Positions 1 through 64,000 of a stretch of 64,000 bases of DNA are shown here, one piece after another (position 1 is the stretch's first letter; every line of letters starts with the position of its first letter). Location of the stretch: contig NZ_AP021888.1 of NCBI RefSeq assembly GCF_011398155.1, positions 1,099,501-1,163,500 of the forward strand. Direction: 5' to 3'. This DNA is from Thiosulfativibrio zosterae. Lineage in GTDB: Bacteria > Pseudomonadota > Gammaproteobacteria > Thiomicrospirales > Thiomicrospiraceae. The notes below the pieces were generated by a model. It worked only from the letters and a program-made list of their open reading frames with translations. It ran no database searches and was not told the DNA's origin. The translations under genes and the position numbers were made by a program.

Positions 1-198
1 AGTGTGGATTGGTCGGCGGTGACAGAAAGTGACTCTACGGGCTTGGCCTTAATGCTATCGATACAGGCAAAGCAAGCGGCGCATTTAAGCTTAAAAAATG
101 TTCCGCCAAAATTGCTAACCTTATTGCATTTATATGATTTAGAAGAAGTTTTTGAATTGCCTGCGGCAGCACAATTATCTCACGGAGCAGTTTTGTGA
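1..198 (+). CDS. mlaB: MlaB-like STAS-domain protein (3' end only)
   Basis: The reading frame is open from the first base, so only the last 65 or so residues are present and the start lies upstream of the window. The segment DSTGLALML matches the conserved helix-cap motif of STAS domains (usually D-S-x-G-x-A-L-L). MlaB is the small cytoplasmic STAS subunit of the MlaFEDB phospholipid transporter, which maintains outer-membrane lipid asymmetry. The assignment rests on this motif and on position: ibaG and murA follow closely, as in many gammaproteobacterial mla clusters. The stop overlaps the GTG start of the next gene by 3 nt (GTGA), indicating translational coupling. A generic STAS protein cannot be excluded because the N-terminus is missing. 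Confidence 0.75.
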   Translation, partial: SVDWSAVTESDSTGLALMLSIQAKQAAHLSLKNVPPKLLTLLHLYDLEEVFELPAAAQLSHGAVL

Positions 199-1112
199 GT
201 GTACCAGCGGTTCAGTTTGAGGGGGTTTCTAAAAACTATCATCATCTGCGAGCACTAAACAACATCAGTTTTGATGTTGAAGAAGGCAGTTTTTTTGGAT
301 TATTAGGACCAAATGGTGCCGGTAAATCTACCTTAATCAATTGTATGTCTGGTTTGGTCAAACCATCTGACGGGCAAATTTTTATTAAGGGCGCCCATGT
401 GATTAAGGATTATCGTCAAGCAAGACGCGCCTTGGGACTTGTACCGCAAGAACTGATTTCTGACCCTTTTTTTTCCATTAGAGAATTGTTGCGCATACAG
501 TCGGGCTATTTCGGGTTGGTAGGCGCTAAACAATTGGCATGGGTGGATGAATTGCTGGAGCGTTTGGCACTTAGTGATAAAGCCGATCAAATTACCAATA
601 TGCTTTCGGGCGGAATGAAACGACGACTGCTGATTGCGATGGCGTTGGTTCATAAGCCACAAGTCTTGGTTTTAGATGAGCCTACGGCGGGTGTTGATGT
701 AGATTTGCGCCGAACGCTATGGGAATTTGCCCAAGAACTTCATCAGCAAGGTCATACGATTATACTCACAACACATTATCTGGAAGAAGCAGAAGCTTTG
801 TGTCAAAAGGTCGCTATTTTGCAACATGGTGAAGTTAAAGCCATGGACACAACAGCGGCGCTCTTATCAAAGCACCCATATCGTTTTGTTCGAGTATCAG
901 GCACTGGCAATTATAAATCTTTGTTACCACCATTAGCAGAACGCTTGGTTGAGTTTGATGTAAATGGTGGCCTATTCAAAATGGAAAAAGATATGCCCTT
1001 ACCCGAGATGCTGGGATGGTTGCATCAGAGTGGTTTAAATATTCAAGATATTAGTACCCGAGACGCTTCGTTAGAGGAGGTTTTTTTGAACCTAACAGGA
1101 GCCACTAAATGA
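195..1112 (+). CDS. yadG: ABC-2 type transporter ATP-binding protein (YadG-like)
   Basis: This 305-residue ATPase has a Walker A GPNGAGKS at about residues 38-45, a signature LSGGMKRR near 138, a Walker B VLVLDEPT near 157-164, and a switch His in TTHYLEEAE. The C-terminal 80 residues follow the usual layout of drug/polysaccharide ABC-2 exporters. It should energise the permease encoded next, with which it overlaps by 4 nt (ATGA). The substrate is not evident; E. coli YadGH also has no firmly established substrate. The start is a GTG that overlaps the upstream stop, a coupled start, and the protein begins with a conserved AVQFEGVSK strand. The pair sits between mlaB and ibaG, which hints at an envelope role, but that is inference. 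Confidence 0.9.
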   Translation: MSVPAVQFEGVSKNYHHLRALNNISFDVEEGSFFGLLGPNGAGKSTLINCMSGLVKPSDGQIFIKGAHVIKDYRQARRALGLVPQELISDPFFSIRELLRIQSGYFGLVGAKQLAWVDELLERLALSDKADQITNMLSGGMKRRLLIAMALVHKPQVLVLDEPTAGVDVDLRRTLWEFAQELHQQGHTIILTTHYLEEAEALCQKVAILQHGEVKAMDTTAALLSKHPYRFVRVSGTGNYKSLLPPLAERLVEFDVNGGLFKMEKDMPLPEMLGWLHQSGLNIQDISTRDASLEEVFLNLTGATK

Positions 1113-1870
1113 ACTGGACAGGCACTTGGGCACTTTTTGTAAAAGAAGTTAGACGATTTTATTCAGTAGCGGTGCAGACCATCTTTGCTCCGGTGGTTTC
1201 AACCTTGTTGTATTTGTTAATATTTGGCAAGGTCATCAGTGCGGATATCGAAGTTTTTTCGGGATTAAACTATAGCCAGTTTTTAATTCCAGGTTTGGTG
1301 ATGATGGCGATTTTGCAGAATGCTTTTTCTAACAGTTCGTCGAGTTTGATTCAGTCAAAAATGCACGGTAATTTGTCTTTTGTGTTGCTCAGTCCTATCT
1401 CCCCGGTTGAACTTTATATCGCTTTTATTGCGGCCTCAATAGTGCGTGGCTTAGTGGTGGGTTTAGGTGTTTTGGTTGTCGGTGTTCTTTGGTTTGATTT
1501 AAGTTGGCAGTCACCGATGTGGATTTTGGTTTTTGCAATTTTAAGCGCGGGTTTGATGGGTGGAATAGGCATGACAGCCGGAATTTTGTCTGACAAATAT
1601 GACCAATTGGCAGCATTTCAAAACTTTATTATTATGCCATTGACCTTTTTAAGCGGGGTTTTCTATTCCATTCACGCCTTGCCAGGTGTTTGGCAAACGC
1701 TGTCGCATTTCAATCCATTTTTCTATATGGTGGATGGTTTTAGGTATGGTTTTTTTGAGCAATCCGATGTTTCTGTTTATTTGAGTTTGACGGTCAGCTT
1801 TGGATTCTTCCTGCTTATTTCTGCGATAAATGTGATTTTATTGGTTAAAGGCGTTAAAATACGCAACTAA
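1109..1870 (+). CDS. yadH: ABC-2 type transporter permease (YadH-like)
   Basis: The 253-residue protein has six hydrophobic segments and the ABC2_membrane layout: an N-terminal KEVRRFYSVAVQTIFAPVVST segment, a loop after the second helix, and a late motif near FLSGVFYSIHALP that resembles the conserved FLSGIFFP segment of this family. It forms the membrane channel for the ATPase encoded immediately upstream, overlapping it by 4 nt. Two YadH and two YadG chains are expected in the inner-membrane complex. Nothing in the sequence defines the substrate. Confidence 0.9.
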   Translation: MNWTGTWALFVKEVRRFYSVAVQTIFAPVVSTLLYLLIFGKVISADIEVFSGLNYSQFLIPGLVMMAILQNAFSNSSSSLIQSKMHGNLSFVLLSPISPVELYIAFIAASIVRGLVVGLGVLVVGVLWFDLSWQSPMWILVFAILSAGLMGGIGMTAGILSDKYDQLAAFQNFIIMPLTFLSGVFYSIHALPGVWQTLSHFNPFFYMVDGFRYGFFEQSDVSVYLSLTVSFGFFLLISAINVILLVKGVKIRN

Positions 1871-1891
1871 AATTTTTTTCAAGGTAGATTC

Positions 1892-2110
1892 ATGTCCCCA
1901 GAACTCATTCAGCAAAAAATAATTGCTCACTTACCCGAAGCGCAAGTCACTATGGATGGCATGGACTGCAATTTTGCTGTAGAGGTAGTTTGCGCGTGCT
2001 TTGAAGGCAAGAGCCCCATTCAAAGACATCGTATGGTTAATGATATTTTTAAAGACGACTTTGCTTCAGGAGCATTGCACGCCTTGTCCATTAAAACCCG
2101 TACGCCTTAA
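1892..2110 (+). CDS. ibaG: BolA family protein IbaG
   Basis: This 72-residue protein has the short BolA fold, with the conserved segment SPIQRHRMVNDIF, where the RHR helix motif is characteristic of BolA/YrbA proteins. IbaG binds [2Fe-2S] clusters with monothiol glutaredoxin and is linked to acid stress and envelope maintenance. A conserved Cys-x-Cys-like stretch (VVCACFEGK) and the downstream His could ligate a cluster. It lies 11 nt upstream of murA, the standard arrangement in gammaproteobacteria, so the two are very probably co-transcribed. The ATG is preceded by AAGG (CAAGGTAG). Confidence 0.9.
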   Translation: MSPELIQQKIIAHLPEAQVTMDGMDCNFAVEVVCACFEGKSPIQRHRMVNDIFKDDFASGALHALSIKTRTP

Positions 2111-2121
2111 GCTGAGTTAAT

Positions 2122-3378
2122 ATGGATAAAATAGTCATTAAAGGTCCTGGTAAATTGTCAGGCAAAGTTAGAGTGTCGGGATCCAAGAACGCTGCATTAC
2201 CGATTTTAATGGGATGCTTGCTGGCAGAATCGCCCGTAACCCTGTCTAATGTTCCTCACCTTAAGGATGTCACCACGACCATACAGCTTCTTGCCAGTAT
2301 GGGGGTTCAGGTTATGTTCGATGAGCGCTTAAATATTGAAATCGATGCTTCCGTGTTAACTTCGAAAGAAGCACCCTATGAGTTGGTTAAGACAATGCGC
2401 GCGTCAATCTTATCCCTTGGGCCGCTTTTGGCAAGATTTGGTGAGGCCAGAGTGTCATTGCCGGGTGGTTGCGCCATAGGATCTCGTCCGGTCAATATCC
2501 ATATCGACGGTATGAAAAAGATGGGCGCAAATATTGTGGTCGAGAAAGGCTATATTATTGCCACAGCAGACAGACTTAAAGGTGCGGATATTTTGATGGA
2601 GCCGGTCACAGTCACCGGAACCGAAAATTTATTGATGGCTGCCGTTTTAGCGCAAGGCACAACGATTCTGCGTAACTCAGCGATGGAGCCAGAAGTTTCA
2701 GATTTAGCACATTTCTTAAATAAGATGGGTGCAAAAATTTCGGGTATCGGCACGCCAACACTCACTATTGAAGGCGTTGATAGCCTGCAAGGCTGTGATT
2801 ATCGAGTGATTCCAGACCGAATTGAAGCGGGCACTTATTTAGCAGCGGCAGCCTTAACCCGCAGTAAGATTACCGTAACCCATGTTGATCCTTCACATTT
2901 AACCGCTGTTTTGGATAAGTTTGTAGAAGCAGGGGCTCAGTTAGAATTAACTGAAAACACCATAACATTAGATATGCGAGATCAAGCATTGAAGCCTGTG
3001 GATATCAGAACAGATCCCTATCCAGGCTTTCCGACAGATATGCAGGCGCAATTTTTGGTGATGAATACTCTGGCAGAAGGTGACTCTAAAGTTGAGGAAA
3101 CCATTTTTGAGAATCGATTTATGCATGTCTCTGAATTGATTCGTATGGGGGCTGATATTTCCTTAGATGGTAATGTGGCTTACATTACAGGGGTTGATAA
3201 ATTAATTGGCGCACCCGTGATGGCAACCGATTTAAGAGCCTCTGCAAGTTTAATTTTAGCCGGCCTTGCAGCAGAAGGTGAAACGGTGGTCAATCGTATT
3301 TATCATATTGACCGTGGTTATGAGTTGATAGAAGAAAAGTTTCATAAGTTAGGCAGTCAAATTTACCGAGCGTCCTAA
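2122..3378 (+). CDS. murA: UDP-N-acetylglucosamine 1-carboxyvinyltransferase
   Basis: MurA transfers enolpyruvate from PEP to UDP-GlcNAc, the first committed step of peptidoglycan synthesis in the cytoplasm. At 418 residues the protein is full length. The start region contains the substrate-binding KNAALP motif. The active-site loop reads [12 protein letters not shown] with Cys117, equivalent to E. coli Cys115, the residue alkylated by fosfomycin. The FPTDMQAQF motif and [15 protein letters not shown] are also present near the C-terminus. The gene follows ibaG by 11 nt and is followed 28 nt later by hisG, so cell-wall and histidine genes appear to share a transcript. Confidence 0.98.
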
Positions 3379-3406
3379 AATCTAAAATTTGCTAAAGTAG
3401 AATAAA

Positions 3407-4039
3407 ATGATGAATGAACAACTAACATTTGCCTTATCTAAAGGGCGCATTTACAAAGACACGCTTCCTTTATTGGAAGCAGCTGGCATTATTCCGTCGG
3501 AAGACCCAGATAAGTCACGCAAATTGATTATTTCAACCAATCATGCGCACATTAGACTATTGATTGTGCGAGCGACCGATGCACCAACCTATGTTGCTCA
3601 TGGTGCAGCGGATATAGGTATTTCTGGTAAAGATGTTTTGATGGAAGCACCGACAGACAATCTTTATGAGCTTTTGGATTTAAATATTGCCAAGTGTAAG
3701 TTGATGGTTGCCGGACCTGCAGAGCCAAAGCCAGTAGGGCATCGCTTAAAGATAGCGACTAAATATCTTAAATCAGCCGAAGCTTATTATGCGCAAAAGG
3801 GTGAGCAGGTAGATTTAGTTAAGCTTTATGGCTCGATGGAAATTGCGCCTTTGATTGATTTGGCGGATTACATTGTTGACTTGGTTGATACAGGTAATAC
3901 TTTAAAAGCGAATGGTTTGGTGCCGATGGAGCATATTGCGGACATCAGTTCACGCTTAATTGTAAATGAACATGCATATAAAACAAAATATGCACAAATA
4001 AATGAAATTGTTGAAAAAATAAAATCTGCAGTCGTCTAA
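3407..4039 (+). CDS. hisG: ATP phosphoribosyltransferase, short form
   Basis: HisG condenses ATP with PRPP in the first step of histidine synthesis. The protein is 210 residues and ends after the catalytic domain ([18 protein letters not shown] loop, then ISSRLIVNE), so it lacks the C-terminal ACT-like regulatory domain of the roughly 300-residue long form. Short HisG enzymes need the HisS-like partner HisZ for activity and feedback control; hisZ is not in this window. ATG at 3407 and ATG at 3410 are adjacent, and either could be used. The gene is followed 15 nt later by hisD. Confidence 0.97.
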
Positions 4040-4054
4040 GAGAGAAGAAAAAAG

Positions 4055-5359
4055 ATGTTAAATATTAGAAGATTATCTGCCAATGCGACAGGCTTTAGAA
4101 AAGAGTTAGATCAACTTTTGGCCTGGGAAACGGTATCAAATGATGCTGTGAATGATATCGTCAAAGAAGTGGTTTTAGCGGTTAAATCGAAAGGTGATGC
4201 TGCGTTATTAGAATATACCGCACGCTTTGATAGATTGCAGCTTAAGAGTGGCTCTGATTTGGAGATTCCAACGAGCGAATTACACGCGGCTTTAGAGCGC
4301 ATTCCACAAGACCAACGAGAAGGTTTAGAAATTTCTGCCGAGCGTGTTCGCGACTATCATCAAAAACAAATTCAAAATTCTTGGTCATACACCGAGTCTG
4401 ATGGCACGCTTTTAGGTCAACAGGTTACCCCTTTAGATAAAGTGGGTTTGTATGTTCCCGGTGGAAAAGCGGCTTATCCATCATCGGTCATCATGAATGC
4501 CATTCCCGCTAAGGTGGCAGGTGTCAAAGAGTTAATTATGGTTGTTCCTACGCCAGATGGTGTGGTGAATGATATGGTTTTGGCAGCGGCAGCTATTTGT
4601 GGTGTAGATAGAGTCTTTACCTTGGGCGGCGCGCAAGCGGTTGCAGCTTTGGCTTATGGTACAGAAACTGTTCCTCAAGTTGATAAGATTGTTGGGCCAG
4701 GTAATATCTTTGTTGCTACCGCTAAGCGTATGGTTTTTGGTACTGTCGGTATTGATATGATTGCAGGCCCTTCTGAGATTTTGGTTTATTGCGATGGAAA
4801 AACCAATCCAGATTGGATTGCGATGGATTTGTTTTCTCAAGCGGAACACGATGAGGATGCACAATCTATTTTGGTGACGCAAGATGCAGCCTTTGCAGAT
4901 CAAGTTCATGAAAGTATGAGTCGTTTGGTGAAAACCTTGCCACGCGAGGAAATTATCACTAAAGCCATCACTGACCGTGGTGCCATTATCGTGGTTGATG
5001 ATGAAGAACAAGCCATGGAAATGATTAATATCATTGCGCCTGAGCACTTAGAGTTATCGGTTGAAGATCCACAGGCTTTATTACCCAAAATTCGTCACGC
5101 AGGCGCCATTTTTATGGGGCGTTACACTGCGGAAGCCTTGGGTGACTATTGTGCGGGTCCTAACCATGTGTTGCCAACTTCAAGAACCGCTAGATTTTCA
5201 TCGCCTTTAGGGGTTTATGATTTTCAAAAGCGTTCAAGCTTAATTATGTGTTCTGCTGATGGTGCCAGTGAGTTGGGTAAAATTGCCGCAGTTCTAGCAG
5301 ATGGTGAAGGTTTGCAGGCGCATGCGGCTTCTGCCAGATACCGCATCAAAAAAGACTAA
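4055..5359 (+). CDS. hisD: Histidinol dehydrogenase
   Basis: HisD catalyses the last two steps of histidine synthesis, oxidising L-histidinol to L-histidine with two NAD+. The 434-residue protein carries the family landmarks: [14 protein letters not shown], the [12 protein letters not shown] segment, AGPSEILV, the Zn/His-bearing [10 protein letters not shown], the catalytic APEHLEL pair of Glu and His, and GPNHVLPT. The start is preceded by a purine-rich AAGAGAGAAGAAAAAAG ribosome-binding region. It closes the ibaG-murA-hisG-hisD run, and a strong intrinsic terminator follows. The usual next gene, hisC, is not found here. Confidence 0.98.
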
Positions 5360-5384
5360 GCTTTTAAGTTTGATAAATGATTGA

Positions 5385-5406
5385 CCCCCTTTTTTGGGGG
5401 TTTTTT
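5385..5406 (+). terminator. Intrinsic terminator after hisD
   Basis: A CCCCC/GGGGG stem separated by six T residues is followed by TTTTTT. It begins 26 nt after the hisD stop and 14 nt before the next gene, separating the his genes from the Nif3-like gene. Confidence 0.85.
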
Positions 5407-5419
5407 ATAGGGGAAATAG

Positions 5420-6163
5420 ATGAAAGTGACTGAATTATTGGCATATTGCCATGAGTTATTAGAGGTTAATGCTTATCAGGATTATGCACCCAATGGCTTA
5501 CAGGTAGAGGGTAAGCAAGAAGTTACCAAAATTGTCACCGGTGTGACGGCTTGCCAATCCTTAATTAATAAAGCCATTGCCCTAAACGCAGACATGGTTT
5601 TGGTGCATCATGGATACTTTTGGCGAAATGAATCCCCTGTCATTTCTGGAATGAAACAAAAGCGCATCAAATCTTTGTTAGCAAATGATATTAATTTGGT
5701 CGCTTATCATCTGCCTTTAGATGGTCATTTAATTTATGGTAACAATGCTCAGTTAGCTAAGTTATGGTCAATAACAGATGAAACACCCCAACAAAACAGT
5801 TTGGTGAGAATGGGTCGTCTAGAATATGCCACCAATATTGAAGATTTTATTGAAATGGTCGCTAGTTCTTTAGGCAGATTGCCATTGCATTTACCTGGAG
5901 GGCCAGTCAGGGTGCAAAAGATAGCCTGGTGTAGCGGTGGGGCGCAAAATGATATTGAACAAGCCATAGAGTGGGGGGCTGATGTTTTTATCAGTGGGGA
6001 GGTTTCCGAGCAAACGACCCATCAAGCTTTGGAGAATGGAATTCATTATTTAGCGGCGGGTCACTATGCGACTGAAAGGCTGGGGGTGAAAGTGCTTGGA
6101 GAACATTTGGCTGAAATTTTTGGATTAGAAGTCATTTTTGTGGATGTTGATAATCCTGTTTAG
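5420..6163 (+). CDS. Nif3-like dinuclear metal-centre protein (YbgI family)
   Basis: The 247-residue protein matches the Nif3/YbgI (DUF34) family: an N-terminal NGLQVEG motif, LVHHGYFW with the two metal-binding His residues, AYHLPLDGH, and the C-terminal HYLAAGHYATE with His and Glu ligands. Members form toroidal hexamers with a dinuclear metal site; some have been connected to GTP cyclohydrolase I-like or hydrolase functions, but the reaction is not settled. It has the common 'single-domain' length. It has its own GGGGAAATAG ribosome-binding region just after the hisD terminator. Linkage to petABC is frequent in proteobacteria, without a known reason. Confidence 0.9.
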   Translation: MKVTELLAYCHELLEVNAYQDYAPNGLQVEGKQEVTKIVTGVTACQSLINKAIALNADMVLVHHGYFWRNESPVISGMKQKRIKSLLANDINLVAYHLPLDGHLIYGNNAQLAKLWSITDETPQQNSLVRMGRLEYATNIEDFIEMVASSLGRLPLHLPGGPVRVQKIAWCSGGAQNDIEQAIEWGADVFISGEVSEQTTHQALENGIHYLAAGHYATERLGVKVLGEHLAEIFGLEVIFVDVDNPV

Positions 6164-6192
6164 TAGACTTGATATTAAGTATGGTTATGTCG

Positions 6193-6201
6193 TGGTATAA
6201 T
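6193..6201 (+). promoter_or_regulatory. Extended -10 promoter candidate for petABC
   Basis: TGGTATAAT is a perfect TATAAT with an upstream TGn, an extended -10. A TTGATA lies 21 nt upstream, too far for a normal -35, so the site would depend on the extended element. It is 168 nt upstream of petA in the 205 nt gap after the Nif3-like gene. Confidence 0.5.
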
Positions 6202-6368
6202 CAAAATTTATGGTAAGACCCTAAATAGGTCCTTTATTATTAGTAAAGTTTATAGGCGTATAAGCATATAGTCGTTTATGTTTTGTGAAACCTTGGGTAG
6301 AATACCCGCTTATAACTGAGTGAGAAAACCGAATTTCTCACTAATAACAACGGGTGATAGGACGAAAT

Positions 6369-6980
6369 ATGTCTCTAGAAAATAACAACGAAGTAAATTT
6401 ATCTCGTAGAAAAGTCTTAACGGCTGCTACCGGTGTTGTGGGTGCAACTGGCGCTACTTTTTTAGCAGTGCCTTTTGTCAGTTCTTGGCAACCGAGTGAG
6501 AAAGCAAAAGCAGCGGGTGCGCCTGTAGATGCCGATATTAGTCATTTACAACCTGGGCAAATGTTGACGGTTTCTTGGCGCGGTAAACCTGTTTGGGTTG
6601 TTCGTAGAACACCAGATATGGTTCAAAAGCTCACTGGCAATGTGACTGAGTTAAGAGATCCAGGATCTGAGCAATCTATTCAGCCGAATTATTGTCAAAA
6701 TGATTCCAGAGCAATTAATGCAGAGTTTTTTGTCGTTGTAGGGATTTGTACACATTTAGGTTGTGCGCCGCTATATCGTCCAGCCATTGGCTCTCCAGAT
6801 GTTTCAGAAGATTGGCAGGGTGGTTTTTTCTGTCCATGTCATGGTTCAAAATTTGATTTAGCTGGCCGCGTTTACCAAGGGGTTCCAGCACCGACTAATT
6901 TAGAAGTTCCTCCCTATCGTTTTTTAAGCGAATCAATCGTGCGTGTGGGCGAAGATACGGTTGAAGGAGGCAAGGCATAA
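6369..6980 (+). CDS. petA: Ubiquinol-cytochrome c reductase, Rieske iron-sulfur subunit
   Basis: PetA carries the [2Fe-2S] cluster that takes the first electron from ubiquinol in the cytochrome bc1 complex of the inner membrane. Both cluster-binding boxes are visible: CTHLGC and CPCHGS. The N-terminus has SRRKVLTAATG followed by a hydrophobic helix, a Tat-type signal retained as membrane anchor. The frame opens at a GTG at 6354, but the ATG at 6369 has an AGGA five bases upstream and starts MSLENN, so I take it as the start (203 residues). The stop overlaps the petB start by one base (TAATG). Confidence 0.97.
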   Translation: MSLENNNEVNLSRRKVLTAATGVVGATGATFLAVPFVSSWQPSEKAKAAGAPVDADISHLQPGQMLTVSWRGKPVWVVRRTPDMVQKLTGNVTELRDPGSEQSIQPNYCQNDSRAINAEFFVVVGICTHLGCAPLYRPAIGSPDVSEDWQGGFFCPCHGSKFDLAGRVYQGVPAPTNLEVPPYRFLSESIVRVGEDTVEGGKA

Positions 6981-8224
6981 TGGCAAATTCAAATCCAAAT
7001 TCAAAGCCAACCAGTCAAAACTCGCTTTTAGGTTGGCTAGACGCGCGTTACCCTTTGGTCAGCACTTGGAATGAGCATGTTGGCGAATACTATGCACCTA
7101 AGAATTTCAATTTTTGGTACTTCTTCGGTTCTCTTGCTCTGCTGGTTTTAGTGAATCAGCTGATTACAGGCGTATGGTTAACCATGAGTTATAAGCCGAG
7201 TGCAGCAGAAGCATTTAATTCTATTGAATACATTATGCGTGATGTTGAGTGGGGTTGGTTAATCCGCTATATGCACTCTACAGGCGCCTCAGCCTTTTTC
7301 ATCGTGGTCTATCTACACATGATGAGAGCATTGCTTTACGGTTCATACAAAAACCCTCGCGAGTTGATTTGGTTGTTAGGGATGTTGATTTTCTTAGTCC
7401 TGATGGCGGAAGCCTTTATGGGATATTTACTACCTTGGGGGCAAATGTCTTATTGGGGTGCACAGGTAATCATTTCATTGTTTGGTGCGATACCTATTGT
7501 TGGACCAGATTTGGCAATATGGGTGCGTGGTGATTTTGTTATTTCTGATGCAACCTTAAACCGTTTCTTTGCCTTGCATGTTATTGCTTTGCCATTGGTT
7601 TTATTAATATTAGTTTTCATGCACATAGTTGCTTTACACCAGGTGGGTTCTAACAATCCAGATGGTGTAGAAATTAAAAAGTATAAAAATAACGAAGGTT
7701 TACCTATCGATGGTATTCCTTTTCACCCTTATTATTCTGTTAAAGATTCGATGGGCGCGGTATTCTTTATGTTTATTTTTGCGGCGTTTGTATTCTTTAT
7801 CCCAGAAGGGGGCGGTTATTTCCTTGAACCACCAAATTTTGAACCAGCAAACCCCTTAAAAACGCCTGAGCACATTGCGCCTGTTTGGTACTTCACACCT
7901 TTCTATGCCATTTTAAGAGCTGTGCCAGATAAGTTATTGGGAGTATTGGCAATGGGCGGTGCAATTGCCGTGTTATTTGCCATGCCTTGGTTAGATCGTT
8001 GTAAGGTCAAGTCGGTTCGCTACCGTGGCATTTCTTACAAATTATTGTTAACCATGCTCGTCATTAGCTTTATTGTGTTGGGTTGGTTAGGTACTCAGCC
8101 TGCAACCCCAGAATTAACTAAGTTGGCGAGAATCTTTACAGCGACATATTTTGCATTCTTTTTGGTATTGCCTTTTACCTCAATTAATGAAAAAACCAAG
8201 CCAGTACCAGAGAGGGTTCACTAA
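6980..8224 (+). CDS. petB: Ubiquinol-cytochrome c reductase, cytochrome b subunit
   Basis: Cytochrome b holds the two b hemes and the Qo and Qi quinone sites. The 414-residue length and eight hydrophobic segments fit the bacterial full-length form. Heme ligands are visible as the spaced His pairs around MHSTGASAFF / YLHMMRALLYGSYK and FALHVIALP / FMHIVALH. The Qo-site motif usually written PEWY reads PVWY here (HIAPVWYFTPF), a variant found in several beta- and gammaproteobacteria; the Glu otherwise implicated in proton release is therefore absent. Its last bases overlap the petC start by one nt (TAATG). Confidence 0.98.
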   Translation: MANSNPNSKPTSQNSLLGWLDARYPLVSTWNEHVGEYYAPKNFNFWYFFGSLALLVLVNQLITGVWLTMSYKPSAAEAFNSIEYIMRDVEWGWLIRYMHSTGASAFFIVVYLHMMRALLYGSYKNPRELIWLLGMLIFLVLMAEAFMGYLLPWGQMSYWGAQVIISLFGAIPIVGPDLAIWVRGDFVISDATLNRFFALHVIALPLVLLILVFMHIVALHQVGSNNPDGVEIKKYKNNEGLPIDGIPFHPYYSVKDSMGAVFFMFIFAAFVFFIPEGGGYFLEPPNFEPANPLKTPEHIAPVWYFTPFYAILRAVPDKLLGVLAMGGAIAVLFAMPWLDRCKVKSVRYRGISYKLLLTMLVISFIVLGWLGTQPATPELTKLARIFTATYFAFFLVLPFTSINEKTKPVPERVH

Positions 8225-8886
8225 TGAAAAAGATGTTTCAAGTTTTCAGTATGTTGACTCTAATCGCCTTAAGTTCTGCAGCTTCAGCTGCAGGCGGGCA
8301 TGGCTTAGCACTCGATAAAGCGCATAACGATATCCGTGATACAGAGTCTTTGCAGCGTGGTGCGGTTTTATTTGCAAACTATTGTCTAGCCTGTCACTCA
8401 CTAAAGTACATGCGTTATAACCGTATTGCTAATGATTTGGGCTGGTCTAATGAAGAAGTGGTTGCAAAACTAACTTATGGCATGAATAAGCCGGTTGATA
8501 TTGTCAATAGCCATATGCAAGAAGGCGTTGCTTTGGATGTATTTGGAACTGAAGTTCCAGATTTATCTTTAATGGCGCGTTTGAAAGGCCCTGACTATAT
8601 TTACACTTTTATTCGTGCTTATCATCAAGATGAGCAGGGTAATTGGGATAATAAAATCTTGGTTGGAACAGCCATGCCGAATGTCCTTGAAGGTTTGAAA
8701 AGACATCAGTCTGCTGAAGACTTTGATCAAACCACGCGTGATATTACCAACTTCTTGGAATATGTTGGAGAACCTATCAAAGTGACGCGTTACGACCTAG
8801 GTATTAAGGTGATGTTGTTCTTGTTTGTGTTATTCATCTTAACCTACTTGTTGAAAAGAGAATATTGGCGCGACATTAAACACTAA
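8224..8886 (+). CDS. petC: Ubiquinol-cytochrome c reductase, cytochrome c1 subunit
   Basis: Cytochrome c1 receives the electron from the Rieske centre and passes it to a soluble or membrane cytochrome c. The protein has an N-terminal Sec signal ending near SSAASA, one heme c attachment motif CLACH at residues 54-58, a probable axial Met in GTAMPNV, and a C-terminal membrane helix (VMLFLFVLFILTYLL) followed by a basic tail. At 220 residues it is the short single-heme type. It is the last gene of petABC, followed by a terminator. Confidence 0.97.
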   Translation: MKKMFQVFSMLTLIALSSAASAAGGHGLALDKAHNDIRDTESLQRGAVLFANYCLACHSLKYMRYNRIANDLGWSNEEVVAKLTYGMNKPVDIVNSHMQEGVALDVFGTEVPDLSLMARLKGPDYIYTFIRAYHQDEQGNWDNKILVGTAMPNVLEGLKRHQSAEDFDQTTRDITNFLEYVGEPIKVTRYDLGIKVMLFLFVLFILTYLLKREYWRDIKH

Positions 8887-8917
8887 TGTTGTTTATTTCG
8901 TGATCTCAATTTTCATT

Positions 8918-8943
8918 AAACCCGCGTCTGCGGGTTTATTTTT
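8918..8943 (+). terminator. Intrinsic terminator after petC
   Basis: AAACCCGC pairs with GCGGGTTT around a GTCT loop and is followed by ATTTTT. It ends 13 nt before the preferred radA start. Confidence 0.85.
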
Positions 8944-8955
8944 ATGGAAATAACT

Positions 8956-10326
8956 ATGGCAAAAGCAAAAGTGGCCTATGTGTGTTCTGAGTGCGGTGCA
9001 GATTATGCCCAATGGCAAGGCCAATGTATGGCGTGCAAATCTTGGAATACGCTCAAGGAATTTAAAGTCAGTGCCTCTAAATCTAAAGCTAGTTCATCTG
9101 GCGTAGTGGGTTACACCGGCGCACAAACTCAAAAAGTATTGTCTGTTAGTGAAGTTGATTTGGCTGAAGTGCCCAGGTTTGCCTCTGGGTTGAGTGAACT
9201 CGATAGAGTTTTGGGTGGTGGGATAGTGCCTGGCTCAGTCGTGCTTATTGGTGGGGATCCCGGTGTTGGTAAATCATCCATTTTGCTGCAAGTGTCTTGT
9301 TTATTAAGTCAGCAACTGAATGTACTTTATGTGACTGGAGAGGAATCATTACAGCAAGTGGCGATGCGCGCAACTCGTATGCAATTACCCGTTGATAAAC
9401 TGCGACTGTTAACAGAAACTGATGTTGAGCGAATTGTAGAAGCTTCGGAAGTTGAAAAACCAAAGGTGATGATTGTTGACTCGATTCAGACCATGCAATT
9501 AGCAGAGGTTACCAGCGCAGCAGGCGGTGTTTCGCAGGTCAGAGAAACGGCTGCTTATTTAACGCGTTATGCCAAGCAAAATCAGGTGATGATTTTTTTG
9601 GTTGGGCATGTCACTAAGTCTGGAGAGGTTGCCGGGCCTCGTGTCTTAGAACATATTGTGGATACCGTCATTTTTTTAGAAGGGCAATCGGACAGTCGAT
9701 ACAGAACACTTCGTGCCATCAAGAACCGCTTTGGAGCGGTGAATGAGCTAGGTGTTTTTGCTATGACAGACAAAGGGATGCGTCAAATTAAAAATCCATC
9801 GGCCATCTTTTTATCACGCAGCGAAGAGCCTTCTTCAGGTTCTGTGGTCATGGTGCTTTGGGAGGGGTCTCGACCTTTATTGGTAGAAATTCAAGCTTTG
9901 GTGGATGACGCACCTTTTGGCTCACCAAGACGCGTGATGGTAGGCTTGGAGCAAAATCGTATTGCGATGCTTCTGGCTGTGTTGCATCGTCATGCCGGCG
10001 TACAAGCCAGTGATCAAGATGTTTATGTGAATGTGGTCGGTGGCGTTAAAATTACCGAAACCAGTGCAGACTTAGCGGTGTTATGTGCCATTGTTTCTAG
10101 TTTGCGTAATCGAGTTTTGCCTAACGATTTAATTGTGTTTGGCGAAGTGGGTTTATCTGGTGAAATTAGACCTGTTCCCAGTGGTCAAGAGCGATTATTT
10201 GAAGCGGTTAAGCATGGCTTTAAAACCGCAATTGTGCCGCAAGGGAATGTGCCCAAGGGCGGTGTTGCAGGAATGACCATACATGGCGTTTCAAATTTAC
10301 AACAAGCCTTAGGGTATTTGATTTAA
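8956..10326 (+). CDS. radA: DNA repair protein RadA
   Basis: RadA is a RecA-like branch-migration ATPase that processes recombination intermediates and, in competent bacteria, also helps extend transformation heteroduplexes. In order: an N-terminal zinc finger (CSECGADYAQWQGQC..C), a Walker A GGDPGVGKSS, the diagnostic KNRFG motif (IKNRFGAVNELGVF), and a C-terminal Lon-protease-like domain ending with FGEVGLSGEIRPV. I choose ATG 8956 because GGAAA lies 7 nt upstream and the protein then starts MAKAKVAYVCSECG (456 residues); an in-frame ATG at 8944 would lie directly against the terminator stem. Confidence 0.96.
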   Translation: MAKAKVAYVCSECGADYAQWQGQCMACKSWNTLKEFKVSASKSKASSSGVVGYTGAQTQKVLSVSEVDLAEVPRFASGLSELDRVLGGGIVPGSVVLIGGDPGVGKSSILLQVSCLLSQQLNVLYVTGEESLQQVAMRATRMQLPVDKLRLLTETDVERIVEASEVEKPKVMIVDSIQTMQLAEVTSAAGGVSQVRETAAYLTRYAKQNQVMIFLVGHVTKSGEVAGPRVLEHIVDTVIFLEGQSDSRYRTLRAIKNRFGAVNELGVFAMTDKGMRQIKNPSAIFLSRSEEPSSGSVVMVLWEGSRPLLVEIQALVDDAPFGSPRRVMVGLEQNRIAMLLAVLHRHAGVQASDQDVYVNVVGGVKITETSADLAVLCAIVSSLRNRVLPNDLIVFGEVGLSGEIRPVPSGQERLFEAVKHGFKTAIVPQGNVPKGGVAGMTIHGVSNLQQALGYLI

Positions 10327-10359
10327 GATACACACATGCTTTTATGAAAAGAGATAACT

Positions 10360-12654
10360 ATGATTGCCAATAAGCCCATCAAAGAACTGCAAGCAATTTT
10401 TGCCGATATGGCCATAGCTACAGCGATTATTAAGAGAAATGAAGACTCTGAGTGGTCAATTGTTTGGCAAAATAGTGCGGCGACATCGCTTTGGAGTGAA
10501 TACGACATCGATGAAGATTTTGATCTCAAGTTATCTTTAATGGATGCTGCCTCCAAGACAGGCGCTTCCAGTTTTGTGTGCAAGTTAGTCAAAAACATTC
10601 AACCGTTTCGATTTATCGTTTCTGCTTACAGTGATAATGATTTCTTATTGCAATTTTTACCAGAAGTCGCCGTGAGCGAATATCGTGGAGAAAGACGCCG
10701 CAAAGAAGATGTTTATCAATTGGTTATTGAAGGCTCAAAAGTTGGGGTTTTTGATTGGAATATTGCAGACGAATTTATCAGTTACAGCGATAAGGTCTAT
10801 GACCTTTGTGGTCTTAATCATTCTGAATTAGGCAATACCTTAGAGCAGTTTCTCAGTAGAGTGCATGCAGAGGATGTTGAAGGTTTAAAAGAATCTTTTG
10901 AAACGCATCTTGAGCAAAGATGGCCTTATGATTATTCTTTTAGAATCAAAACTTCTGTCGGCCATTATGTGTGGGTTCAAGTAACCGGTAAAGCCGTTTG
11001 GAACTCGGTAACGGCTGAGCCGATTCGATTTGTCGGTATGATGTTGAATATTTCAGCCCGTAAAAATGCCGAAGCACAAGTGCTGCAAAGGGAAGCGCTG
11101 ATTGAACAAATCATTGATAGCCTGCCCATCAGCATTTATGTTAAAGACCACAATGGTTGCTTTAGATTTTTTAGTAAGCAAACTGAGCAAGATACGGGCG
11201 TCAGTCGAGAAGAGGCGATTGGGCGCACGGTTTATGAAATTTTTCCAACGACTTTGGCGCGTCAGCAATCCATCAGTGATCAGATAGCGATTACTGAAAA
11301 TCGTATTTTGGTTTCAGAGGAAAATATTCAAATAGCCGGTTTCAGTCGCTGGCTTATGTTGGGTAAAGGTCCCATTAAGGTTAATCGCAACGGCGAAGAT
11401 CAGGTTTGGATTTTAGGCTTTTCAATTGACATTACACAGCGTAAAGCTGTTGAAGAAATGTTAGAGCAGGCGAGAGATGCTGCTCAAAAAGCATCCCAGG
11501 CCAAATCTGAGTTTTTATCCGTCATGAGTCACGAAATTCGCACGCCCCTGAACTCAGTGATAGGAACGGCTGGTTTGTTGATTGATACCCCGCTCGATGC
11601 AGAACAAGCGCAACACGTTGAAATGATTAAACGCTCTGGTGAACACTTGTTACATTTAATTAACGATATTTTAGATTTCAATAAACTCGATGCCGGCAAA
11701 ATGGAGCTTGAATCTCGTCCAATTGATTTGTATGCACAAATTCAAACCGTTTTTGCCATGTGTAATGTCAATGCGCGTTTAAAGGGGATTGAATTAAACT
11801 TTAGTTTCCCTGAGCATATGGGGCATTATTTCTTGGGTGATGAGGCAAGATTTCGTCAAATACTGTTGAACCTAATCGGCAATGCCATCAAGTTCACCGA
11901 AAAGGGTTCGGTGACACTAAAAATAATGACCCCTTCTACGGCCTTAGAGGCCGCAAGCGCCCAAAGAATTCGCTTTGAAGTGATAGATACCGGTATTGGT
12001 ATACCTGCGGACAAAATTGGACTGTTATTTTCTGAGTTTACTCAGGTTGATGCCAGTACAACTCGTAAGTTTGGGGGTACAGGTTTAGGGTTGTCGATTT
12101 GCAAAAAATTGGTTGAGGCCATGGATGGCAAGATTGGCATTATCAGCAAATTAGGCGAAGGCAGTACTTTTTGGTTTGAAGTGCCGATGGAAGAAGTCGG
12201 TGAAATTGAGGCCAAGAAAGAATTTGCCGATGACTTACCTGAACTCACCCGTAGCCTGAATATTTTGGTAGCAGAAGATAATTTACCGAACCAATTATTA
12301 ATTAAAGCGTTATTGAAAAAAATGGGGCATGAGGTCGTTTTGGCCGGTAATGGGCTAAAAGCGATTGAAGCCATTGAAGAGCGCGAGGCTGATCATGATT
12401 TACCCATGTTTGATTTGGTTTTAATGGATATGCAAATGCCTGAGATGGATGGTCTTGAAGCGACGGCTAAAATTAGAGCTTTAGAGTCAGATGTCTCCAC
12501 CATTCCGATTATTGCTTTAACCGCTAATGTAATGTCTGGTGATAGAGATAGAGTGATAGAAGCTGGAATGAATGATTATTTAACCAAGCCAATCGATTTG
12601 GTGGCTTTAAAAAGAACTTTAAAAGTTTGGGGTTCGATTCGCCCTGAAATTTAA
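10360..12654 (+). CDS. Hybrid sensor histidine kinase with PAS domains and receiver domain
   Basis: The 764-residue protein has no membrane segment and should be cytoplasmic. Domains in order: a poorly conserved N-terminal region (1-120), a PAS/PAC domain of PAS_3 type (about 120-230), a second PAS domain (about 245-365), HisKA with the phospho-acceptor box SHEIRTPLN (His391), HATPase with NLIGNAIKF, DTGIGIP and GGTGLGLSI, and a receiver domain with the acceptor Asp690 in VLMDMQMPEMDG and the conserved Lys in LTKPID. There is no HPt domain and no response regulator next to it, so its partners are encoded elsewhere. The signal sensed is unknown. It starts 34 nt after radA and ends against the minus-strand IMPase-family gene. 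Confidence 0.93.
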   Translation: MIANKPIKELQAIFADMAIATAIIKRNEDSEWSIVWQNSAATSLWSEYDIDEDFDLKLSLMDAASKTGASSFVCKLVKNIQPFRFIVSAYSDNDFLLQFLPEVAVSEYRGERRRKEDVYQLVIEGSKVGVFDWNIADEFISYSDKVYDLCGLNHSELGNTLEQFLSRVHAEDVEGLKESFETHLEQRWPYDYSFRIKTSVGHYVWVQVTGKAVWNSVTAEPIRFVGMMLNISARKNAEAQVLQREALIEQIIDSLPISIYVKDHNGCFRFFSKQTEQDTGVSREEAIGRTVYEIFPTTLARQQSISDQIAITENRILVSEENIQIAGFSRWLMLGKGPIKVNRNGEDQVWILGFSIDITQRKAVEEMLEQARDAAQKASQAKSEFLSVMSHEIRTPLNSVIGTAGLLIDTPLDAEQAQHVEMIKRSGEHLLHLINDILDFNKLDAGKMELESRPIDLYAQIQTVFAMCNVNARLKGIELNFSFPEHMGHYFLGDEARFRQILLNLIGNAIKFTEKGSVTLKIMTPSTALEAASAQRIRFEVIDTGIGIPADKIGLLFSEFTQVDASTTRKFGGTGLGLSICKKLVEAMDGKIGIISKLGEGSTFWFEVPMEEVGEIEAKKEFADDLPELTRSLNILVAEDNLPNQLLIKALLKKMGHEVVLAGNGLKAIEAIEEREADHDLPMFDLVLMDMQMPEMDGLEATAKIRALESDVSTIPIIALTANVMSGDRDRVIEAGMNDYLTKPIDLVALKRTLKVWGSIRPEI

Positions 12655-12665
12655 AGCTTCAGGGC
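12641..12665. terminator. Inverted repeat at convergent gene ends (possible terminator)
   Basis: A perfect 8 bp stem GCCCTGAA/TTCAGGGC with a 9 nt loop contains the stop codon of the histidine kinase gene and lies between convergent genes. No T-run follows, so intrinsic termination is uncertain. Confidence 0.35.
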
Positions 12666-12694
12666 TAGACGAGTATTGACCTATCTTTTTAAAG

Positions 12695-13507
12695 TTAAGA
12701 TAGCTCTGTTGTCTTCAGAAAATTCTGCCATTCGGCAAAAAGTTCTGGGGTGGTTGCCGCAACAGCAGAGCGCTTAGTGACGGTTGGTACTAAAACGGAC
12801 TCGCCATTCAGCGCAGCGCTTTGACCACCTGCTTCATTTAAAATGAGCCATCCTGCGGCATAATCCCAAATATTTTGTGCACCATGACAATAGACTTGTC
12901 CGCGACCTGCCGCAATCCAACACCAATCTAATGCAACCGAGCCAAAACTTCTTTGAGAGGCAAATGGTGGCGTGACAGCCAGGGTTTGTGCTAATTTTGC
13001 GGGTAGCCTTTTGAAATCAATAATTCCAATACACTGCTTAAGGGCTGTTTTAGCTGTTTTGGCAATGAGCGTTTTGTTGTTGAGTTCTGCGCCTAAGCCT
13101 AAGCGTGCGCCAAACATTTCATCGCGATAAGGATCGTAAATTAAGCCTGCAACCACTTGTCCTTTAACAACCAACGCTAAAGAAACTGAGAAAAATGCTA
13201 TGCCACTGGCAAAGTTACTGGTGCCATCCACTGGGTCAAGAATCCAGCAACCCTGTTCTGATGAAAGCGCAGTCGTTTGATCTTCTGAGGTTGACTCTTC
13301 ACCAAGGAATGCATATTTCGGCCAATGGGCTAATAAGAAGGCTTGGCTTTTAATTTGCATTTGGGTATCAGCTTCGGTCAGCAATGAACCATCTTGCTTA
13401 ATTTCAGCAGACACTTTATTAAAACGGCTCAGCACTTCCTGTTTGGCTAATTCAATGATGCCTGTTTTGAGTTTTTGCCATTCTTGAGCGTTATTAAAGT
13501 GATTCAT
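12695..13507 (-). CDS. Inositol monophosphatase family protein (SuhB-like)
   Basis: The protein has the metal-binding signatures of the lithium-sensitive phosphatase superfamily: GEES in the first motif, ILDPVDGTSNF in the second, and WDYAAGWLILNEAGG near the C-terminus. Substrates in this family include inositol-1-phosphate, PAP and histidinol phosphate, and the motifs do not discriminate. The open frame extends upstream to 13609 inside the preceding gene, but the ATG at 13507 (MNHFNNAQEW) gives a normal 270-residue enzyme and overlaps the upstream stop by 14 nt, implying coupled translation. The 35 residues before it are basic and unlike the family. Confidence 0.9.
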   Translation of the reverse strand: MNHFNNAQEWQKLKTGIIELAKQEVLSRFNKVSAEIKQDGSLLTEADTQMQIKSQAFLLAHWPKYAFLGEESTSEDQTTALSSEQGCWILDPVDGTSNFASGIAFFSVSLALVVKGQVVAGLIYDPYRDEMFGARLGLGAELNNKTLIAKTAKTALKQCIGIIDFKRLPAKLAQTLAVTPPFASQRSFGSVALDWCWIAAGRGQVYCHGAQNIWDYAAGWLILNEAGGQSAALNGESVLVPTVTKRSAVAATTPELFAEWQNFLKTTELS

Positions 13508-14816
13508 GTGTTTCTTCCTTTTTAAAAGTCGCTTCACTTTGGTCTTCTCGAATAGTGAGTTTGACCTTTTCGATGGCATTTGCAGAACGCTCAACCACTT
13601 CAAGCACATAGGTGTCTTTCAATAATAAGCAGGTTCCTACTTCCGGTAACGACTCAAGTTGTTCTTGGATTAGACCGTTTAAAGTCTTGGGTCCATCAAT
13701 CGGTAGTTGAAAATTATATTCTTTGTTGATGTCACGAATAAATTCGCCTGCATCAAAGGTGATAGAGCCATCTTCATTAAAGAGCGTGGTTTCTTCTTCT
13801 GGATCTACTCGAGAGTCGGTCGTTAATTTACCGACGATTTCTTCCAGTAAGTCTTCCATGGTGAGCAAGCCTTGGATGTCACCATATTCATCAACAATCA
13901 TCGCCATGCGGCGTTTATTTTGATTAAACTTCGCCAATTGGATATTTAAAGTGGTGGTTTCTGGCACAAAATAACCAGGCCTGGTCACTTTTATAATGTC
14001 TTTGAGGGTTGCATCTTCTTTTAAAAGAACCGGCAAAGCGCGTCTAAGATTTAAAATGCCAATAAAGTCATCATCAATACTGCCGCGATAAATTGGAATG
14101 CGAGTGTAGGGCGATTTTTGGATGTCTTTAATGATTTTTTTCAGGGGTTGGTCAACATCAACGCCATAAATATCTTGTTTGGGCATCATGACATCTTCAA
14201 CGGTGACCGATTCTAAACGCAAAATACTGGTCAGCATACTGCGATATTGTTGCGGCAATTGTCCGGTTGCTTCATCAATCAGCGTTTGCAGTTCTTCTTG
14301 TGTTAGGCTGTGGTGATCAACGGCATTTTCTTTAACTCGAACGCCTAATAAGCTGAGTAAGTTATTTGAAAAGAAGTTAATCATGGCCACTAAAGGCGAC
14401 AATATTTTAAGCAGTGGCGTTAGCGCGTAAGCGGCTGGGTAGGCGATTTTTTCTGGATAGAGCGCCGCTAAAGTTTTTGGCGCAACTTCTGAAAATACCA
14501 ATACCACCATGGTGAGTAAACCTGCGGCAATGGCAATACCGGCTTCGCCCATCAAGCGCATGGCAATAATGGTTGCGATCGACGAGGCGAAGATATTAAC
14601 AAAGTTATTGCCAAGCAAAATCACACCCAGCAAACGATCGGGCGACTCTAGAAGCTTTTGAACTCGAATGGCTTTGGGGCAACCTTCGTTAACGCGATGC
14701 TTTAAACGGTATTTATTAAGGGCCATCATGCCCGTTTCAGAACCTGAAAACAGGGCTGACAAAATAATGAGTAGGAATAAAATTCCAAAAAGAAAAGGTA
14801 AGGGTAAGGTACTCAA
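13494..14816 (-). CDS. CNNM/CBS/CorC_HlyC-domain membrane protein (CorB/YfjD-like)
   Basis: The 440-residue protein has an N-terminal DUF21/CNNM membrane domain with SGSETGMMALNKYRLKHR, a pair of CBS domains in the middle (TRIPIYRGSIDDFIG-like and MIVDEYGDIQGLLTMEDLLEEIVG segments), and a C-terminal CorC_HlyC domain. Relatives are linked to Mg2+/Co2+ transport or efflux. The first codon is TTG; no ATG lies upstream before stops, and starting later would delete the first conserved helix, so TTG is likely real. One copy of the CCAGGCCTGG repeat lies inside (13975-13984), encoding TRPGYF. It overlaps the IMPase-family gene downstream. Confidence 0.9.
   Translation of the reverse strand: MSTLPLPFLFGILFLLIILSALFSGSETGMMALNKYRLKHRVNEGCPKAIRVQKLLESPDRLLGVILLGNNFVNIFASSIATIIAMRLMGEAGIAIAAGLLTMVVLVFSEVAPKTLAALYPEKIAYPAAYALTPLLKILSPLVAMINFFSNNLLSLLGVRVKENAVDHHSLTQEELQTLIDEATGQLPQQYRSMLTSILRLESVTVEDVMMPKQDIYGVDVDQPLKKIIKDIQKSPYTRIPIYRGSIDDDFIGILNLRRALPVLLKEDATLKDIIKVTRPGYFVPETTTLNIQLAKFNQNKRRMAMIVDEYGDIQGLLTMEDLLEEIVGKLTTDSRVDPEEETTLFNEDGSITFDAGEFIRDINKEYNFQLPIDGPKTLNGLIQEQLESLPEVGTCLLLKDTYVLEVVERSANAIEKVKLTIREDQSEATFKKEETHESL
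13975..13984 (+). repeat. CCAGGCCTGG repeat inside the CorB-like gene
   Basis: Exact copy of the palindromic core; on the + strand it continues TCACTTTTA, matching the family flank. On the gene's strand it is read ACC AGG CCT GGT. Confidence 0.85.
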
Positions 14817-14906
14817 GAGCGTAAGTTTACATAGTCAATCGAAAAATTATTATAACCAACTATCGAAAAAACATGCAAAAACATTCCAGGTTTATGACCT
14901 TTGGTT

Positions 14907-15698
14907 TTATGCATTCATTAACATTAGAATTAATTGCGTTCCTAAGTAGCTGAGCAATAACAGAATATAGGCCCAAAGTGTATAGCGAGCAGCCTTTTGA
15001 CCGCGCCAGCCGCGTTTGAAATGTCCCCATAAAAAGATGGCATAGACAATCCAGGATAAGATGGCAAAAAACGTTTTATGAATTAAATGTTGCGCAAACA
15101 TATCTTCAATAAAAAAACCGCCAGTAACCAAAGCAAAGCTGAGCGCAATAAATCCCATTAACACCAGTTGTACAAGGGTTTTTTCCATAATTTGTAGAGG
15201 CGGCAAGGCTTTAAACAAAGAGGTTAAGCGCTTTTGACGAAATCTTTTTTCTTGAATGGAATAGAGAATTGCCTGAGCGGCGGCCAATCCCATAATGCTA
15301 TAAGCCATAATTGACAATAATATGTGCACACCCAGCGTTAATTCAATGGATTGAACTTCAGGTTGCGCAAATGGCAGTAAGGTTGTGAGCGCCGCAATGG
15401 GAAATATGAAGATGCCCAACATTTCGGTATGTTTATTAATGTTGGTTAGCAGTAGCGCCGAAGCAGAAATCCAAGCAATCAGTGAAATAGAAATGGTTAG
15501 TGAAAATTGTAAGCTAATACCGTTGAATAACAGCGGCATAAAAGAAATTAAATGCAAGCCGCTGGCCAATAAAACAGTTTTTAGCAATTTTGCACGAGCA
15601 AATTCAACGGTTTTACCTTTGATTTTTTGCCAAAGCATATGGCTGGCATAAAGGTAACCAATGCTGGCAACAACTGCGCTGAGATTGCTAATAATCAT
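14907..15698 (-). CDS. YpjD/CcsA-like cytochrome c assembly family membrane protein
   Basis: The 263-residue protein has about eight hydrophobic segments and matches the CcmC/CcsA/HemX-like family often annotated as YpjD. The conserved segment GVHILLSIMAYSIMGLAAAQA contains a His in the position used for heme in CcsA-type proteins, and AQHLIHKTFFAILSW supplies a second. It lacks the full tryptophan-rich WWD motif of heme-lyase members, so a direct role in cytochrome c assembly is not certain. It is divergent from ffh, the usual neighbour in gammaproteobacteria. Confidence 0.85.
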   Translation of the reverse strand: MIISNLSAVVASIGYLYASHMLWQKIKGKTVEFARAKLLKTVLLASGLHLISFMPLLFNGISLQFSLTISISLIAWISASALLLTNINKHTEMLGIFIFPIAALTTLLPFAQPEVQSIELTLGVHILLSIMAYSIMGLAAAQAILYSIQEKRFRQKRLTSLFKALPPLQIMEKTLVQLVLMGFIALSFALVTGGFFIEDMFAQHLIHKTFFAILSWIVYAIFLWGHFKRGWRGQKAARYTLWAYILLLLSYLGTQLILMLMNA

Positions 15699-15736
15699 TC
15701 AAAGTCCAATCTTAAGAAATTGTTTGTCGAAAGTCT

Positions 15737-15742
15737 TATAAT
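15737..15742 (+). promoter_or_regulatory. -10 element candidate for ffh
   Basis: TATAAT lies 38 nt upstream of the ffh ATG in the divergent intergenic region. A weak TTAAGA lies 19 nt upstream of it. Confidence 0.45.
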
Positions 15743-15779
15743 AGCGAACATTAATAGTTAATGTAAAGAGAGCATTTCC

Positions 15780-17156
15780 ATGTTTGATAATCTATCCGAA
15801 CGCCTGTCCCAAACCTTTAAAAATCTAACGGGTCAAGGGCGTCTTAGCGAATCTAATATAAAAGATGCATTGCGAGATGTTCGTCGTGCGCTATTAGAAG
15901 CAGATGTGGCCTTACCGGTTGTTAAAAGTTTTATTGACCAAGTTCAAGAACGCGCCATAGGTACTGAAGTCTCAGCCAGTTTAAATCCTGGTCAGGCATT
16001 TATTAAAATCGTTCGCGATCAACTCACCGAAGTGATGGGTGCAGAAGCCGCACCGCTCAATTTTAATGTTGAACCTCCTGCGATTATTATGATGGCAGGT
16101 TTACAAGGCGCGGGTAAAACCACTTCTGTGGGTAAGTTGTCTAAATGGCTGCAAGAAAAACACAAGAAAAAAGTCATGGTGGTGTCTGCCGACGTTTATC
16201 GTCCTGCGGCGATTAAACAGTTGGAAACCCTAGCTGAACAAGTGGGGGCAAATTTCTTCCCTTCGACAGCGGAACAAAATCCCATAGACATCGTTAAGAA
16301 CGCCCATAAAGAAGCGCGCCGTAAATTTATGGATGTGTTGATTGTGGATACGGCGGGTCGCTTGCACATCGATGATGAGATGATGCAAGAAATTAAGCAA
16401 TTGCATGCCGCTATCAAACCGATTGAAACCCTGTTTGTGGTTGACTCTATGACGGGTCAAGATGCCGCCAATACCGCGAAAGCCTTTAATGATGCCTTAC
16501 CCTTAACAGGTGTTATTTTGACTAAAACGGATGGTGATGCTCGCGGTGGTGCGGCCTTGTCGATTCGTCAGATTACGGGTAAACCCATTAAGTTTATTGG
16601 GGCGGGTGAAAAAACCGATGCTTTAGAGACTTTCCATCCAGAACGTATGGCCGGCCGAATTTTAGGTATGGGTGATATGCTCAGCTTAATTGAAGAAGCT
16701 GAGTCAAAAATTGATAAAGTCAAAGCTGAAAAGTTTGCTCAAAAAATTCAAAAGTCTGGTCAATTTGATTTAGAAGACTTTTTAGAGCAGTTGCAGCAAA
16801 TTAATAAAATGGGCGGTGTTGGCGGTTTGATGGGCAAATTGCCTGGCATGGGTGCTTTAAAAGGGCAGGTGAATAACGAAGCCATGGAAAAAGATTTTAA
16901 ACGCTTAGAAGCTATGATTTATTCCATGACACCTCACGAGCGTGCATTTCCGGCTGTGATTAAAGGTTCTCGTAAAAAGCGTATTGCTGCCGGTTCAGGA
17001 ACACAGGTTCAGGACATTAATCGCATGATGAAACAGTTTGAACAAATGCAAAAAATGATGAAAAAAGTTTCCAAAGGCGGCATGAAAAACTTGATGCGCG
17101 GTATGGCTGGAAAAATGCCAGGTATGGGTGGCATGATGCCGCCAGGTCTTAAATAG
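15780..17156 (+). CDS. ffh: Signal recognition particle protein Ffh
   Basis: Ffh binds 4.5S RNA and nascent signal sequences and delivers ribosomes to FtsY at the inner membrane. The N domain (ERLSQTFKNLTGQGRLSE) is followed by the G domain with GLQGAGKTT, DVYRPAAIKQL, DTAGR and TKTDGDARGGAALS, and by a methionine-rich M domain from about residue 300, including the RNA-binding SGSGTQVQDINRMMKQFEQM-like helix (here AGSGTQVQDINR). The C-terminus is a Met/Gly-rich tail. The 458-residue length is normal. A long-stem terminator follows. Confidence 0.98.
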   Translation: MFDNLSERLSQTFKNLTGQGRLSESNIKDALRDVRRALLEADVALPVVKSFIDQVQERAIGTEVSASLNPGQAFIKIVRDQLTEVMGAEAAPLNFNVEPPAIIMMAGLQGAGKTTSVGKLSKWLQEKHKKKVMVVSADVYRPAAIKQLETLAEQVGANFFPSTAEQNPIDIVKNAHKEARRKFMDVLIVDTAGRLHIDDEMMQEIKQLHAAIKPIETLFVVDSMTGQDAANTAKAFNDALPLTGVILTKTDGDARGGAALSIRQITGKPIKFIGAGEKTDALETFHPERMAGRILGMGDMLSLIEEAESKIDKVKAEKFAQKIQKSGQFDLEDFLEQLQQINKMGGVGGLMGKLPGMGALKGQVNNEAMEKDFKRLEAMIYSMTPHERAFPAVIKGSRKKRIAAGSGTQVQDINRMMKQFEQMQKMMKKVSKGGMKNLMRGMAGKMPGMGGMMPPGLK

Positions 17157-17176
17157 ATTTCACTTTATAAACCCAT

Positions 17177-17253
17177 AAAAAAGGCGCTAATTTTGACCAG
17201 CACCCTTAATAGCAAACAGGGCATAAAGTCTGGTCATTTTTAGCGCCTTTTTT
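17177..17253. terminator. Bidirectional terminator between ffh and a HAD phosphatase gene, containing a split copy of the repeat
   Basis: AAAAAAGGCGCTAA (17177-17190) pairs with TTAGCGCCTTTTTT (17240-17253). Inside it TGACCAG (17194-17200) pairs with CTGGTCA (17230-17236). The loop is 29 nt long. The two 7-mers are the half-sites of the repeat family and the right half continues TTTTTA as in the other copies. The flanking genes are convergent. Confidence 0.8.
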
Positions 17254-17285
17254 GTTTTTATAACTTTAAAAAAGTTTGTTAATAA

Positions 17286-17942
17286 TCAGTTGCGCAAGCT
17301 AATGCTTGGCCAGTTTCTCTCTTTGGCGATGGTTTTTAAAACATCGTCACCATCGACCACAGTCGGATTTCCAACAGCTTCTAATAGCGGTAAATCATTT
17401 CTGGAGTCAGAATAAAAGTAGGCATCTTTCAAGTCAAAAGGATGTTCCTCTAACCAGTCATTTAAACGAATGACTTTGCCGTCTTGGAAAGAAGGGGTTC
17501 CTGAGACTTCTCCTGTAAAACAATGGTTGATGATTTCAGGGTCAGTGCCAATTAAATGATCTATGCCATATCGTAAACCAATCGGGCGGGTTACAAAGCT
17601 ATTGGTGGCGGTAATGATTAACAGCGTGTCGCCATTGGCTTTGTGCTGGTTGACCAAGTCTTGCGCTTTTTGAAGGTAAATGGGTTCAATCATGGTTTGC
17701 ATAAACTCTTGATGCCAATCAAGCAGGGTTTGCATCGGGTATTGGGTTAAAGGTTTTAAAGAAAACCTTTGGTATTCCATGATGTTTAGGGTGCCATTTT
17801 TATAATTGGCGTAAAAACGATCATTTTCAGCTTCAAAAAAGGCGGGGTCTACGGCACCTTTTTGAATTAAAAACTTTCCCCAAAGGTAGTCACTGTCGCC
17901 AGCAATTAAAGTGTTGTCTAGGTCAAATATGGCCAGTTTCAT
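17286..17942 (-). CDS. HAD-IB family phosphatase
   Basis: The 218-residue protein begins with the HAD nucleophile motif AIFDLDNTLIAGDSDYLW, has motif II in LLIITATNSFVT, and motif III/IV in YFYSDSRNDLPLLEAVG. This arrangement, with a helical cap inserted after motif I, is that of the SerB-like HAD-IB subfamily (CicA-like). Many such enzymes dephosphorylate small phosphomonoesters; the substrate cannot be read here. It ends convergently with ffh at the shared terminator and is divergent from rppH. Confidence 0.85.
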   Translation of the reverse strand: MKLAIFDLDNTLIAGDSDYLWGKFLIQKGAVDPAFFEAENDRFYANYKNGTLNIMEYQRFSLKPLTQYPMQTLLDWHQEFMQTMIEPIYLQKAQDLVNQHKANGDTLLIITATNSFVTRPIGLRYGIDHLIGTDPEIINHCFTGEVSGTPSFQDGKVIRLNDWLEEHPFDLKDAYFYSDSRNDLPLLEAVGNPTVVDGDDVLKTIAKERNWPSISLRN

Positions 17943-18104
17943 AAGGTCTGAGATTCCATTGCAAAATTTTTATTCATTTTATCTGAATGTTTCACAGATT
18001 GCAGTTGGATGTTATAAAAGCGCATTTATAAATTCTCATTAATTGGTTTTATGATTGATTTGGAAGATTTGGTTCTAAAAAAGTGCTCTAAGTTGTAAAA
18101 TTAA

Positions 18105-18134
18105 TTGAAAAATATGGGGGTTTCTTGCCATAAT
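18105..18134 (+). promoter_or_regulatory. Promoter candidate for rppH
   Basis: TTGAAA (18105-18110) and CATAAT (18129-18134) are separated by 18 nt, 38 nt upstream of the rppH start. Confidence 0.5.
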
Positions 18135-18172
18135 ACCCTTTAATGAAATAAGCGTTTTTAATAGGGTTTACT

Positions 18173-18658
18173 GTGATCGATGTAGATGGGTATCGACCGA
18201 ATGTCGGTATCATAATAGTCAATAAGCAAGGAAAGTTGTTTTGGGGTAAGCGAGTGTTTCAAGACGCTTGGCAGTTTCCTCAGGGAGGCGTGCGTGAATC
18301 CGAAACCCCTCAGCAAGCAGTTTTTCGTGAACTTAAAGAAGAAGTCGGTTTAGAGCCTTCTGATGTGCGAGTTTTAGGCAGAACCCAAGATTGGATTTCA
18401 TACGACCTTCCTAAGCATTTAATTCGTCATAACAGTTTGCCGGTTTGTATTGGTCAAAAACAAATTTGGTTTTTATTGGGTTTAGAAACCGAAGAATCCA
18501 AAATCAATTTGGCTTTACACGAAACCCCTGAGTTTGAAACTTGGACTTGGGTCGATTATTGGCATCCAGTACAGGATGTGGTTGAGTTTAAAAAAGCGGT
18601 TTATCATCAAGCGCTATTAGAGCTTGAAGACTCATTAAAAAAATTCTGGCTGCCATAA
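18173..18658 (+). CDS. rppH: RNA pyrophosphohydrolase
   Basis: RppH removes pyrophosphate from the 5' end of mRNAs, which triggers RNase E-dependent decay. The protein opens with IDVDGYRPNVGIIIVN, typical of RppH, and has an intact Nudix box GGVRESETPQQAVFRELKEEVGL (here split: GGVRESE, then RELKEEVGL). The 161-residue length is normal. The start is a GTG preceded by TAGGG. The pyrophosphohydrolase role follows from the strong family resemblance, especially the RYDLPKHLIRH-like segment SYDLPKHLIRHN. Confidence 0.95.
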   Translation: MIDVDGYRPNVGIIIVNKQGKLFWGKRVFQDAWQFPQGGVRESETPQQAVFRELKEEVGLEPSDVRVLGRTQDWISYDLPKHLIRHNSLPVCIGQKQIWFLLGLETEESKINLALHETPEFETWTWVDYWHPVQDVVEFKKAVYHQALLELEDSLKKFWLP

Positions 18659-19058
18659 GACGTCTTTTGCGGGTAATTTCAAACTTTTACCGCAACACTT
18701 CTGTTTGATATTCATTTCTAAAAAACATTTCTAAGTCTTTAAATCCATTCAAAAAATCTTTGTCAATCCTCTGTTTAAAGGGCTTGCTGGGCTTTTTGTT
18801 GTTTTGTTGAATTCGCACCTGCCCTTAAAAAGTGGTATTATTCGCTTTCATTAATTTGAATACTGGGTGTTTTATTGCCCATTAAGTGGTATTCAAGCCC
18901 CTTGGAAATACTAAGTAGCTGGAAACCAAGGCGGTTTTGAACTCTTAATTGAGTTCATCTGTTGGCGGTCGGCGTAAGAACTACGCTTGCTGAAGACACT
19001 CTGGTATTACCCAGCCTCCAGAGTCAAACCAAACCAACCAATGAGGTTAAAAAATTTT
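18659..19058 (+). promoter_or_regulatory. 400 nt region upstream of aceE with extended -10 and several hairpins
   Basis: No gene is evident. TGGTATTAT (18833-18841) is an extended -10 candidate. The AGTGGTATT string recurs at about 18884. Downstream are four inverted repeats: GAACTC/GAGTTC around TTAATT (18939-18956); GCGTA/TACGC (18972-18986); ACTCTGG/CCAGAGT (18998-19024), and inside it CTGG/CCCAG. A bulged hairpin TTGCGGTAA-like at about 18666-18696 may close rppH transcription. If the -10 is used, the mRNA has a leader of about 210 nt. No known riboswitch consensus was recognised. Confidence 0.45.
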
Positions 19059-21719
19059 ATGAGCGATCAGTTCGTTGACCAAGACCCACAAGAAACACAA
19101 GAGTGGCTTGATGCTTTAGAAGCCGTTGTATCTTTTGAAGGTACAGAAAAGGCACAACATATTATTGCAGCACTTATCGAAAAAGCCCGTGTTCACGGTA
19201 TAGATGTGCCTTATGCGGCCAATACTCCTTACATCAACACCATCGCTGCAGAGCAGCAAGTGCAGTATCCAGGTGATATGGAATTAGAAACAAAGATGCG
19301 TGCCATGTTGCGTTGGAACGCCATGGCGATTGTTTCTGGGGCCAACAAAAACACCAGCGTTGGTGGTCACATTGCTTCTTACGCTTCAAGCTGTGTTTTG
19401 TATGAAGTCGGTATGAACCACTTCTTTAAAGGGCCTAAGCACCCACAAGGTGCGGATATGATTTTCTTCCAAGGGCATACCGCTCCTGGAATGTACGCTC
19501 GCTCATACATGGAAGGTCGTTTAACCGCTGAACAACTTCGCAACTATCGTCAAGAAGTAGATGGAAATGGTCTTTCTTCTTATCCTCATCCGTGGTTGAT
19601 GCCCGATTATTGGCAGTTCCCAACCGTATCTATGGGTCTTGGTCCATTGATGGCTATTTATCAAGCCCGTTTTATGAAGTACATGGAAGCCCGCGGATTA
19701 GCCAAAACAGAAGGTCGTAAGGTTTGGGCATTCCTTGGGGATGGTGAAATGGACGAGCCAGAATCTCGTGGTGCCATTCAGCTAGCCAAACGCGAAAAAT
19801 TAGATAACTTAGTTTTTGTGATCAACTGTAACCTCCAGCGTTTAGATGGCCCTGTGCGTGGCAACGACAGTATTATTCAAGAGCTGGAAGGCGTTTTCCG
19901 TGGCGCAGGTTGGGCAGTGACTAAAGTCATTTGGGGTTCTGGTTGGGATCGTCTATTACAAAAAGATGTTTCTGGAAAATTGATCGAGCGTATGGGCGAA
20001 GTCGTCGATGGTGAGTATCAAGCCTATAAGGCTAAAGACGGTGCCTTCGTTCGTGAGCATTTCTTTGGTAAATACCCAGAGTTATTAGAGTTGGTCTCAG
20101 ATATGACCGACAAACAAATTTTTGCATTAACCCGCGGTGGTCATTCACCTCGTAAAGTCTATAACGCCTACAAGCGTGCTGAAGAAACTAAGGGTCAACC
20201 AACCGTTATTCTTGCGAAAACCATTAAAGGCTACGGCATGGGGCCTTATGGAGAGTCAGCTAACACGGCTCACCAGCAGAAAAAATTGGATTACGAAGGC
20301 TATAAATACTTCCGTGACCGTTTTGCGATTCCTTTTTCAGATGAAGATTTGCAAAAGCAAGTGCCTTTCTATACACCAGACGAAAGCTCAGATGTTATGC
20401 GCTATATGAAGGAGCGCCGTGAGGCACTTGGGGGTTCTTTACCTGTTCGTCTAGACAATGCAGAGCCTTTACCCGTTCCGAGTTTAGATACCTTTAAAAT
20501 GCTCACAGAAGGCACGGGTGATCGTGAAATGTCGACTACCATGGCATTTGTGCGTTTAGTGTCTATCTTGTTGCGTGACAAGACTTTAGGGCCACGCGTT
20601 GTGCCAATCATTCCCGATGAAGCGCGTACTTTTGGTATGGAAGGTTTATTCCGCCAAGTTGGTATTTATGACCCAGCAGGACAATTGTATCAGCCAATGG
20701 ATAACGATCAGTTGATGTGGTACAAAGAAGCTTCAAACGGCCAGGTATTTGAAGAAGGTATCAACGAAGCTGGTGCCATGGCTAACTGGATTGCAGCTGC
20801 AACCGCTTATGCCAACTACGGTGTGAGCATGATTCCTTTCTACATCTACTATTCCATGTTCGGTTTCCAACGCATTGGTGACTTGGCTTGGGCAGCGGGT
20901 GATTCGCGTGCTCGTGGATTCCTTATCGGTGGGACAGCCGGTCGTACCACGCTAGAAGGTGAAGGCTTACAGCACCAAGATGGTCACAACTTGATTCAAT
21001 ACGATCATGTGCCTAACTGTTTAAGCTATGACCCAACCTTTGCGTTTGAATTGGCTGTGATTATCCGTGATGGTATTAAACGCATGTTTAATGAAAAACA
21101 AGATGTGTACTACTACATCACCGCCATGAACGAAAACTATTCACATCCAGCCATGCCAGAAGGCGTTGAAGATGGCATTATTAAAGGGATTTACCCCTTT
21201 AAGAAGTCAGAATCAAAAGCCAAAAACAAGGTGCAGTTAATGGGGTCGGGTACCATCTTCCGTGAAGTGATTGCCGCCGCAGAAATGCTTGAAGCTGAGT
21301 GGGATGTGGCTGCTGATATTTGGGGCGTACCCAGCTTTAACCTATTGCGTCGTGATGGTATTGAAGTACATCGTTGGAATACCTTGCACCCAACAGAAAC
21401 CCCGAAGGTGCCTTATGTCACTGAAGTATTATCTGCTTCAGAAGGCCCGTTCATCGTTGCAACCGATTATATTCGTGACTATCCAGAGCGTATTCGTCAA
21501 TATGTGCCAGGCCACTATAGTGTGCTAGGTACCGATGGATTTGGTCGTTCAGATACGCGTGAACAGTTGCGTAAGTTCTTCGAAGTTAACCGTTTTTATG
21601 TGGTTGTTGAGGCGCTGAAGTCTTTAGCAGACACCGGCAAAATCAAGCCAGAAATCGTGGCGAAAGCCATCGAAAAATACGGATTAGACAGCGAAAAAAC
21701 TTTCCCTGTTCATGCCTAA
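19059..21719 (+). CDS. aceE: Pyruvate dehydrogenase E1 component, homodimeric
   Basis: AceE decarboxylates pyruvate with thiamine diphosphate and reductively acetylates the E2 lipoyl group. The open frame begins at 18987, but ATG 19059 has AGGTT upstream and yields 886 residues beginning MSDQFVDQDPQETQEWLDAL, almost exactly the E. coli length (887) and N-terminus. The ThDP motif begins at FLGDGEMDEPESRGA and ends in NCNLQRLDGPVRGN; TTLEGEGLQHQDGHN lies in the E1 C-terminal half. It is the first gene of aceE-aceF-lpd. A small hairpin follows before aceF. Confidence 0.98.
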   Translation: MSDQFVDQDPQETQEWLDALEAVVSFEGTEKAQHIIAALIEKARVHGIDVPYAANTPYINTIAAEQQVQYPGDMELETKMRAMLRWNAMAIVSGANKNTSVGGHIASYASSCVLYEVGMNHFFKGPKHPQGADMIFFQGHTAPGMYARSYMEGRLTAEQLRNYRQEVDGNGLSSYPHPWLMPDYWQFPTVSMGLGPLMAIYQARFMKYMEARGLAKTEGRKVWAFLGDGEMDEPESRGAIQLAKREKLDNLVFVINCNLQRLDGPVRGNDSIIQELEGVFRGAGWAVTKVIWGSGWDRLLQKDVSGKLIERMGEVVDGEYQAYKAKDGAFVREHFFGKYPELLELVSDMTDKQIFALTRGGHSPRKVYNAYKRAEETKGQPTVILAKTIKGYGMGPYGESANTAHQQKKLDYEGYKYFRDRFAIPFSDEDLQKQVPFYTPDESSDVMRYMKERREALGGSLPVRLDNAEPLPVPSLDTFKMLTEGTGDREMSTTMAFVRLVSILLRDKTLGPRVVPIIPDEARTFGMEGLFRQVGIYDPAGQLYQPMDNDQLMWYKEASNGQVFEEGINEAGAMANWIAAATAYANYGVSMIPFYIYYSMFGFQRIGDLAWAAGDSRARGFLIGGTAGRTTLEGEGLQHQDGHNLIQYDHVPNCLSYDPTFAFELAVIIRDGIKRMFNEKQDVYYYITAMNENYSHPAMPEGVEDGIIKGIYPFKKSESKAKNKVQLMGSGTIFREVIAAAEMLEAEWDVAADIWGVPSFNLLRRDGIEVHRWNTLHPTETPKVPYVTEVLSASEGPFIVATDYIRDYPERIRQYVPGHYSVLGTDGFGRSDTREQLRKFFEVNRFYVVVEALKSLADTGKIKPEIVAKAIEKYGLDSEKTFPVHA

Positions 21720-21727
21720 ATGAAGTT

Positions 21728-21754
21728 AAGCCGCTTTTATGAAAACGGCTTTTT
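21728..21754 (+). terminator. Intra-operon terminator/attenuator between aceE and aceF
   Basis: AAGCCG/CGGCTT with an inner TTTT/AAAA pair and a 3 nt loop is followed by a run of T. It lies 8 nt after the aceE stop and could reduce read-through into aceF. Confidence 0.6.
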
Positions 21755-21828
21755 CAAACGAATTTAATCGAAACTGTCAGTCCAAACACTAAAAGTGCTG
21801 GCAGTTCCTAGCTATAGGAAATGATGAA

Positions 21829-23157
21829 ATGGCTATACAGCAAATTAATATTCCCGATATCGGTGATTTTGACACAGTCGAAGTCATTGAGGTTTTGGTT
21901 GCGGTTGGCGACACCGTTGCCATAGATGATTCTTTGATGACCTTAGAATCGGATAAAGCCACCATGGAAATCCCATCTCCCGTGACCGGAAAAGTCACTA
22001 AGGTGATGGTCAAGGTTGGCGATAAGGTGTCTGAAGGCACCTACGTGTTAGATATCGAAGTCAGCGACTCAGCCGCAGCGCCAGCGCCGGCCAAAGCAGA
22101 AAAGCCAGCCCCTAAGGCAGAAGCACCTGCAGCAGTTCCAGAAAAAGTGGTTACACCAGCCGCCGCGCCAAGAACCGTTGAAGCCCCTTCAGCGCCTGCA
22201 GTAGCACCTGCAAAACCTGTGAATAATCAATCTATGGGCGCGAGCTCTCATGCTTCGCCTTCAGTTCGTGCTTTTGCCAGAAACCTTGGTGTTGATTTAA
22301 CTTTAGTTTCTGGGACAGGTCCTAAAGGTCGTATTCAAAAGCATGATGTCGAATTATTGATTAAATCAGTGATGCAAGGCACTAAAACGGTTTCTGGTGC
22401 AGCACCTGCGGCTTCGGGCGCGGGCATTCCTCCTGTGCCAACCATTGATTTCAGTCAGTTTGGTGCAACTGAAACGGTTGAATTGGGTCGTATCAAAAAA
22501 ATCTCTGGTAAGCATCTGCACACTAGCTGGTTGAATGTGCCTCATGTCACCCAGTTTGATGAGTGTGATATCACCGAAATGGATCAGTTCCGCGTTGACA
22601 TGAAAGCAACGGCTGAAAAGCAAGGTGTCAAATTAACGCCTTTGGTATTTGTCATGAAAGCGGTGGTCAAAGCCTTGCAAGACTTCCCTAACTTTAATGC
22701 CTCTTTATCACCCGATGGTCAGTCGTTGATTAAAAAAGGCTATTACAACATAGGTGTGGCTGTTGATACACCCAATGGTTTAGTGGTTCCTGTTGTTAAA
22801 AATGTTGATCAAAAAGGCATCTATGAGCTTTCGCGTGACTTGATGGAAATTTCTAAAAAAGCGCGTGATGGCAAAATGTCGCCTGCCGATATGTCGGGCG
22901 GATGTTTCACCATTTCTAGCTTAGGCGGTATTGGCGGTACACAATTTACCCCAATCGTGAATGCTCCTGAAGTGGCCATTATGGGCTTATCAAAAGCCAA
23001 AATGCAGCCAGTTTGGAATGGACAAGAATTTGTACCGCGTTTAATCATGCCTTTCAGTGTGTCTTACGATCACCGCGTGATTGACGGTGCCGAAGGCGTT
23101 CGTTTTACCACCACGGTGGGTCAATATTTAACTGACTTGCGTCAATTATTAATGTAA
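21829..23157 (+). CDS. aceF: Pyruvate dehydrogenase E2, dihydrolipoyllysine acetyltransferase
   Basis: The 442-residue E2 has one N-terminal lipoyl domain with the lipoylated Lys43 in ESDKATMEIP, an Ala/Pro-rich linker (about residues 80-140), a peripheral-subunit-binding domain (SPSVRAFARNLGVDLTLVSG), and the catalytic domain ending in the DHRVIDG active-site motif. E. coli AceF has three lipoyl domains; a single domain here is compensated by one on the E3 encoded next. The ATG is preceded by AGGAAATGATGAA. The gene lies in the order aceE-aceF-lpd. Confidence 0.97.
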   Translation: MAIQQINIPDIGDFDTVEVIEVLVAVGDTVAIDDSLMTLESDKATMEIPSPVTGKVTKVMVKVGDKVSEGTYVLDIEVSDSAAAPAPAKAEKPAPKAEAPAAVPEKVVTPAAAPRTVEAPSAPAVAPAKPVNNQSMGASSHASPSVRAFARNLGVDLTLVSGTGPKGRIQKHDVELLIKSVMQGTKTVSGAAPAASGAGIPPVPTIDFSQFGATETVELGRIKKISGKHLHTSWLNVPHVTQFDECDITEMDQFRVDMKATAEKQGVKLTPLVFVMKAVVKALQDFPNFNASLSPDGQSLIKKGYYNIGVAVDTPNGLVVPVVKNVDQKGIYELSRDLMEISKKARDGKMSPADMSGGCFTISSLGGIGGTQFTPIVNAPEVAIMGLSKAKMQPVWNGQEFVPRLIMPFSVSYDHRVIDGAEGVRFTTTVGQYLTDLRQLLM

Positions 23158-23174
23158 TCGGGAGTTTTTAACAA

Positions 23175-24932
23175 ATGAGTACAATAGTTGACATTAAAGT
23201 TCCCGATATTGGTGATTTTGCAGAAGTTGAAGTGATTGAAGTGCTGGTGGAACCTGGCCATGAGATTATTCAAGACGATTCTTTACTAACCCTAGAATCT
23301 GACAAAGCCACCATGGAAATTCCAGCGCCCTTTGCAGGTAAGCTCATTTCTTTAACCGTTGCTATTGGCGACAAAGTTAAAGAAGGTACCGTTATCGGAC
23401 AAATGGAAATTGCCAATGTCGAAACGGTTGCAGCCAATGTGGAAGAAAGCGTTACCGCCACCGCAGAGCCAGAAAAAACAGTTGCCCCAGCTGCAGCGAC
23501 GGATGTTCCTGTTGCTGACAAGCAATGTGAAGTTTTGGTGTTAGGTTCTGGGCCTGGTGGTTATACGGCAGCTTTCCGTGCGGCAGATTTGGGCAAAAAA
23601 GTCATTATGATTGAGCGTTACGCTAGCATTGGTGGCGTCTGTTTGAATGTGGGCTGTATTCCTTCTAAAGCCTTATTGCACATGTCGGTGGTTTTGAATG
23701 AAACCCGCGAAATGCATCACCATGGCATTACCTTTGCAGAACCACAAATAGACACCAATAAAATGCGTGCCTTCAAAGATGGTGTTATCAATAAACTGAC
23801 CGGCGGTTTGTCGGCTTTGGCTAAAGCACGCCAAGTTGAAGTGGTGCAGGGTTATGGCAAGTTCAGTTCTTCACACACAGTTACCGTCGAAAAAGCCGAT
23901 GGCACGACCGAAACCATTGGCTTTGAAAATGCCATTATCGCGGCGGGTTCTCGTGTGGTTAAACTACCATTTATCCCACATGATGACCCTCGTGTGATGG
24001 ATTCTACCGATGCGCTTGAGTTGGCAGAAATTCCTAAGCGTATGCTGGTGATTGGTGGCGGCATTATCGGTTTGGAAATGGCGCAGGTCTATGATTCACT
24101 TGGCGCTAAAATCACGGTAGTGGAACTGGGTGACACCATTATTCCCGGCGCGGATAAAGACATTTCTAAGCCGTTGTTAAAGAAAATTCAAAAGCAATAT
24201 GAAAATGTTTTCTTGAGTTCAAAAGTCACAAATGTTGAAGCCAAGCCTGAAGGGTTGGTGGTGACTTTTGAAGGCAAAAAATGTCCAGCCACGGATACTT
24301 TTGATCGCATCTTAGTCGCCGTTGGTCGTGCACCTAACGGTAAATTGATTGATGCCGACAAAGCCGGTGTTGCGGTCAATGACTGGGGCTTTATCGAAGT
24401 CGATCAGCGTCAAAAAACCAATGTCGATCACATCTACGCCATTGGGGATATTGTTGGGCAACCCATGTTAGCACACAAAGCTGTTCACGAAGGAAAAGTG
24501 GCTGCGGAAGTGATTGCTGGCTTGCCAAGTGCCTTTACACCGATGAGCATTCCATCAGTGGCCTATACTGATCCAGAAGTGGCTTGGGCGGGTAAAACTG
24601 AGCAACAACTTAAAGACGAAGGCATCGAATACGAAAAAGGTGCTTTCCCATGGGCAGCTTCTGGCCGTAGCTTAAGCCTTGGGCGTGACGAAGGTTTAAC
24701 CAAAGCCTTATTCTGTGCCGAAACGCATCGTTTATTGGGTGCGGGTATTGTCGGACCTAACGCAGGTGAACTGATTGCTGAAGCCATGTTGGCGATTGAA
24801 ATGGGCGCTGATATGCAAGACATTGGGCTCACCATTCATCCGCACCCAACCCTGTCAGAAACCCTAGGGTTTGCGGCAGAAATGGCGGAAGGCACCATTA
24901 CCGACTTGTTGCCACCGAAAAAGAAAAAGTAG
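23175..24932 (+). CDS. lpdA: Dihydrolipoyl dehydrogenase with N-terminal lipoyl domain
   Basis: E3 reoxidises dihydrolipoamide with NAD+. Ordinary E3 proteins have about 475 residues; this one has 585 because residues 1-80 form a lipoyl domain with Lys44 in ESDKATMEIP, near-identical to the domain of AceF. An Ala/Glu-rich linker follows, then the FAD domain (VLGSGPGGYTAAFRAADLG), the redox disulfide GGVCLNVGCIPSK, the NAD domain (GGGIIGLEMA), and the HPHPTLSE catalytic His-Glu. Such lipoyl-E3 fusions are known in Neisseria and some other beta/gamma lineages. The gene starts 17 nt after aceF behind GGGAG. Confidence 0.97.
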   Translation: MSTIVDIKVPDIGDFAEVEVIEVLVEPGHEIIQDDSLLTLESDKATMEIPAPFAGKLISLTVAIGDKVKEGTVIGQMEIANVETVAANVEESVTATAEPEKTVAPAAATDVPVADKQCEVLVLGSGPGGYTAAFRAADLGKKVIMIERYASIGGVCLNVGCIPSKALLHMSVVLNETREMHHHGITFAEPQIDTNKMRAFKDGVINKLTGGLSALAKARQVEVVQGYGKFSSSHTVTVEKADGTTETIGFENAIIAAGSRVVKLPFIPHDDPRVMDSTDALELAEIPKRMLVIGGGIIGLEMAQVYDSLGAKITVVELGDTIIPGADKDISKPLLKKIQKQYENVFLSSKVTNVEAKPEGLVVTFEGKKCPATDTFDRILVAVGRAPNGKLIDADKAGVAVNDWGFIEVDQRQKTNVDHIYAIGDIVGQPMLAHKAVHEGKVAAEVIAGLPSAFTPMSIPSVAYTDPEVAWAGKTEQQLKDEGIEYEKGAFPWAASGRSLSLGRDEGLTKALFCAETHRLLGAGIVGPNAGELIAEAMLAIEMGADMQDIGLTIHPHPTLSETLGFAAEMAEGTITDLLPPKKKK

Positions 24933-24976
24933 TTTTAAGCGTTTTAAAACAACACTTACAATAGGTTTTTGCCCTT

Positions 24977-25026
24977 AAAACCCCACCAAAAATAACCAGG
25001 CCTGGTCAATTTTAGTGGGGTTTTTT
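24977..25026 (+). terminator. Terminator of the pdh operon containing the CCAGGCCTGG repeat
   Basis: AAAACCCCAC (24977-24986) pairs with GTGGGG plus the T-run ending at 25026. The upper stem is the repeat core at 24996-25005 flanked by AAAAATAA and TCAATTTTA. The stem is about 23 bp long with few mismatches. Confidence 0.88.
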
Positions 25027-25076
25027 GCTTTTATAGCCAATATGAATGCGCTCTAAGTGCCTGATGGAGATTTTCT

Positions 25077-25508
25077 TTGATAACCTTGAGTCCCATTAAG
25101 CGCCGCCTGACTTATGTGGTTTTGTTTGAAATTACTGCCATTATATTTTCAACGCTGGTATTGATGTTGTTAAGTGAGAGCGATGCCCAAGAGTCCTTAC
25201 CCGTTGCGATTTTTATCTCGCTCGCAGCAGGTATTTGGAATTATCTGTTTAATACCGCATTCGAGTTTTGGGAGATGCGTCAGCAAATTCAAGAGCGAAC
25301 TTTTGCTATTCGTAGTCTTCATGCCTTAGGATTTGAGGGTGGCTTGGTGCTGATTTGTTTGCCATTATATATGGTGTGGTATGGGGTTGACCTCTGGACT
25401 GCTTTTACAATGGAAGCGGCTTTGTTGCTTTTCTTTTTGGTTTATACCTTTATATTTACCTTACTTTTTGACCAATTATTTACGTTGCATCTGCCGTTAA
25501 GTAAATGA
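25077..25508 (+). CDS. PACE-type small multidrug efflux protein candidate
   Basis: The 143-residue protein has four hydrophobic segments arranged as two tandem pairs, as in bacterial transmembrane pair (BTP) proteins of the PACE (AceI-like) efflux family. A conserved-looking segment between helices two and three reads RTFAIRSLHALGFEGGLV-like, with the charged LHALGFEGG part typical of the family, and the first helix has RRLTYVVLFEITAI with the early Glu. Members export biocides such as chlorhexidine with proton coupling. The start codon is TTG with GGAGA at 7 nt; no in-frame ATG lies nearby. Substrate is not known. Confidence 0.75.
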   Translation: MITLSPIKRRLTYVVLFEITAIIFSTLVLMLLSESDAQESLPVAIFISLAAGIWNYLFNTAFEFWEMRQQIQERTFAIRSLHALGFEGGLVLICLPLYMVWYGVDLWTAFTMEAALLLFFLVYTFIFTLLFDQLFTLHLPLSK

Positions 25509-25545
25509 TTAGCCCATTATCCAATTTTTGATTTAAGGAAGTTTT

Positions 25546-26796
25546 ATGTCTTTCGCCACTTTAGGCTTATGTGATGAACTTTTGCAAGCGATTGCCGAGC
25601 AAGGATATACCTCGCCAACCGCAATACAACTTGAAGCGATTCCTGCAGTCTTAAGCGGGCGAGATGTCATGGCGGCTGCGCACACAGGTACCGGTAAAAC
25701 AGCCAGTTTTACTTTGCCGATGTTGCAATTGTTGTCGAGAGGAGAGAGTCCGCAAGCCTTGCAGGTGCGTGCTTTGGTGCTCACCCCAACCCGAGAGTTA
25801 GCGGCTCAGGTGATGCAAAGTGTTCAAGTTTATAGCACACATTTAAAAATTCGCACTGCCGCCGTGTTTGGCGGAGTAAGAATCGAACCACAAATCGCCG
25901 AACTACAAATCGGGGTTGATGTGTTGGTGGGAACCCCGGGTCGCTTGTTGGATTTGCATAGTCAAGGCGCAATGAGCTTTGACACGCTAGAGATTTTGGT
26001 ACTGGATGAAGCGGATCGTATGTTGGAGTTGGGGTTTATTGACGATATTCAGCGTATCCAGGCGTTACTGCCAGAGAAGCGTCAAACCTTAATGTTTTCA
26101 GCGACTTTTTCTGAAGCGATTAAGTCCCTTGCTCATAAAATGTTTACCAATCCGCTGATGATAGAAGCGGCAGCAGCTAATAGCACAGTCACTGCTATTA
26201 AGCAGTTGGTGCATCCGGTTGATCAAGAGCGCAAGAGCGAATTATTGATCGATTTGATTAAGAGAAATCAATGGCATCAAGTCTTAGTGTTTATCCGCAC
26301 CAAAAAGGGTGCGGACATTTTGGTAAGTGAATTGAAAAAAGCGGGTATAAAAGCAGAATCTATTCATGCCGATAGGTCACAACACGCGCGCACTCAAGCC
26401 TTGGAAAACTTTAGAAATGGACAAATAGTGGCATTGATAGCAACTGATATTGCGGCACGAGGATTGGACGTCAGTCAACTGCCCTGTGTGGTGAATTTTG
26501 ACTTGCCCTATGTCCCTGAAGATTATGTGCATCGGATTGGTCGCACAGGGCGTGCTGGGGCGGAGGGGTTGGCGGTATCTTTAGTCAGTGAGGCGGAATA
26601 CAAACAATTAAAGTCGATTGAGCAACTCATTGGGCTGACCCTAGAACGCAAGATTTTGCGTGGTTTTATGCCCACAGAAAAAGCGCCCAAAAGCCCGTAT
26701 GATGATGCCGAATATGGGTGTTTTGAGCCTGACAGAAAGCCTAGTAGCAAACCCAAATCTTCGCATCGGCGGGCAAAATCTTCCAGAAGAAGATAA
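25546..26796 (+). CDS. DEAD-box RNA helicase (RhlE-like)
   Basis: All DEAD-box motifs are visible in order: Q motif (GYTSPTAIQLEAIP), I (AHTGTGKT), Ia (PTRELA), Ib (TPGRL), II (DEAD), III (SAT), IV (VFIRTK), V (TDIAARGLD) and VI (HRIGRTGR). The C-terminal tail (about 370-416) is short and basic, ending SHRRAKSSRRR, as in RhlE-type helicases acting on rRNA or mRNA. The ATG is preceded by TAAGGAAG. A paralogue lies on the other strand at 28996-30168, with a flavoprotein and a ferredoxin gene between. Confidence 0.92.
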   Translation: MSFATLGLCDELLQAIAEQGYTSPTAIQLEAIPAVLSGRDVMAAAHTGTGKTASFTLPMLQLLSRGESPQALQVRALVLTPTRELAAQVMQSVQVYSTHLKIRTAAVFGGVRIEPQIAELQIGVDVLVGTPGRLLDLHSQGAMSFDTLEILVLDEADRMLELGFIDDIQRIQALLPEKRQTLMFSATFSEAIKSLAHKMFTNPLMIEAAAANSTVTAIKQLVHPVDQERKSELLIDLIKRNQWHQVLVFIRTKKGADILVSELKKAGIKAESIHADRSQHARTQALENFRNGQIVALIATDIAARGLDVSQLPCVVNFDLPYVPEDYVHRIGRTGRAGAEGLAVSLVSEAEYKQLKSIEQLIGLTLERKILRGFMPTEKAPKSPYDDAEYGCFEPDRKPSSKPKSSHRRAKSSRRR

Positions 26797-26842
26797 GTTG
26801 CCAATATCAGCCAGCCTTTAGTTTGAGTCAGTCATGTTGATT

Positions 26843-28450
26843 TTATTGAGCCTCATTCATCGCCAGTGCCATGGCTTCTGCCACGCGTATGCCGTCTATG
26901 GCCGCTGACATAATGCCCCCTGCATAACCGGCACCTTCTCCAGCAGGGTACAAGCCTTTGGTGTTGATGCTTTGATAATCGTCACCGCGTTTGATACAAA
27001 CAGGGGAGGAGGTGCGGGTTTCAACGCCGGTTAACATGGCATCTTTTAAAGCGAATCCGCTGATTTTTTTGTTAAAGGCTGGAATGGCTTCTTGAATCGC
27101 TTCAAGGCAATAGTCGGGTAATATTTTGGTTAAATCGGTGAGTTTTACACCAGGCTTATAAGAGGGTTCTATTTTGCCAAGCTGTGCAGAAGATTTACCG
27201 GCCAGATAATCGCCCACTAATTGTCCTGGTGCATCATAGTTTTCGCCACCCAAAACATAAGCGGCGCTTTCTAATTGGCGTTGCAGTTCAATGCCGGCCA
27301 AAGGGCTGTCGCTGGGGTAATCTTTGGGGTCTATGCCAACCACTATCGCACTGTTGGCGTTGCGTTCGTTGCGAGAGTATTGGCTCATGCCATTGGTCAC
27401 CACACGTTTTTCTTCAGAGGTCGCTGCAACCACTGTACCACCAGGGCACATACAAAAACTGTAAACCGAGCGACCATTTTTGCAATGGTGTACCAACTTA
27501 TAGTCAGCCGCACCCAGCAAAGGATTGCCGGCGTTTTTACCAAACAGCACCTCATCAATTGCGGATTGATTGTGTTCGATACGAAAGCCAATCGAAAAGG
27601 GTTTGGCTTCGATATACACCCCCTTATGATGCAACATTTCAAAGGTGTCGCGCGCACTGTGACCCGTGGCCAAGGCAATATATTTAGAATGGATTTGCTG
27701 ACCATTTGAAAGGGTTAAGCCTGTGATTTGCCCATCTTCAATATGCAAGTCGTCAACTCTTGAATTGAAACGAATTTCACCACCCAACTCAATAATTTTA
27801 GCGCGCATTTTTTCAACCATGCCCACCAGTTTAAACGTACCGATGTGCGGTTTACTGACATACAAAATCTCAGCTGGCGCACCCGCATCTACGAAATCTT
27901 GCATCACCTTACGGCCGTAATGCTTTTTATCGTTGATTTGCGTCCATAACTTACCGTCCGAGAAAGTCCCCGCGCCGCCTTCGCCAAATTGCACATTCGA
28001 CTCGGTGTTTAAGGTGCGGTTGCGCCAAAAGCCGAAAGTATCTTTGGTGCGTTCACGCACTTCTTTTCCTCTGTCTAAAATAATTGGTTTATAGCCCATT
28101 TCTGCCAAGACTAATCCTGTGAAAATACCACAAGGACCAAAGCCAACAACCACTGGGCGTTCTGTTAAATTTTCAGGGGCTTGAGCGACATATTTATAAG
28201 ACATATCCGGAGTCGGGCGGATGTTTTGATTTTGGCTGTGTTTTTTAAGCAAGGCTTCATCATTGTAAGTTTCGACATCCAAGGTATACATCAAACTAAT
28301 CTTGTGTTTGCTTCGTGCATCAAATCCTCGTCTAAATACCGTAAAGTCAAGCAACTGCTCTGCTTGGATTTTTAGGGTCGCGAGGATTTCGGCTTGCAGT
28401 TGGTCTGGGGTGTGATCTAGAGGGAGTTTGACATTGGTGATGCGAATCAT
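26843..28450 (-). CDS. FAD-dependent dehydrogenase, COG2509 family
   Basis: The 535-residue protein matches the uncharacterised FAD-dependent dehydrogenase family: an N-terminal ferredoxin-like segment (MIRITNVKLPLDHTPDQL), the dinucleotide-binding VVGFGPCGIFTGLVLAEMG, then QFGEGGAGTFSDGKL, ATGHSARDTFEML, and a C-terminal YPAGEGAGYAGGIMSAAIDG that closes around FAD. The family's electron donor and substrate are unknown. A 7Fe ferredoxin gene lies divergently upstream, which might supply electrons, but this is inference. Confidence 0.88.
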   Translation of the reverse strand: MIRITNVKLPLDHTPDQLQAEILATLKIQAEQLLDFTVFRRGFDARSKHKISLMYTLDVETYNDEALLKKHSQNQNIRPTPDMSYKYVAQAPENLTERPVVVGFGPCGIFTGLVLAEMGYKPIILDRGKEVRERTKDTFGFWRNRTLNTESNVQFGEGGAGTFSDGKLWTQINDKKHYGRKVMQDFVDAGAPAEILYVSKPHIGTFKLVGMVEKMRAKIIELGGEIRFNSRVDDLHIEDGQITGLTLSNGQQIHSKYIALATGHSARDTFEMLHHKGVYIEAKPFSIGFRIEHNQSAIDEVLFGKNAGNPLLGAADYKLVHHCKNGRSVYSFCMCPGGTVVAATSEEKRVVTNGMSQYSRNERNANSAIVVGIDPKDYPSDSPLAGIELQRQLESAAYVLGGENYDAPGQLVGDYLAGKSSAQLGKIEPSYKPGVKLTDLTKILPDYCLEAIQEAIPAFNKKISGFALKDAMLTGVETRTSSPVCIKRGDDYQSINTKGLYPAGEGAGYAGGIMSAAIDGIRVAEAMALAMNEAQ

Positions 28451-28537
28451 GAGAAATCCAAAGTTTATGTTACTTAGTTATAGTAAAAATAAAGAAACAC
28501 TCAAGGTTTAAAACAGGCTAGTAAGCTAGATTTTAGC

Positions 28538-28568
28538 TTGCAATCAGCCACTTAATCCGTAGTATACT
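28538..28568 (+). promoter_or_regulatory. Promoter candidate for the ferredoxin gene
   Basis: TTGCAA (28538-28543) and TATACT (28563-28568) are separated by 19 nt, 79 nt upstream of the start codon. Confidence 0.45.
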
Positions 28569-28647
28569 GATGTTTAAAAGTGAGTGGTTAAACGTAAATT
28601 AACCCCAAATTTTAGCAGAAATCGACACTCTAAGGCGAAGAAAGAAA

Positions 28648-28974
28648 ATGGCATTTGTAGTGACTGAAAATTGTATTAAATGTAAATACACTGATTGTGT
28701 GGCGGTTTGCCCGGTGGATGCCTTTCACGAAGGGCCAAACTTTTTGGTCATTAATCCAGAGGTGTGTATCGATTGCGATTTATGCTCGGCAGAATGTCCT
28801 GCACAAGCCATTTTTCAAGAAGACGCTCTGCCTGAAGGAATGGAAGAGTTTCGCAAAATCAATCTAGATTTAGCACACATTTGGCCAGTCATTAACGCAG
28901 TCATTCCTGCGCCAGCAGATGCCGATGAATGGAATGGTGTTGCAGACAAAGCCCAATACCTAGAAATAGAGTAA
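28648..28974 (+). CDS. fdxA: 7Fe ferredoxin FdxA
   Basis: The 108-residue protein matches the FdxA type of ferredoxin: [18 protein letters not shown] at the N-terminus supplies the [3Fe-4S] and part of the [4Fe-4S] ligands, and [16 protein letters not shown] supplies the second CxxCxxCxxxCP set. A C-terminal extension ([16 protein letters not shown]) is typical of the family. It is a soluble electron carrier with no fixed partner assigned in this sequence. The ATG is preceded by AAGGCGAAGAAAG. Confidence 0.93.
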
Positions 28975-28995
28975 CCCTAACAGTTGTTTTATACC

Positions 28996-30168
28996 CTAGT
29001 TTGTTCGGTAATTTAAAATAGAAATCGGTACGGTTTTTTTCACGGGAAACCCTTCGATTTCTTGGCGTTGAATGATATGCCCTAACAGGCTTTCAATGGC
29101 GCAAAGATTTTTAAAGTCGTCTTTCGAGACTAAAGAAATGGCTTCTCCAGTTTCACCCGCTCTGCCGGTTCTGCCAATACGGTGAATGTAATCTTCTGCA
29201 GGAAAAGGCAGGTCATAATTGACGACTCTTTCTAGCTTCTCCATATCCAGGCCACGCGCCGCTATGCCTGTGGCAACCAAATATTTTAATTTTCCCTCTT
29301 TAAAGCTTTGCCAAACGCTTTCGCGCATGGCTTGGCTTCGGCCACCATGAATTGAGTCGGCGAGGATGCCGCGTTTGCCGAGTTGTTCAACCAGTTTGGC
29401 AGCGGAGTGTTTTTTCTCAACAAAAATGAGTGCTTGATTCCAATGCTGTTCTTGAATTAAATGGCTCAATAGCGCTGATTTAGTGTCTTTGTCGACCGTT
29501 ATTAGCCATTGCTTTATTTTTGGCGCACTTTTGGCGTTGGAGGACAGGCTGATTTCAATTGCATCATGATTGACGACCTTGGCTAAAAATCGAACGTCAT
29601 CTGTCAGAGTGGCTGAAAACAATAAACTTTGACGATGTTCGGGCAGACGCTCGATGATTTTATGGAGGTCGTCGATGAACCCCATATCTAACATTCTGTC
29701 AGCTTCATCGAGAACTAAAAATTCTAAGTCATCAAAAAACAACGCTCTTTGATAGGCTAAGTCTAATAATCGACCTGGCGTGGCGACTAAAATATCTATG
29801 CCATTTGCGAGTGCTTGTTTTTGCGCTTCAAGGTCCGAACCGCCGTAAACCGCTAAAGAAGATATTTTTAAATATTTTGCATATGCCTGAATGTTCGCTT
29901 CAACTTGAATAACCAACTCGCGGGTCGGTGCTAAAACTAATGCCCGAATGGAACGACCACGCACCTCGCCCAAGCTACTGAGGGTTTGTAAAATAGGTAA
30001 ACCAAAGGCGGCTGTTTTGCCAGTTCCGGTTTGTGCACCTGCAATGAGATCTTTGCCAGACAAAATCACAGGGATGGCTTTCTTTTGGATTTCAGTAGGG
30101 GTTTTGTAGCCTAATTCTGAAATGGCTTTTAAGAGTGGGTCGATGAGTCCAAGTTTTGAAAAGGGCAT
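28996..30168 (-). CDS. DEAD-box RNA helicase (RhlE-like)
   Basis: This 390-residue helicase has the complete motif set: GYKTPTEIQKKAIP, AQTGTGKT, PTRELV, TPGRLLDL, DEAD, SATL, ATGIAARGLD and HRIGRTGR. It lacks the basic tail of its paralogue at 25546-26796 and ends PISILNYRTN. Target RNA is unknown. It is convergent with fdxA, and a repeat-bearing terminator of another gene lies upstream of it. Confidence 0.92.
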   Translation of the reverse strand: MPFSKLGLIDPLLKAISELGYKTPTEIQKKAIPVILSGKDLIAGAQTGTGKTAAFGLPILQTLSSLGEVRGRSIRALVLAPTRELVIQVEANIQAYAKYLKISSLAVYGGSDLEAQKQALANGIDILVATPGRLLDLAYQRALFFDDLEFLVLDEADRMLDMGFIDDLHKIIERLPEHRQSLLFSATLTDDVRFLAKVVNHDAIEISLSSNAKSAPKIKQWLITVDKDTKSALLSHLIQEQHWNQALIFVEKKHSAAKLVEQLGKRGILADSIHGGRSQAMRESVWQSFKEGKLKYLVATGIAARGLDMEKLERVVNYDLPFPAEDYIHRIGRTGRAGETGEAISLVSKDDFKNLCAIESLLGHIIQRQEIEGFPVKKTVPISILNYRTN

Positions 30169-30254
30169 GGTTATCCTTGAAGGTTTGTTCGAGAAGATTC
30201 ATTGTAAGAATATAATGATTGGCTCAAAATAAGCGATAAAAAACATCAAAATAC

Positions 30255-30296
30255 GCTAAAAATAACCAGGCCTGGTCATTTTTAATGAGCTTTTTT
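30255..30296 (-). terminator. Terminator with CCAGGCCTGG repeat after a GGDEF gene
   Basis: GCTaAAAATaACCAGG pairs with CCTGGTcATTTTTaatgAGC. The core lies at 30266-30275 and the right flank reads TCATTTTTA. It lies just 3' of the minus-strand GGDEF gene that ends at 30295 and precedes the helicase gene. T-runs are present on both sides. Confidence 0.75.
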
Positions 30297-30846
30297 AATG
30301 TTGACGACGGTCTTGAAATTCGCCTTTAATAATTTTTTGCTTTTTAACAAGCATGACGGCTTGATCGATTTCATCAAACAAAGCGTTGTAATCTTTGTCT
30401 CCATTAAAGTAGGCGGTTGCATAAGAGGCTTTTGCCAACTGATCTAATTGGTGGTTGATGTCATCTTGTGAAATCACGATAAACTCATCACCACCTATGC
30501 GGTAAATATTGAGGTTTTTAATTTTTTTGAGCAATTTAGAAATATCATTGGCCACTTCTTTAATGACTTCATCACCCGCTCTATAACCAAGTTGTTTATT
30601 AATGCTGTGCAGGTCATTGATGTCAATTAATGAAATATAAAAGGGCGTTGCCTCTTTCATTAGTTTGGTTATTTTTTTATCAAAATCTTGGCGCAATTCT
30701 AAGCCGGTCAAAAAGTCGTATTTGTAGACGGGAATGAACTTATTCAGGAGAATGCAGTTTTTAAGCTTGAAACTTAAAATCATAATGGTCATGGTAATTA
30801 ATAAAATAATGAGATGAACAATATCATTTTCTAAGAATTCACGCAT
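30295..30846 (-). CDS. Small membrane-anchored GGDEF protein
   Basis: The 183-residue protein has one N-terminal membrane helix (IVHLIILLITMTIMILSF) and a compact GGDEF domain: YDFLTGLELRQDFD, ISLIDINDLHSINKQLGYRAGDEVI, and an intact IYRIGGDEFIV active-site loop. With the signature intact, diguanylate cyclase activity is possible, although the domain is short at the C-terminus. It lies 73 nt downstream of the large GGDEF-EAL gene on the same strand, so they may be co-transcribed. No inhibitory RxxD site is evident before the loop. Confidence 0.85.
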   Translation of the reverse strand: MREFLENDIVHLIILLITMTIMILSFKLKNCILLNKFIPVYKYDFLTGLELRQDFDKKITKLMKEATPFYISLIDINDLHSINKQLGYRAGDEVIKEVANDISKLLKKIKNLNIYRIGGDEFIVISQDDINHQLDQLAKASYATAYFNGDKDYNALFDEIDQAVMLVKKQKIIKGEFQDRRQH

Positions 30847-30919
30847 AGAGCAAGACCAGTTTGATTGATTAGGCTCAGCAGTTTATCAGCAACCGTCAGG
30901 CGTGTTGCAATAAATGCTG

Positions 30920-33451
30920 TTAAGCGTTGGAATGGTTTTTTATAAAATAGCGGAAAGCTTCTGGTGTCATGGGCTTGCCAATAAAATAGCCTTGCATTTG
31001 GTCGCAGCCCATTTCTTTGAGCAGGTCCATAACTTTTTGAGTTTCAATACCTTCTGCGATGACTTTTAAGCCTAAGTTGTGTCCGAGATTGATGGTTGAG
31101 CTGACAATTTTTCTGTCATTTGCGTCTTCATTCATTTCCATAATAAATGACTTATCGATCTTAAGTTCAGTCACTGGCAAGCGTTTTAAATAGGCTAGGG
31201 ATGAAAAACCTGTACCAAAGTCATCAATAGAAATGCAAACCCCTAAATCATGCAATTTATTTAAAACCTCTAAAGAAACCGCCAGATTTTCCATCATGAC
31301 GCTTTCAGTAATTTCGAGTGTTAAATAACCATAGTCTAATTGGTAGTTGTCCATAATCAATTTGACTTCATCTGTTAAGTCCAAGTTAGAGAGATCTCTA
31401 ACGGATAGGTTGACAGAAACCGTGATAGGGAAGCCTGCTTTGTGCCATTGACTACATTCAGAAACGGCTTTATTGAGCATACTGAGTGATAGTTTGTGAA
31501 TAAATCCCGCGCGTTCGGCACCTTCGACGACCTTTTCAGGAGAGATAAACCCATATTCTCGATGGTTCCATCTCAACAAGCCTTCGGCGCCACAAATCTC
31601 ACCATTTTCGGCATTAATTTTGGGTTGGAAGTAAATTTCAAATTGATCTTGTTCTAAAGCTTCTGCAACATCGTGAATCAGGTTAAGTCTGGTTTTGCTA
31701 TAGATGTTTTGGGTTGCGTCGTAAAAGGTTAGGCCTGTACGATTGCGTTTGGCGGTATACATCGCCATATCGGCATATTGAAATAAGCTTTCCATATCGG
31801 TAGCGTCTTCTGGATAGCTGACCATGCCTATACTGATACCAATATTGACCTTTTGACCATTGATTTCAACGGGTTGACTAATTTTTTGAATCAGATCTTC
31901 AGCAAGGCGGGTTGCACGCTCTTTGGATGCATCGGGCAATAGAATGGAAAACTCGTCCCCGCCTAATCTGGCTAAGGTATCCGATTTTTGAATGAGCTCT
32001 TGCATACGCTTTGAAACTTCTATAAGCAGCTGATCACCGGCGGCATGTCCCAAGGTATCGTTGATGTCTTTAAAAAAGTCTAAATCCATTAGGTAAAGCA
32101 CAAACGGGCACTGGCGTCTTTCTGAATTTAGCAAGTGATACTCGATGCGTTGATTCAGTAAAAAACGATTAGGCAAGCCGGTTAAGTGATCGTGCATGGC
32201 TTGATGTTCAAGCGCAGTTTGGCGCAGGGTGACCTCTTTGTCCATTTCAACAAAGGCATCAATCAGTCGTCCAACTTCTCTGGTGTTTGACGAATGGATA
32301 TTGGGCAAGTCTATGTCGAAAGCTTTAGAGCGCAGTGCTAAAGAAACTTTTTCAATCGGTGAAAACAGCATCCATTGCATAGAAACTAAAATAGAGGCAA
32401 TAAATAACAAGAAAAGGGCAATGATGGCAAAAATTAGCTTGTTAAAAGCCTCGTCACTTTCTTTAAGGGCTTCGTCGGTACTGAGTTTTTCAGAGTGAAT
32501 GGATTTTTCAATATCAATAATGTTTTGGCTGATGTCTTCAATCACTGGAAACACGCGGGTTTTAATGATTAGGGTATCTGAGCGCCATTGATCCGATTCT
32601 GAAATTTTTCTAAGATTAATGAAATCTTGATACCAATCTTGGCTGTTGTGTAATGCGTTCTTAAGTATGTCTTCGGCCTCAAAACTGTCTTCTTTGGAAT
32701 ACAAACTTTGCAGTTTTTGTAGGTTTTGAGTGAAAAGGGTGTGTATGTCTTTTAGGCTTTTTCCTTGATCTTCTAATATTTCGGTGGTGAAGGAAGCCAA
32801 ACGATTAGCCATGTAAATGCGGGTTTGAGAGATGGCATTTATCCAAATAGATTGAGATTTCAATAATAACGGATAGATTTCGGGCGAATTGAGTTGAATG
32901 CTATTGGATTCAATTTCGTTAATTAAAATTTCAAACCCAGATTTTATAGAGTCTTGTTTACTTTCCATGATATTGGCGGATATATTCAAACCTGGATATT
33001 GTTTGTTGATATCCAAGCGATATTCAATCAAGTGCTCAACTTCTGTTTTCAGTTTTTTAACATTGTGAGCGGCTATGACAGTCAAAGCAGAAATATCTTG
33101 ATGATAAGGATGTTTGGATTTACCCAGTGCATTTAAGCTTTTCAAAGCAGCGTTGGTATTGGCTGCAATTTTTTGAATGAGATTTTCGTTAAGCGGGTCT
33201 AGCAAAAATAGATTAATGTCTTTGTTGACGATCAGTAGGGTGTTTCTGACTTCTTCAATGTGAGTTTGTTCTTGAAGCAAACCTTCATAAGCCGCATTCA
33301 CTGAATCTTTCGTAGTCACTAGATTTTGATAACTGAAAGAAACAATAATCGTGACAAATAACCCAATCAAAATGGTCAGCAGAATATATCGATTTCTTAA
33401 ACTGGGTGGATTTTTGTCGATAGGTTTCATGGATTGCCTACTGAATTGCAT
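30920..33451 (-). CDS. Membrane GGDEF-EAL protein
   Basis: The 843-residue protein has a membrane helix at about 20-45, a long predominantly helical periplasmic region (45-335), a second helix (FAIIALFLLFIASILVS), a HAMP-like linker, a GGDEF domain with RLGGDEFSILL, and an EAL domain. The EAL signature reads AEGLLRW rather than EALLRW, while later catalytic motifs (DDFGTGFSSL, KIDKSFI) are intact, so either activity is possible. It probably controls c-di-GMP in response to a periplasmic signal. The start at 33451 could be replaced by ATG 33430 (MKPIDKN). Confidence 0.92.
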   Translation of the reverse strand: MQFSRQSMKPIDKNPPSLRNRYILLTILIGLFVTIIVSFSYQNLVTTKDSVNAAYEGLLQEQTHIEEVRNTLLIVNKDINLFLLDPLNENLIQKIAANTNAALKSLNALGKSKHPYHQDISALTVIAAHNVKKLKTEVEHLIEYRLDINKQYPGLNISANIMESKQDSIKSGFEILINEIESNSIQLNSPEIYPLLLKSQSIWINAISQTRIYMANRLASFTTEILEDQGKSLKDIHTLFTQNLQKLQSLYSKEDSFEAEDILKNALHNSQDWYQDFINLRKISESDQWRSDTLIIKTRVFPVIEDISQNIIDIEKSIHSEKLSTDEALKESDEAFNKLIFAIIALFLLFIASILVSMQWMLFSPIEKVSLALRSKAFDIDLPNIHSSNTREVGRLIDAFVEMDKEVTLRQTALEHQAMHDHLTGLPNRFLLNQRIEYHLLNSERRQCPFVLYLMDLDFFKDINDTLGHAAGDQLLIEVSKRMQELIQKSDTLARLGGDEFSILLPDASKERATRLAEDLIQKISQPVEINGQKVNIGISIGMVSYPEDATDMESLFQYADMAMYTAKRNRTGLTFYDATQNIYSKTRLNLIHDVAEALEQDQFEIYFQPKINAENGEICGAEGLLRWNHREYGFISPEKVVEGAERAGFIHKLSLSMLNKAVSECSQWHKAGFPITVSVNLSVRDLSNLDLTDEVKLIMDNYQLDYGYLTLEITESVMMENLAVSLEVLNKLHDLGVCISIDDFGTGFSSLAYLKRLPVTELKIDKSFIMEMNEDANDRKIVSSTINLGHNLGLKVIAEGIETQKVMDLLKEMGCDQMQGYFIGKPMTPEAFRYFIKNHSNA

Positions 33452-33567
33452 TCATTTAAATTGAACAGCTGTTGAGCGGGTTAATTGTTAAGGTTTGAAG
33501 TTTATATTTTATTGCATTATTAAAAACCGCTGACCAAAAAGAATTAATGTGCTCATGCTTTTAACTT

Positions 33568-34917
33568 TTAGTATGCATAGCGGTCTTTACCGGCATGCTT
33601 GGCTTCATACAATTTTTCGTCGGCAATTTTAATAACTTGTTGGTAGTCTGGGTCTTGTTCAAATTGTGCTAAACCAATCGACACCGTTGCTTTCAAGGTT
33701 CTGCCATTGTCTAGTTTGACTTCATTTTGTCTAATGTTATCTAAGATTTTTTGAGCAGCAAGAATGCCATTTTCAAGAGAGGTTTCGGGCATCAAAATCA
33801 TGAACTCTTCGCCACCAAATCTAAAGGCATAATCGGTCACTCTTAAAGCTCGTTTTAAATGGCGGCCTATGCTTGAAAGCACGGCATCGCCTGCTTGGTG
33901 ACCGTGAATATCATTGACAGATTTAAAGTTATCAACATCAATCATCAGCAGGGTATAGGGCTCTTGGGTTTTAATCGCTAGCTGAGTTTCGCTTTGTAAA
34001 ATAGGCGCCATAAAACGGCGTTCAATTAAACTGGTTAAAGCATCTTCACGCGTGGCGTCTTCGATATTTTTGTCGGCAATTTGCCCGAGCATCCAGCCAC
34101 ATTCATTGGTTAACGCATTGATTTTTTGAATGGTTTGCTCTTTGGGCGCATTAGGGGAATGGTGCAGTTCATTAAGGGAATCTTGTAGTTCATCTAAGTT
34201 ATGGATGATTTTGTTGGTGACTCTTGGGTCGGTGCAAAAAAAGCCCAGTTTATGACGAATCCAGAGGGCAAATTCTTGATGATGAATATCCACTTTGCGG
34301 TGGGTAGAATGGGTTAGCAAATCAGACATAAATTGCGTCATCCAACCAAATAGAGCGCCTTTAACGCGTTCAATCTCAATCGCCATTTCATGCGCACTAG
34401 AACGGCTTCTGTATTCTTGTGCATGGCGCTCAGTGTTAACGCGTTGATCAAGGTAAGACTCATTGATGAGGCTCAGGGCTGAATCCAAGAGTAGGTTTAA
34501 CAGAATGATTAAATCGGCTTTGAGTTTGTCTGGAATGTTGGCATCGTTACGCAGGTTAATAAATAAAACCTGCTTAATGGTGCTCATGGCGCTGTTAACC
34601 ATATGCATGGGCACTTCAATGCGTGAATGCACTTCGCCAACCAGTCGTTGTTTATTCACTAGGGTTTGAATGTCTTCATCCGAGAATTTGGGGCTAAGGG
34701 TTTGTTTTATCCAAGCTTGTAATTCAATTTTAAGATGGTTTTCAACCAACTGATTGGTTAGATAACGCTTGGTTGCTGAGTCGGTGAGCAGTACATCATA
34801 AAAAGCTTGGGTGCATTCAGCGGCATTATTTTTAATAAATGTTTGATAGGCTTCTAATAGTTGGTTATTGTCTGGGGTGTAAAGGTTGCCAATAAAGAAT
34901 TGTTGTAAAGTTTGCAT
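33568..34917 (-). CDS. Globin-coupled diguanylate cyclase (DosC-like)
   Basis: Residues 1-155 resemble a globin-coupled sensor: RLVGEVHSRIEVP places His97 where E. coli DosC has its proximal heme ligand His98. A helical middle domain follows (about 160-285) and then a GGDEF domain with RRFMAPIL, DVDNFKSVNDIHGHQAGDAV, and an intact FRFGGEEFMIL loop. The 449-residue length is close to DosC (460). It should make c-di-GMP under the control of O2 or another heme ligand. It is 116 nt upstream of the GGDEF-EAL gene on the same strand. Heme binding is inferred from the motif and is not shown. Confidence 0.85.
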   Translation of the reverse strand: MQTLQQFFIGNLYTPDNNQLLEAYQTFIKNNAAECTQAFYDVLLTDSATKRYLTNQLVENHLKIELQAWIKQTLSPKFSDEDIQTLVNKQRLVGEVHSRIEVPMHMVNSAMSTIKQVLFINLRNDANIPDKLKADLIILLNLLLDSALSLINESYLDQRVNTERHAQEYRSRSSAHEMAIEIERVKGALFGWMTQFMSDLLTHSTHRKVDIHHQEFALWIRHKLGFFCTDPRVTNKIIHNLDELQDSLNELHHSPNAPKEQTIQKINALTNECGWMLGQIADKNIEDATREDALTSLIERRFMAPILQSETQLAIKTQEPYTLLMIDVDNFKSVNDIHGHQAGDAVLSSIGRHLKRALRVTDYAFRFGGEEFMILMPETSLENGILAAQKILDNIRQNEVKLDNGRTLKATVSIGLAQFEQDPDYQQVIKIADEKLYEAKHAGKDRYAY

Positions 34918-35023
34918 TAGAAACCCTTCCCTGAGTTGTTAAGATAAGCGTAAATAATGATGTTACCACATAAATATTATTCTTAAAACAGTCGACTGCT
35001 CGGGTGTTTAAATGCGAACTGGA

Positions 35024-35302
35024 TTATCGGTTTCGCCAAATATTAGATACGGCTTTATCACTGCCTAAAAATGCCACAATTAAACTGATGAATCCTATGG
35101 CCGCAAAAATAAAGGCGGGTAAAAGTGCAGCCATTTCGTTTGTCCGAAAGCCAAAATAAACCGCAACGCCTGCTAACATTAAAAACAAACTGCCTAAGAT
35201 TTTTAGAAAGGTCCTGTGCGATGGTCGATAGTTTTCTGGCAAGTCACCTGTTTCAAATAAGTTTAAGATGGGGGCAAAAAGTTTGGTTAAGACGGATTTC
35301 AT
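35024..35302 (-). CDS. Small membrane protein of unknown function
   Basis: A 92-residue protein with a soluble N-terminal 30 residues and two membrane helices (ILGSLFLMLAGVAVYFGF and LLPAFIFAAIGFISLIVAF), ending in a short basic tail. I do not recognise a family. The reading frame is supported by its clean hydrophobic pattern; the ribosome-binding site is weak. It lies between a DGC gene on the same strand and a divergent pseudouridine synthase gene. Confidence 0.6.
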   Translation of the reverse strand: MKSVLTKLFAPILNLFETGDLPENYRPSHRTFLKILGSLFLMLAGVAVYFGFRTNEMAALLPAFIFAAIGFISLIVAFLGSDKAVSNIWRNR

Positions 35303-35488
35303 GTTGGGGCAGGGCTCTAAAGATAATTAAGCCTTCATTATAACGGGCTTTTTCAAGCCGTGTTTTTAACTCAACAGTTTTCATTAAATTCCCGATGTAA
35401 ACACAAAAGTTATGGTTAGGTCTTTCGGGAGCGCGTTTTAGTTTAAAATTCATCCCCAATTGACTTGAGATGAACAAACGAGCATGAG

Positions 35489-36163
35489 ATGACCACAGAG
35501 ATTCAAGAATTAGGCATTTTGCCAGCCACCACAGAAGCCTATCAGTTGATTTATGCGGACGAAGATTTGGTGGTGGTGAATAAGCCCACTAAATTATTAA
35601 CAGTGCCTGGTCGGCATCCCGCCAATCATGATTGCTTGGTCAGTCGTGTTCAAACTGAGTTTGCAAGCGCCATGGTGGTACATCGTTTGGATTACGATAC
35701 CTCAGGCCTGGTTATTTTACCCCTGAATAAAGCGACTTTATCGGATGTGAGTAAACAGTTTCAAGCGCGCACAGTTCACAAACAATACACGGCAATTGTA
35801 GATGGTTTGATGACGGACGATGTTGGTGAGATTGATTTGCCGATTGCTAAAGATGACGCCAATCCACGATGCTACAAAATTTGTACCCAAACAGGCAAAC
35901 CTTCTGTGACACGCTTTGAAGTGCTGGCCAGAGATTTTGAAAAACAGCAAACGCGTGTTTTGCTCAAACCCATCACAGGGCGCTCTCATCAATTGCGTTT
36001 ACATTTGCGTGCCTTGAGTCATGCCATTTTGGGCGATGAATTTTATGCGTCCCCCAGGGTTTTAGACGCATCTCCAAGATTATTACTCCACTCTAATCAG
36101 ATCGAATTTGTACATCCTGTGAGTAAAGCGTTGCTCACATTTAATAGCGTCGTGCCTTTTTAA
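35489..36163 (+). CDS. RluA-family pseudouridine synthase
   Basis: The 224-residue protein contains the catalytic motif VHRLDYDTSGLVIL, where the Asp of RLDxxTSG is the nucleophile for uracil-to-pseudouridine conversion in rRNA or tRNA, and the TGRSHQLRLHL motif of RluA enzymes. It lacks an S4 domain, as RluA does. Its exact target is not clear. Three nucleotides separate it from the next gene. A one-mismatch repeat (TCAGGCCTGG, 35702-35711) lies across the catalytic motif codons. Confidence 0.92.
   Translation: MTTEIQELGILPATTEAYQLIYADEDLVVVNKPTKLLTVPGRHPANHDCLVSRVQTEFASAMVVHRLDYDTSGLVILPLNKATLSDVSKQFQARTVHKQYTAIVDGLMTDDVGEIDLPIAKDDANPRCYKICTQTGKPSVTRFEVLARDFEKQQTRVLLKPITGRSHQLRLHLRALSHAILGDEFYASPRVLDASPRLLLHSNQIEFVHPVSKALLTFNSVVPF
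35702..35711 (+). repeat. TCAGGCCTGG repeat variant inside the pseudouridine synthase gene
   Basis: It differs from the core in one base and continues TTATTTTA, near the family flank. Codons are TCA GGC CTG GTT, encoding SGLV of the catalytic motif. Confidence 0.6.
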
Positions 36164-36166
36164 GCC

Positions 36167-36748
36167 ATGAAGATTTTGCAAACCCCAGCTTCAAATCGTC
36201 TTGCTTTAATAAGTTTGGCGATTGTTTTGTTAATCGTAACCAAAACCGTGCACATTATTGACTGGCACTATGCGGATGGTTATTGGGATTTAGACAGAGT
36301 TGTGGGGTTGGTTTTATTTTTGGGTGTGGTTCACCATTATATTGAACCACTCAAACTGGGTTCTTGGCTTTGGTTGCTGGGCTTGTTGGCGAGCTTTGTA
36401 TTGCTGGATGCAATCACCTCGCAACTGGGATTGGCAAGGATTGTGCAGTTGTTCATTTTGACTGCGTTGGTTGAAGAAATTCTATTAAGAGGCGTTTTAT
36501 TTGAAGGGTTACTTAAAAAATTGTCTCCTCGAACCGCGCTGTTATTGACCACGGTATTATTTACAATGGTACACACCAAAGCCTATTCAGACCCTTGGTA
36601 TGCGCTGGCTTTACTCATCACGGGCGGATTATTAGGGGGCATCTATTTGCATTACCGACAACAGAGTTTGCAAAAAGCAATGTTATGGGCAACCAGTGTG
36701 CATATGGTGATTATTCTGATAGGGGTTAATCTTGCCATTGTTCAATGA
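36167..36748 (+). CDS. CPBP family intramembrane metalloprotease
   Basis: The 193-residue protein is hydrophobic, with about six membrane segments, and contains EEILLRGVLF, the EExxxR motif of CPBP (CAAX protease and bacteriocin-processing) proteins, and FTMVHTK, a His motif in the next helix. Bacterial members have been linked to bacteriocin self-immunity or peptide processing, but the substrate cannot be inferred. It begins 3 nt after the pseudouridine synthase stop. Confidence 0.85.
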   Translation: MKILQTPASNRLALISLAIVLLIVTKTVHIIDWHYADGYWDLDRVVGLVLFLGVVHHYIEPLKLGSWLWLLGLLASFVLLDAITSQLGLARIVQLFILTALVEEILLRGVLFEGLLKKLSPRTALLLTTVLFTMVHTKAYSDPWYALALLITGGLLGGIYLHYRQQSLQKAMLWATSVHMVIILIGVNLAIVQ

Positions 36749-36799
36749 GCTTAGCTTTTATAATCCCTCGCAGCAGATAACCATGGAGCGACGCTTGTC

Positions 36800-37522
36800 A
36801 TGTCATCTTTTTATGAATTAACCGTGTTGGGCTCTGGGGCTGGCGCATCTTCGGTTTATGAAGGCTTAACCAGCAGTAGCTTTATGTTAAGTTGCGATGG
36901 GCAGCCGTTTTGTTTGGTGGATTTGGGCTTAGGCGTGGGCAGAGAAGTGATGCGTCAGTTTGGTGAGTTTCCATCAAAAGTCATCATTACCCATAATCAT
37001 TCAGACCATGCCGGTGATTTGCCGGTCGTGGCTTTGGTAGAACTTAAGCGTGGCAATCGTCTGCAAATTATTGCTCAAACCGAGGTCATGCAACGCCTCA
37101 AACAACACCGCATGGCGGAACATCATCAACAAGCAAAGCCAGAAGCCTTAGCCGATTGGGTTGGTTTACCTGAAGGGGAATCTTTTGAACTGGGCTTTGG
37201 ATTGACGCTGGCGTTTTACCGCGGTGAACATTCCGAGTTGAGTTTTGGTTTTAGGCTGATGGATGCGCAAGGGCAAATTCGATTGGCCTATACGGCAGAT
37301 TCTTGTGTGAGCACTGCTTTATATGAGAAATTAGCGCCAGCCCAGGTGTTTATTTTGGATGCACGTCCTAAACCGAATGCTTGGCATGCCGATTTTGCGC
37401 AAATTCAGCCTTGGTTAAAGCCTGGTGTTTTTATATTGGGGCATGGTTTGTCAAAAGCCAAAGCCTATGAATCTTACCCTGAATTGCCACTATTGCTGGC
37501 AGGCCAAACCCTAGTCTTTTGA
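36800..37522 (+). CDS. MBL-fold metallo-hydrolase
   Basis: The 240-residue protein has the metallo-beta-lactamase motif THNHSDHAGDLP (HxHxDH), a metal-binding Asp in YTADS and a late GHG, all in the positions of RNase Z-like and related hydrolases. It lacks the RNase Z exosite arm, so another substrate is likely. It is followed by a membrane-protein gene 10 nt downstream, suggesting co-transcription. Confidence 0.85.
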   Translation: MSSFYELTVLGSGAGASSVYEGLTSSSFMLSCDGQPFCLVDLGLGVGREVMRQFGEFPSKVIITHNHSDHAGDLPVVALVELKRGNRLQIIAQTEVMQRLKQHRMAEHHQQAKPEALADWVGLPEGESFELGFGLTLAFYRGEHSELSFGFRLMDAQGQIRLAYTADSCVSTALYEKLAPAQVFILDARPKPNAWHADFAQIQPWLKPGVFILGHGLSKAKAYESYPELPLLLAGQTLVF

Positions 37523-37532
37523 GGAACACAGA

Positions 37533-38213
37533 ATGCGCTTAAATGTAGCTGAATTAGTCAAACAAATGATTCGATGGGTTTATGCCTTGTCACCATATTT
37601 TTGGATAGACCGTTATTTTAAGCAACAAGAACTGGCGTTTGAACCCGAGTCAGACGCTTGGCAAGCCTTGCGCAATAAGCGATTATTTTTGTCAGAGTTT
37701 TATATTGTCAGTTGGTTGGTCGGCTCGATGCTACTGGTTGGCCTAACGGTGGCGCTCAATTTAACAGGGGATGCAGATTCTATTTTAAATTCTGCCATTG
37801 TCACAGCGGTTGTGGTGTTATTGTTATTGCGAATTTTTGGCATAGTGAATAAAGAAATTGGTGTGATTTTATTTGGGATTTGCAAAATCACCGAAGGCAC
37901 CATGGTTTCTGCCACCGGTCGGGTCATTGTTTTGGCAATGGTCAACTTTATGACTGCACTATTTTTGTTTGCCACGGTTTATCAATTGCAAGGTCAGTTT
38001 GAAGATGTGCCCAGCTTCTTTGGTGCACCTCATTCGTTTGCGGGATTGGTGCATTCTGTATCCTTACATTTTACGATGAATGGTGCTTTTACCCCGGCTG
38101 ATGCCTTTACTTGGCTGGTGAGTATTTCGCAGGGCATTTTTTGTTTTGCGTTTGGCACCATTGTCATTTCACTGTTTGTGTCTTTATTAAATGTGAAACC
38201 GCTTCGAGCTTAA
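37533..38213 (+). CDS. Multi-pass membrane protein, unknown function
   Basis: The 226-residue protein has about four hydrophobic segments: SWLVGSMLLVGLTVALNL, AIVTAVVVLLLLRIFGI, VIVLAMVNFMTALFLFATV and ISQGIFCFAFGTIVISLFVS. Between the last two helices lies LHFTMNGAFTPADAFTW, whose layout (small turn, Thr/Asn/Gly, then a helix) is reminiscent of a re-entrant pore loop of two-helix ion channels, but no TVGYG signature is present. I do not recognise the family. The gene is coupled to the MBL-fold gene and lies ahead of a SemiSWEET gene. Confidence 0.7.
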   Translation: MRLNVAELVKQMIRWVYALSPYFWIDRYFKQQELAFEPESDAWQALRNKRLFLSEFYIVSWLVGSMLLVGLTVALNLTGDADSILNSAIVTAVVVLLLLRIFGIVNKEIGVILFGICKITEGTMVSATGRVIVLAMVNFMTALFLFATVYQLQGQFEDVPSFFGAPHSFAGLVHSVSLHFTMNGAFTPADAFTWLVSISQGIFCFAFGTIVISLFVSLLNVKPLRA

Positions 38214-38268
38214 AACCCAGAAGCGGTTAGTGTTTTATTTCTCCCCCAACTTTTATTGCGAGTCTTTT

Positions 38269-38544
38269 ATGGCCTTTAGTTTTGAACCCCAAGTCATTGG
38301 TTATATTGCTGGTTTTCTAACCACCATTTCATTTTTACCCCAAGCAATTAAAACCCTTCGCAGTCAAAGTACCGAGTCCATTTCGCTGTGGATGTATGGT
38401 TTGTTTGTGACGGGGGTCAGCTTATGGTTGGTCTATGGCTGGCTAATTGCCGATCCCACTTTGATTGCAGCCAATGCGATTACTCTGCTATTTGCCAGTC
38501 CTATTTTGATTTTAAAACTACGCCATGTTCTGTCTGCTCGGTAA
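38269..38544 (+). CDS. SemiSWEET-family transporter
   Basis: The 91-residue product has three membrane helices and the PQ-loop-type motif SFLPQAIKTLRSQSTESISLW, in which the PQ pair lies at the conserved position of the SemiSWEET triple-helix bundle. Two chains form a sugar pore. The open frame extends upstream to a GTG at 38230, but the ATG at 38269 begins MAFSFEPQVIGYIAGFL in the pattern of the family. Its substrate is not evident. Confidence 0.85.
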   Translation: MAFSFEPQVIGYIAGFLTTISFLPQAIKTLRSQSTESISLWMYGLFVTGVSLWLVYGWLIADPTLIAANAITLLFASPILILKLRHVLSAR

Positions 38545-38558
38545 CCTTAAAGGCTAAG

Positions 38559-39176
38559 ATGGACAATTACTTTTTATATTTACTCATTACCATCATCACC
38601 ATCGCCAGTCCTGGGCCAGGCGTTTTACTCACCCTAACCAATGCCTTGCGTTATGGGTTTAGAGGGTCTTTGGCGGGTATTTTTGGCATTGCCGCAGGCA
38701 TATTTGTGGTGGCAGTTTTGTCCGCAACCAGCATCGCTTTGGTGCTATCGACTTCGCCCATTGCATTTACGGTATTGAAATATCTAGGGGCTGCTTATTT
38801 GATGTATTTAGGGTTTAGACTGTGGCAAAGCCAACCGCAATATCGAGTAACGCAAACGGTTGTTGATAAAACCCATCGATTGAGATTTGTGGAAGGCGTG
38901 GGTATTACGGTGTTAAATCCCAAACCCATTTTCTTTTTTATGGCGGTGTTTCCGCAGTTTATTGCAGTCACAGATTCTGCACTAGACCCCTTGTGGCAGT
39001 TTTGGTTTTTGGTATTAACCTATTGTGTTTTGGTGGTGGTGATTCACAGTTTGTATGCGGTCATGGCAAAACTGGCGAGAGCGTCTTTGGCGTCAGAACA
39101 TGGCAGTTATTGGGTGAGTAAAACCAGTGCTGTTTTTCATATTTTGTTGGGTTTAGGATTGGCCTTAGCCACTTAG
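38559..39176 (+). CDS. LysE/RhtB-family amino-acid exporter
   Basis: The 205-residue protein starts MDNYFLYLLITIITIASPGPGVLLTLTNAL, the SPGP motif and flanking sequence diagnostic of LysE/RhtB exporters, with six membrane helices. The open frame extends upstream to 38388 inside the SemiSWEET gene; the ATG at 38559 gives the family's usual N-terminus. It starts 14 nt after the SemiSWEET stop. The substrate cannot be told from sequence. Confidence 0.9.
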   Translation: MDNYFLYLLITIITIASPGPGVLLTLTNALRYGFRGSLAGIFGIAAGIFVVAVLSATSIALVLSTSPIAFTVLKYLGAAYLMYLGFRLWQSQPQYRVTQTVVDKTHRLRFVEGVGITVLNPKPIFFFMAVFPQFIAVTDSALDPLWQFWFLVLTYCVLVVVIHSLYAVMAKLARASLASEHGSYWVSKTSAVFHILLGLGLALAT

Positions 39177-39215
39177 CTAATCAATAGCATTGAAGTTAAG
39201 GTAATGCCAAAACTA

Positions 39216-39238
39216 AAAAACCGCACTGGGCGGTTTTT
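39216..39238. terminator. Bidirectional terminator between rhtB-like and OYE-like genes
   Basis: AAAAACCGC pairs with GCGGTTTTT around a 5 nt loop; A/T-runs flank both sides. The adjacent genes are convergent. Confidence 0.8.
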
Positions 39239-39268
39239 GTTAAAAAAAGCGTTAGGCGTTATCTATGA

Positions 39269-40351
39269 TTACGCATTCATATAAGGATAGTCCGTGTAAC
39301 CTTCTGGGCCTGGCGTATAGAAGGTATCTGGGTTGGCTTGGTTAAGTTCTGCACCTGCGGCAAAGCGCTCTGGTAAGTCTGGGTTGGCTATGTAGGGCAC
39401 GCCAAATGCCACCGCCACTAATTCACCTCTGGCAATCGCTGCTTCGGCTTCGGCAGCGTCATAGCCCATATTGCTGATTAGGTTGCCTTGATAATTTTGG
39501 ATGGCGGCGCTGAGAATATCAGTTTTTTGAATTCCAAAAAAGTCACTGCGCATGATGTGTAAATAGGCCAAATTAAAATCATTAAGTTTGCTGCTTAACC
39601 AAGCGGTTAAGGCGGCAGGATCACTGTCTTCCATGCTGTTAAAACTATTCACGGGAGAAATACGCAAACCCACACGGTCGTTGCCCCAAACCCCACAAAC
39701 CCCTTCTAACACTTCAAGTAACAAACGCGCACGATTTTCAATCGATCCACCATAGCTGTCGGTGCGTTTATTACTGCCATCGCGTAAGAACTGGTCTAGC
39801 AAATAACCATTGGCACCATGCACTTCAACCCCATCAAACCCTGCCAGTTTTGCGTTAATGGCTGCTTGTTTAAAGCCTTCAATAATGCCAGGAATTTCTT
39901 CAAGCGTTAAAGCTCTCGGAACGGTATAAGCTTTTTTGCCTTCAGGGGTGTGAATTTCATCGTTGGTGATGGCAATTTCGCTCGGCGCAACAGGCTGTTT
40001 TCCACCGTTAAAATAGGGGTGACAGGCACGACCCCCATGCCAAATTTGTAAGAAAATGCGGCCGCCTTTCACATGAACGGCATCGGTGACTTTTTTCCAA
40101 CCGGCAATTTGTTCAGCGGAATAGATGCCTGGTTCGGCGTAAAAAGCACTGCAACCTTCCATGGCCATGGTGGCTTCCGCAATTAATAAACCGCTAGAAG
40201 CGCGTTGCGCATAATGCTCTGCCATGAGGTCAGTTGGAATATGATTCGCTTCGGTTCTGGCGCGAGTTAAGGGGGCCATTAAAACTCGATTAGGCAGGTC
40301 AAGAGCGCCTAATTTCACGGGAGATAATAGGTGTGGATATGCGTTTTTCAT
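39269..40351 (-). CDS. nemA: Alkene reductase, old yellow enzyme family (NemA-like)
   Basis: The 360-residue flavoprotein has the FMN-binding landmarks of the family: APLTRARTEANHIP, IWHGGRACHP, the His/Asn pair in VEVHGANGYLLDQFLRDGSNKRTDSYGGS, and GLRISP. These enzymes reduce activated C=C bonds, including N-ethylmaleimide, with NADPH. The match to NemA/OYE2-like proteins is strong, but the physiological substrate is uncertain. It ends convergently with an exporter gene. Confidence 0.92.
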   Translation of the reverse strand: MKNAYPHLLSPVKLGALDLPNRVLMAPLTRARTEANHIPTDLMAEHYAQRASSGLLIAEATMAMEGCSAFYAEPGIYSAEQIAGWKKVTDAVHVKGGRIFLQIWHGGRACHPYFNGGKQPVAPSEIAITNDEIHTPEGKKAYTVPRALTLEEIPGIIEGFKQAAINAKLAGFDGVEVHGANGYLLDQFLRDGSNKRTDSYGGSIENRARLLLEVLEGVCGVWGNDRVGLRISPVNSFNSMEDSDPAALTAWLSSKLNDFNLAYLHIMRSDFFGIQKTDILSAAIQNYQGNLISNMGYDAAEAEAAIARGELVAVAFGVPYIANPDLPERFAAGAELNQANPDTFYTPGPEGYTDYPYMNA

Positions 40352-40400
40352 GTTGCCTCACTTAGTGGTTGTGTTTAATAAAATGGTTAAATAATTCGGT

Positions 40401-41006
40401 TTATAGGGCTTTCCAAACTAAAATTCGGTTATTTTGCGGCATGATGATGTCGTCTAGCAGTTGCAAGCCTGCCAGTTTTGCAAGGCCATCACACCAGTCT
40501 TTATCTTTAATGCCGCTGAGCGGATTGCGTTGTTTTAGCCAGCAATCAAACTGTGCATTACTCTCACTGGTAAAACGCCCGTTAATATTAAATGGACCAT
40601 AAATCATGACCAGGGTGCCCGTTTTTAATACTTTTGGCAGGTTGCTAAAAAAGTCGCTTACCTGTGCTTCACTCATAATGTGAAAACTATTGGCGCTGAA
40701 AATGGCGTCATAGGGTTGGGTTGGCCAATTAGCATCCGATACATTCAATGCCAAAGGTGCTAAAACATTGGGCAGCTGTGCTTCTTCTAGCCATTGCAAA
40801 ATGCCGGGAATATTCTCGGCAAGCTCTGATGTTTGCCAAGTGAGATGCGGTAAGGCCTTACCAAAATGCACGGCGTGTTGACCTGTGCCAGAGGCAATTT
40901 CTAACATGCTTTGTTTATCAACTAGCAGAGGATGCAAGGCTTCTAAAATGATCTGTTTGTTTTCTTCGGCCGAGCCACTGAAAGGTTTTTGTTGTAAAAA
41001 GGTCAT
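40401..41006 (-). CDS. DUF938 methyltransferase-fold protein
   Basis: The 201-residue protein contains the SAM-binding LEIASGTGQHAVHFGKALPHL, the usual motif I of class I methyltransferases, followed by FSANSFHIMSE and IYGPFNINGRFTSESN, both conserved in DUF938. The family is methyltransferase-like, with no assigned substrate. It starts just downstream of trmO, with a stop-to-start gap of 3 nt, so the two may be co-transcribed. Confidence 0.88.
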   Translation of the reverse strand: MTFLQQKPFSGSAEENKQIILEALHPLLVDKQSMLEIASGTGQHAVHFGKALPHLTWQTSELAENIPGILQWLEEAQLPNVLAPLALNVSDANWPTQPYDAIFSANSFHIMSEAQVSDFFSNLPKVLKTGTLVMIYGPFNINGRFTSESNAQFDCWLKQRNPLSGIKDKDWCDGLAKLAGLQLLDDIIMPQNNRILVWKAL

Positions 41007-41009
41007 GAT

Positions 41010-41741
41010 TTAATTCGCTGAGTTTTTAAAAAGAGAAACCACCCAAATTTGAGTGTCACAGATTTGATACTGAATGTTGAATTCATAGAGCTTAACACCA
41101 AAGTCGTTACGCTGGTCGATATTGCCAAAATGAATCGGACGCGGGTTGTGGCTTAAGGTCGATTCAATCAAGGCTTGCAGTTCTGGGTAACGCTCTTGCA
41201 CCTCTAATAATTGTTGTCGTGCCAGCTCGCTAAAAGAAACGGGCAATAGATTACTTGCAGGTGCTTCATGCGCAAATCCTCCCAGCGCTTGCGGCACTTG
41301 ATCGGCATAAGGCAAATAGGGTTTGATGTCGATGACCGGCGTCATGTCCAATAAATCTAAGCCTGATACCTTTAAAAACAATTTGCCATTCGATTTTTCC
41401 CAGCCATGATATTGCAAAACCGACATGCCAATCGGATTGGGTCGATAGGGTGAGCGGGTTGCAAACACCCCTTGGCGTTTCGCGCCTTCGCGTGGCGGAC
41501 GCACGGTGGGTCGCCAATCTTCCAGCGGTTTAATCGCTTCATGAAAAATAAAGATGACCCAAATGTGGCTAAACCCCTCTAATCCATTTAAGGCTTCTTC
41601 GCGATTCCACGGTGCTAAGAGTTCAATTTTGCCAAGATTGCCTTTAATCAATCCTGTTTGGCGCGGAATGCCAAATTTTTCCTTAAAAGGGCTATGGACT
41701 AATCCAATTTGATGGCATGCAAATGGCAAGGGTTGATTCAT
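41010..41741 (-). CDS. trmO: tRNA (N6-threonylcarbamoyladenosine37-N6)-methyltransferase
   Basis: TrmO methylates t6A37 of some tRNAs with SAM. The 243-residue protein has the family features VHSPFKEKFGIPRQTGL, PPREGAKRQGVFATRSPYRPNPIGMS, and an ending in NDFGVKLYEFNI. The motif RPNPIG is diagnostic for the TsaA/YaeB beta-barrel. It overlaps the upstream gene by 4 nt (ATGA), so it is translationally coupled to it. Confidence 0.92.
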   Translation of the reverse strand: MNQPLPFACHQIGLVHSPFKEKFGIPRQTGLIKGNLGKIELLAPWNREEALNGLEGFSHIWVIFIFHEAIKPLEDWRPTVRPPREGAKRQGVFATRSPYRPNPIGMSVLQYHGWEKSNGKLFLKVSGLDLLDMTPVIDIKPYLPYADQVPQALGGFAHEAPASNLLPVSFSELARQQLLEVQERYPELQALIESTLSHNPRPIHFGNIDQRNDFGVKLYEFNIQYQICDTQIWVVSLFKNSAN

Positions 41742-42931
41742 GGTTTAAACGCCAAAGGATTCTGTGGGCACACTGGGTAAGGAATGTGTTCTAGGGTTTC
41801 AGTCATATATTCATCAATCATTTGTCGTTCGCGCTGGCAAAAATCACCAATCCCTTCTGGGAAAGGATTGCGGGTTAGCCAATGGCTTGATTGGGTTTGT
41901 ACTGGCACAAAGCCGCGCGCAATTTTGTGCTCACCGCCCGCACCAGGTTCGAAAACTTGTAACCCATTTTGGATGGCAAATTCGATGCCTTGATAAAAAC
42001 AACATTCAAAATGCAAAAAGGGCACATCGGCTACACAACCCCAATGGCGACCATATAAGTGGGTTGGCGAATGATACATTAAAGCGCCGGCAATACAGTT
42101 GCCCTTGGCATCGTCAGCCAATACCAACAAGACCTGCTCGGGAATTTTTTTGGCAACTGCTTTAAAAAAGGCTTCATTGAGCGTTGGGGTGCTCCATTTT
42201 TCGGTAAAGGTTTTGTGGTAAAAATGGCTAAAGTTTGCCCAATCTTCATCGCTTGCAGTGTGGCCGTTGAGTTGCCTAAATTGTATGCCCTGCGCCGCAA
42301 GCGCCTTGCGTTCTTGGCGAATATTTTTACGCTTCTTACCGGTCAGCGCCGCTAAAAAATCATCAAAAGATTGGTAGTTTTGGTTAAACCAATGAAACTG
42401 GCAATCGTGTCGCGTGATTTGAGCCGGTTGTTCATTCAACCAATCTTGTTGAGTGGGGTGGGCAAACAAAATGTGCAAGCCGCTGAGGTTGTTTTGCAGG
42501 CAGATTTGTTGTGCCCCATTAAGCAATGCCGTTTGACAGGCTTCGTCAGACAGGTCAGTGGCCGCAGGGTTTTTTAAAAAACGCTGTCCTAGGGCGGGAG
42601 TATAGGGAATGGCGCTAAGTAATTTTGGATAATAATTTAAACCCACTTGCTTCCAAGCATTTTCCCAACTTTGGTCGAATACAAACTCGCCATAGTTATT
42701 GTATTTTTGGTAAAGCGGTAGGGCGGCAATGAGCTGATTATTTTCATAGAGGGCTAGATGACACGGAATCCAGCCAAAGCGTTCACTGGCACAGTTGTGT
42801 GTTTCTAACTCTGACAGAAATGCGTGGCTTAAAAAAGGCGACTGCTGAACATTCATAGCATCCCAATCCTGCGCGGGGATGTCTGCAAGATTTGAAATTA
42901 ATCGCAAAGTCAGCGTTTCAGAAATGGCCAT
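41738..42931 (-). CDS. GNAT-like protein, DUF482/COG3146 family
   Basis: The 397-residue protein contains features of the peptidogalycan/N-acyltransferase-like family: HLALYENNQLIAALPLYQKYNNYGEFVFDQSW, a KRKNIRQERKALAAQGI segment, and near the C-terminus FEPGAGGEHKIARGFVP. These proteins have two GNAT-like lobes. Their function is not established, although many lie in lipid or peptidoglycan contexts. It overlaps trmO by 4 nt. Confidence 0.88.
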   Translation of the reverse strand: MAISETLTLRLISNLADIPAQDWDAMNVQQSPFLSHAFLSELETHNCASERFGWIPCHLALYENNQLIAALPLYQKYNNYGEFVFDQSWENAWKQVGLNYYPKLLSAIPYTPALGQRFLKNPAATDLSDEACQTALLNGAQQICLQNNLSGLHILFAHPTQQDWLNEQPAQITRHDCQFHWFNQNYQSFDDFLAALTGKKRKNIRQERKALAAQGIQFRQLNGHTASDEDWANFSHFYHKTFTEKWSTPTLNEAFFKAVAKKIPEQVLLVLADDAKGNCIAGALMYHSPTHLYGRHWGCVADVPFLHFECCFYQGIEFAIQNGLQVFEPGAGGEHKIARGFVPVQTQSSHWLTRNPFPEGIGDFCQRERQMIDEYMTETLEHIPYPVCPQNPLAFKP

Positions 42932-43006
42932 GCCCTCGATTCCTTAAAAAAATAATTGACCATTTTAACAGACAATCCCTCACCGTTTTTTGATGTGACA
43001 AACCCC

Positions 43007-43055
43007 AAAAAAGCCCTAAATCTAACCAGACCTGGTTAAATTTAGGCGGTTTTTT
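43007..43055 (-). terminator. Terminator with CCAGACCTGG repeat variant after the pirin gene
   Basis: AAAAAAGCCcTAAAT..TAACCAG pairs with CTGGTTA..ATTTAgGCggTTTTTT. The core at 43026-43035 has one change from the consensus. The right flank reads TTAAATTTA. It lies 3' of the minus-strand pirin gene. Confidence 0.82.
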
Positions 43056-43057
43056 GC

Positions 43058-43888
43058 TTAAAACTTGTCTTCTTGGTAATCCGTAAAGGCTTGTTCTATT
43101 TCTGCTTGGGTGTTCATGACAAAAGGTCCGCGTTGTACAATCGGCTCTCGAATGGGTTGCCCGGACACTAAAATCAAACGACTAATTTGTTCGAAGGTAT
43201 TTTGCAAACTCACTTTATCACCCTGCGTCAAAATGGCTAGTTCGCCAGACTTTAAGGTTCTCTCACCAATCGATATTTGGCCTTCCAGTACAAACACAAA
43301 AGTTTGGTCGTCTGCCGCCAATGAATGTTGAAAGGATTCTTTTGACGTTAATTGAATGTCAAAAAAGGTGGGGTAAACCAGCGTATTTTTAACGGGGCCT
43401 TCTGTGCCTGCTTGTGTTTTACCGGCAATGACTCGAATTTGACCGCCAGTTTTGGAGTGCTCAATGGGCACGGCTTCTGGGGCAAAGTCTTGATATTTTG
43501 GGGGCGTCATTTTATGGCTGGCGGGTAAGTTGATCCACAGCTGAAACCCTTTTAATAGCCCATTGGTTTGTTCAGGCATTTCTGAGTGAATGATGCCGCG
43601 ACCTGCGGTCATCCATTGCACGCCACCCGGTACAATCACGCCTTGATTACCCGCATTGTCTTGATGGCGCATTTTGCCATCAATTAAATAGGTCACAGTT
43701 TCAAAACCACGATGTGGATGGGGTGGAAACCCGCCAATGTAATCTTGTGGTTGGTCGGTTGAAAAAACATCGAGCATTAAAAATGGGTCAAGGTTACGAA
43801 TTTCAGAAGTGCCGATATAGCGGCGCAATTGTACGCCTGCGCCATCACTGGTGGCTTGTCCATGAATGATTGTTTTAATTTGACGCAT
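43058..43888 (-). CDS. Pirin family protein
   Basis: The 276-residue protein has the bicupin fold of pirins: PHPHRGFETVTYLIDGKMRHQDNAGNQGVI in the N-terminal cupin, with the metal-binding His residues, and a C-terminal cupin with QTFVFVLEGQISI. Bacterial pirins such as YhhW have quercetinase activity in vitro and bind Fe or other metals. It is divergent from a LysR-type regulator gene 96 nt away, a common pairing. The start is preceded by AAGGAGA. Confidence 0.92.
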   Translation of the reverse strand: MRQIKTIIHGQATSDGAGVQLRRYIGTSEIRNLDPFLMLDVFSTDQPQDYIGGFPPHPHRGFETVTYLIDGKMRHQDNAGNQGVIVPGGVQWMTAGRGIIHSEMPEQTNGLLKGFQLWINLPASHKMTPPKYQDFAPEAVPIEHSKTGGQIRVIAGKTQAGTEGPVKNTLVYPTFFDIQLTSKESFQHSLAADDQTFVFVLEGQISIGERTLKSGELAILTQGDKVSLQNTFEQISRLILVSGQPIREPIVQRGPFVMNTQAEIEQAFTDYQEDKF

Positions 43889-43984
43889 GGTGATTCTCCT
43901 TAATTTGATTCCAGTTTAATTGTTGCGTAAATTTTGATAAACCGTAAAATTAAGAAAACATTGTTCACTATAAAGGAATAATCG

Positions 43985-44887
43985 ATGGGGCAGCTAGAAG
44001 AGATTGAAATTTTTATTCGGGTTGTTGAAGCCGGTGGGGTTGGCAAGGCAGCCGAGCAATTGAATATGGCGAAGTCTGCGGTTAGCCGCCGGTTAGCAGA
44101 CTTAGAAGCTCGTTTGGGCATAAAACTCATCAGTCGCACCACACGCACTTCGAATCTAACCGAAGCCGGGCGTTTGTACTACGAAAAGTCGTTGCGATGG
44201 TTAGAAGCCTTGGAAGAAATGAATCATGAGGTGAGTAACCAAAATGCGTATTTAATGGGCAGCTTGCGGATGTCTGTGCCCTTGTCTTTTGGTTTATTGC
44301 ATTTAAAACCTGCGATAGAAGCCTTTGCCAAACAGCACCCACAACTACATTTAGAAATAGACTTTACTGATAGAAAGGTGAATTTGATTGAAGAAGGGTT
44401 AGATTTAGCCTTGCGAATTGGGCGTTTGCAGGATTCCAGTATTCAAGCACGCAAGTTGTTCAGGGCGCAATTGGGTTTGTATGCCAGCCCAGATTATCTA
44501 GCCGAAAAAGGCGAGCCAAAAACTTTTGAGGATTTAGAGCATCACGCAATATTGCGCTATTCTAACGATCCGAATCCTAAGTTAGAAATGACAGATGCCA
44601 ATGGTCAACTTTATGAAATGCCGATTAAGGGCAATATGAGCGCAAATAATGGTGAGTTTTTAAGAGATATGGCTGCAGCAGGACAAGGTTTGGTGGTATT
44701 ACCAAGTTTTATTGCATGGCAAGCAGAGCAACAAGGCGCTTTAAAAAGAATTTTGCCGGATTTTGGGATTGCGGATGTGGCGGGATATTTGGTGTATCCG
44801 CAAAATCGCTATTTACCCCAAAAAAGTCGATTGTTTATTGATTATTTGGCGGCATATTTCGCCAAAAATAGAATTTGGGAACTCTAG
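43985..44887 (+). CDS. LysR-family transcriptional regulator
   Basis: The 300-residue protein has an N-terminal winged HTH (EEIEIFIRVVEAGGVGKAAEQLNMAKSAVSRRLADLEARLGIKLISRTTRTSNLTEAG pattern), then a LysR substrate-binding domain. It is divergent from the pirin gene; LysR regulators often control the neighbouring divergent gene, so it is a candidate regulator of pirin. The inducer is not known. The 96 nt intergenic region is AT-rich and contains TATAAAGGA just upstream of its start. Confidence 0.93.
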   Translation: MGQLEEIEIFIRVVEAGGVGKAAEQLNMAKSAVSRRLADLEARLGIKLISRTTRTSNLTEAGRLYYEKSLRWLEALEEMNHEVSNQNAYLMGSLRMSVPLSFGLLHLKPAIEAFAKQHPQLHLEIDFTDRKVNLIEEGLDLALRIGRLQDSSIQARKLFRAQLGLYASPDYLAEKGEPKTFEDLEHHAILRYSNDPNPKLEMTDANGQLYEMPIKGNMSANNGEFLRDMAAAGQGLVVLPSFIAWQAEQQGALKRILPDFGIADVAGYLVYPQNRYLPQKSRLFIDYLAAYFAKNRIWEL

Positions 44888-44939
44888 ACGCCCTAACTTG
44901 AAAAGCTAGGGCGATGTTTATTTTGGTATCAACTGGTTA

Positions 44940-45446
44940 TTACGCAGGTTTTTTAGGCGATTTTTTGCCGTAGTTGGCTAATAACTGTTGATATTGTTCT
45001 GCTGTTAAAACCGATTTAACAAAATCACGACATTCAATTTTAGACATCATAATGTCATGACGCAGTTTGAAAGATTTTTCACCCAAACTGGCGATTTCTT
45101 TAGCATCGCCATCTTTTAGGGCCAATTCTTTAGCTTGTTTTTCTAAAGCCACCACTTCTTTCACTTGAGCCATGACCGCCGGAGAATTTTTCTCTTTGTA
45201 GGCTTTAAGTTTGGCAAACTGTTCATCGCTTAAATTTAACTCAGCACGGTTTTTCATCACAGCTTTCATCAAAACAGGCATGAAGTTACTGTGTTTAAGG
45301 GCTTTTGCAAAGGCCTTGTCATGTTGCGGTTTGGCAGATTGCATGGCAGCTGGTTTAGCTTCTGGCGCAGCGGCGTCATTGGCAAAACTCAATGAAGGTA
45401 GGGTAAAAAGTGAGGCTAGGGTCAGGGTCAGTAGGGTTTTTTTCAT
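44940..45446 (-). CDS. Spy/CpxP-like periplasmic protein
   Basis: The 168-residue protein has a Sec signal peptide (MKKTLLTLTLASLFTLPSLSFA), then an Ala/Lys-rich linker and a helical region with two LTxxQ-like motifs (LNLSDEQFAKL and LTAEQYQQLL), the signature of Spy/CpxP periplasmic chaperones and stress sensors. A single Cys (MSKIECRDF) lies between them. It ends in a basic KKSPKKPA tail. The two-motif pattern supports the family, but function as chaperone is inference. Confidence 0.8.
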   Translation of the reverse strand: MKKTLLTLTLASLFTLPSLSFANDAAAPEAKPAAMQSAKPQHDKAFAKALKHSNFMPVLMKAVMKNRAELNLSDEQFAKLKAYKEKNSPAVMAQVKEVVALEKQAKELALKDGDAKEIASLGEKSFKLRHDIMMSKIECRDFVKSVLTAEQYQQLLANYGKKSPKKPA

Positions 45447-45648
45447 GATAAATTCCTATCAAGATGTTCAAAATTCGTAAAAAGGTTAAAAACTTTAATG
45501 CAGTTTTTTTAAGGCAAACCTATCTTAACGGATATTGCCCAAGTTGAATATAAAAATGAATGCTCAATTTGTTTAATTTTTTGGGTAGCTTGATGGCAGT
45601 TGCATTAGGATATGGCAATGATTAAAAAGTTTAAGCGTGAGCAGTCGC

Positions 45649-46785
45649 ATGAGTTTTAAAAGGCGTTGGGATATTTTTTGTACGGTTATCGATAATTATG
45701 GTGACATAGGTGTCTGTTGGCGCTTGGCAAAATTGTTGGTTCAAGTGCATCAGCAAGCGGTGCGCTTATGGGTTGATGACTTAGCGGCTTTACAAAAGTT
45801 GCATCCGAACACTCAAATAGATCAAGCTAAGCAATGGCTGGAAGGGGTTGAGGTTTGCCACTGGACTTCAAGGGCATTTGACATGGTGAGCATGGGTGAT
45901 GTCGCAGAAGTGGTGATTGAAGCCTTTGGCTGTGAATTACCCATCCAGTATCAACAGGCAATGGGGCAAAAAGGCGAAGCCTCTTGTGTTTGGATTAACC
46001 TAGAATATTTAACCGCTGAACCCTGGGCTGCAGAGTGTCATGGACTGGGCGCTTTGCAAAACAATGGTGTTAAACGGCATTTCTTTTTTCCAGGCATGAC
46101 CAAGGGCACGGGCGGATTGATGTGTGAGCCCGATTATGAAGTGCGCAGAATGGAGTTTTTAAACAGTTTGACCCTGCAGCAGCGTTTTTGTCAGCGTTGG
46201 AATTTGCCGTTTGATGGGTTGGATGACGCAATTAAAGTATCCTTGTTTGCCTATGAAAATCAAGGATTGTTGGGTTTGCTAGACGCCTTTAAAAACTCAA
46301 GTCGTCGCGTGGTGGCTTTTTTGCCGGAAGGTAAATTGTTAAATGATTTAAACGCTCAGTTGGGGTTAAGTTTGCAAGCGGGGCAAACTTGGCAAACGGC
46401 GCAGCTCACGCTTGTAGTGATGCCTTTTTTACCCCAAGCAGCTTATGATGAGCTTTTATGGTTGTGTGACCTGAACTTTGTTAGAGGAGAGGAGTCTTTT
46501 GTTAGAGCGCAACTGGCTGCCAAACCCTTTGTTTGGCATATTTATCCCACCGAAGACCAGGCGCATTTTGATAAGCTCGATGCCTTTTTAGCCATTTACC
46601 CAACCTTAGCCATCTTAAAACAAGCCAATGTGGCATGGAATCAAGAGCAGTGGCACCTTGAGCATTGGCATACTATGGTGAATGTATTACCAGAATTACT
46701 GGAGTCTGCTGAGTCTTGGCAAAATTCTATAAAACAATTAGGTGAGCTCAGTGAGAATTTAATGACTTTTGCCAAAAAGTTATAA
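45649..46785 (+). CDS. earP: EF-P arginine rhamnosyltransferase EarP
   Basis: EarP transfers rhamnose from dTDP-rhamnose to Arg32 of EF-P. The protein starts MSFKRRWDIFCTVIDNYGDIGVCWRLAKLL with the conserved DNYGDIGVCWRLA motif of the family, and ends at 378 residues. The frame extends to GTG 45637; ATG 45649 gives an N-terminus of normal length. The gene lies 45 nt before efp, the typical EarP context. EF-P here has Arg32, which fits. Confidence 0.95.
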   Translation: MSFKRRWDIFCTVIDNYGDIGVCWRLAKLLVQVHQQAVRLWVDDLAALQKLHPNTQIDQAKQWLEGVEVCHWTSRAFDMVSMGDVAEVVIEAFGCELPIQYQQAMGQKGEASCVWINLEYLTAEPWAAECHGLGALQNNGVKRHFFFPGMTKGTGGLMCEPDYEVRRMEFLNSLTLQQRFCQRWNLPFDGLDDAIKVSLFAYENQGLLGLLDAFKNSSRRVVAFLPEGKLLNDLNAQLGLSLQAGQTWQTAQLTLVVMPFLPQAAYDELLWLCDLNFVRGEESFVRAQLAAKPFVWHIYPTEDQAHFDKLDAFLAIYPTLAILKQANVAWNQEQWHLEHWHTMVNVLPELLESAESWQNSIKQLGELSENLMTFAKKL

Positions 46786-46798
46786 AAATGAATATAAT
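46769..46798 (+). promoter_or_regulatory. Promoter candidate for efp
   Basis: TTGCCA (46769-46774) and TATAAT (46793-46798) are separated by 18 nt, with the start codon 33 nt downstream. It overlaps the end of earP. Confidence 0.6.
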
Positions 46799-46830
46799 AT
46801 GCCACACTTTTGTAACTCTAGGAAATTGAA

Positions 46831-47391
46831 ATGAAAACAGCACAAGAAATGCGCGTTGGTAATGTGTTTATGATGGGTAATGACCCAATGGTCATCCTAA
46901 AAGCAGAATTTAACAAATCTGGTCGTAACTCAGCCGTTGTTAAAATGAAGTTAAAGAATGTTTTAACTGGCCAAGGCACTGAAACTGTCTATAAAGCAGA
47001 TGACAAATTAGAAGACATCGTTTTAGATAAGAAAGAATGTACTTATAGCTATTTCGCTGATCCTTTATTTGTATTCATGGACACAGAATACAACCAATAT
47101 GAAATTGAAAAAGATGATCTAGGCGATGTTGCTAACTACATTGAAGACGGTATGTCAGACGTATGTGACGTGACTTTCTACAACGGTCGCCCAATTTCAG
47201 TTGAATTACCAACCATCATTGTGCGTGCCGTTGCCTATACTGAACCTGCCGCGCGTGGCGATACTTCTGGTAAAGTGATGAAAACAGCGACTCTATCAAC
47301 GGGTGCAGAATTAACGGTCGCCAGCTACATCGAAATCGGTGAACTGATCGAAATCGACACTCGCACCGGTGAGTTCCGTAAGCGCGCTTAA
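46831..47391 (+). CDS. efp: Elongation factor P
   Basis: EF-P enters the ribosomal E site and relieves stalling at polyproline. The 186-residue protein has the three barrel domains, with the modification loop [10 protein letters not shown] in domain I and Arg32 at the tip, the residue rhamnosylated by EarP. The C-terminus [10 protein letters not shown] is typical. It has its own promoter and terminator, so it can be expressed independently of earP. Confidence 0.98.
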
Positions 47392-47420
47392 TTTTAAGCC
47401 TTTGCTTAAAATGGCTAAAG

Positions 47421-47446
47421 TAACCTGCTGCGGCAGGTTATTTTTT
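47421..47446 (+). terminator. Intrinsic terminator after efp
   Basis: TAACCTGC pairs with GCAGGTTA around a TGCG loop, followed by TTTTTT. Confidence 0.88.
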
Positions 47447-47521
47447 AAGGTCTTGTAATATTATTTAAGTAATATAAAACTTATTGATAGCCTTTTTGAA
47501 AAGACTAGGAAGACTCGTTAA

Positions 47522-48658
47522 ATGTTAAAAATCATCCACACCGCTGACTGGCACTTAGGTAGAGTGTTGCACAATCAATCCTTATTGGCCGATCAAGCAG
47601 TTGTTTTAGAACAAATTTTGACCTATATAAAAGACCATCAAGTGGATGCCTTGCTAGTGGCAGGCGATATTTACGACCGTTCTATTCCACCGGCTGAAGC
47701 CATCAAACTGTTGAACGGCTTTATCAATCAACTCGCTCTAATCAATGTGCCCATTATTATGATTACCGGTAATCATGATGGTGCAGAGCGTTTAAGTTTT
47801 GCGTCTCAACAATTGCAAGCCGCCGGGGTTCATATTTTGGGCAATCTCAACCAAGTCACTGTGCCGGTGGTTTTGCAAAAAGCAGATGTCACCGTAAAGG
47901 TATATGGTATTCCCTATGCCGACCCAGAAAGTGTGCGTGATGCTTTTGGGTGTGAAGTCAAAGGCTATGATGAAGCCCATACTTTTTTGGTTGAGCAAGT
48001 GAAAGCCGTTTATGAGCATAACGCCAATAACCTGTTGATGAGTCATTGCTTTGTGGACGGTTGCGAAACCTCTGAGTCTGAAAAAACCCTTTCAATTGGC
48101 GGTTCAGACCGAGTGTCGTTTGAACCCATGATGGATTTTAACTATGTCGCCCTAGGACATTTACACAGTCCACAGCAAAGGGGGGCCGATCATATTCGCT
48201 ATTCAGGATCCCTTCTTAAATACAGCTTCTCAGAGCATCAACAAAAAAAGGGCGTCACCCTGTTAGAGTTTGATGAGAAGGGTCTGGTTAAACACCAACA
48301 TCTCACCCTTAAACCCCAAAAAGAAGTCAGAGTTTTAGAAGGCTTATTAGAGGAGGTTATTGCCCAAGGTAAAACTGATCCGCATAAAGAGGATTATATA
48401 ATGGTGCGCCTCACCGACCAGACGGCATTACTCGACCCTATGGGAAAACTGCGCGTGGTTTATCCTAATATTTTGCACCTAGAAAAAACTCTATTAACGC
48501 AAGCCATGGGCAAAACCCCCAATAGAGATGCCTTAAAACGCGGCGCCGAGCATATGATTCAAGACTTCTTTAAGCAGGTCACCGGACATGAGATGACCCC
48601 AGAACAACTGACTATTATCGAAGCCACGCTAAAATCCATTCACACCCAAGAAGCCTAA
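47522..48658 (+). CDS. sbcD: SbcCD nuclease subunit D
   Basis: SbcD is the Mre11-like Mn2+-dependent nuclease that, with SbcC, cleaves DNA hairpins and protein-blocked ends. The 378-residue protein has the phosphodiesterase motifs HTADWHLGR, AGDIYDR, TGNHDG and GHLH. It is upstream of sbcC with an 11 nt gap, so they are co-transcribed. Length is normal. Confidence 0.96.
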   Translation: MLKIIHTADWHLGRVLHNQSLLADQAVVLEQILTYIKDHQVDALLVAGDIYDRSIPPAEAIKLLNGFINQLALINVPIIMITGNHDGAERLSFASQQLQAAGVHILGNLNQVTVPVVLQKADVTVKVYGIPYADPESVRDAFGCEVKGYDEAHTFLVEQVKAVYEHNANNLLMSHCFVDGCETSESEKTLSIGGSDRVSFEPMMDFNYVALGHLHSPQQRGADHIRYSGSLLKYSFSEHQQKKGVTLLEFDEKGLVKHQHLTLKPQKEVRVLEGLLEEVIAQGKTDPHKEDYIMVRLTDQTALLDPMGKLRVVYPNILHLEKTLLTQAMGKTPNRDALKRGAEHMIQDFFKQVTGHEMTPEQLTIIEATLKSIHTQEA

Positions 48659-48669
48659 GAGATTCAGCC

Positions 48670-51600
48670 ATGAAAGCACTCGCCTTAACCATCCAAGCCT
48701 TTGGCCCCTTTGCCGATACCCAAACCATCGACTTTAATGCGTTTGGCGACAGTTCACTGTACCTGATTAATGGCAATACGGGATCGGGTAAAACCACTCT
48801 TTTGGACGCCATCAGTTTTGCCCTGTATGGCGATACCACCGGTAAAGAAAGAGATGCCACCGAGATGCGCTGCGATTATGCCAATGCGTCCTTACTCACG
48901 CAAGTCACCTTTGAATTTAAACTCGGGTCAAAAACCTATCGCATTCAACGCATCCCCAAGCAAGATGCGCCCAAAGCCAGAGGCGAGGGGATGACTTCTA
49001 AAGGCCCAGAAGCCTATTTATGGGAAATCCATGGGGATGCTTCAACCACTTTGCTGGCCTCTAAAAAAGTCACCGAAGTTACCCAAAAGGTGATTGAACT
49101 GCTCGGTCTTAACAGCGAACAATTTAGACAAGTGATGGTGTTACCCCAAGGGCGCTTTAGAGAACTGTTATTAGCCGATTCTAAAGATCGAGAGGAGATT
49201 TTTAGCCAGTTATTTCAAACCCAAATCTACAAACAAGTCGAAGACAAAATTAAAGAACAAGCCAAAGAAGTCAGTGACCAAATCAAGGCTTTTGAAACCA
49301 AGATTGCCGGTATTTTAGAAACCGTAGAGTTAAGCTCAAGCGATGCCGTAGACACAGAAATAACAACCCTTGCAGTTGAACATCAAATCAAGCTTCAGCA
49401 AAAAAACGACCTGGGTCAAGCACATCTAAAAGCCATCAAACAACATCAAGCAGGGCTTAATTGTCAGCAACAGTTTGACAACTTAACCGCTCAGCAAGAA
49501 AGGTTAAGCATCCACCTCAAAGAACAACCCAACATAGATCAATTAAAAGCGGCCATGAAGCGTGCGCTCTCGGCACAAAAAATCAGTCCTATGTTTGAGC
49601 AGATGGAATTACTCACCCAAGACAAACTTAAACTGGAAAATACTCTTCAAGATTTAAGGGTGTCTAATCAACAAGCCATTCAAGTCCTAGCAACGGCAGA
49701 ACAGTCGGCCAAAACCGCCAATGACAATGCCAAAACCATTGAGCAGCTTAATCGAGAACTAGACAAGCTGCAAAGCTATCAAGACGCGCTTCAAAAATTA
49801 CAACTCGCCCACGCAGACATGCAAACTGCGCATCAAGCGGCACAGCATCAGCAAGCCAACCTAACTCAAGCACAAGTGTCCATACAAACGCTTAAAGCCG
49901 CACAACACTCAGCCGAGCAGAGTTTAGAAGGCTTGCAAGCCCTTGTCACTCAAGAAACAGATGCAAGATTAAAGCAAGCTCAACTGCAAGAACAGCTGAA
50001 AATGGTCGCGGAGCTTGCCAGACTTGAATCGCTACTGAGCCATAAAAAACAAGAAGGCGAGCAAGCCAATCAACAAGTGCAAATCGCTTTGCAAGCACTC
50101 AATGCTGCCGAACAAACTGCAACAGAATGTCAAATGCGCTGGCACCTAGGGCAAGCCAATATTCTGGCAAAAACCCTCAAAAACAACCAGGCCTGCCCCG
50201 TCTGTGGCAGTTTAGAGCATCCTCAGCCCGCTCAATGGCAAGATGCCAGTCATGAAATAGAGCAATCCCATGTAGATGCCGCATTTGCCCAAGTGGCGGC
50301 TTGTCAGAAAAAACACGCTGAAGCCAGTAATCACTTAACCGCTCTTAGAACCCAATACTCAGAATTAAAATCTCAGCGCGATCAACTCAAACACGCTTTA
50401 ACAACCGATGCCTCTGTTGAAGCCTTAAATCAGTCCTTGGCTGACATTCAAAACCAGATACAACACATTGAGTCCGCCAAGACGGAACAGAATAATACTC
50501 AAGCCAATCTTGGCAATATCAAACAACAACTTTCAGCCCTAGAAGCTAATCTGCAAGTTTTACAAACCGAAGTTTATCATTTACAAACGCAAGCCCAGTT
50601 AAAACACCAGGCCTGGTCAGATTTACAAACCCAGCTCCCAGAAGCCTACCGCAATTTAGAGGCATTAAACTCGGCTATTAACAATTTGCAACAGCGTTTA
50701 GCCGAGTTAAAGCAAGCTCAAGAAACCGCAAGACTGGCATTAGAAGCGGCAAGAAGTCGAGCCGATAAAGCACAGCAGTCGCTTGAAAGCAGCCAACAAC
50801 AGCTTAAAGACTTAGCGCAAAAACAAGCAGCTAGTCAGCAACAATGGCAAATGGCACTCGAGGCGAGCGACTTCAAAGATGTAACGGAATTTAAGTCGGC
50901 ACTATGGTCAGCGCAAGCGTTAGAGCAGCATCAAAAAACCATCAACACCTATGAAGAACAGCTCAACCAAATCAACGGTGCGATTCAACAACTTCAAACT
51001 AGCCTAGCAGATCAAGCAGCGCCCGACTTAAATCGCTTACAACAACAAGTGGATGAGGTTAAAGTTTTGCTGGATAACGCAGAACTTGAGTTTAAAGCGA
51101 TTGATCAAAGAGTCACGCTGCTGAAATCCGTTCAACAAAAACTCGCCCTTGCTCATCAAGAAAACCAAACTCTGCAAGATGAATATCACTTGATAGGCAC
51201 TCTAAGCCAAGTGCTCTCGGGTGCTGCGGGGGATAAGGTTAATCTACAAAGGTTTGTGTTGAGCTTGTTGTTAGCTGATGTGTTAGAGATTGCCTCGTTA
51301 CGCTTAAAAATGATGAGCAATGGTCGTTATGAGCTGATTCGCAAAGAAGATAAAAGCAAAGGCAATAAAACATCCGGCCTAGATTTAGAAATTTTAGACA
51401 CCTGGAATGACAGCAGCCGGGGCGTTGCAACCCTCTCGGGTGGCGAATCCTTTATGGCGGCATTGTCTTTAGCCTTAGGCTTGTCTGATGTTGTGCAGTC
51501 TTATTCGGGTGGCATCAAACTCGATACCCTGTTTATTGATGAGGGCTTTGGCAGTTTAGACCAAGAGTCACTGGATCGCTCCATTGAAATGCTTAAACAG

Positions 51601-51723
51601 CTTCAAGCCAGTGGGCGCAGTATTGGCATAATTTCTCATGTGTCTGAGTTGAAAGAACAAATGGCAATGAGGATTGATGTGCATGCCAGCGGGCAGGGCA
51701 GTTTTTTAAAGGTAGTGGTTTAA
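48670..51723 (+). CDS. sbcC: SbcCD nuclease subunit C (Rad50-like)
   Basis: SbcC is a Rad50-like SMC ATPase. The 1017-residue protein has a Walker A NGNTGSGKTT near the N-terminus, two long Gln/Ala-rich coiled coils, a zinc-hook CPVCG at the midpoint (Cys509 and Cys512), a signature ATLSGGESF, and Walker B LDTLFIDEGFGSLD. Two of the repeat copies lie inside: one is exactly at the hook (50187-50196), the other at 50607-50616. The gene starts 11 nt after sbcD. Confidence 0.96.
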   Translation: MKALALTIQAFGPFADTQTIDFNAFGDSSLYLINGNTGSGKTTLLDAISFALYGDTTGKERDATEMRCDYANASLLTQVTFEFKLGSKTYRIQRIPKQDAPKARGEGMTSKGPEAYLWEIHGDASTTLLASKKVTEVTQKVIELLGLNSEQFRQVMVLPQGRFRELLLADSKDREEIFSQLFQTQIYKQVEDKIKEQAKEVSDQIKAFETKIAGILETVELSSSDAVDTEITTLAVEHQIKLQQKNDLGQAHLKAIKQHQAGLNCQQQFDNLTAQQERLSIHLKEQPNIDQLKAAMKRALSAQKISPMFEQMELLTQDKLKLENTLQDLRVSNQQAIQVLATAEQSAKTANDNAKTIEQLNRELDKLQSYQDALQKLQLAHADMQTAHQAAQHQQANLTQAQVSIQTLKAAQHSAEQSLEGLQALVTQETDARLKQAQLQEQLKMVAELARLESLLSHKKQEGEQANQQVQIALQALNAAEQTATECQMRWHLGQANILAKTLKNNQACPVCGSLEHPQPAQWQDASHEIEQSHVDAAFAQVAACQKKHAEASNHLTALRTQYSELKSQRDQLKHALTTDASVEALNQSLADIQNQIQHIESAKTEQNNTQANLGNIKQQLSALEANLQVLQTEVYHLQTQAQLKHQAWSDLQTQLPEAYRNLEALNSAINNLQQRLAELKQAQETARLALEAARSRADKAQQSLESSQQQLKDLAQKQAASQQQWQMALEASDFKDVTEFKSALWSAQALEQHQKTINTYEEQLNQINGAIQQLQTSLADQAAPDLNRLQQQVDEVKVLLDNAELEFKAIDQRVTLLKSVQQKLALAHQENQTLQDEYHLIGTLSQVLSGAAGDKVNLQRFVLSLLLADVLEIASLRLKMMSNGRYELIRKEDKSKGNKTSGLDLEILDTWNDSSRGVATLSGGESFMAALSLALGLSDVVQSYSGGIKLDTLFIDEGFGSLDQESLDRSIEMLKQLQASGRSIGIISHVSELKEQMAMRIDVHASGQGSFLKVVV
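50187..50196 (+). repeat. CCAGGCCTGC repeat variant at the SbcC zinc-hook codons
   Basis: It is one mismatch from the core and is preceded by AA; the last bases are part of the hook's TGC (Cys509). Codons are CAG GCC TGC. Chance similarity is possible for this single copy. Confidence 0.5.
50607..50616 (+). repeat. CCAGGCCTGG repeat inside sbcC
   Basis: Exact core, continuing TCAGATTTA as in the family. The codons are CAC CAG GCC TGG TCA GAT TTA (HQAWSDL). Confidence 0.85.
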
Positions 51724-51757
51724 GAGCGGTGGTTTAAATAACTGTTGCAAAAGGAAG

Positions 51758-52766
51758 ATGATGAACTGGTTTGAAAAATTAACAGGCTTTACCGAAACCG
51801 ACTATCTCACCACACAATCGCAGTTGAGTCTGCAAGGCGAAACTCTGGTTTGCTTGCCCAGCGGCAAACGCTATCAAGCTGGGCTTCTTTTAACACCCAC
51901 ACTGGCAGACTTACGCCAAAAAAACCGCTTTATTGGCGCAAGATAAACAGCCAAATCAGCTGTCGGAATGGGTGGGCGATGTGCAAGTCTTGCATCAAGA
52001 CCCTAAAAATCAAAACGCCATTTTCCAAGTTGCCTCGCAATTTAATCTACTAGAAATGGTGTCGCCCCGCGTAACCCCGCTAGCAGGTATTACGGGTTAT
52101 GCATATGACAAAACCCAAGGCCCTGTTTGTGCGATGGCCTGTGCAGCAGGAACGCTTTATCGAAATTATCTAGTGGACATGGCAGGGCAGAAAGGGCAAA
52201 CAGACCAATGCCAGCTGAATATGCTCGATGAATTCGAGCGAGCGGCCAATCATAAAAAACACGGTTTTTGGACCATGCAAAACGGTTATGTCATGCCCAG
52301 CAAGCCAGGCCTGGTTAAATTTAAGCAGTTTTTAAGCGCTTTAAGCACAGAAGAAGCAGAAAATCTTAAAGCCTTAATCAAAGTCGGTCTGCAACAAAAT
52401 ACCCAAGTCACCCTAAACCAAGCACAGCATTGTGTGAGTCAAGTGTATTGTTCTGCCTTGCCATTGGCTTATCACCCTTATCAAGACGACCTCTGGCAAC
52501 CTTTCGCGCAGTGGGTGCTAGATGCCGCCTATGAAGCCACTTTTCATCACGCACTCCTAGAAAAACACCGCACCGGAAACCGACGCATCTACCTCACTTT
52601 ATTGGGAGGCGGCGCCTTTGGAAATCCAACGGATTGGATTATCCATGCCATTGAAAAAAGTTTGCATCAATTTGCAAACTGCAATTTGGAAATCATATTT
52701 GTCAGCTATGGGCAAAGCAGTCAGGCCGTGCAAAGCCTGTTAAAAAGAGCAGGCGTATCCATATGA
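51758..52766 (+). pseudogene. Conserved hypothetical gene split by a +1 frameshift in an A7 run
   Basis: The first frame (51758-51946) encodes MNWFEKLTGF...LADLRQKNRFIGAR and stops. The second frame (to 52766) continues LAQDKQPNQLSEWVGDVQVLHQDP, FQVASQFNLLEM, TQGPVCAMACAAGTLYRNY, and ends LTLLGGGAFGNPTDWIIHAI. From memory of related proteins, these form one protein of about 335 residues in a conserved uncharacterised family, resembling macro-domain folds near the GGGAFGN motif. The break is at 51918-51924 (seven A); with six A the frames join as LRQKTALLAQDKQ. It could be a sequencing error, an inactive allele, or a polymerase-slippage site. An exact repeat copy lies at 52305-52314. Confidence 0.8.
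52305..52314 (+). repeat. CCAGGCCTGG repeat inside the frameshifted gene
   Basis: Exact core, continuing TTAAATTTA. Codons are CCA GGC CTG GTT AAA TTT (PGLVKF). Confidence 0.85.
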
Positions 52767-52799
52767 TGGTGAGGTTTTTAATCTTCGCGCTTTATTAAT

Positions 52800-52817
52800 A
52801 TCCTATTGTTGTAGGAT
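52800..52817 (+). promoter_or_regulatory. Operator candidate 1 (ATCCT-N8-AGGAT)
   Basis: A perfect ATCCT/AGGAT inverted repeat with an 8 nt spacer, 55 nt upstream of the truncated HipB-like gene. A shorter ATCC-TTT-GGAT lies between this and the second site (52821-52831). Confidence 0.6.
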
Positions 52818-52848
52818 TTTATCCTTTGGATTGCATCATTTACCTATA

Positions 52849-52866
52849 ATCCTCATGTGTTAGGAT
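52849..52866 (+). promoter_or_regulatory. Operator candidate 2 (ATCCT-N8-AGGAT)
   Basis: Same arrangement as site 1, 49 nt downstream and overlapping a TATAAT (52845-52850), so a bound protein would block the -10. The spacing between half-sites is 2 bp longer than in the E. coli HipB consensus TATCC-N8-GGATA. Confidence 0.6.
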
Positions 52867-52872
52867 TTAAAC

Positions 52873-53061
52873 ATGGGTCTAAAGGATATGGTCAAAAAAG
52901 TGGTAACCTCTAAAGCTCCCTTGTTCGATGGGGAATTAGATATGAAGATCTTGGGTGAATATATTCGCTACCAACGAACCAATATTGGCATGACGCTGAT
53001 GGATGCAGCTGCGCTGAGCGATTTATCTAAACAGACAATAGTCATAAAAATAATCACTTAA
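52873..53061 (+). pseudogene. Truncated HipB-like XRE regulator
   Basis: The 62-residue frame resembles the first half of an HTH regulator of the HipB/XRE type: LGEYIRYQRTNIGMTLMDAAALSDLSKQT covers helices 1 to 3, and then IVIKIIT ends where a normal member would continue through the rest of the HTH (a LxKIExG-like segment). No continuation is found in other frames. hipA is absent. The paired ATCCT-N8-AGGAT sites upstream suggest it once repressed its own promoter. It lies next to two tRNA genes and could be a remnant of an inserted element. Confidence 0.6.
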
Positions 53062-53167
53062 TTGGTTGATGTATGCATAATTAAAAATGATTTTATGCTC
53101 GATTAGTTTCAAAGCAGTTGCGACGCAAATAAAAATGTCAGGAAAATTAGGGGTATTCTAAGGAAAT

Positions 53168-53244
53168 TGGTACGACCGAGTGGACTCGAACCACCGACCC
53201 CCACCATGTCAAGGTGGTGCTCTAACCAGCTGAGCTACGGTCGT
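53168..53244 (-). tRNA. tRNA-Val (GAC)
   Basis: On the minus strand the 77 nt gene folds as a cloverleaf: acceptor ACGACCG/CGGTCGT, D arm TAGCTCAGCTGGTTAGAGC, anticodon arm CCACC-TTGACAT-GGTGG with anticodon GAC, T arm GGTTCGAGTCC, and encoded CCA. Confidence 0.95.
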
Positions 53245-53281
53245 ACAATAGGAATTGTACTTTTGAAGTATTCTAGAATGA

Positions 53282-53368
53282 TGGTACCAGTGGTCGGACT
53301 CGAACCGACACGCTTTTAAAGGCACCGGATTTTGAATCCGGCGTGTCTACCAGTTTCACCACACTGGC
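53282..53368 (-). tRNA. tRNA-Leu (CAA)
   Basis: The 87 nt class II tRNA has anticodon arm CCGGA-TTCAAAA-TCCGG (anticodon CAA), a long variable arm, T arm GGTTCGAGTCC and encoded CCA. The first acceptor pair is G1-U72, as the 3' side ends CACTGGT-A-CCA. It is 38 nt upstream of tRNA-Val on the same strand, probably co-transcribed. Confidence 0.95.
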
Positions 53369-53444
53369 ATTCATAGAATGGAGCGCATTATAGACAGCCA
53401 GTTTGTCTAAGTCAAACCTTTTGTGATGCTTTTGTTAAAAAGGT

Positions 53445-53690
53445 TTAAATGTCTTCTAATGCGGTTGGGTGAAGGTGGTCTATGAGTTTTTGCACCTGTC
53501 TTTTGCAGCAGCCATTTCCATCAGATGCATAGGTTTGGCAACGCACAGCTTCTAAGGTATCTGCGCCCTCAATAATGGCTTCTATCACTTTAAGTCGAGG
53601 GACTTCATTGCATACACAGAGGTTTTTATCAAGATCTCTTGTTAAGGTTTCGGGTAGTTTTTCGAGATGGGTTTGAAGGTTTTTTGCCAT
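53445..53690 (-). CDS. (2Fe-2S)-binding BFD-like protein
   Basis: The 81-residue protein has a BFD-type cluster site: LCVCNEVP then, after about 30 residues, a Cys in VRCQTYASDGNGCCKRQ, matching CxC...CxxxxxxxCC-type arrangements of bacterioferritin-associated ferredoxins and related redox modules. It may relay electrons or help iron release, but its partner is not known. It is 7 nt downstream of the tautomerase gene, suggesting an operon. Confidence 0.78.
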   Translation of the reverse strand: MAKNLQTHLEKLPETLTRDLDKNLCVCNEVPRLKVIEAIIEGADTLEAVRCQTYASDGNGCCKRQVQKLIDHLHPTALEDI

Positions 53691-53697
53691 GGCTTGC

Positions 53698-54132
53698 TCA
53701 GTGTTTGGGTTGCATCATGTTCATTAAATCTTTGAGGTGGTAAATTTGTCCGGCACCTCCCCAGTTTCCGTCGGCCACTTCATGAAACATCACCCAAACG
53801 CGCGCAGCATTCATAAGATTGTCATCTGTGCCTTCTAGTCGCAAAACCTCTTGAGTGAGTTGTTTTGTCAACTGAGATTTATGACGCTCCGTCATGGTAT
53901 TGGCAAAAATAGAAACATCAAAACGATAATGCGGTTTTGCAACCCGTTTGCCACCAATAAAGTAATCGTTTTGCGGGTGTTTGTGAAAATAAACCCAGCT
54001 AAGCATTTGCGCCTTAGGATTTTGTTGCATGCCTTCTAAAGTGAGTAGGGCATTGGATGCAAATTGCGCCAGCTGTTCTTCTTGTTCGGCACTCAAAGCG
54101 TTTTGGGGAAGGGTTATATTGATTAAAGGCAT
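53698..54132 (-). CDS. Tautomerase-superfamily protein
   Basis: The 144-residue protein starts MPLINITLP, so after Met removal the N-terminal Pro would be the catalytic base as in 4-oxalocrotonate tautomerase-like enzymes. The length suggests a fused dimer of two beta-alpha-beta units (cis-CaaD-like/MSAD-like). The substrate is not known. It is followed by the BFD-like gene and preceded by a GNAT gene with a 13 nt gap. Confidence 0.75.
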   Translation of the reverse strand: MPLINITLPQNALSAEQEEQLAQFASNALLTLEGMQQNPKAQMLSWVYFHKHPQNDYFIGGKRVAKPHYRFDVSIFANTMTERHKSQLTKQLTQEVLRLEGTDDNLMNAARVWVMFHEVADGNWGGAGQIYHLKDLMNMMQPKH

Positions 54133-54145
54133 GATGAACCTCCTT

Positions 54146-54613
54146 TTAATATCCTTTAAAGGGTTTAGGTGAGAATTGCATGGCGCAGATTTTTTTATCT
54201 TGGTTTAGATAGCGCTGAAACTTTTCTTTAAGAGAGACGGGTAGCACACTGTCGGATATCGTGTTAAAACCTAGCTTTTCGTAAAACTCTGTGAGATGTT
54301 CATAGGCAAAGCAATAGGTAGGGTGTGTTCCCATGACATACTGCATGCCCATAATCAAAGTTGAGCCGATGCCTTGTCTGCGTGAATTTTCTTCAATATA
54401 AACATTTCTTAGCCAATATGCATGATCTATCCATTCAAGGCGTGCTGCGCCTATGAGGGTTTGCTGGGTGTTTTTGACTACAAACAATTCGTCCTGTTTG
54501 CCGGCGGGTGTTTGTTTATGGTTTTTTAAAAACTGATTGCCCAAGCGCTTTTGCAGGTCATCTGCTTGCAGAATAATTAAATCTTTGTTCAGTTGTGATC
54601 GGGGATGTGGCAT
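54146..54613 (-). CDS. GNAT-family N-acetyltransferase
   Basis: The 155-residue protein has the acetyl-CoA-binding R/QxxGxG/A motif in NSRRQGIGSTLIMG, and the surrounding strand VYIEENSRRQGIG is typical of GNAT enzymes. A C-terminal Tyr/Glu segment (YEHLTEFYEKLGF) is common to the family. The substrate is not known. It appears to be the first gene of a three-gene minus-strand run with the tautomerase and BFD-like genes. Confidence 0.85.
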   Translation of the reverse strand: MPHPRSQLNKDLIILQADDLQKRLGNQFLKNHKQTPAGKQDELFVVKNTQQTLIGAARLEWIDHAYWLRNVYIEENSRRQGIGSTLIMGMQYVMGTHPTYCFAYEHLTEFYEKLGFNTISDSVLPVSLKEKFQRYLNQDKKICAMQFSPKPFKGY

Positions 54614-54657
54614 GATGTTTTTTTCGTAAAAAATTTAAAGTAAGAGTACCACAAAAT

Positions 54658-55257
54658 ATGTCGAGAAGTCGCTGCGAAGCGTGTTTGCGCTTAGAAAAGC
54701 TCTGTTTGTGCGATGCTGTGGTGAGTGTCGATAATGTTGTTGAGGTCTTATTCTTGCAGCATCCTTTGGAAACCTTGCAAGTTAAAAATACCGCTAGATT
54801 GGCTTATTTGAGTTTGCAAAATGCGCAGTGGTTAGCGGGCGAAAGTTTTGATGAAGAGGATTTGCTTAAGCGTTTAGCGGATAAGTCTTGGGTGTTGTTG
54901 TATCCAGAAACCGTAGAGGATCAAGCGCCTTTAGTAAAAGTCGAGCAGCTAAGAGAAAAGGTGGAATTGCATAATCTGGGTTTGGTGGTGTTAGATGGTA
55001 CCTGGCGAAAAACGCGTAAGATGTTGTTCTTAAATCCGTTTTTAGCGAAGTTGCCAAGATTGCAAATTTGTATGGCAAAGAAGTCAGAGTATGACATTCG
55101 TAAACAAAAGAATGCGCAGACCTATTCAACACTGGAAGCAGTGCAACAGGCATTAAGCGATTTGGAAAATAATTCACAAAAATACGAAAAGATGACCGAT
55201 GGTTTGCAGGCTTTAATAAGCCAGCAAAAATCTTTTAGCCAAACAGGAGCCCATTAA
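54658..55257 (+). CDS. DTW-domain tRNA-uridine aminocarboxypropyltransferase
   Basis: The 199-residue protein has a zinc-binding SRCEACLRLEKLCLC, the domain-defining DGTWRKTRKML (D-T-W with an inserted Gly as in the family), and LEAVQQAL late. E. coli homologues (TapT/TuaA, formerly YfiP and YfdZ-like) install acp3U on tRNA from SAM. It should act on tRNA. It is divergent from the GNAT gene. Confidence 0.88.
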   Translation: MSRSRCEACLRLEKLCLCDAVVSVDNVVEVLFLQHPLETLQVKNTARLAYLSLQNAQWLAGESFDEEDLLKRLADKSWVLLYPETVEDQAPLVKVEQLREKVELHNLGLVVLDGTWRKTRKMLFLNPFLAKLPRLQICMAKKSEYDIRKQKNAQTYSTLEAVQQALSDLENNSQKYEKMTDGLQALISQQKSFSQTGAH

Positions 55258-55271
55258 AACAACAAAAAACC

Positions 55272-55312
55272 GCCCAAAAACAACCAGGCCTGGTTATTTT
55301 TAAGCGCTTTTA
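55272..55312. terminator. Bidirectional terminator with CCAGGCCTGG repeat
   Basis: GCccAAAAAcAACCAGG pairs with CCTGGTTaTTTTTaaGC around the exact core at 55284-55293, followed by TTTTA. The adjacent genes are convergent, and T-rich ends are present on both strands. Confidence 0.75.
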
Positions 55313-55320
55313 GTTGATTT

Positions 55321-56238
55321 TTAAAGGATTTTAGTGACTTCTCTTGTGCCTTCCAACGCTTTTATGGCGGTGGTGACGCGTTTAAAGAGGTCTTCGCTGT
55401 GTTCAGTTTCTTGACGCAAATCAGTTACACCCGCGTGGCTGGTTAGGCAGGTGGTTTCGTTGTTGCCCAGTTTAATTTTTTGCGCCGAGATGGTTTCTTG
55501 CGCCAGCTTGGTAATTCGAAATGCATCGACAGCTTTCACTTCGGGTAACACCATCATAAATTGGTCGCAACTCATGCGGCCAATATACCCCAGTTCTTTA
55601 ACGACATTTTTAATGGCATGCGCGGCCGTTAAAATGGCTTTGTCGCCCATTTCATGTCCATAGGCATCGGTGATGCGTTTGAAACAATCCAGGTTGATTT
55701 TGCATAAAGAAACCGGTTTGTTGTTGAGTTTGGCTTTGTTGATTTCTTCATCAACGATGTCCAGAAAATAGTCACGGTTATACAGGTTGGTTAAAGGATC
55801 GTTGGAGGACAAGTGTTCAATTTGTTCTTCCATGTGCTTGCGTTCAGTAATGTTAATGGCCAGCCAAATAACCGCCGGTTGGCCATAGGTTTCGGAGTCT
55901 ATTGGATAGACTCGCGCTTCATACCATTGGCCTTCGGTGACGCGAGGAGACTCTATGCCATCCACATCGCCATCGGCAAGTTGATATTCAATTTCATTAA
56001 GGCGTCCGGTTTGAATGGCTTTTTGGACCACTTTTAAAAAGCGTTCTGCCATTTTTTCGGGTAAGACATCCTGATACTTGCGTCCAATTAAAGATTGTCC
56101 GTCGGCGTATAACGAGCGTTCTTTGCCGCCGATGATATCCAAGTAAGTGCCGTCTTGTCCCATCACAAAAATAGGGTCGGGCATGGCATTGGCAATGGCT
56201 TCGAGGTGCGAGTTAAGCTTGTTAAAGTTGTCCGTCAT
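55321..56238 (-). CDS. PAS-domain protein with degenerate GGDEF domain
   Basis: The 305-residue protein has a PAS domain (DPIFVMGQDGTYLDIIGG, then a PAC end in ITERKHMEEQI) and a GGDEF domain with SSNDPLTNLYNRDYF and LDCFKRITDAYGHEMGDKA, but the signature loop reads RMSCDQFMMVLPE in place of GG[D/E]EF, so cyclase activity is probably lost. It could be a c-di-GMP or GTP sensor. The frame extends upstream to 56313; ATG 56238 (MTDNFNKL) has AGGAAG upstream. Confidence 0.85.
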   Translation of the reverse strand: MTDNFNKLNSHLEAIANAMPDPIFVMGQDGTYLDIIGGKERSLYADGQSLIGRKYQDVLPEKMAERFLKVVQKAIQTGRLNEIEYQLADGDVDGIESPRVTEGQWYEARVYPIDSETYGQPAVIWLAINITERKHMEEQIEHLSSNDPLTNLYNRDYFLDIVDEEINKAKLNNKPVSLCKINLDCFKRITDAYGHEMGDKAILTAAHAIKNVVKELGYIGRMSCDQFMMVLPEVKAVDAFRITKLAQETISAQKIKLGNNETTCLTSHAGVTDLRQETEHSEDLFKRVTTAIKALEGTREVTKIL

Positions 56239-56260
56239 GGCGAGCTTCCTTTTAAGAGAA

Positions 56261-57928
56261 CTACTTAGTAATAGGCTTGTATTTGATGCGATGCGGTTGT
56301 GCGGCATCGGCACCTTTGCGGCGTTTTAAATCGGCTTCGTAGTCAGAGAAGTTTCCTTCAAACCATTCCACATGAGATTCACCTTCGAATGCCAGCATGT
56401 GAGTAGCAATACGGTCTAAGAACCAACGGTCATGCGATATAACCACCGCACAACCTGCAAAGTCTAGCAGAGCTTCTTCGAGCGCACGCAAGGTTTCAAT
56501 GTCTAAATCGTTGGTGGGTTCATCCAATAATAATAGGTTTCCGCCAGTACGTAAAATTTTGGCTAAATGGACTCTGTTGCGTTCGCCGCCCGACAAGGTG
56601 CCAATACGTTTTTGTTGATCATTGCCTTTAAAATTAAAGCGTCCGCAATAGGCGCGCGAGTTCACTTCGGTGTTACCAACCATGAAGATATCGTTGCCAC
56701 CGGAAATTTCCTCCCAAACGGTGTTGTTATCGTTAAGTGCATCACGACTTTGGTCTACATAAGACAGTTGCACCGTTTCACCAAACTCTATGCTGCCTTG
56801 GTCAGGTTGCTCTTGACCAGTTAGCATTTTAAATAGGGTAGATTTACCTGCACCGTTTGGTCCGATAATCCCAACGATACCCCCTTGTGGTAAACGGAAA
56901 GATAAGTCATCAATGAGTAAACGATCTCCAAAGCCTTTTGAAATGCCATTCACTTCGATGACTTTTTCACCTAAGCGTTCTGCGACAGGAATGAAGATTT
57001 CTTTGGTTTCGTTACGCTTTTGCGTGTCTTGTGAACTGAGCTCTTCAAAGCGCGCCAAACGGGCTTTAGATTTTGCATGACGACCTTTTGCACCAGAGCG
57101 CACCCATTCCAGTTCACTTTGAATGGTTTTCATGCGAGCCGCTTCTTGTTTAGATTCCATCGCAAGGCGTTTTTCTTTCTGGTCTAGCCAAGAGGAATAG
57201 TTGCCTTCATAAGGGATACCTTCACCACGGTCTAGTTCCAAAATCCATTCTGCGGCATTGTCTAGGAAATAGCGGTCATGGGTGATTGCCACAACGGTGC
57301 CTTTAAAATCCAATAAAAATCTTTCTAACCAAGCAACCGATTCAGCATCTAAATGGTTGGTTGGTTCATCAAGCAATAACATGTCTGGTTTTTCGAGTAG
57401 TAGTTTACACAAAGCCACACGGCGTTTTTCACCCCCAGAGAGCTTGGTAACATCAGCATCCCAGGCAGGTAGACGCAAGGCATCCGCTGCGATTTCTAGG
57501 GTGCGATCCATGTTGTGGCCGTCTTTGGCTTGAATCAAATCTTCAATTTCGGCTTGTTTTTTTGCCAAAGCATCAAAGTCGGCATCCGGTTCAGCATAGG
57601 CTGCGTAAACCGCATCTAGTTCTGCTAATGCATCTTTAACATCTTGCATGGCCGATTCAATATTACCACGCACATCTTTGGTTTCGTCTAGTTGAGGTTC
57701 TTGCGCTAAATAACCAATTTTAATGCCAGGTTGTGGACGCGCTTCACCAATAATGTCTGTGTCTATGCCAGCCATAATTTTGAGTAAGGTTGACTTACCT
57801 GAACCATTTAAACCCAATACCCCGATTTTGGCGCCTGGAAAAAACGATAAAGAGATGTTCTTAAGAATATGCTTGGAAGGTGGCACGATTTTGCCAACAC
57901 GATTCATGGTATAAACGAATTGAGCCAT
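56261..57928 (-). CDS. ettA: Energy-dependent translational throttle protein EttA
   Basis: EttA is an ABC-F protein that binds the ribosomal E site and gates elongation by ATP/ADP ratio. The 555-residue protein starts [19 protein letters not shown], the typical EttA opening, and has two ABC domains, each with Walker A ([18 protein letters not shown]), signature LSGGEKRR and LSGGERNR, and Walker B ([22 protein letters not shown]). The arm region [12 protein letters not shown]-like ([15 protein letters not shown]) is characteristic. Confidence 0.97.
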
Positions 57929-58137
57929 TTAAAAAACCTTATAAATGAATGAGATATTGTTATCAGTTTAACGACTTTTAAAAGTGTTTAATGGATAACG
58001 AAAGCGTTAATTTGTAAAAATAAACAAAACTTTACCTAAATTGCGGCGTTTTATAAAGAACTTTATTTTTAAATCATCTGAAGTGGTTTTTTGGTAAACT
58101 ATGGCGCACTTATTTTTACCATTTGGAGATCACGAAG

Positions 58138-59409
58138 ATGTTTGAAAAGTCTATGACGATTGCGGGTTACGACGACTTAATTGCCGACGCTATTAAAAAT
58201 GAAGAAAAGCGTCAAGAGTCGCACATTGAGTTGATTGCGTCTGAAAACTACACCAGTCCTCGTGTGATGGAAGCTCAGGGGTCTTATTTTACAAACAAAT
58301 ATGCTGAAGGTTATCCAGGAAAACGCTATTACGGTGGGTGTGAATTTGCCGACATCGTTGAACAAGCGGCTATTGATCGTGCCAAAGAATTATTTGGCGC
58401 AGACTACGCTAACGTTCAGCCTCATTCAGGGTCACAAGCCAATGCGGCGGTTTATCTAGCCTTGTTAAATCCAGGCGACACGGTTTTAGGGATGAGCCTA
58501 GCGCACGGTGGTCACTTAACACACGGTTCGCATGTTAGCTTTTCAGGCAAAATTTACAATGCTGTTCAATACGGTATTGATCCGGTATCTGGTCAAATTG
58601 ATTATGCTGAAGTGCAAGCACTTGCAACCGAACACAAGCCTAAAATGATTATCGCTGGCTTCTCAGCGTATTCTCAAGTGATCGATTGGTCAAAATTCCG
58701 TGAAATCGCCGATTCAGTGGGCGCTTATTTATTTGTCGACATGGCTCACGTAGCCGGTTTGGTTGCTGGTGGTATTTATCCAAACCCAGTCCCTTTTGCC
58801 GATGTGGTGACGACAACCACTCACAAAACTTTGCGCGGTCCTCGTGGTGGTTTGATTTTGGCTAAAGCTAATCCAGATTTAGAAAAGAAATTTAACTCTG
58901 CAATTTTCCCAGGTGGACAAGGTGGGCCTTTGGTTCATGTGATGGCCGCTAAAGCAGTGGCTTTCAAAGAATGTTTAGATCCAGGTTGGAAAGAATATTG
59001 CCAAGCGGTGGTTAACAACGCAAAAGCTATGGCAAAAGTCTTTATGGCGCGCGGATGTGACGTGGTTTCTGGCGGAACTGAAAACCATTTGTTCTTAGTC
59101 AGTTTGATTGAAAAAGGCCTAACAGGTAAGTTAGTTGATGCGGCTTTAGATGCGGCTCATATTACGGTTAATAAAAACTCAGTACCTAATGACCCTATGT
59201 CACCTTTTGTGACTTCAGGGATTCGTGTGGGTACAGCAGCGGCAACCACGCGTGGCTTTACAGAAGAAGACTGTACAAACCTTGCCACTTGGATGTGTGA
59301 TGTTATTGATGCTTGTGACCAAGAAAATACCACTTGGGATGAAGCTGTGATTGCACAAGTACGCGATAAGGTTTCTGCTTTGTGTGCGGCTAAGCCTGTT
59401 TACAAATAA
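58138..59409 (+). CDS. glyA: Serine hydroxymethyltransferase
   Basis: GlyA interconverts serine and glycine with tetrahydrofolate, supplying one-carbon units. The 423-residue protein has the PLP lysine Lys230 in [14 protein letters not shown] (E. coli Lys229), [13 protein letters not shown], and GVRVGTAA-like [13 protein letters not shown]. The frame extends to TTG 58123, but ATG 58138 is preceded by GGAG at 9 nt and starts [22 protein letters not shown] extended -10-like element lies about 40 nt upstream. Confidence 0.98.
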
Positions 59410-59434
59410 CCCATTATTAAACGGACTTTAAACC

Positions 59435-59896
59435 ATGCAATGCCCAATATGTGGCGCACCAGAAACGAAAGTCATTGATTCTCGGCTTGCCATGGATGGT
59501 GAGCAAGTACGTCGTCGCCGAGAGTGCTTAAGTTGTGGTGAGCGTTTTACCACCTATGAAGCGGTTGAGTTGATGCTGCCGCGGGTGGTCAAAAGTGACG
59601 GTAATCGAGAAAAGTTTGACGAAGATAAAATTCGTCGTGGCTTGGTCAAAGCACTTGAAAAACGTCCTGTTGCCAGTGAAGCGATTGAAAAAGTCATCCA
59701 TCGTATTGCAAAAGATTTAATGGCAGAAGGTATTCGAGAAGTGCCTTCTTCTAGAATTGGCGAGCTGTTAATGGATGCTTTACGCGAGTTAGATCAGGTG
59801 GCTTATGTGCGTTTTGCCTCGGTGTATCGCTCTTTTCAAGATGTGAATGCGTTTCGTGAAGAAATTGAACGCTTGATGAAAGCCACTAAAAGTTAA
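59435..59896 (+). CDS. nrdR: Transcriptional repressor NrdR
   Basis: NrdR represses ribonucleotide reductase genes depending on ATP/dATP binding. The 153-residue protein has the zinc ribbon [15 protein letters not shown] then [12 protein letters not shown], followed by an ATP-cone ([20 protein letters not shown]). The usual gene order glyA-nrdR-ribD is kept. Confidence 0.97.
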
Positions 59897-59905
59897 TGAA
59901 AGTTA

Positions 59906-61063
59906 ATGAATTTTTCTGAGTTTGATGCGTTGATGATGCAACGCGCTTTGGATTTGGCAGAGAAGGGCATTTACTCGACCAAGCCGAACCCTGCGGTGGG
60001 ATGTGTCATTACCCAAGACTCAAAAGTCATTGGCGAAGGTTGGCATCGCCAAGCCGGTCAACTCCATGCTGAGCGTTTAGCTTTATTAGATGCGCAGCAG
60101 CGGGGGTTCTTTGTTAAAGGCGCAACCGCTTATGTCACGCTTGAGCCCTGTTCTCACACGGGAAGAACATCGCCCTGTTCGGATGCTTTAATTGAGGCAG
60201 GCATCGGTCGAGTGGTGGTTGCCATGCAAGACCCTAATCCGTTAGTGTGTGGGCAAGGTATTCAAAAGTTACAAGCAGCGAACATACCTGTTGATGTTGG
60301 GCTAATGCAAGAACGAGCAGAGTCGCTGAATTTAGGATTTATTCAAACCATGAAAACACAATTACCTTTTGTGAGATTAAAAATGGCCACCAGTTTAGAT
60401 GGCAGAACCGCGGCGGCTAATGGTGAAAGTCAGTGGATTACGGGTGATGAGGCACGCAAAGCGGTGCATTTTATGCGCGCTAAACATGGTGCTTTAATCA
60501 CCGGTATTGGTACTGTTTTGGCAGACGACCCCAGTTTAACGGTTCGCTTAACTGATGAAGAATTGGCTTCTATTAACTTAACGCAAGACAATTGTCATCC
60601 GATTCGCGTTATTTTAGACCCTCACATGAGTATGCCATTAGATGCCAAAATGCTGTCTTTACCGGGGCGAACCATTGTTATGACCTCTAAGGCATCGGCT
60701 GAAAGTCAGCGTAGCCAAATTGATGCTTTTTATGCCAAGGGCATAGAGCTGGTTGCTGTGGCGGCGCAAGATGATGTCTTGGATTTAGAGTCGGTATTGC
60801 ATTATTTGGCACAAGAAGAAAAAGTCACAGATGTAATGGTCGAAGCAGGTTCGATAGTGGCGGGCGCATTTATGCGTTCTGGGTTTGTTAATGAACTTCA
60901 TTGTTTTGTGGCACCGACCATTATGGGTGATAAAGCCAAGCCTATGTTCACCTTGCCTGGCATAGAAGCCATGTCTGACAAATTACCGTTGGCATTCCAA
61001 TCTTGTAACCTAGTTGGGCAAGATGTCCACCTTGTGTTAACTCCTACAACTCAAAAAGGTTAG
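59906..61063 (+). CDS. ribD: Bifunctional riboflavin biosynthesis deaminase/reductase
   Basis: RibD deaminates and reduces the pyrimidine intermediates of riboflavin synthesis. The N-terminal deaminase has HAERLALLDA and LEPCSHTGRTSPCSDALIEAG (zinc ligands), and the C-terminal reductase has KMATSLDGRTAAANGESQWI and GSIVAGAFMRSG. The 385-residue length is normal. The start overlaps a 10 bp tandem duplication (AGTTAATGAA), so the second copy supplies the ATG; no clear Shine-Dalgarno is present. Confidence 0.96.
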   Translation: MNFSEFDALMMQRALDLAEKGIYSTKPNPAVGCVITQDSKVIGEGWHRQAGQLHAERLALLDAQQRGFFVKGATAYVTLEPCSHTGRTSPCSDALIEAGIGRVVVAMQDPNPLVCGQGIQKLQAANIPVDVGLMQERAESLNLGFIQTMKTQLPFVRLKMATSLDGRTAAANGESQWITGDEARKAVHFMRAKHGALITGIGTVLADDPSLTVRLTDEELASINLTQDNCHPIRVILDPHMSMPLDAKMLSLPGRTIVMTSKASAESQRSQIDAFYAKGIELVAVAAQDDVLDLESVLHYLAQEEKVTDVMVEAGSIVAGAFMRSGFVNELHCFVAPTIMGDKAKPMFTLPGIEAMSDKLPLAFQSCNLVGQDVHLVLTPTTQKG

Positions 61064-61065
61064 TC

Positions 61066-61725
61066 ATGTTTACAGGCATAATTGAAGCAGAAGGTCGCAT
61101 CGCTAAAATCCAACCCGTCGGTGGAGATGTTCGCATGACCATTGAAACGGGTAAACTAGACATGAGCGATGTCAAAATTGGCGACAGCATTGCCTGCAAT
61201 GGCGTTTGTTTAACAGCGATAGAATTAATGCCTAATGCTTACATTGCAGATGTGTCTGGCGAAACCTTAAAAGTGACAACCTTGGGACATCTAAAAATCG
61301 GTTCGGCGGTTAACCTTGAAAAAGCCTTGCGTTTACAAGACCGCTTAGGTGGTCATTTGGTGAGCGGACATGTGGATGGTGTAGGCAAGGTTACGCACAT
61401 TAGCCAAGATGCACGCTCGTGGCGTTATCAGTTTGAAGCCCCTTTGGCCATTTGCAAATACATAGCCGCTAAAGGTTCCATCTGTATTAATGGCATTAGC
61501 TTGACGGTTAATGAGGTTGATGGGCAAGTTTTTGGGGTAAATATTGTGCCGCACACCCGCCAAGAAACCACCATTAAAGAGCTGCAGTTGGGGTCTGAGG
61601 TCAATTTAGAGGTTGATTTATTAGCCAGATACCTTGAGCGTATGGTCACTGCGCCGCAAGAAACGACTCATGCCAAACCTGAGATGACGATGGAATATCT
61701 CGCCCAACATGGGTTTGCGAAATAA
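61066..61725 (+). CDS. ribE: Riboflavin synthase, alpha chain
   Basis: Riboflavin synthase dismutates two 6,7-dimethyl-8-ribityllumazine molecules to riboflavin. The 219-residue protein has the N-terminal MFTGIIEAEGRI, the two lumazine-binding repeats each ending in a GVCLTA / GISLTV segment, and SGHVDGVGK. It starts 2 nt after ribD. Confidence 0.97.
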   Translation: MFTGIIEAEGRIAKIQPVGGDVRMTIETGKLDMSDVKIGDSIACNGVCLTAIELMPNAYIADVSGETLKVTTLGHLKIGSAVNLEKALRLQDRLGGHLVSGHVDGVGKVTHISQDARSWRYQFEAPLAICKYIAAKGSICINGISLTVNEVDGQVFGVNIVPHTRQETTIKELQLGSEVNLEVDLLARYLERMVTAPQETTHAKPEMTMEYLAQHGFAK

Positions 61726-61763
61726 CTCACATTTATAAAATAGAACACTTTTAAAAGGCTGCT

Positions 61764-62876
61764 ATGCAACTCAATACCATTGAAGAACTGATTGAAGACT
61801 ATCGCCAAGGCAAAATGGTTATCCTAATGGATGACGAAGACCGCGAAAATGAAGGTGATTTATTAGTCCCCGCAGAAACCGTTACCGCAGCGGATATTAA
61901 CTTTATGGCGCGTTATGGACGAGGGTTAATTTGTTTAACCTTAACCCGTGAGCGTTGCCAGCAGTTGCATTTACCTTTGATGGTACAAAATAATCAAGAC
62001 CCGCATGGCACAAACTTTACCGTATCTATTGAAGCGGCAGAAGGGGTGACGACAGGGATTTCAGCTGCTGACAGAGCGGTGACGATTCGCACAGCCGTTA
62101 AAAAAGATGCGACCTCTGCAGACATAGTCACGCCAGGGCATATTTTTCCATTAATGGCACAGAGTGGCGGTGTATTAACCCGCGCAGGTCACACAGAAGC
62201 CGGTTGCGACCTAGCAAAATTATCGGGGTTTGAACCTTCGTCAGTGATTGTGGAAATCATGAATGAAGATGGCAGTATGGCGCGCCGCGATGATTTAGAA
62301 GATTATGCCAAAACTCACGGCTTAAAAATTGGCACCATTGCTGATTTGATTCAATACCGTTTACAAAATGAAAAAACCATCGAGCGGGTATCTGAGTGTA
62401 AATTGCCAACCAAATATGGCGATTTCAAGTTAATTGGTTACGAAGATATTTTAGAACACAGAACCCATTTCGCCCTAACTTACGGCAAAATTGACCCAGA
62501 GAAGCCAACGGCGGTGCGAGTGCATATGGCAGATACTTTATGCGACTTATTTGGCTCAACGCGTTCAGAATGTGGCTGGTCTATAGAAGCGGCGATGCAA
62601 CAAATTGTGGCCGAAGGCAATGGCGCTTTGGTGGTGCTTCGTAAGCATGAAGATGGTGCGGCACTGCTGGATAAGATTCAACAATTTCATTTAAAAGACA
62701 TGGGTATCAAAACGCCAGATACCATGTTGGATGATGACACCAAAACCTTTGGTTTAGGCGCGCAGATTTTGGCTGACCTAGGGTTAAAGAAAATTAAAGT
62801 CATCGGTTCAGCTTGGAAGATGACAGGGCTAGGGGGTTTCGGTTTAGAAATCGCTGGTAATATCGCAAAACAATAA
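61764..62876 (+). CDS. ribB: 3,4-dihydroxy-2-butanone 4-phosphate synthase with inactive GTP cyclohydrolase II-like domain
   Basis: The N-terminal 200 residues have the DHBP synthase motif [20 protein letters not shown] and HGTNFTVSI, and make the four-carbon precursor of riboflavin from ribulose 5-phosphate. The C-terminal domain aligns to GTP cyclohydrolase II, but the zinc segment usually written SECLTGDVFGSLRCDCG reads [17 protein letters not shown]; two of the three zinc Cys are lost (the first and second positions), and the catalytic RQEGRGIGL region is also changed. So it is a RibBX-like protein and needs a separate RibA. Confidence 0.93.
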
Positions 62877-62915
62877 TAACGCGTCAATTTAGACATTTAG
62901 CAAAGAGAGAAAAAC

Positions 62916-63377
62916 ATGAATATTATCGAAGGACACTTAACCGCTCAAGGCATGAAAATCGGCATGGTTGTTGGTCGTTGGAATGGGTTTATTGTAGACA
63001 GTTTGGTTAAAGCAGCCATCGACACGGTGATTAGACATGGCGGGTCTGCAGATAATATTGACCAGGTCATGGTGCCAGGTGCATTTGAAATTCCATTGGT
63101 TGCGCAAAAAATGGCGGCTTCTGGCAAGTATGATGCAGTGGTTGCTTTAGGTGCGGTGATTCGTGGTGGAACGCCTCATTTTGAATATGTTGCAGGTGAG
63201 TGTGTTAAAGGTCTTGGGCAAGTACAACTGCAAACCGGTGTGCCGGTCGCATTTGGCGTTTTAACCGTTGATTCAATTGAACAAGCCATTGAGCGTGCGG
63301 GTACCAAAGCAGGAAACAAAGGCGAAGAGTGCACCCTAGCAGCCATTGAAATGGTTAATGTTTTAAAACAAATTTAA
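62916..63377 (+). CDS. ribH: 6,7-dimethyl-8-ribityllumazine synthase
   Basis: Lumazine synthase condenses the pyrimidine and butanone phosphate precursors. The 153-residue protein has [42 protein letters not shown] (substrate and catalytic His), and [14 protein letters not shown]. The ATG is preceded by AAAGAGAG. Confidence 0.97.
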
Positions 63378-63391
63378 CAGTTAGAAATGTC

Positions 63392-63886
63392 ATGAATATA
63401 AAAGATTTTAAACCGGGTCAAGGTGAAGAGTTGCCGGATGATACGAAACCCTTAACACCTCGCTCTAAAGCCCGTGAAGTGGCAATGCAAGCCTTGTATC
63501 AGTGGCAGCTGAATACATCGGATGTTTATAGTTTAACAAAACAGTTTTCTGAAGATGGTTTGTTACGAGATATCGATATGTCACTTTATAACGATATTAT
63601 TCGTTATGTCAGCACCGAATTTGAAGCGTTAGATGCCTTAATGGCTCCGCATTTAGATCGTCGTGTTGAAATGATCAATCCTGTCGAAAAAGCCATTTTG
63701 CGTATGGGCATTTTTGAGTTGAAAGAAAAACTCGAAATTCCATACCGTGTTGTCATCAACGAATCGGTTGAATTAACGAAGCGCTATGGTGCAGATGAAG
63801 GTCATAAGTATGTTAATGGCATTTTAGATAAGGTCGCACAAGTGTTGCGTCCTTTAGAGTTTGGTCAAGCCGTCCCAAAATCCTAG
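63392..63886 (+). CDS. nusB: Transcription antitermination factor NusB
   Basis: NusB acts with NusE at boxA for rRNA antitermination. The 164-residue protein has the helical features SKAREVAMQALYQWQLN, PVEKAILRMGIFEL and VINESVELTKRYGADEGHKYVNGILDK, the last conserved in NusB. It begins 14 nt after ribH and is followed by a terminator and thiL, the usual order. Confidence 0.97.
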   Translation: MNIKDFKPGQGEELPDDTKPLTPRSKAREVAMQALYQWQLNTSDVYSLTKQFSEDGLLRDIDMSLYNDIIRYVSTEFEALDALMAPHLDRRVEMINPVEKAILRMGIFELKEKLEIPYRVVINESVELTKRYGADEGHKYVNGILDKVAQVLRPLEFGQAVPKS

Positions 63887-63911
63887 CAGTTGCTAGCCTT
63901 TACTTCTAGGT

Positions 63912-63939
63912 GCGTTAGATGATTGGTCTAACGCCTTTT
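63912..63939 (+). terminator. Intrinsic terminator after nusB
   Basis: GCGTTAGA pairs with TCTAACGC around a 7 nt loop, followed by CTTTTC. Confidence 0.65.
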
Positions 63940-63954
63940 CGCAGTGGTTTTGCC

Positions 63955-64000
63955 ATGTCTCACGAATTTGATTTAATTAACCAATATTTTGCCCCCTTGT
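63955..64000 (+). CDS. thiL: Thiamine-monophosphate kinase (5' end only)
   Basis: The frame from ATG 63955 begins MSHEFDLINQYFAPL, matching the N-terminus of ThiL, which phosphorylates thiamine monophosphate to the diphosphate. The gene runs off the window. The order nusB-thiL is standard in proteobacteria. Too little is present for any catalytic motif. Confidence 0.75.
   Translation, partial: MSHEFDLINQYFAPL

Follow-up and report, generated by a model that had tools for sequence, protein, structure and literature searches.

The window (the whole 64-kb stretch of DNA analysed, positions 1099501-1163500 of a contig that starts with dnaA) contains lpd, a gene for dihydrolipoyl dehydrogenase, whose product shows 81-86% identity, over the best segments, to the proteins of Thiomicrorhabdus and Hydrogenovibrio genomes that head the list of matches; this places the organism in the Thiomicrospira group. 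A short palindrome lies between this gene and the next one. Together with it, eight copies are listed in the window, and all of the features below are without strand.

13975..13984, core copy CCAGGCCTGG inside the CNNM/CorC-like gene (13494-14816, minus strand); both arms moderate
24996..25005, intergenic core copy, between lpd (23175-24932) and the gene after it; strong AT arms on both sides
24946..25055, whole dyad around the 24996 copy, made up of the core and 50 bp on each side, a reach taken from the genome-average phased AT profile
30266..30275, core copy between the DEAD-box helicase and GGDEF genes; complete YANWTTTA on both sides
35702..35711, degenerate core TCAGGCCTGG with one mismatch, inside the ORF 35489-36163; T-run of the right arm one base shorter
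43026..43035, degenerate core CCAGACCTGG with one mismatch, between the genes for FemAB-like and pirin proteins; both arms judged good by eye
50607..50616, core copy within sbcC (48670-51723), with weak arms
52305..52314, core copy inside the ORF 51933-52766 (no Pfam match); right arm only
55284..55293, core copy between the convergent DTW-domain and GGDEF genes; both arms strong

Distribution along the chromosome

The 12-mer core, ACCAGGCCTGGT, occurs 289 times on the single contig of 2,645,427 bp, and its reversed control does not occur there. The inner word CAGGCCTG has 409 copies in 2.65 Mb, or roughly one every 6.5 kb. The repeat unit is a dyad, and its full core is perfectly palindromic. 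As a sample we used 58 evenly spread 20-kb stretches and the window (1.224 Mb, 46% of the genome, with 6570 N in all, within two of the 58 stretches), which contain 160 copies of the ten-mer core and 135 exact 12-mers, five of the latter in the window. The copies are under-dispersed (counts per 20 kb, index 0.48, P 0.0003), the coefficient of variation of the gaps between the first 100 exact 12-mers is 0.75 (P 0.001), and the copies avoid each other, as only one gap is shorter than 1 kb against 10.9 expected. Thus, a short palindrome is repeated hundreds of times, and unusually evenly, along the chromosome. One of the 58 stretches is free of copies; it has accessory-looking genes (ankyrin, CHAT, CHASE2, TPR and secretin; eight ORFs searched, three of them without a Pfam match). 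In the open (non-subscription) literature, no description of the core repeat was found among the matches listed, no work joined 'uptake sequence' with Thiomicro- names or Thiomicrorhabdus with natural transformation, and the string CCAGGCCTGG appeared, among the matches listed, in a Toll-like receptor paper.

According to a crude longest-ORF gene set, on which the split rests, 93 of the 160 sampled copies (58%) are genic and 67 are intergenic. The intergenic copies might suggest a REP/RAYT-type or other dispersed element that was spread by copying, and a Y1_Tnp (RAYT-like) match is present in 35 of the 62 genomes of the same GTDB family, including that of the window. However, REPs form intergenic clusters linked to a RAYT gene, whereas most copies of the core are genic and evenly spaced, avoid each other and have arms whose letters vary. 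Furthermore, there are motif-rich genomes without a Y1_Tnp match (G004, G012, G013, G014, G022, G025, G029 and G031 among them), and the REP-like repeat of the window's genome is a different one, AGGCTAAAGCCT. We therefore rejected this explanation, which we consider extremely unlikely. The repeat AGGCTAAAGCCT itself, with a GC-rich continuation (approximately KCGCCCC), has 63 copies in the sampled 46% of the genome; they are clustered, 62 of them are intergenic, and none is in the window. It is densest (15 copies) in the stretch G000:C1:2601311-2621310 (L168), which carries the sole Y1_Tnp match of the genome, at 2603005, and looks like an ordinary REP/RAYT system.

Symmetry and helical phasing of the flanks

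The earlier note described an AT-rich flank, YANWTTTA, on the 3' side of the core. As to the letters, this was confirmed: the pattern CCTGGTYANWTTTA is found on the + strand at 13980, 25001, 30271, 43031, 50612, 52310 and 55289, thus in seven of the eight listed copies (0.01 expected from shuffles), and the tail of the 35702 copy reads TATTTTAC, one base shorter as claimed. The perfect one-sided fit is post hoc, however, since the consensus was written from the same eight copies. The pattern also matches the minus strand at 30257-30270, which is the mirror arm of the 30266 copy. Counted by eye, the left arm fits YANWTTTA at six or more of the eight positions in five copies (13975, 24996, 30266, 43026 and 55284) and at fewer than six in the other three (35702, 50607 and 52305). 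All eight copies had been said to share the + orientation; the tail letters do fit on that strand, but because the core is a perfect palindrome, an orientation has no meaning apart from the tail.

The alignment of the sampled copies shows AT-rich conservation beyond the 10-bp core, as the note had proposed, on both sides. In the 135 exact 12-mers, the information content of tail and mirror image is nearly equal (left and right, 0.94 and 1.11 bits at distance 6, 0.83 and 0.90 bits at distance 7, with a second rise at 15-18), and a complete YANWTTTA was counted 31 times on the right and 28 times on the left. For scoring the arms, a weight matrix was derived from the sites outside the window; by this measure, the right arm was the stronger in 83 of the 160 copies (Wilcoxon P 0.63). 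With replichores split at half the contig, it was stronger in 40 of 80 copies on the right replichore and in 43 of 80 on the left; hence the suggested dependence of orientation on the replication direction was not observed. There was no effect of gene strand either (sense-side arm stronger in 45 of 93 genic copies). The mean arm score at the sites was +8.3 bits, against -10.9 for random 20-mers; both arms exceeded 3 bits in 106 copies, one arm in 42 and neither in 12, and the arm strengths of one site were correlated (Spearman 0.39). Among tandem intergenic copies, the stronger arm was downstream in 13 of 42 and thus oftener upstream (P 0.023, one of several tests). The nearly equal information content and the symmetric arm scores led us to reject a directional tail in this genome. 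A replication-strand signal of the Chi or KOPS kind was likewise rejected for the palindrome, and no such signal was seen in the asymmetric dialect of T. cannonii described below.

Instead of a one-sided unit of about 18 bp, as first described, the repeat is a dyad with phased AT tracts that reach about 50 bp on each side. The AT content around the core oscillates with a best period of 10.75 bp, and, when both sides of the 93 genic and 67 intergenic copies are pooled, the tracts lie 5-8, 16-19, 26-29 and 37-40 bp from the core edge, with a weak one at 49-52 bp; measured from the dyad, the first tract is at about 11 bp. On either side taken separately, the first two tracts are present. In intergenic copies, the AT fraction of the first three tracts is 0.99, 0.98 and 0.94; genic copies have the same phased arms, although weaker. 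The letters of the arms vary within this AT/GC pattern. The tract-minus-trough contrast is 0.44 for the motif and 0.18 for CAGGCCTG lacking the outer pair (29 sites), and it is within 0.01 of zero for the control words (GGCC outside the motif, other GGCC six-mers, TGGCCA, AGGCCT without the outer bases, and GCGC). Therefore, the phasing belongs to the motif word.

One possible explanation of the flanks is that the repeat is mainly a bidirectional transcription terminator, with ACCA-GGCC-TGGT as the hairpin and the T tracts beside it. In fact, the copies are five- to eight-fold denser between genes (0.64 per kb in tandem, 0.63 in convergent and 0.45 in divergent gaps) than in genes (0.084 per kb), and the left and right sides of intergenic copies show a slight pairing excess (11.4 against 10.4 matches, sd 0.27). 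However, tandem gaps are as dense as convergent ones, divergent gaps still have 0.45 copies per kb, and a terminator would not need a core that is fixed family-wide. Moreover, the 93 genic copies carry phased arms, albeit weaker, without a pairing excess (7.3 against 7.6), so that termination is insufficient as the main role; as such we regard it as highly improbable.

Another explanation is that the repeat is a chromosome-organising site, at which a dimeric cytoplasmic protein, either DNA gyrase or a nucleoid protein, would wrap about 110 bp, and that this wrapping would account for the two-sided phased tracts and the even spacing. The symmetric AT/GC periodicity out to about 50 bp, which the control words lack, and the regular distribution of the copies both agree with it, and the motif is present in genomes without a PilT match (see below). 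The E. coli gyrase motif, as described in parts of PMC6379681, is symmetric, about 130 bp long, and has a GC periodicity of 10.75 bp in its arms; this identical period keeps the wrapping explanation in play. On the other hand, according to the same parts of that paper, the centre of the gyrase motif is degenerate and the periodicity is confined to the outer arms, beginning only about 16-20 bp from the cleavage site, whereas here the core of 10-12 bp is fixed and the first tract is about 11 bp from the dyad. Considering also the evidence from relatives given in the next section, we judge a wrapping site rather unlikely. If the function is nevertheless chromosomal, evenly spaced wrapping sites that are encoded in 10-12 bp would be no less unexpected than the uptake tag proposed below.

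Dialects in related genomes

The core of the respective dialect is present in 236 to 1173 copies in 35 of the 62 genomes of the family, that of the window included; the remaining 27 have at most 67 copies. Outside the family, each of 365 genomes (from a class-wide sample of 369) has at most five copies of ACCAGGCCTGGT. The dialects comprise ACCAGGCCTGGT, forms with the half-sites AACAGG and AGCAGG, TACCGGCCGGTA, and the asymmetric AACAGGCCGGGT. Many of the family's genomes are rich in the inner word CAGGCCTG. One genome, G025, has 1025 copies of ACCGGCCGGT, in which both half-sites are changed alike, while every other genome has at most 15. Similarly, ACAGGCCGGGT has 503 copies in T. cannonii (G022) and 293 in G071, against at most nine in the others. 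The dialects are not always clean, since T. chilensis (G017) mixes the half-sites AACAGG, AGCAGG and ACCAGG.

We looked for another dialect, as an excess of 9-mers in 80 kb each, in four motif-poor genomes, and found none in G008, G034 and G066. In the 80 kb of the fourth, G027 (g6), there is a weak excess of ACCAGSCTGGT-like sequence (words of the CCAGSCTGG type, 7-8 against 0.3-0.4 expected), which may be a relic or else a dialect whose centre is odd. The 80 kb of G008 contain a repeat of the CCTCTTATAAACC type, whose 9-mers have 15-18 copies against at most 1.2 expected.

At individual sites, the position of the 13975 copy within the CorC-like gene is also occupied in two relatives (L035 and L036). 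A copy directly abuts the lpd stop codon in 4 of the 28 loci examined; the outer bases of these copies are AG/CC (L032), AA/TT (L034), GC/GT (L035) and AC/GT (L052). On the 3' side of lpd in L036, about 20 bp seem to interrupt a copy (GCCAGGCC...GGTTGTTTTTGA), whose right arm is retained. In other loci (L031, L033, L037, L043, L044 and L047, and L048 as judged by eye), lpd is directly followed by a hairpin-containing sequence (..AAATGGTCACATGC..GCATGCTCAACATTT..) that is about 90 bp long and similar among them; a pattern for it gave matches in six loci, twice in L047.

The arms are less widely shared than the core. In profiles from 6 to 50 sites per relative, with z values that treat positions as independent, the first tract is clear in H. 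halophilus together with WB1, in G024 and in L035/L036 (contrast z 3.9 to 5.2) and weak in the AACAGG group (z 2.9), and it is the only tract in G025 and L047. No arm contrast was found in these profiles for most of the sampled g5 genomes, G028, G063, G081 and L043/L037; the sole g5 genome with a contrast is G032 (z 3.7, from six sites). Thus, the shared part is the core, and no other genome has long phased arms as strong as those in the genome of the window. That the arms are weak or missing in many relatives which share the core, and lie on one side in T. cannonii, argues against the wrapping explanation, and a dialect switch at hundreds of sites would not be expected of a conserved essential enzyme.

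In T. cannonii the repeat is one-sided. From 104 sites in 399 kb, AAAAAACTCAACAGGCCGGGTA emerges as the conserved string; A-tracts are found 6-11, 20-23 and about 30 bp away on the left only, and to the right of the core little is conserved past the first base. Consequently, the directional, Haemophilus-like form that the note had imagined does not hold for the window's genome but does hold here, with an asymmetric core and AT tracts on one side. In 16 stretches of the 660-kb contig, 38 copies are on the + strand and 44 on the - strand, and they alternate more than expected by chance (z 2.28); with such mixed orientation, the asymmetric dialect does not follow replication. Seven inverted pairs of copies, 13-23 bp apart, were found, and these could form terminator hairpins. 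One T. cannonii stretch of 20 kb (L231, G022:C1:100001-120000) has no copy, as compared with 2 to 8 in each of the other 19; its genes are Tn7-like (TnsA-like, rve/Mu-C, TniB and TniQ) and lie beside a type I restriction system. The comparison of islands consists of two copy-free stretches only, this one and the one in the window's genome.

The palindromic form and the dialects also recall the highly iterated palindromes of cyanobacteria (HIP1), and a HIP1-like repeat could be made by a methyltransferase and a linked bias of mismatch repair. As described in parts of PMC4390886, cyanobacterial HIPs are abundant, lineage-restricted palindromes that are replaced by other GC-rich palindromes in some genomes, similar to what we observed, and they go with matching methyltransferases. 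GGCC is common to the main dialects here, and some motif-rich relatives, including six of the nine g5 genomes (one weakly), have PF01555 matches. However, a search that covered the two methylase families PF00145 (C5) and PF01555 (N4/N6) gave no match to either in the window's genome, G017, G022 or G025, and all nine g5 genomes, which are motif-rich, lack PF00145. A HIP linked to a C5 or N4/N6 methylase is therefore not supported for the window's genome. Neither the phased arms nor the asymmetric dialect follows from methylation, and we consider a HIP1-like origin quite improbable.

A possible tag for self-DNA uptake

On balance, though with modest confidence, we propose by analogy that the repeat is an uptake-sequence-like tag of self-DNA, a palindromic counterpart in the Thiomicrospira group of the DUS and USS. 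This proposal is based on the abundant core, the dialects by clade, the even spacing, the phased AT tracts and the inverted pairs, a set that matches DUS/USS; the absence of copies from the Tn7-like stretch may also fit. As in those systems, hundreds of copies are shared by a clade, dialects occur, and the orientation has no replication-linked bias.

The USS of Pasteurellaceae, which are evenly spaced, resemble the present repeat in the short, GC-containing core, the high copy number, the clade-wise dialects and the lack of orientation bias. Parts of PMC1626085 describe AT-rich segments of the USS about one helical turn apart, the first of which consists of A's followed by T's; the tracts here are also one helical turn apart, so that the likeness to the Haemophilus AT segments drawn in the earlier note was apt. 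On the other hand, the USS has two AT segments on one side of a non-palindromic core, an arrangement approached by the one-sided form of T. cannonii, whereas in the window's genome the core is palindromic and its two-sided arms extend to about 50 bp, further than the USS segments; for this reason we do not file the repeat as a USS. The present repeat also belongs to a different family and is less dense: about one copy per 6.5 kb is several-fold below the density of about one per kb given for DUS/USS in parts of PMC1626085.

The DUS of Neisseriaceae, in the parts of PMC3630211 and PMC7371117 that describe them, likewise have family-wide dialects and inverted pairs at terminators. They are also depleted in islands, with which the two copy-free stretches seen here may agree. 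A palindromic tag would have a precedent in Simonsiella, where 1294 overlapping DUS occurrences in dyad symmetry were noted, as a possible hint of dimer-based recognition (part of PMC3630211). When we overlapped the two 12-mers AG-king and simDUS, taken from parts of PMC7371117, the resulting dyad was TTCAGGCAGCCTGAA, which also has the form CAGG...CCTG. The differences are that DUS lack flanking AT motifs, according to parts of PMC1626085, that DUS copies are more numerous (about 1900 to nearly 6000, part of PMC3630211), and that 5'-CTG-3', reported in the parts of these DUS papers as fixed in all DUS dialects, is lost in the CCGGCCGG dialect here.

If the uptake-tag proposal is correct, a surface receptor of the competence machinery would read the GC core, either as a dimer or in either orientation. 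In known systems such a receptor is a minor pilin, and for Pasteurellaceae PpdA/ComN is predicted, rather than demonstrated, in parts of PMC12616744. Bending or kinking at the AT tracts, one helical turn apart, might enable the DNA to be drawn through the outer membrane, and ComEC would then import one strand. Recombination would return tagged alleles to the chromosome and thereby spread and maintain the tag, and reader and sites might drift together into dialects.

A more specific form of this proposal, to which we give slightly less than an even chance, is that chemolithoautotrophic sulfur bacteria have a third system of self-DNA uptake tags: palindromic, open to reading from either side, flanked on both sides by helically phased arms, and with halves that change together when the dialect changes, while the T. 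cannonii lineage broke the symmetry towards a one-sided, USS-like form. If so, nature would offer a graded series in which symmetric tags pass into directional ones. According to a statement of 2006, uptake sequences were known only from Neisseriaceae and Pasteurellaceae (part of PMC1626085). If free-living sulfur oxidisers have a palindromic version that forms dialects, this would make the origin of tags, the switching of dialects and the role of AT segments addressable in a new family, and the symmetric and directional forms would serve as a matched pair for these questions.

The genome of the window has a ComEC match in a frame of 834 aa and two PilT-family matches over the cut-off, side by side. 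Across the family, however, the competence genes do not track the motif, which argues against an uptake tag. A full-looking ComEC was found in 32 of 35 motif-rich and 23 of 27 motif-poor genomes, in a coding that counts as full four g2 genomes with matches under the cut-off. A long PilQ-like secretin was found in 27 of 35 and 18 of 27, respectively, where long denotes a match near E 1e-50, the best of each genome, and no genome passes the cut-off of the model itself. No PilT-family match over the cut-off was obtained in the motif-rich genomes G004, G013, G029, G035, G057, G059, G070 and G080 or in the motif-poor G003 and G074; G062, G069 and G082, with a single or partial PilT match, were coded as half. 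Five of the motif-rich ones (G004, G013, G029, G057 and G059) have a completeness of 99% or more, and in two of these, G013 and G029, the long secretin is missing as well. Thus, neither ComEC, the long PilQ-like secretin nor PilT follows the motif, and the loss of competence genes is not supported as the cause of motif loss. Also against an uptake tag are the low density, the mixed half-sites of some genomes, the phased arms, which extend beyond the reach of USS segments and of which most g5 and several g3 genomes show little or nothing, and T. cannonii, which is motif-rich and yet has a split comEC. Between the two parts of this gene, C1:50689-51309 and C1:88072-89325, lie about 37 kb; among the motif copies listed, none falls in this interval, which we do not count as evidence. 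Both parts are on the same strand, as would be expected if a mobile element had been inserted into the gene.
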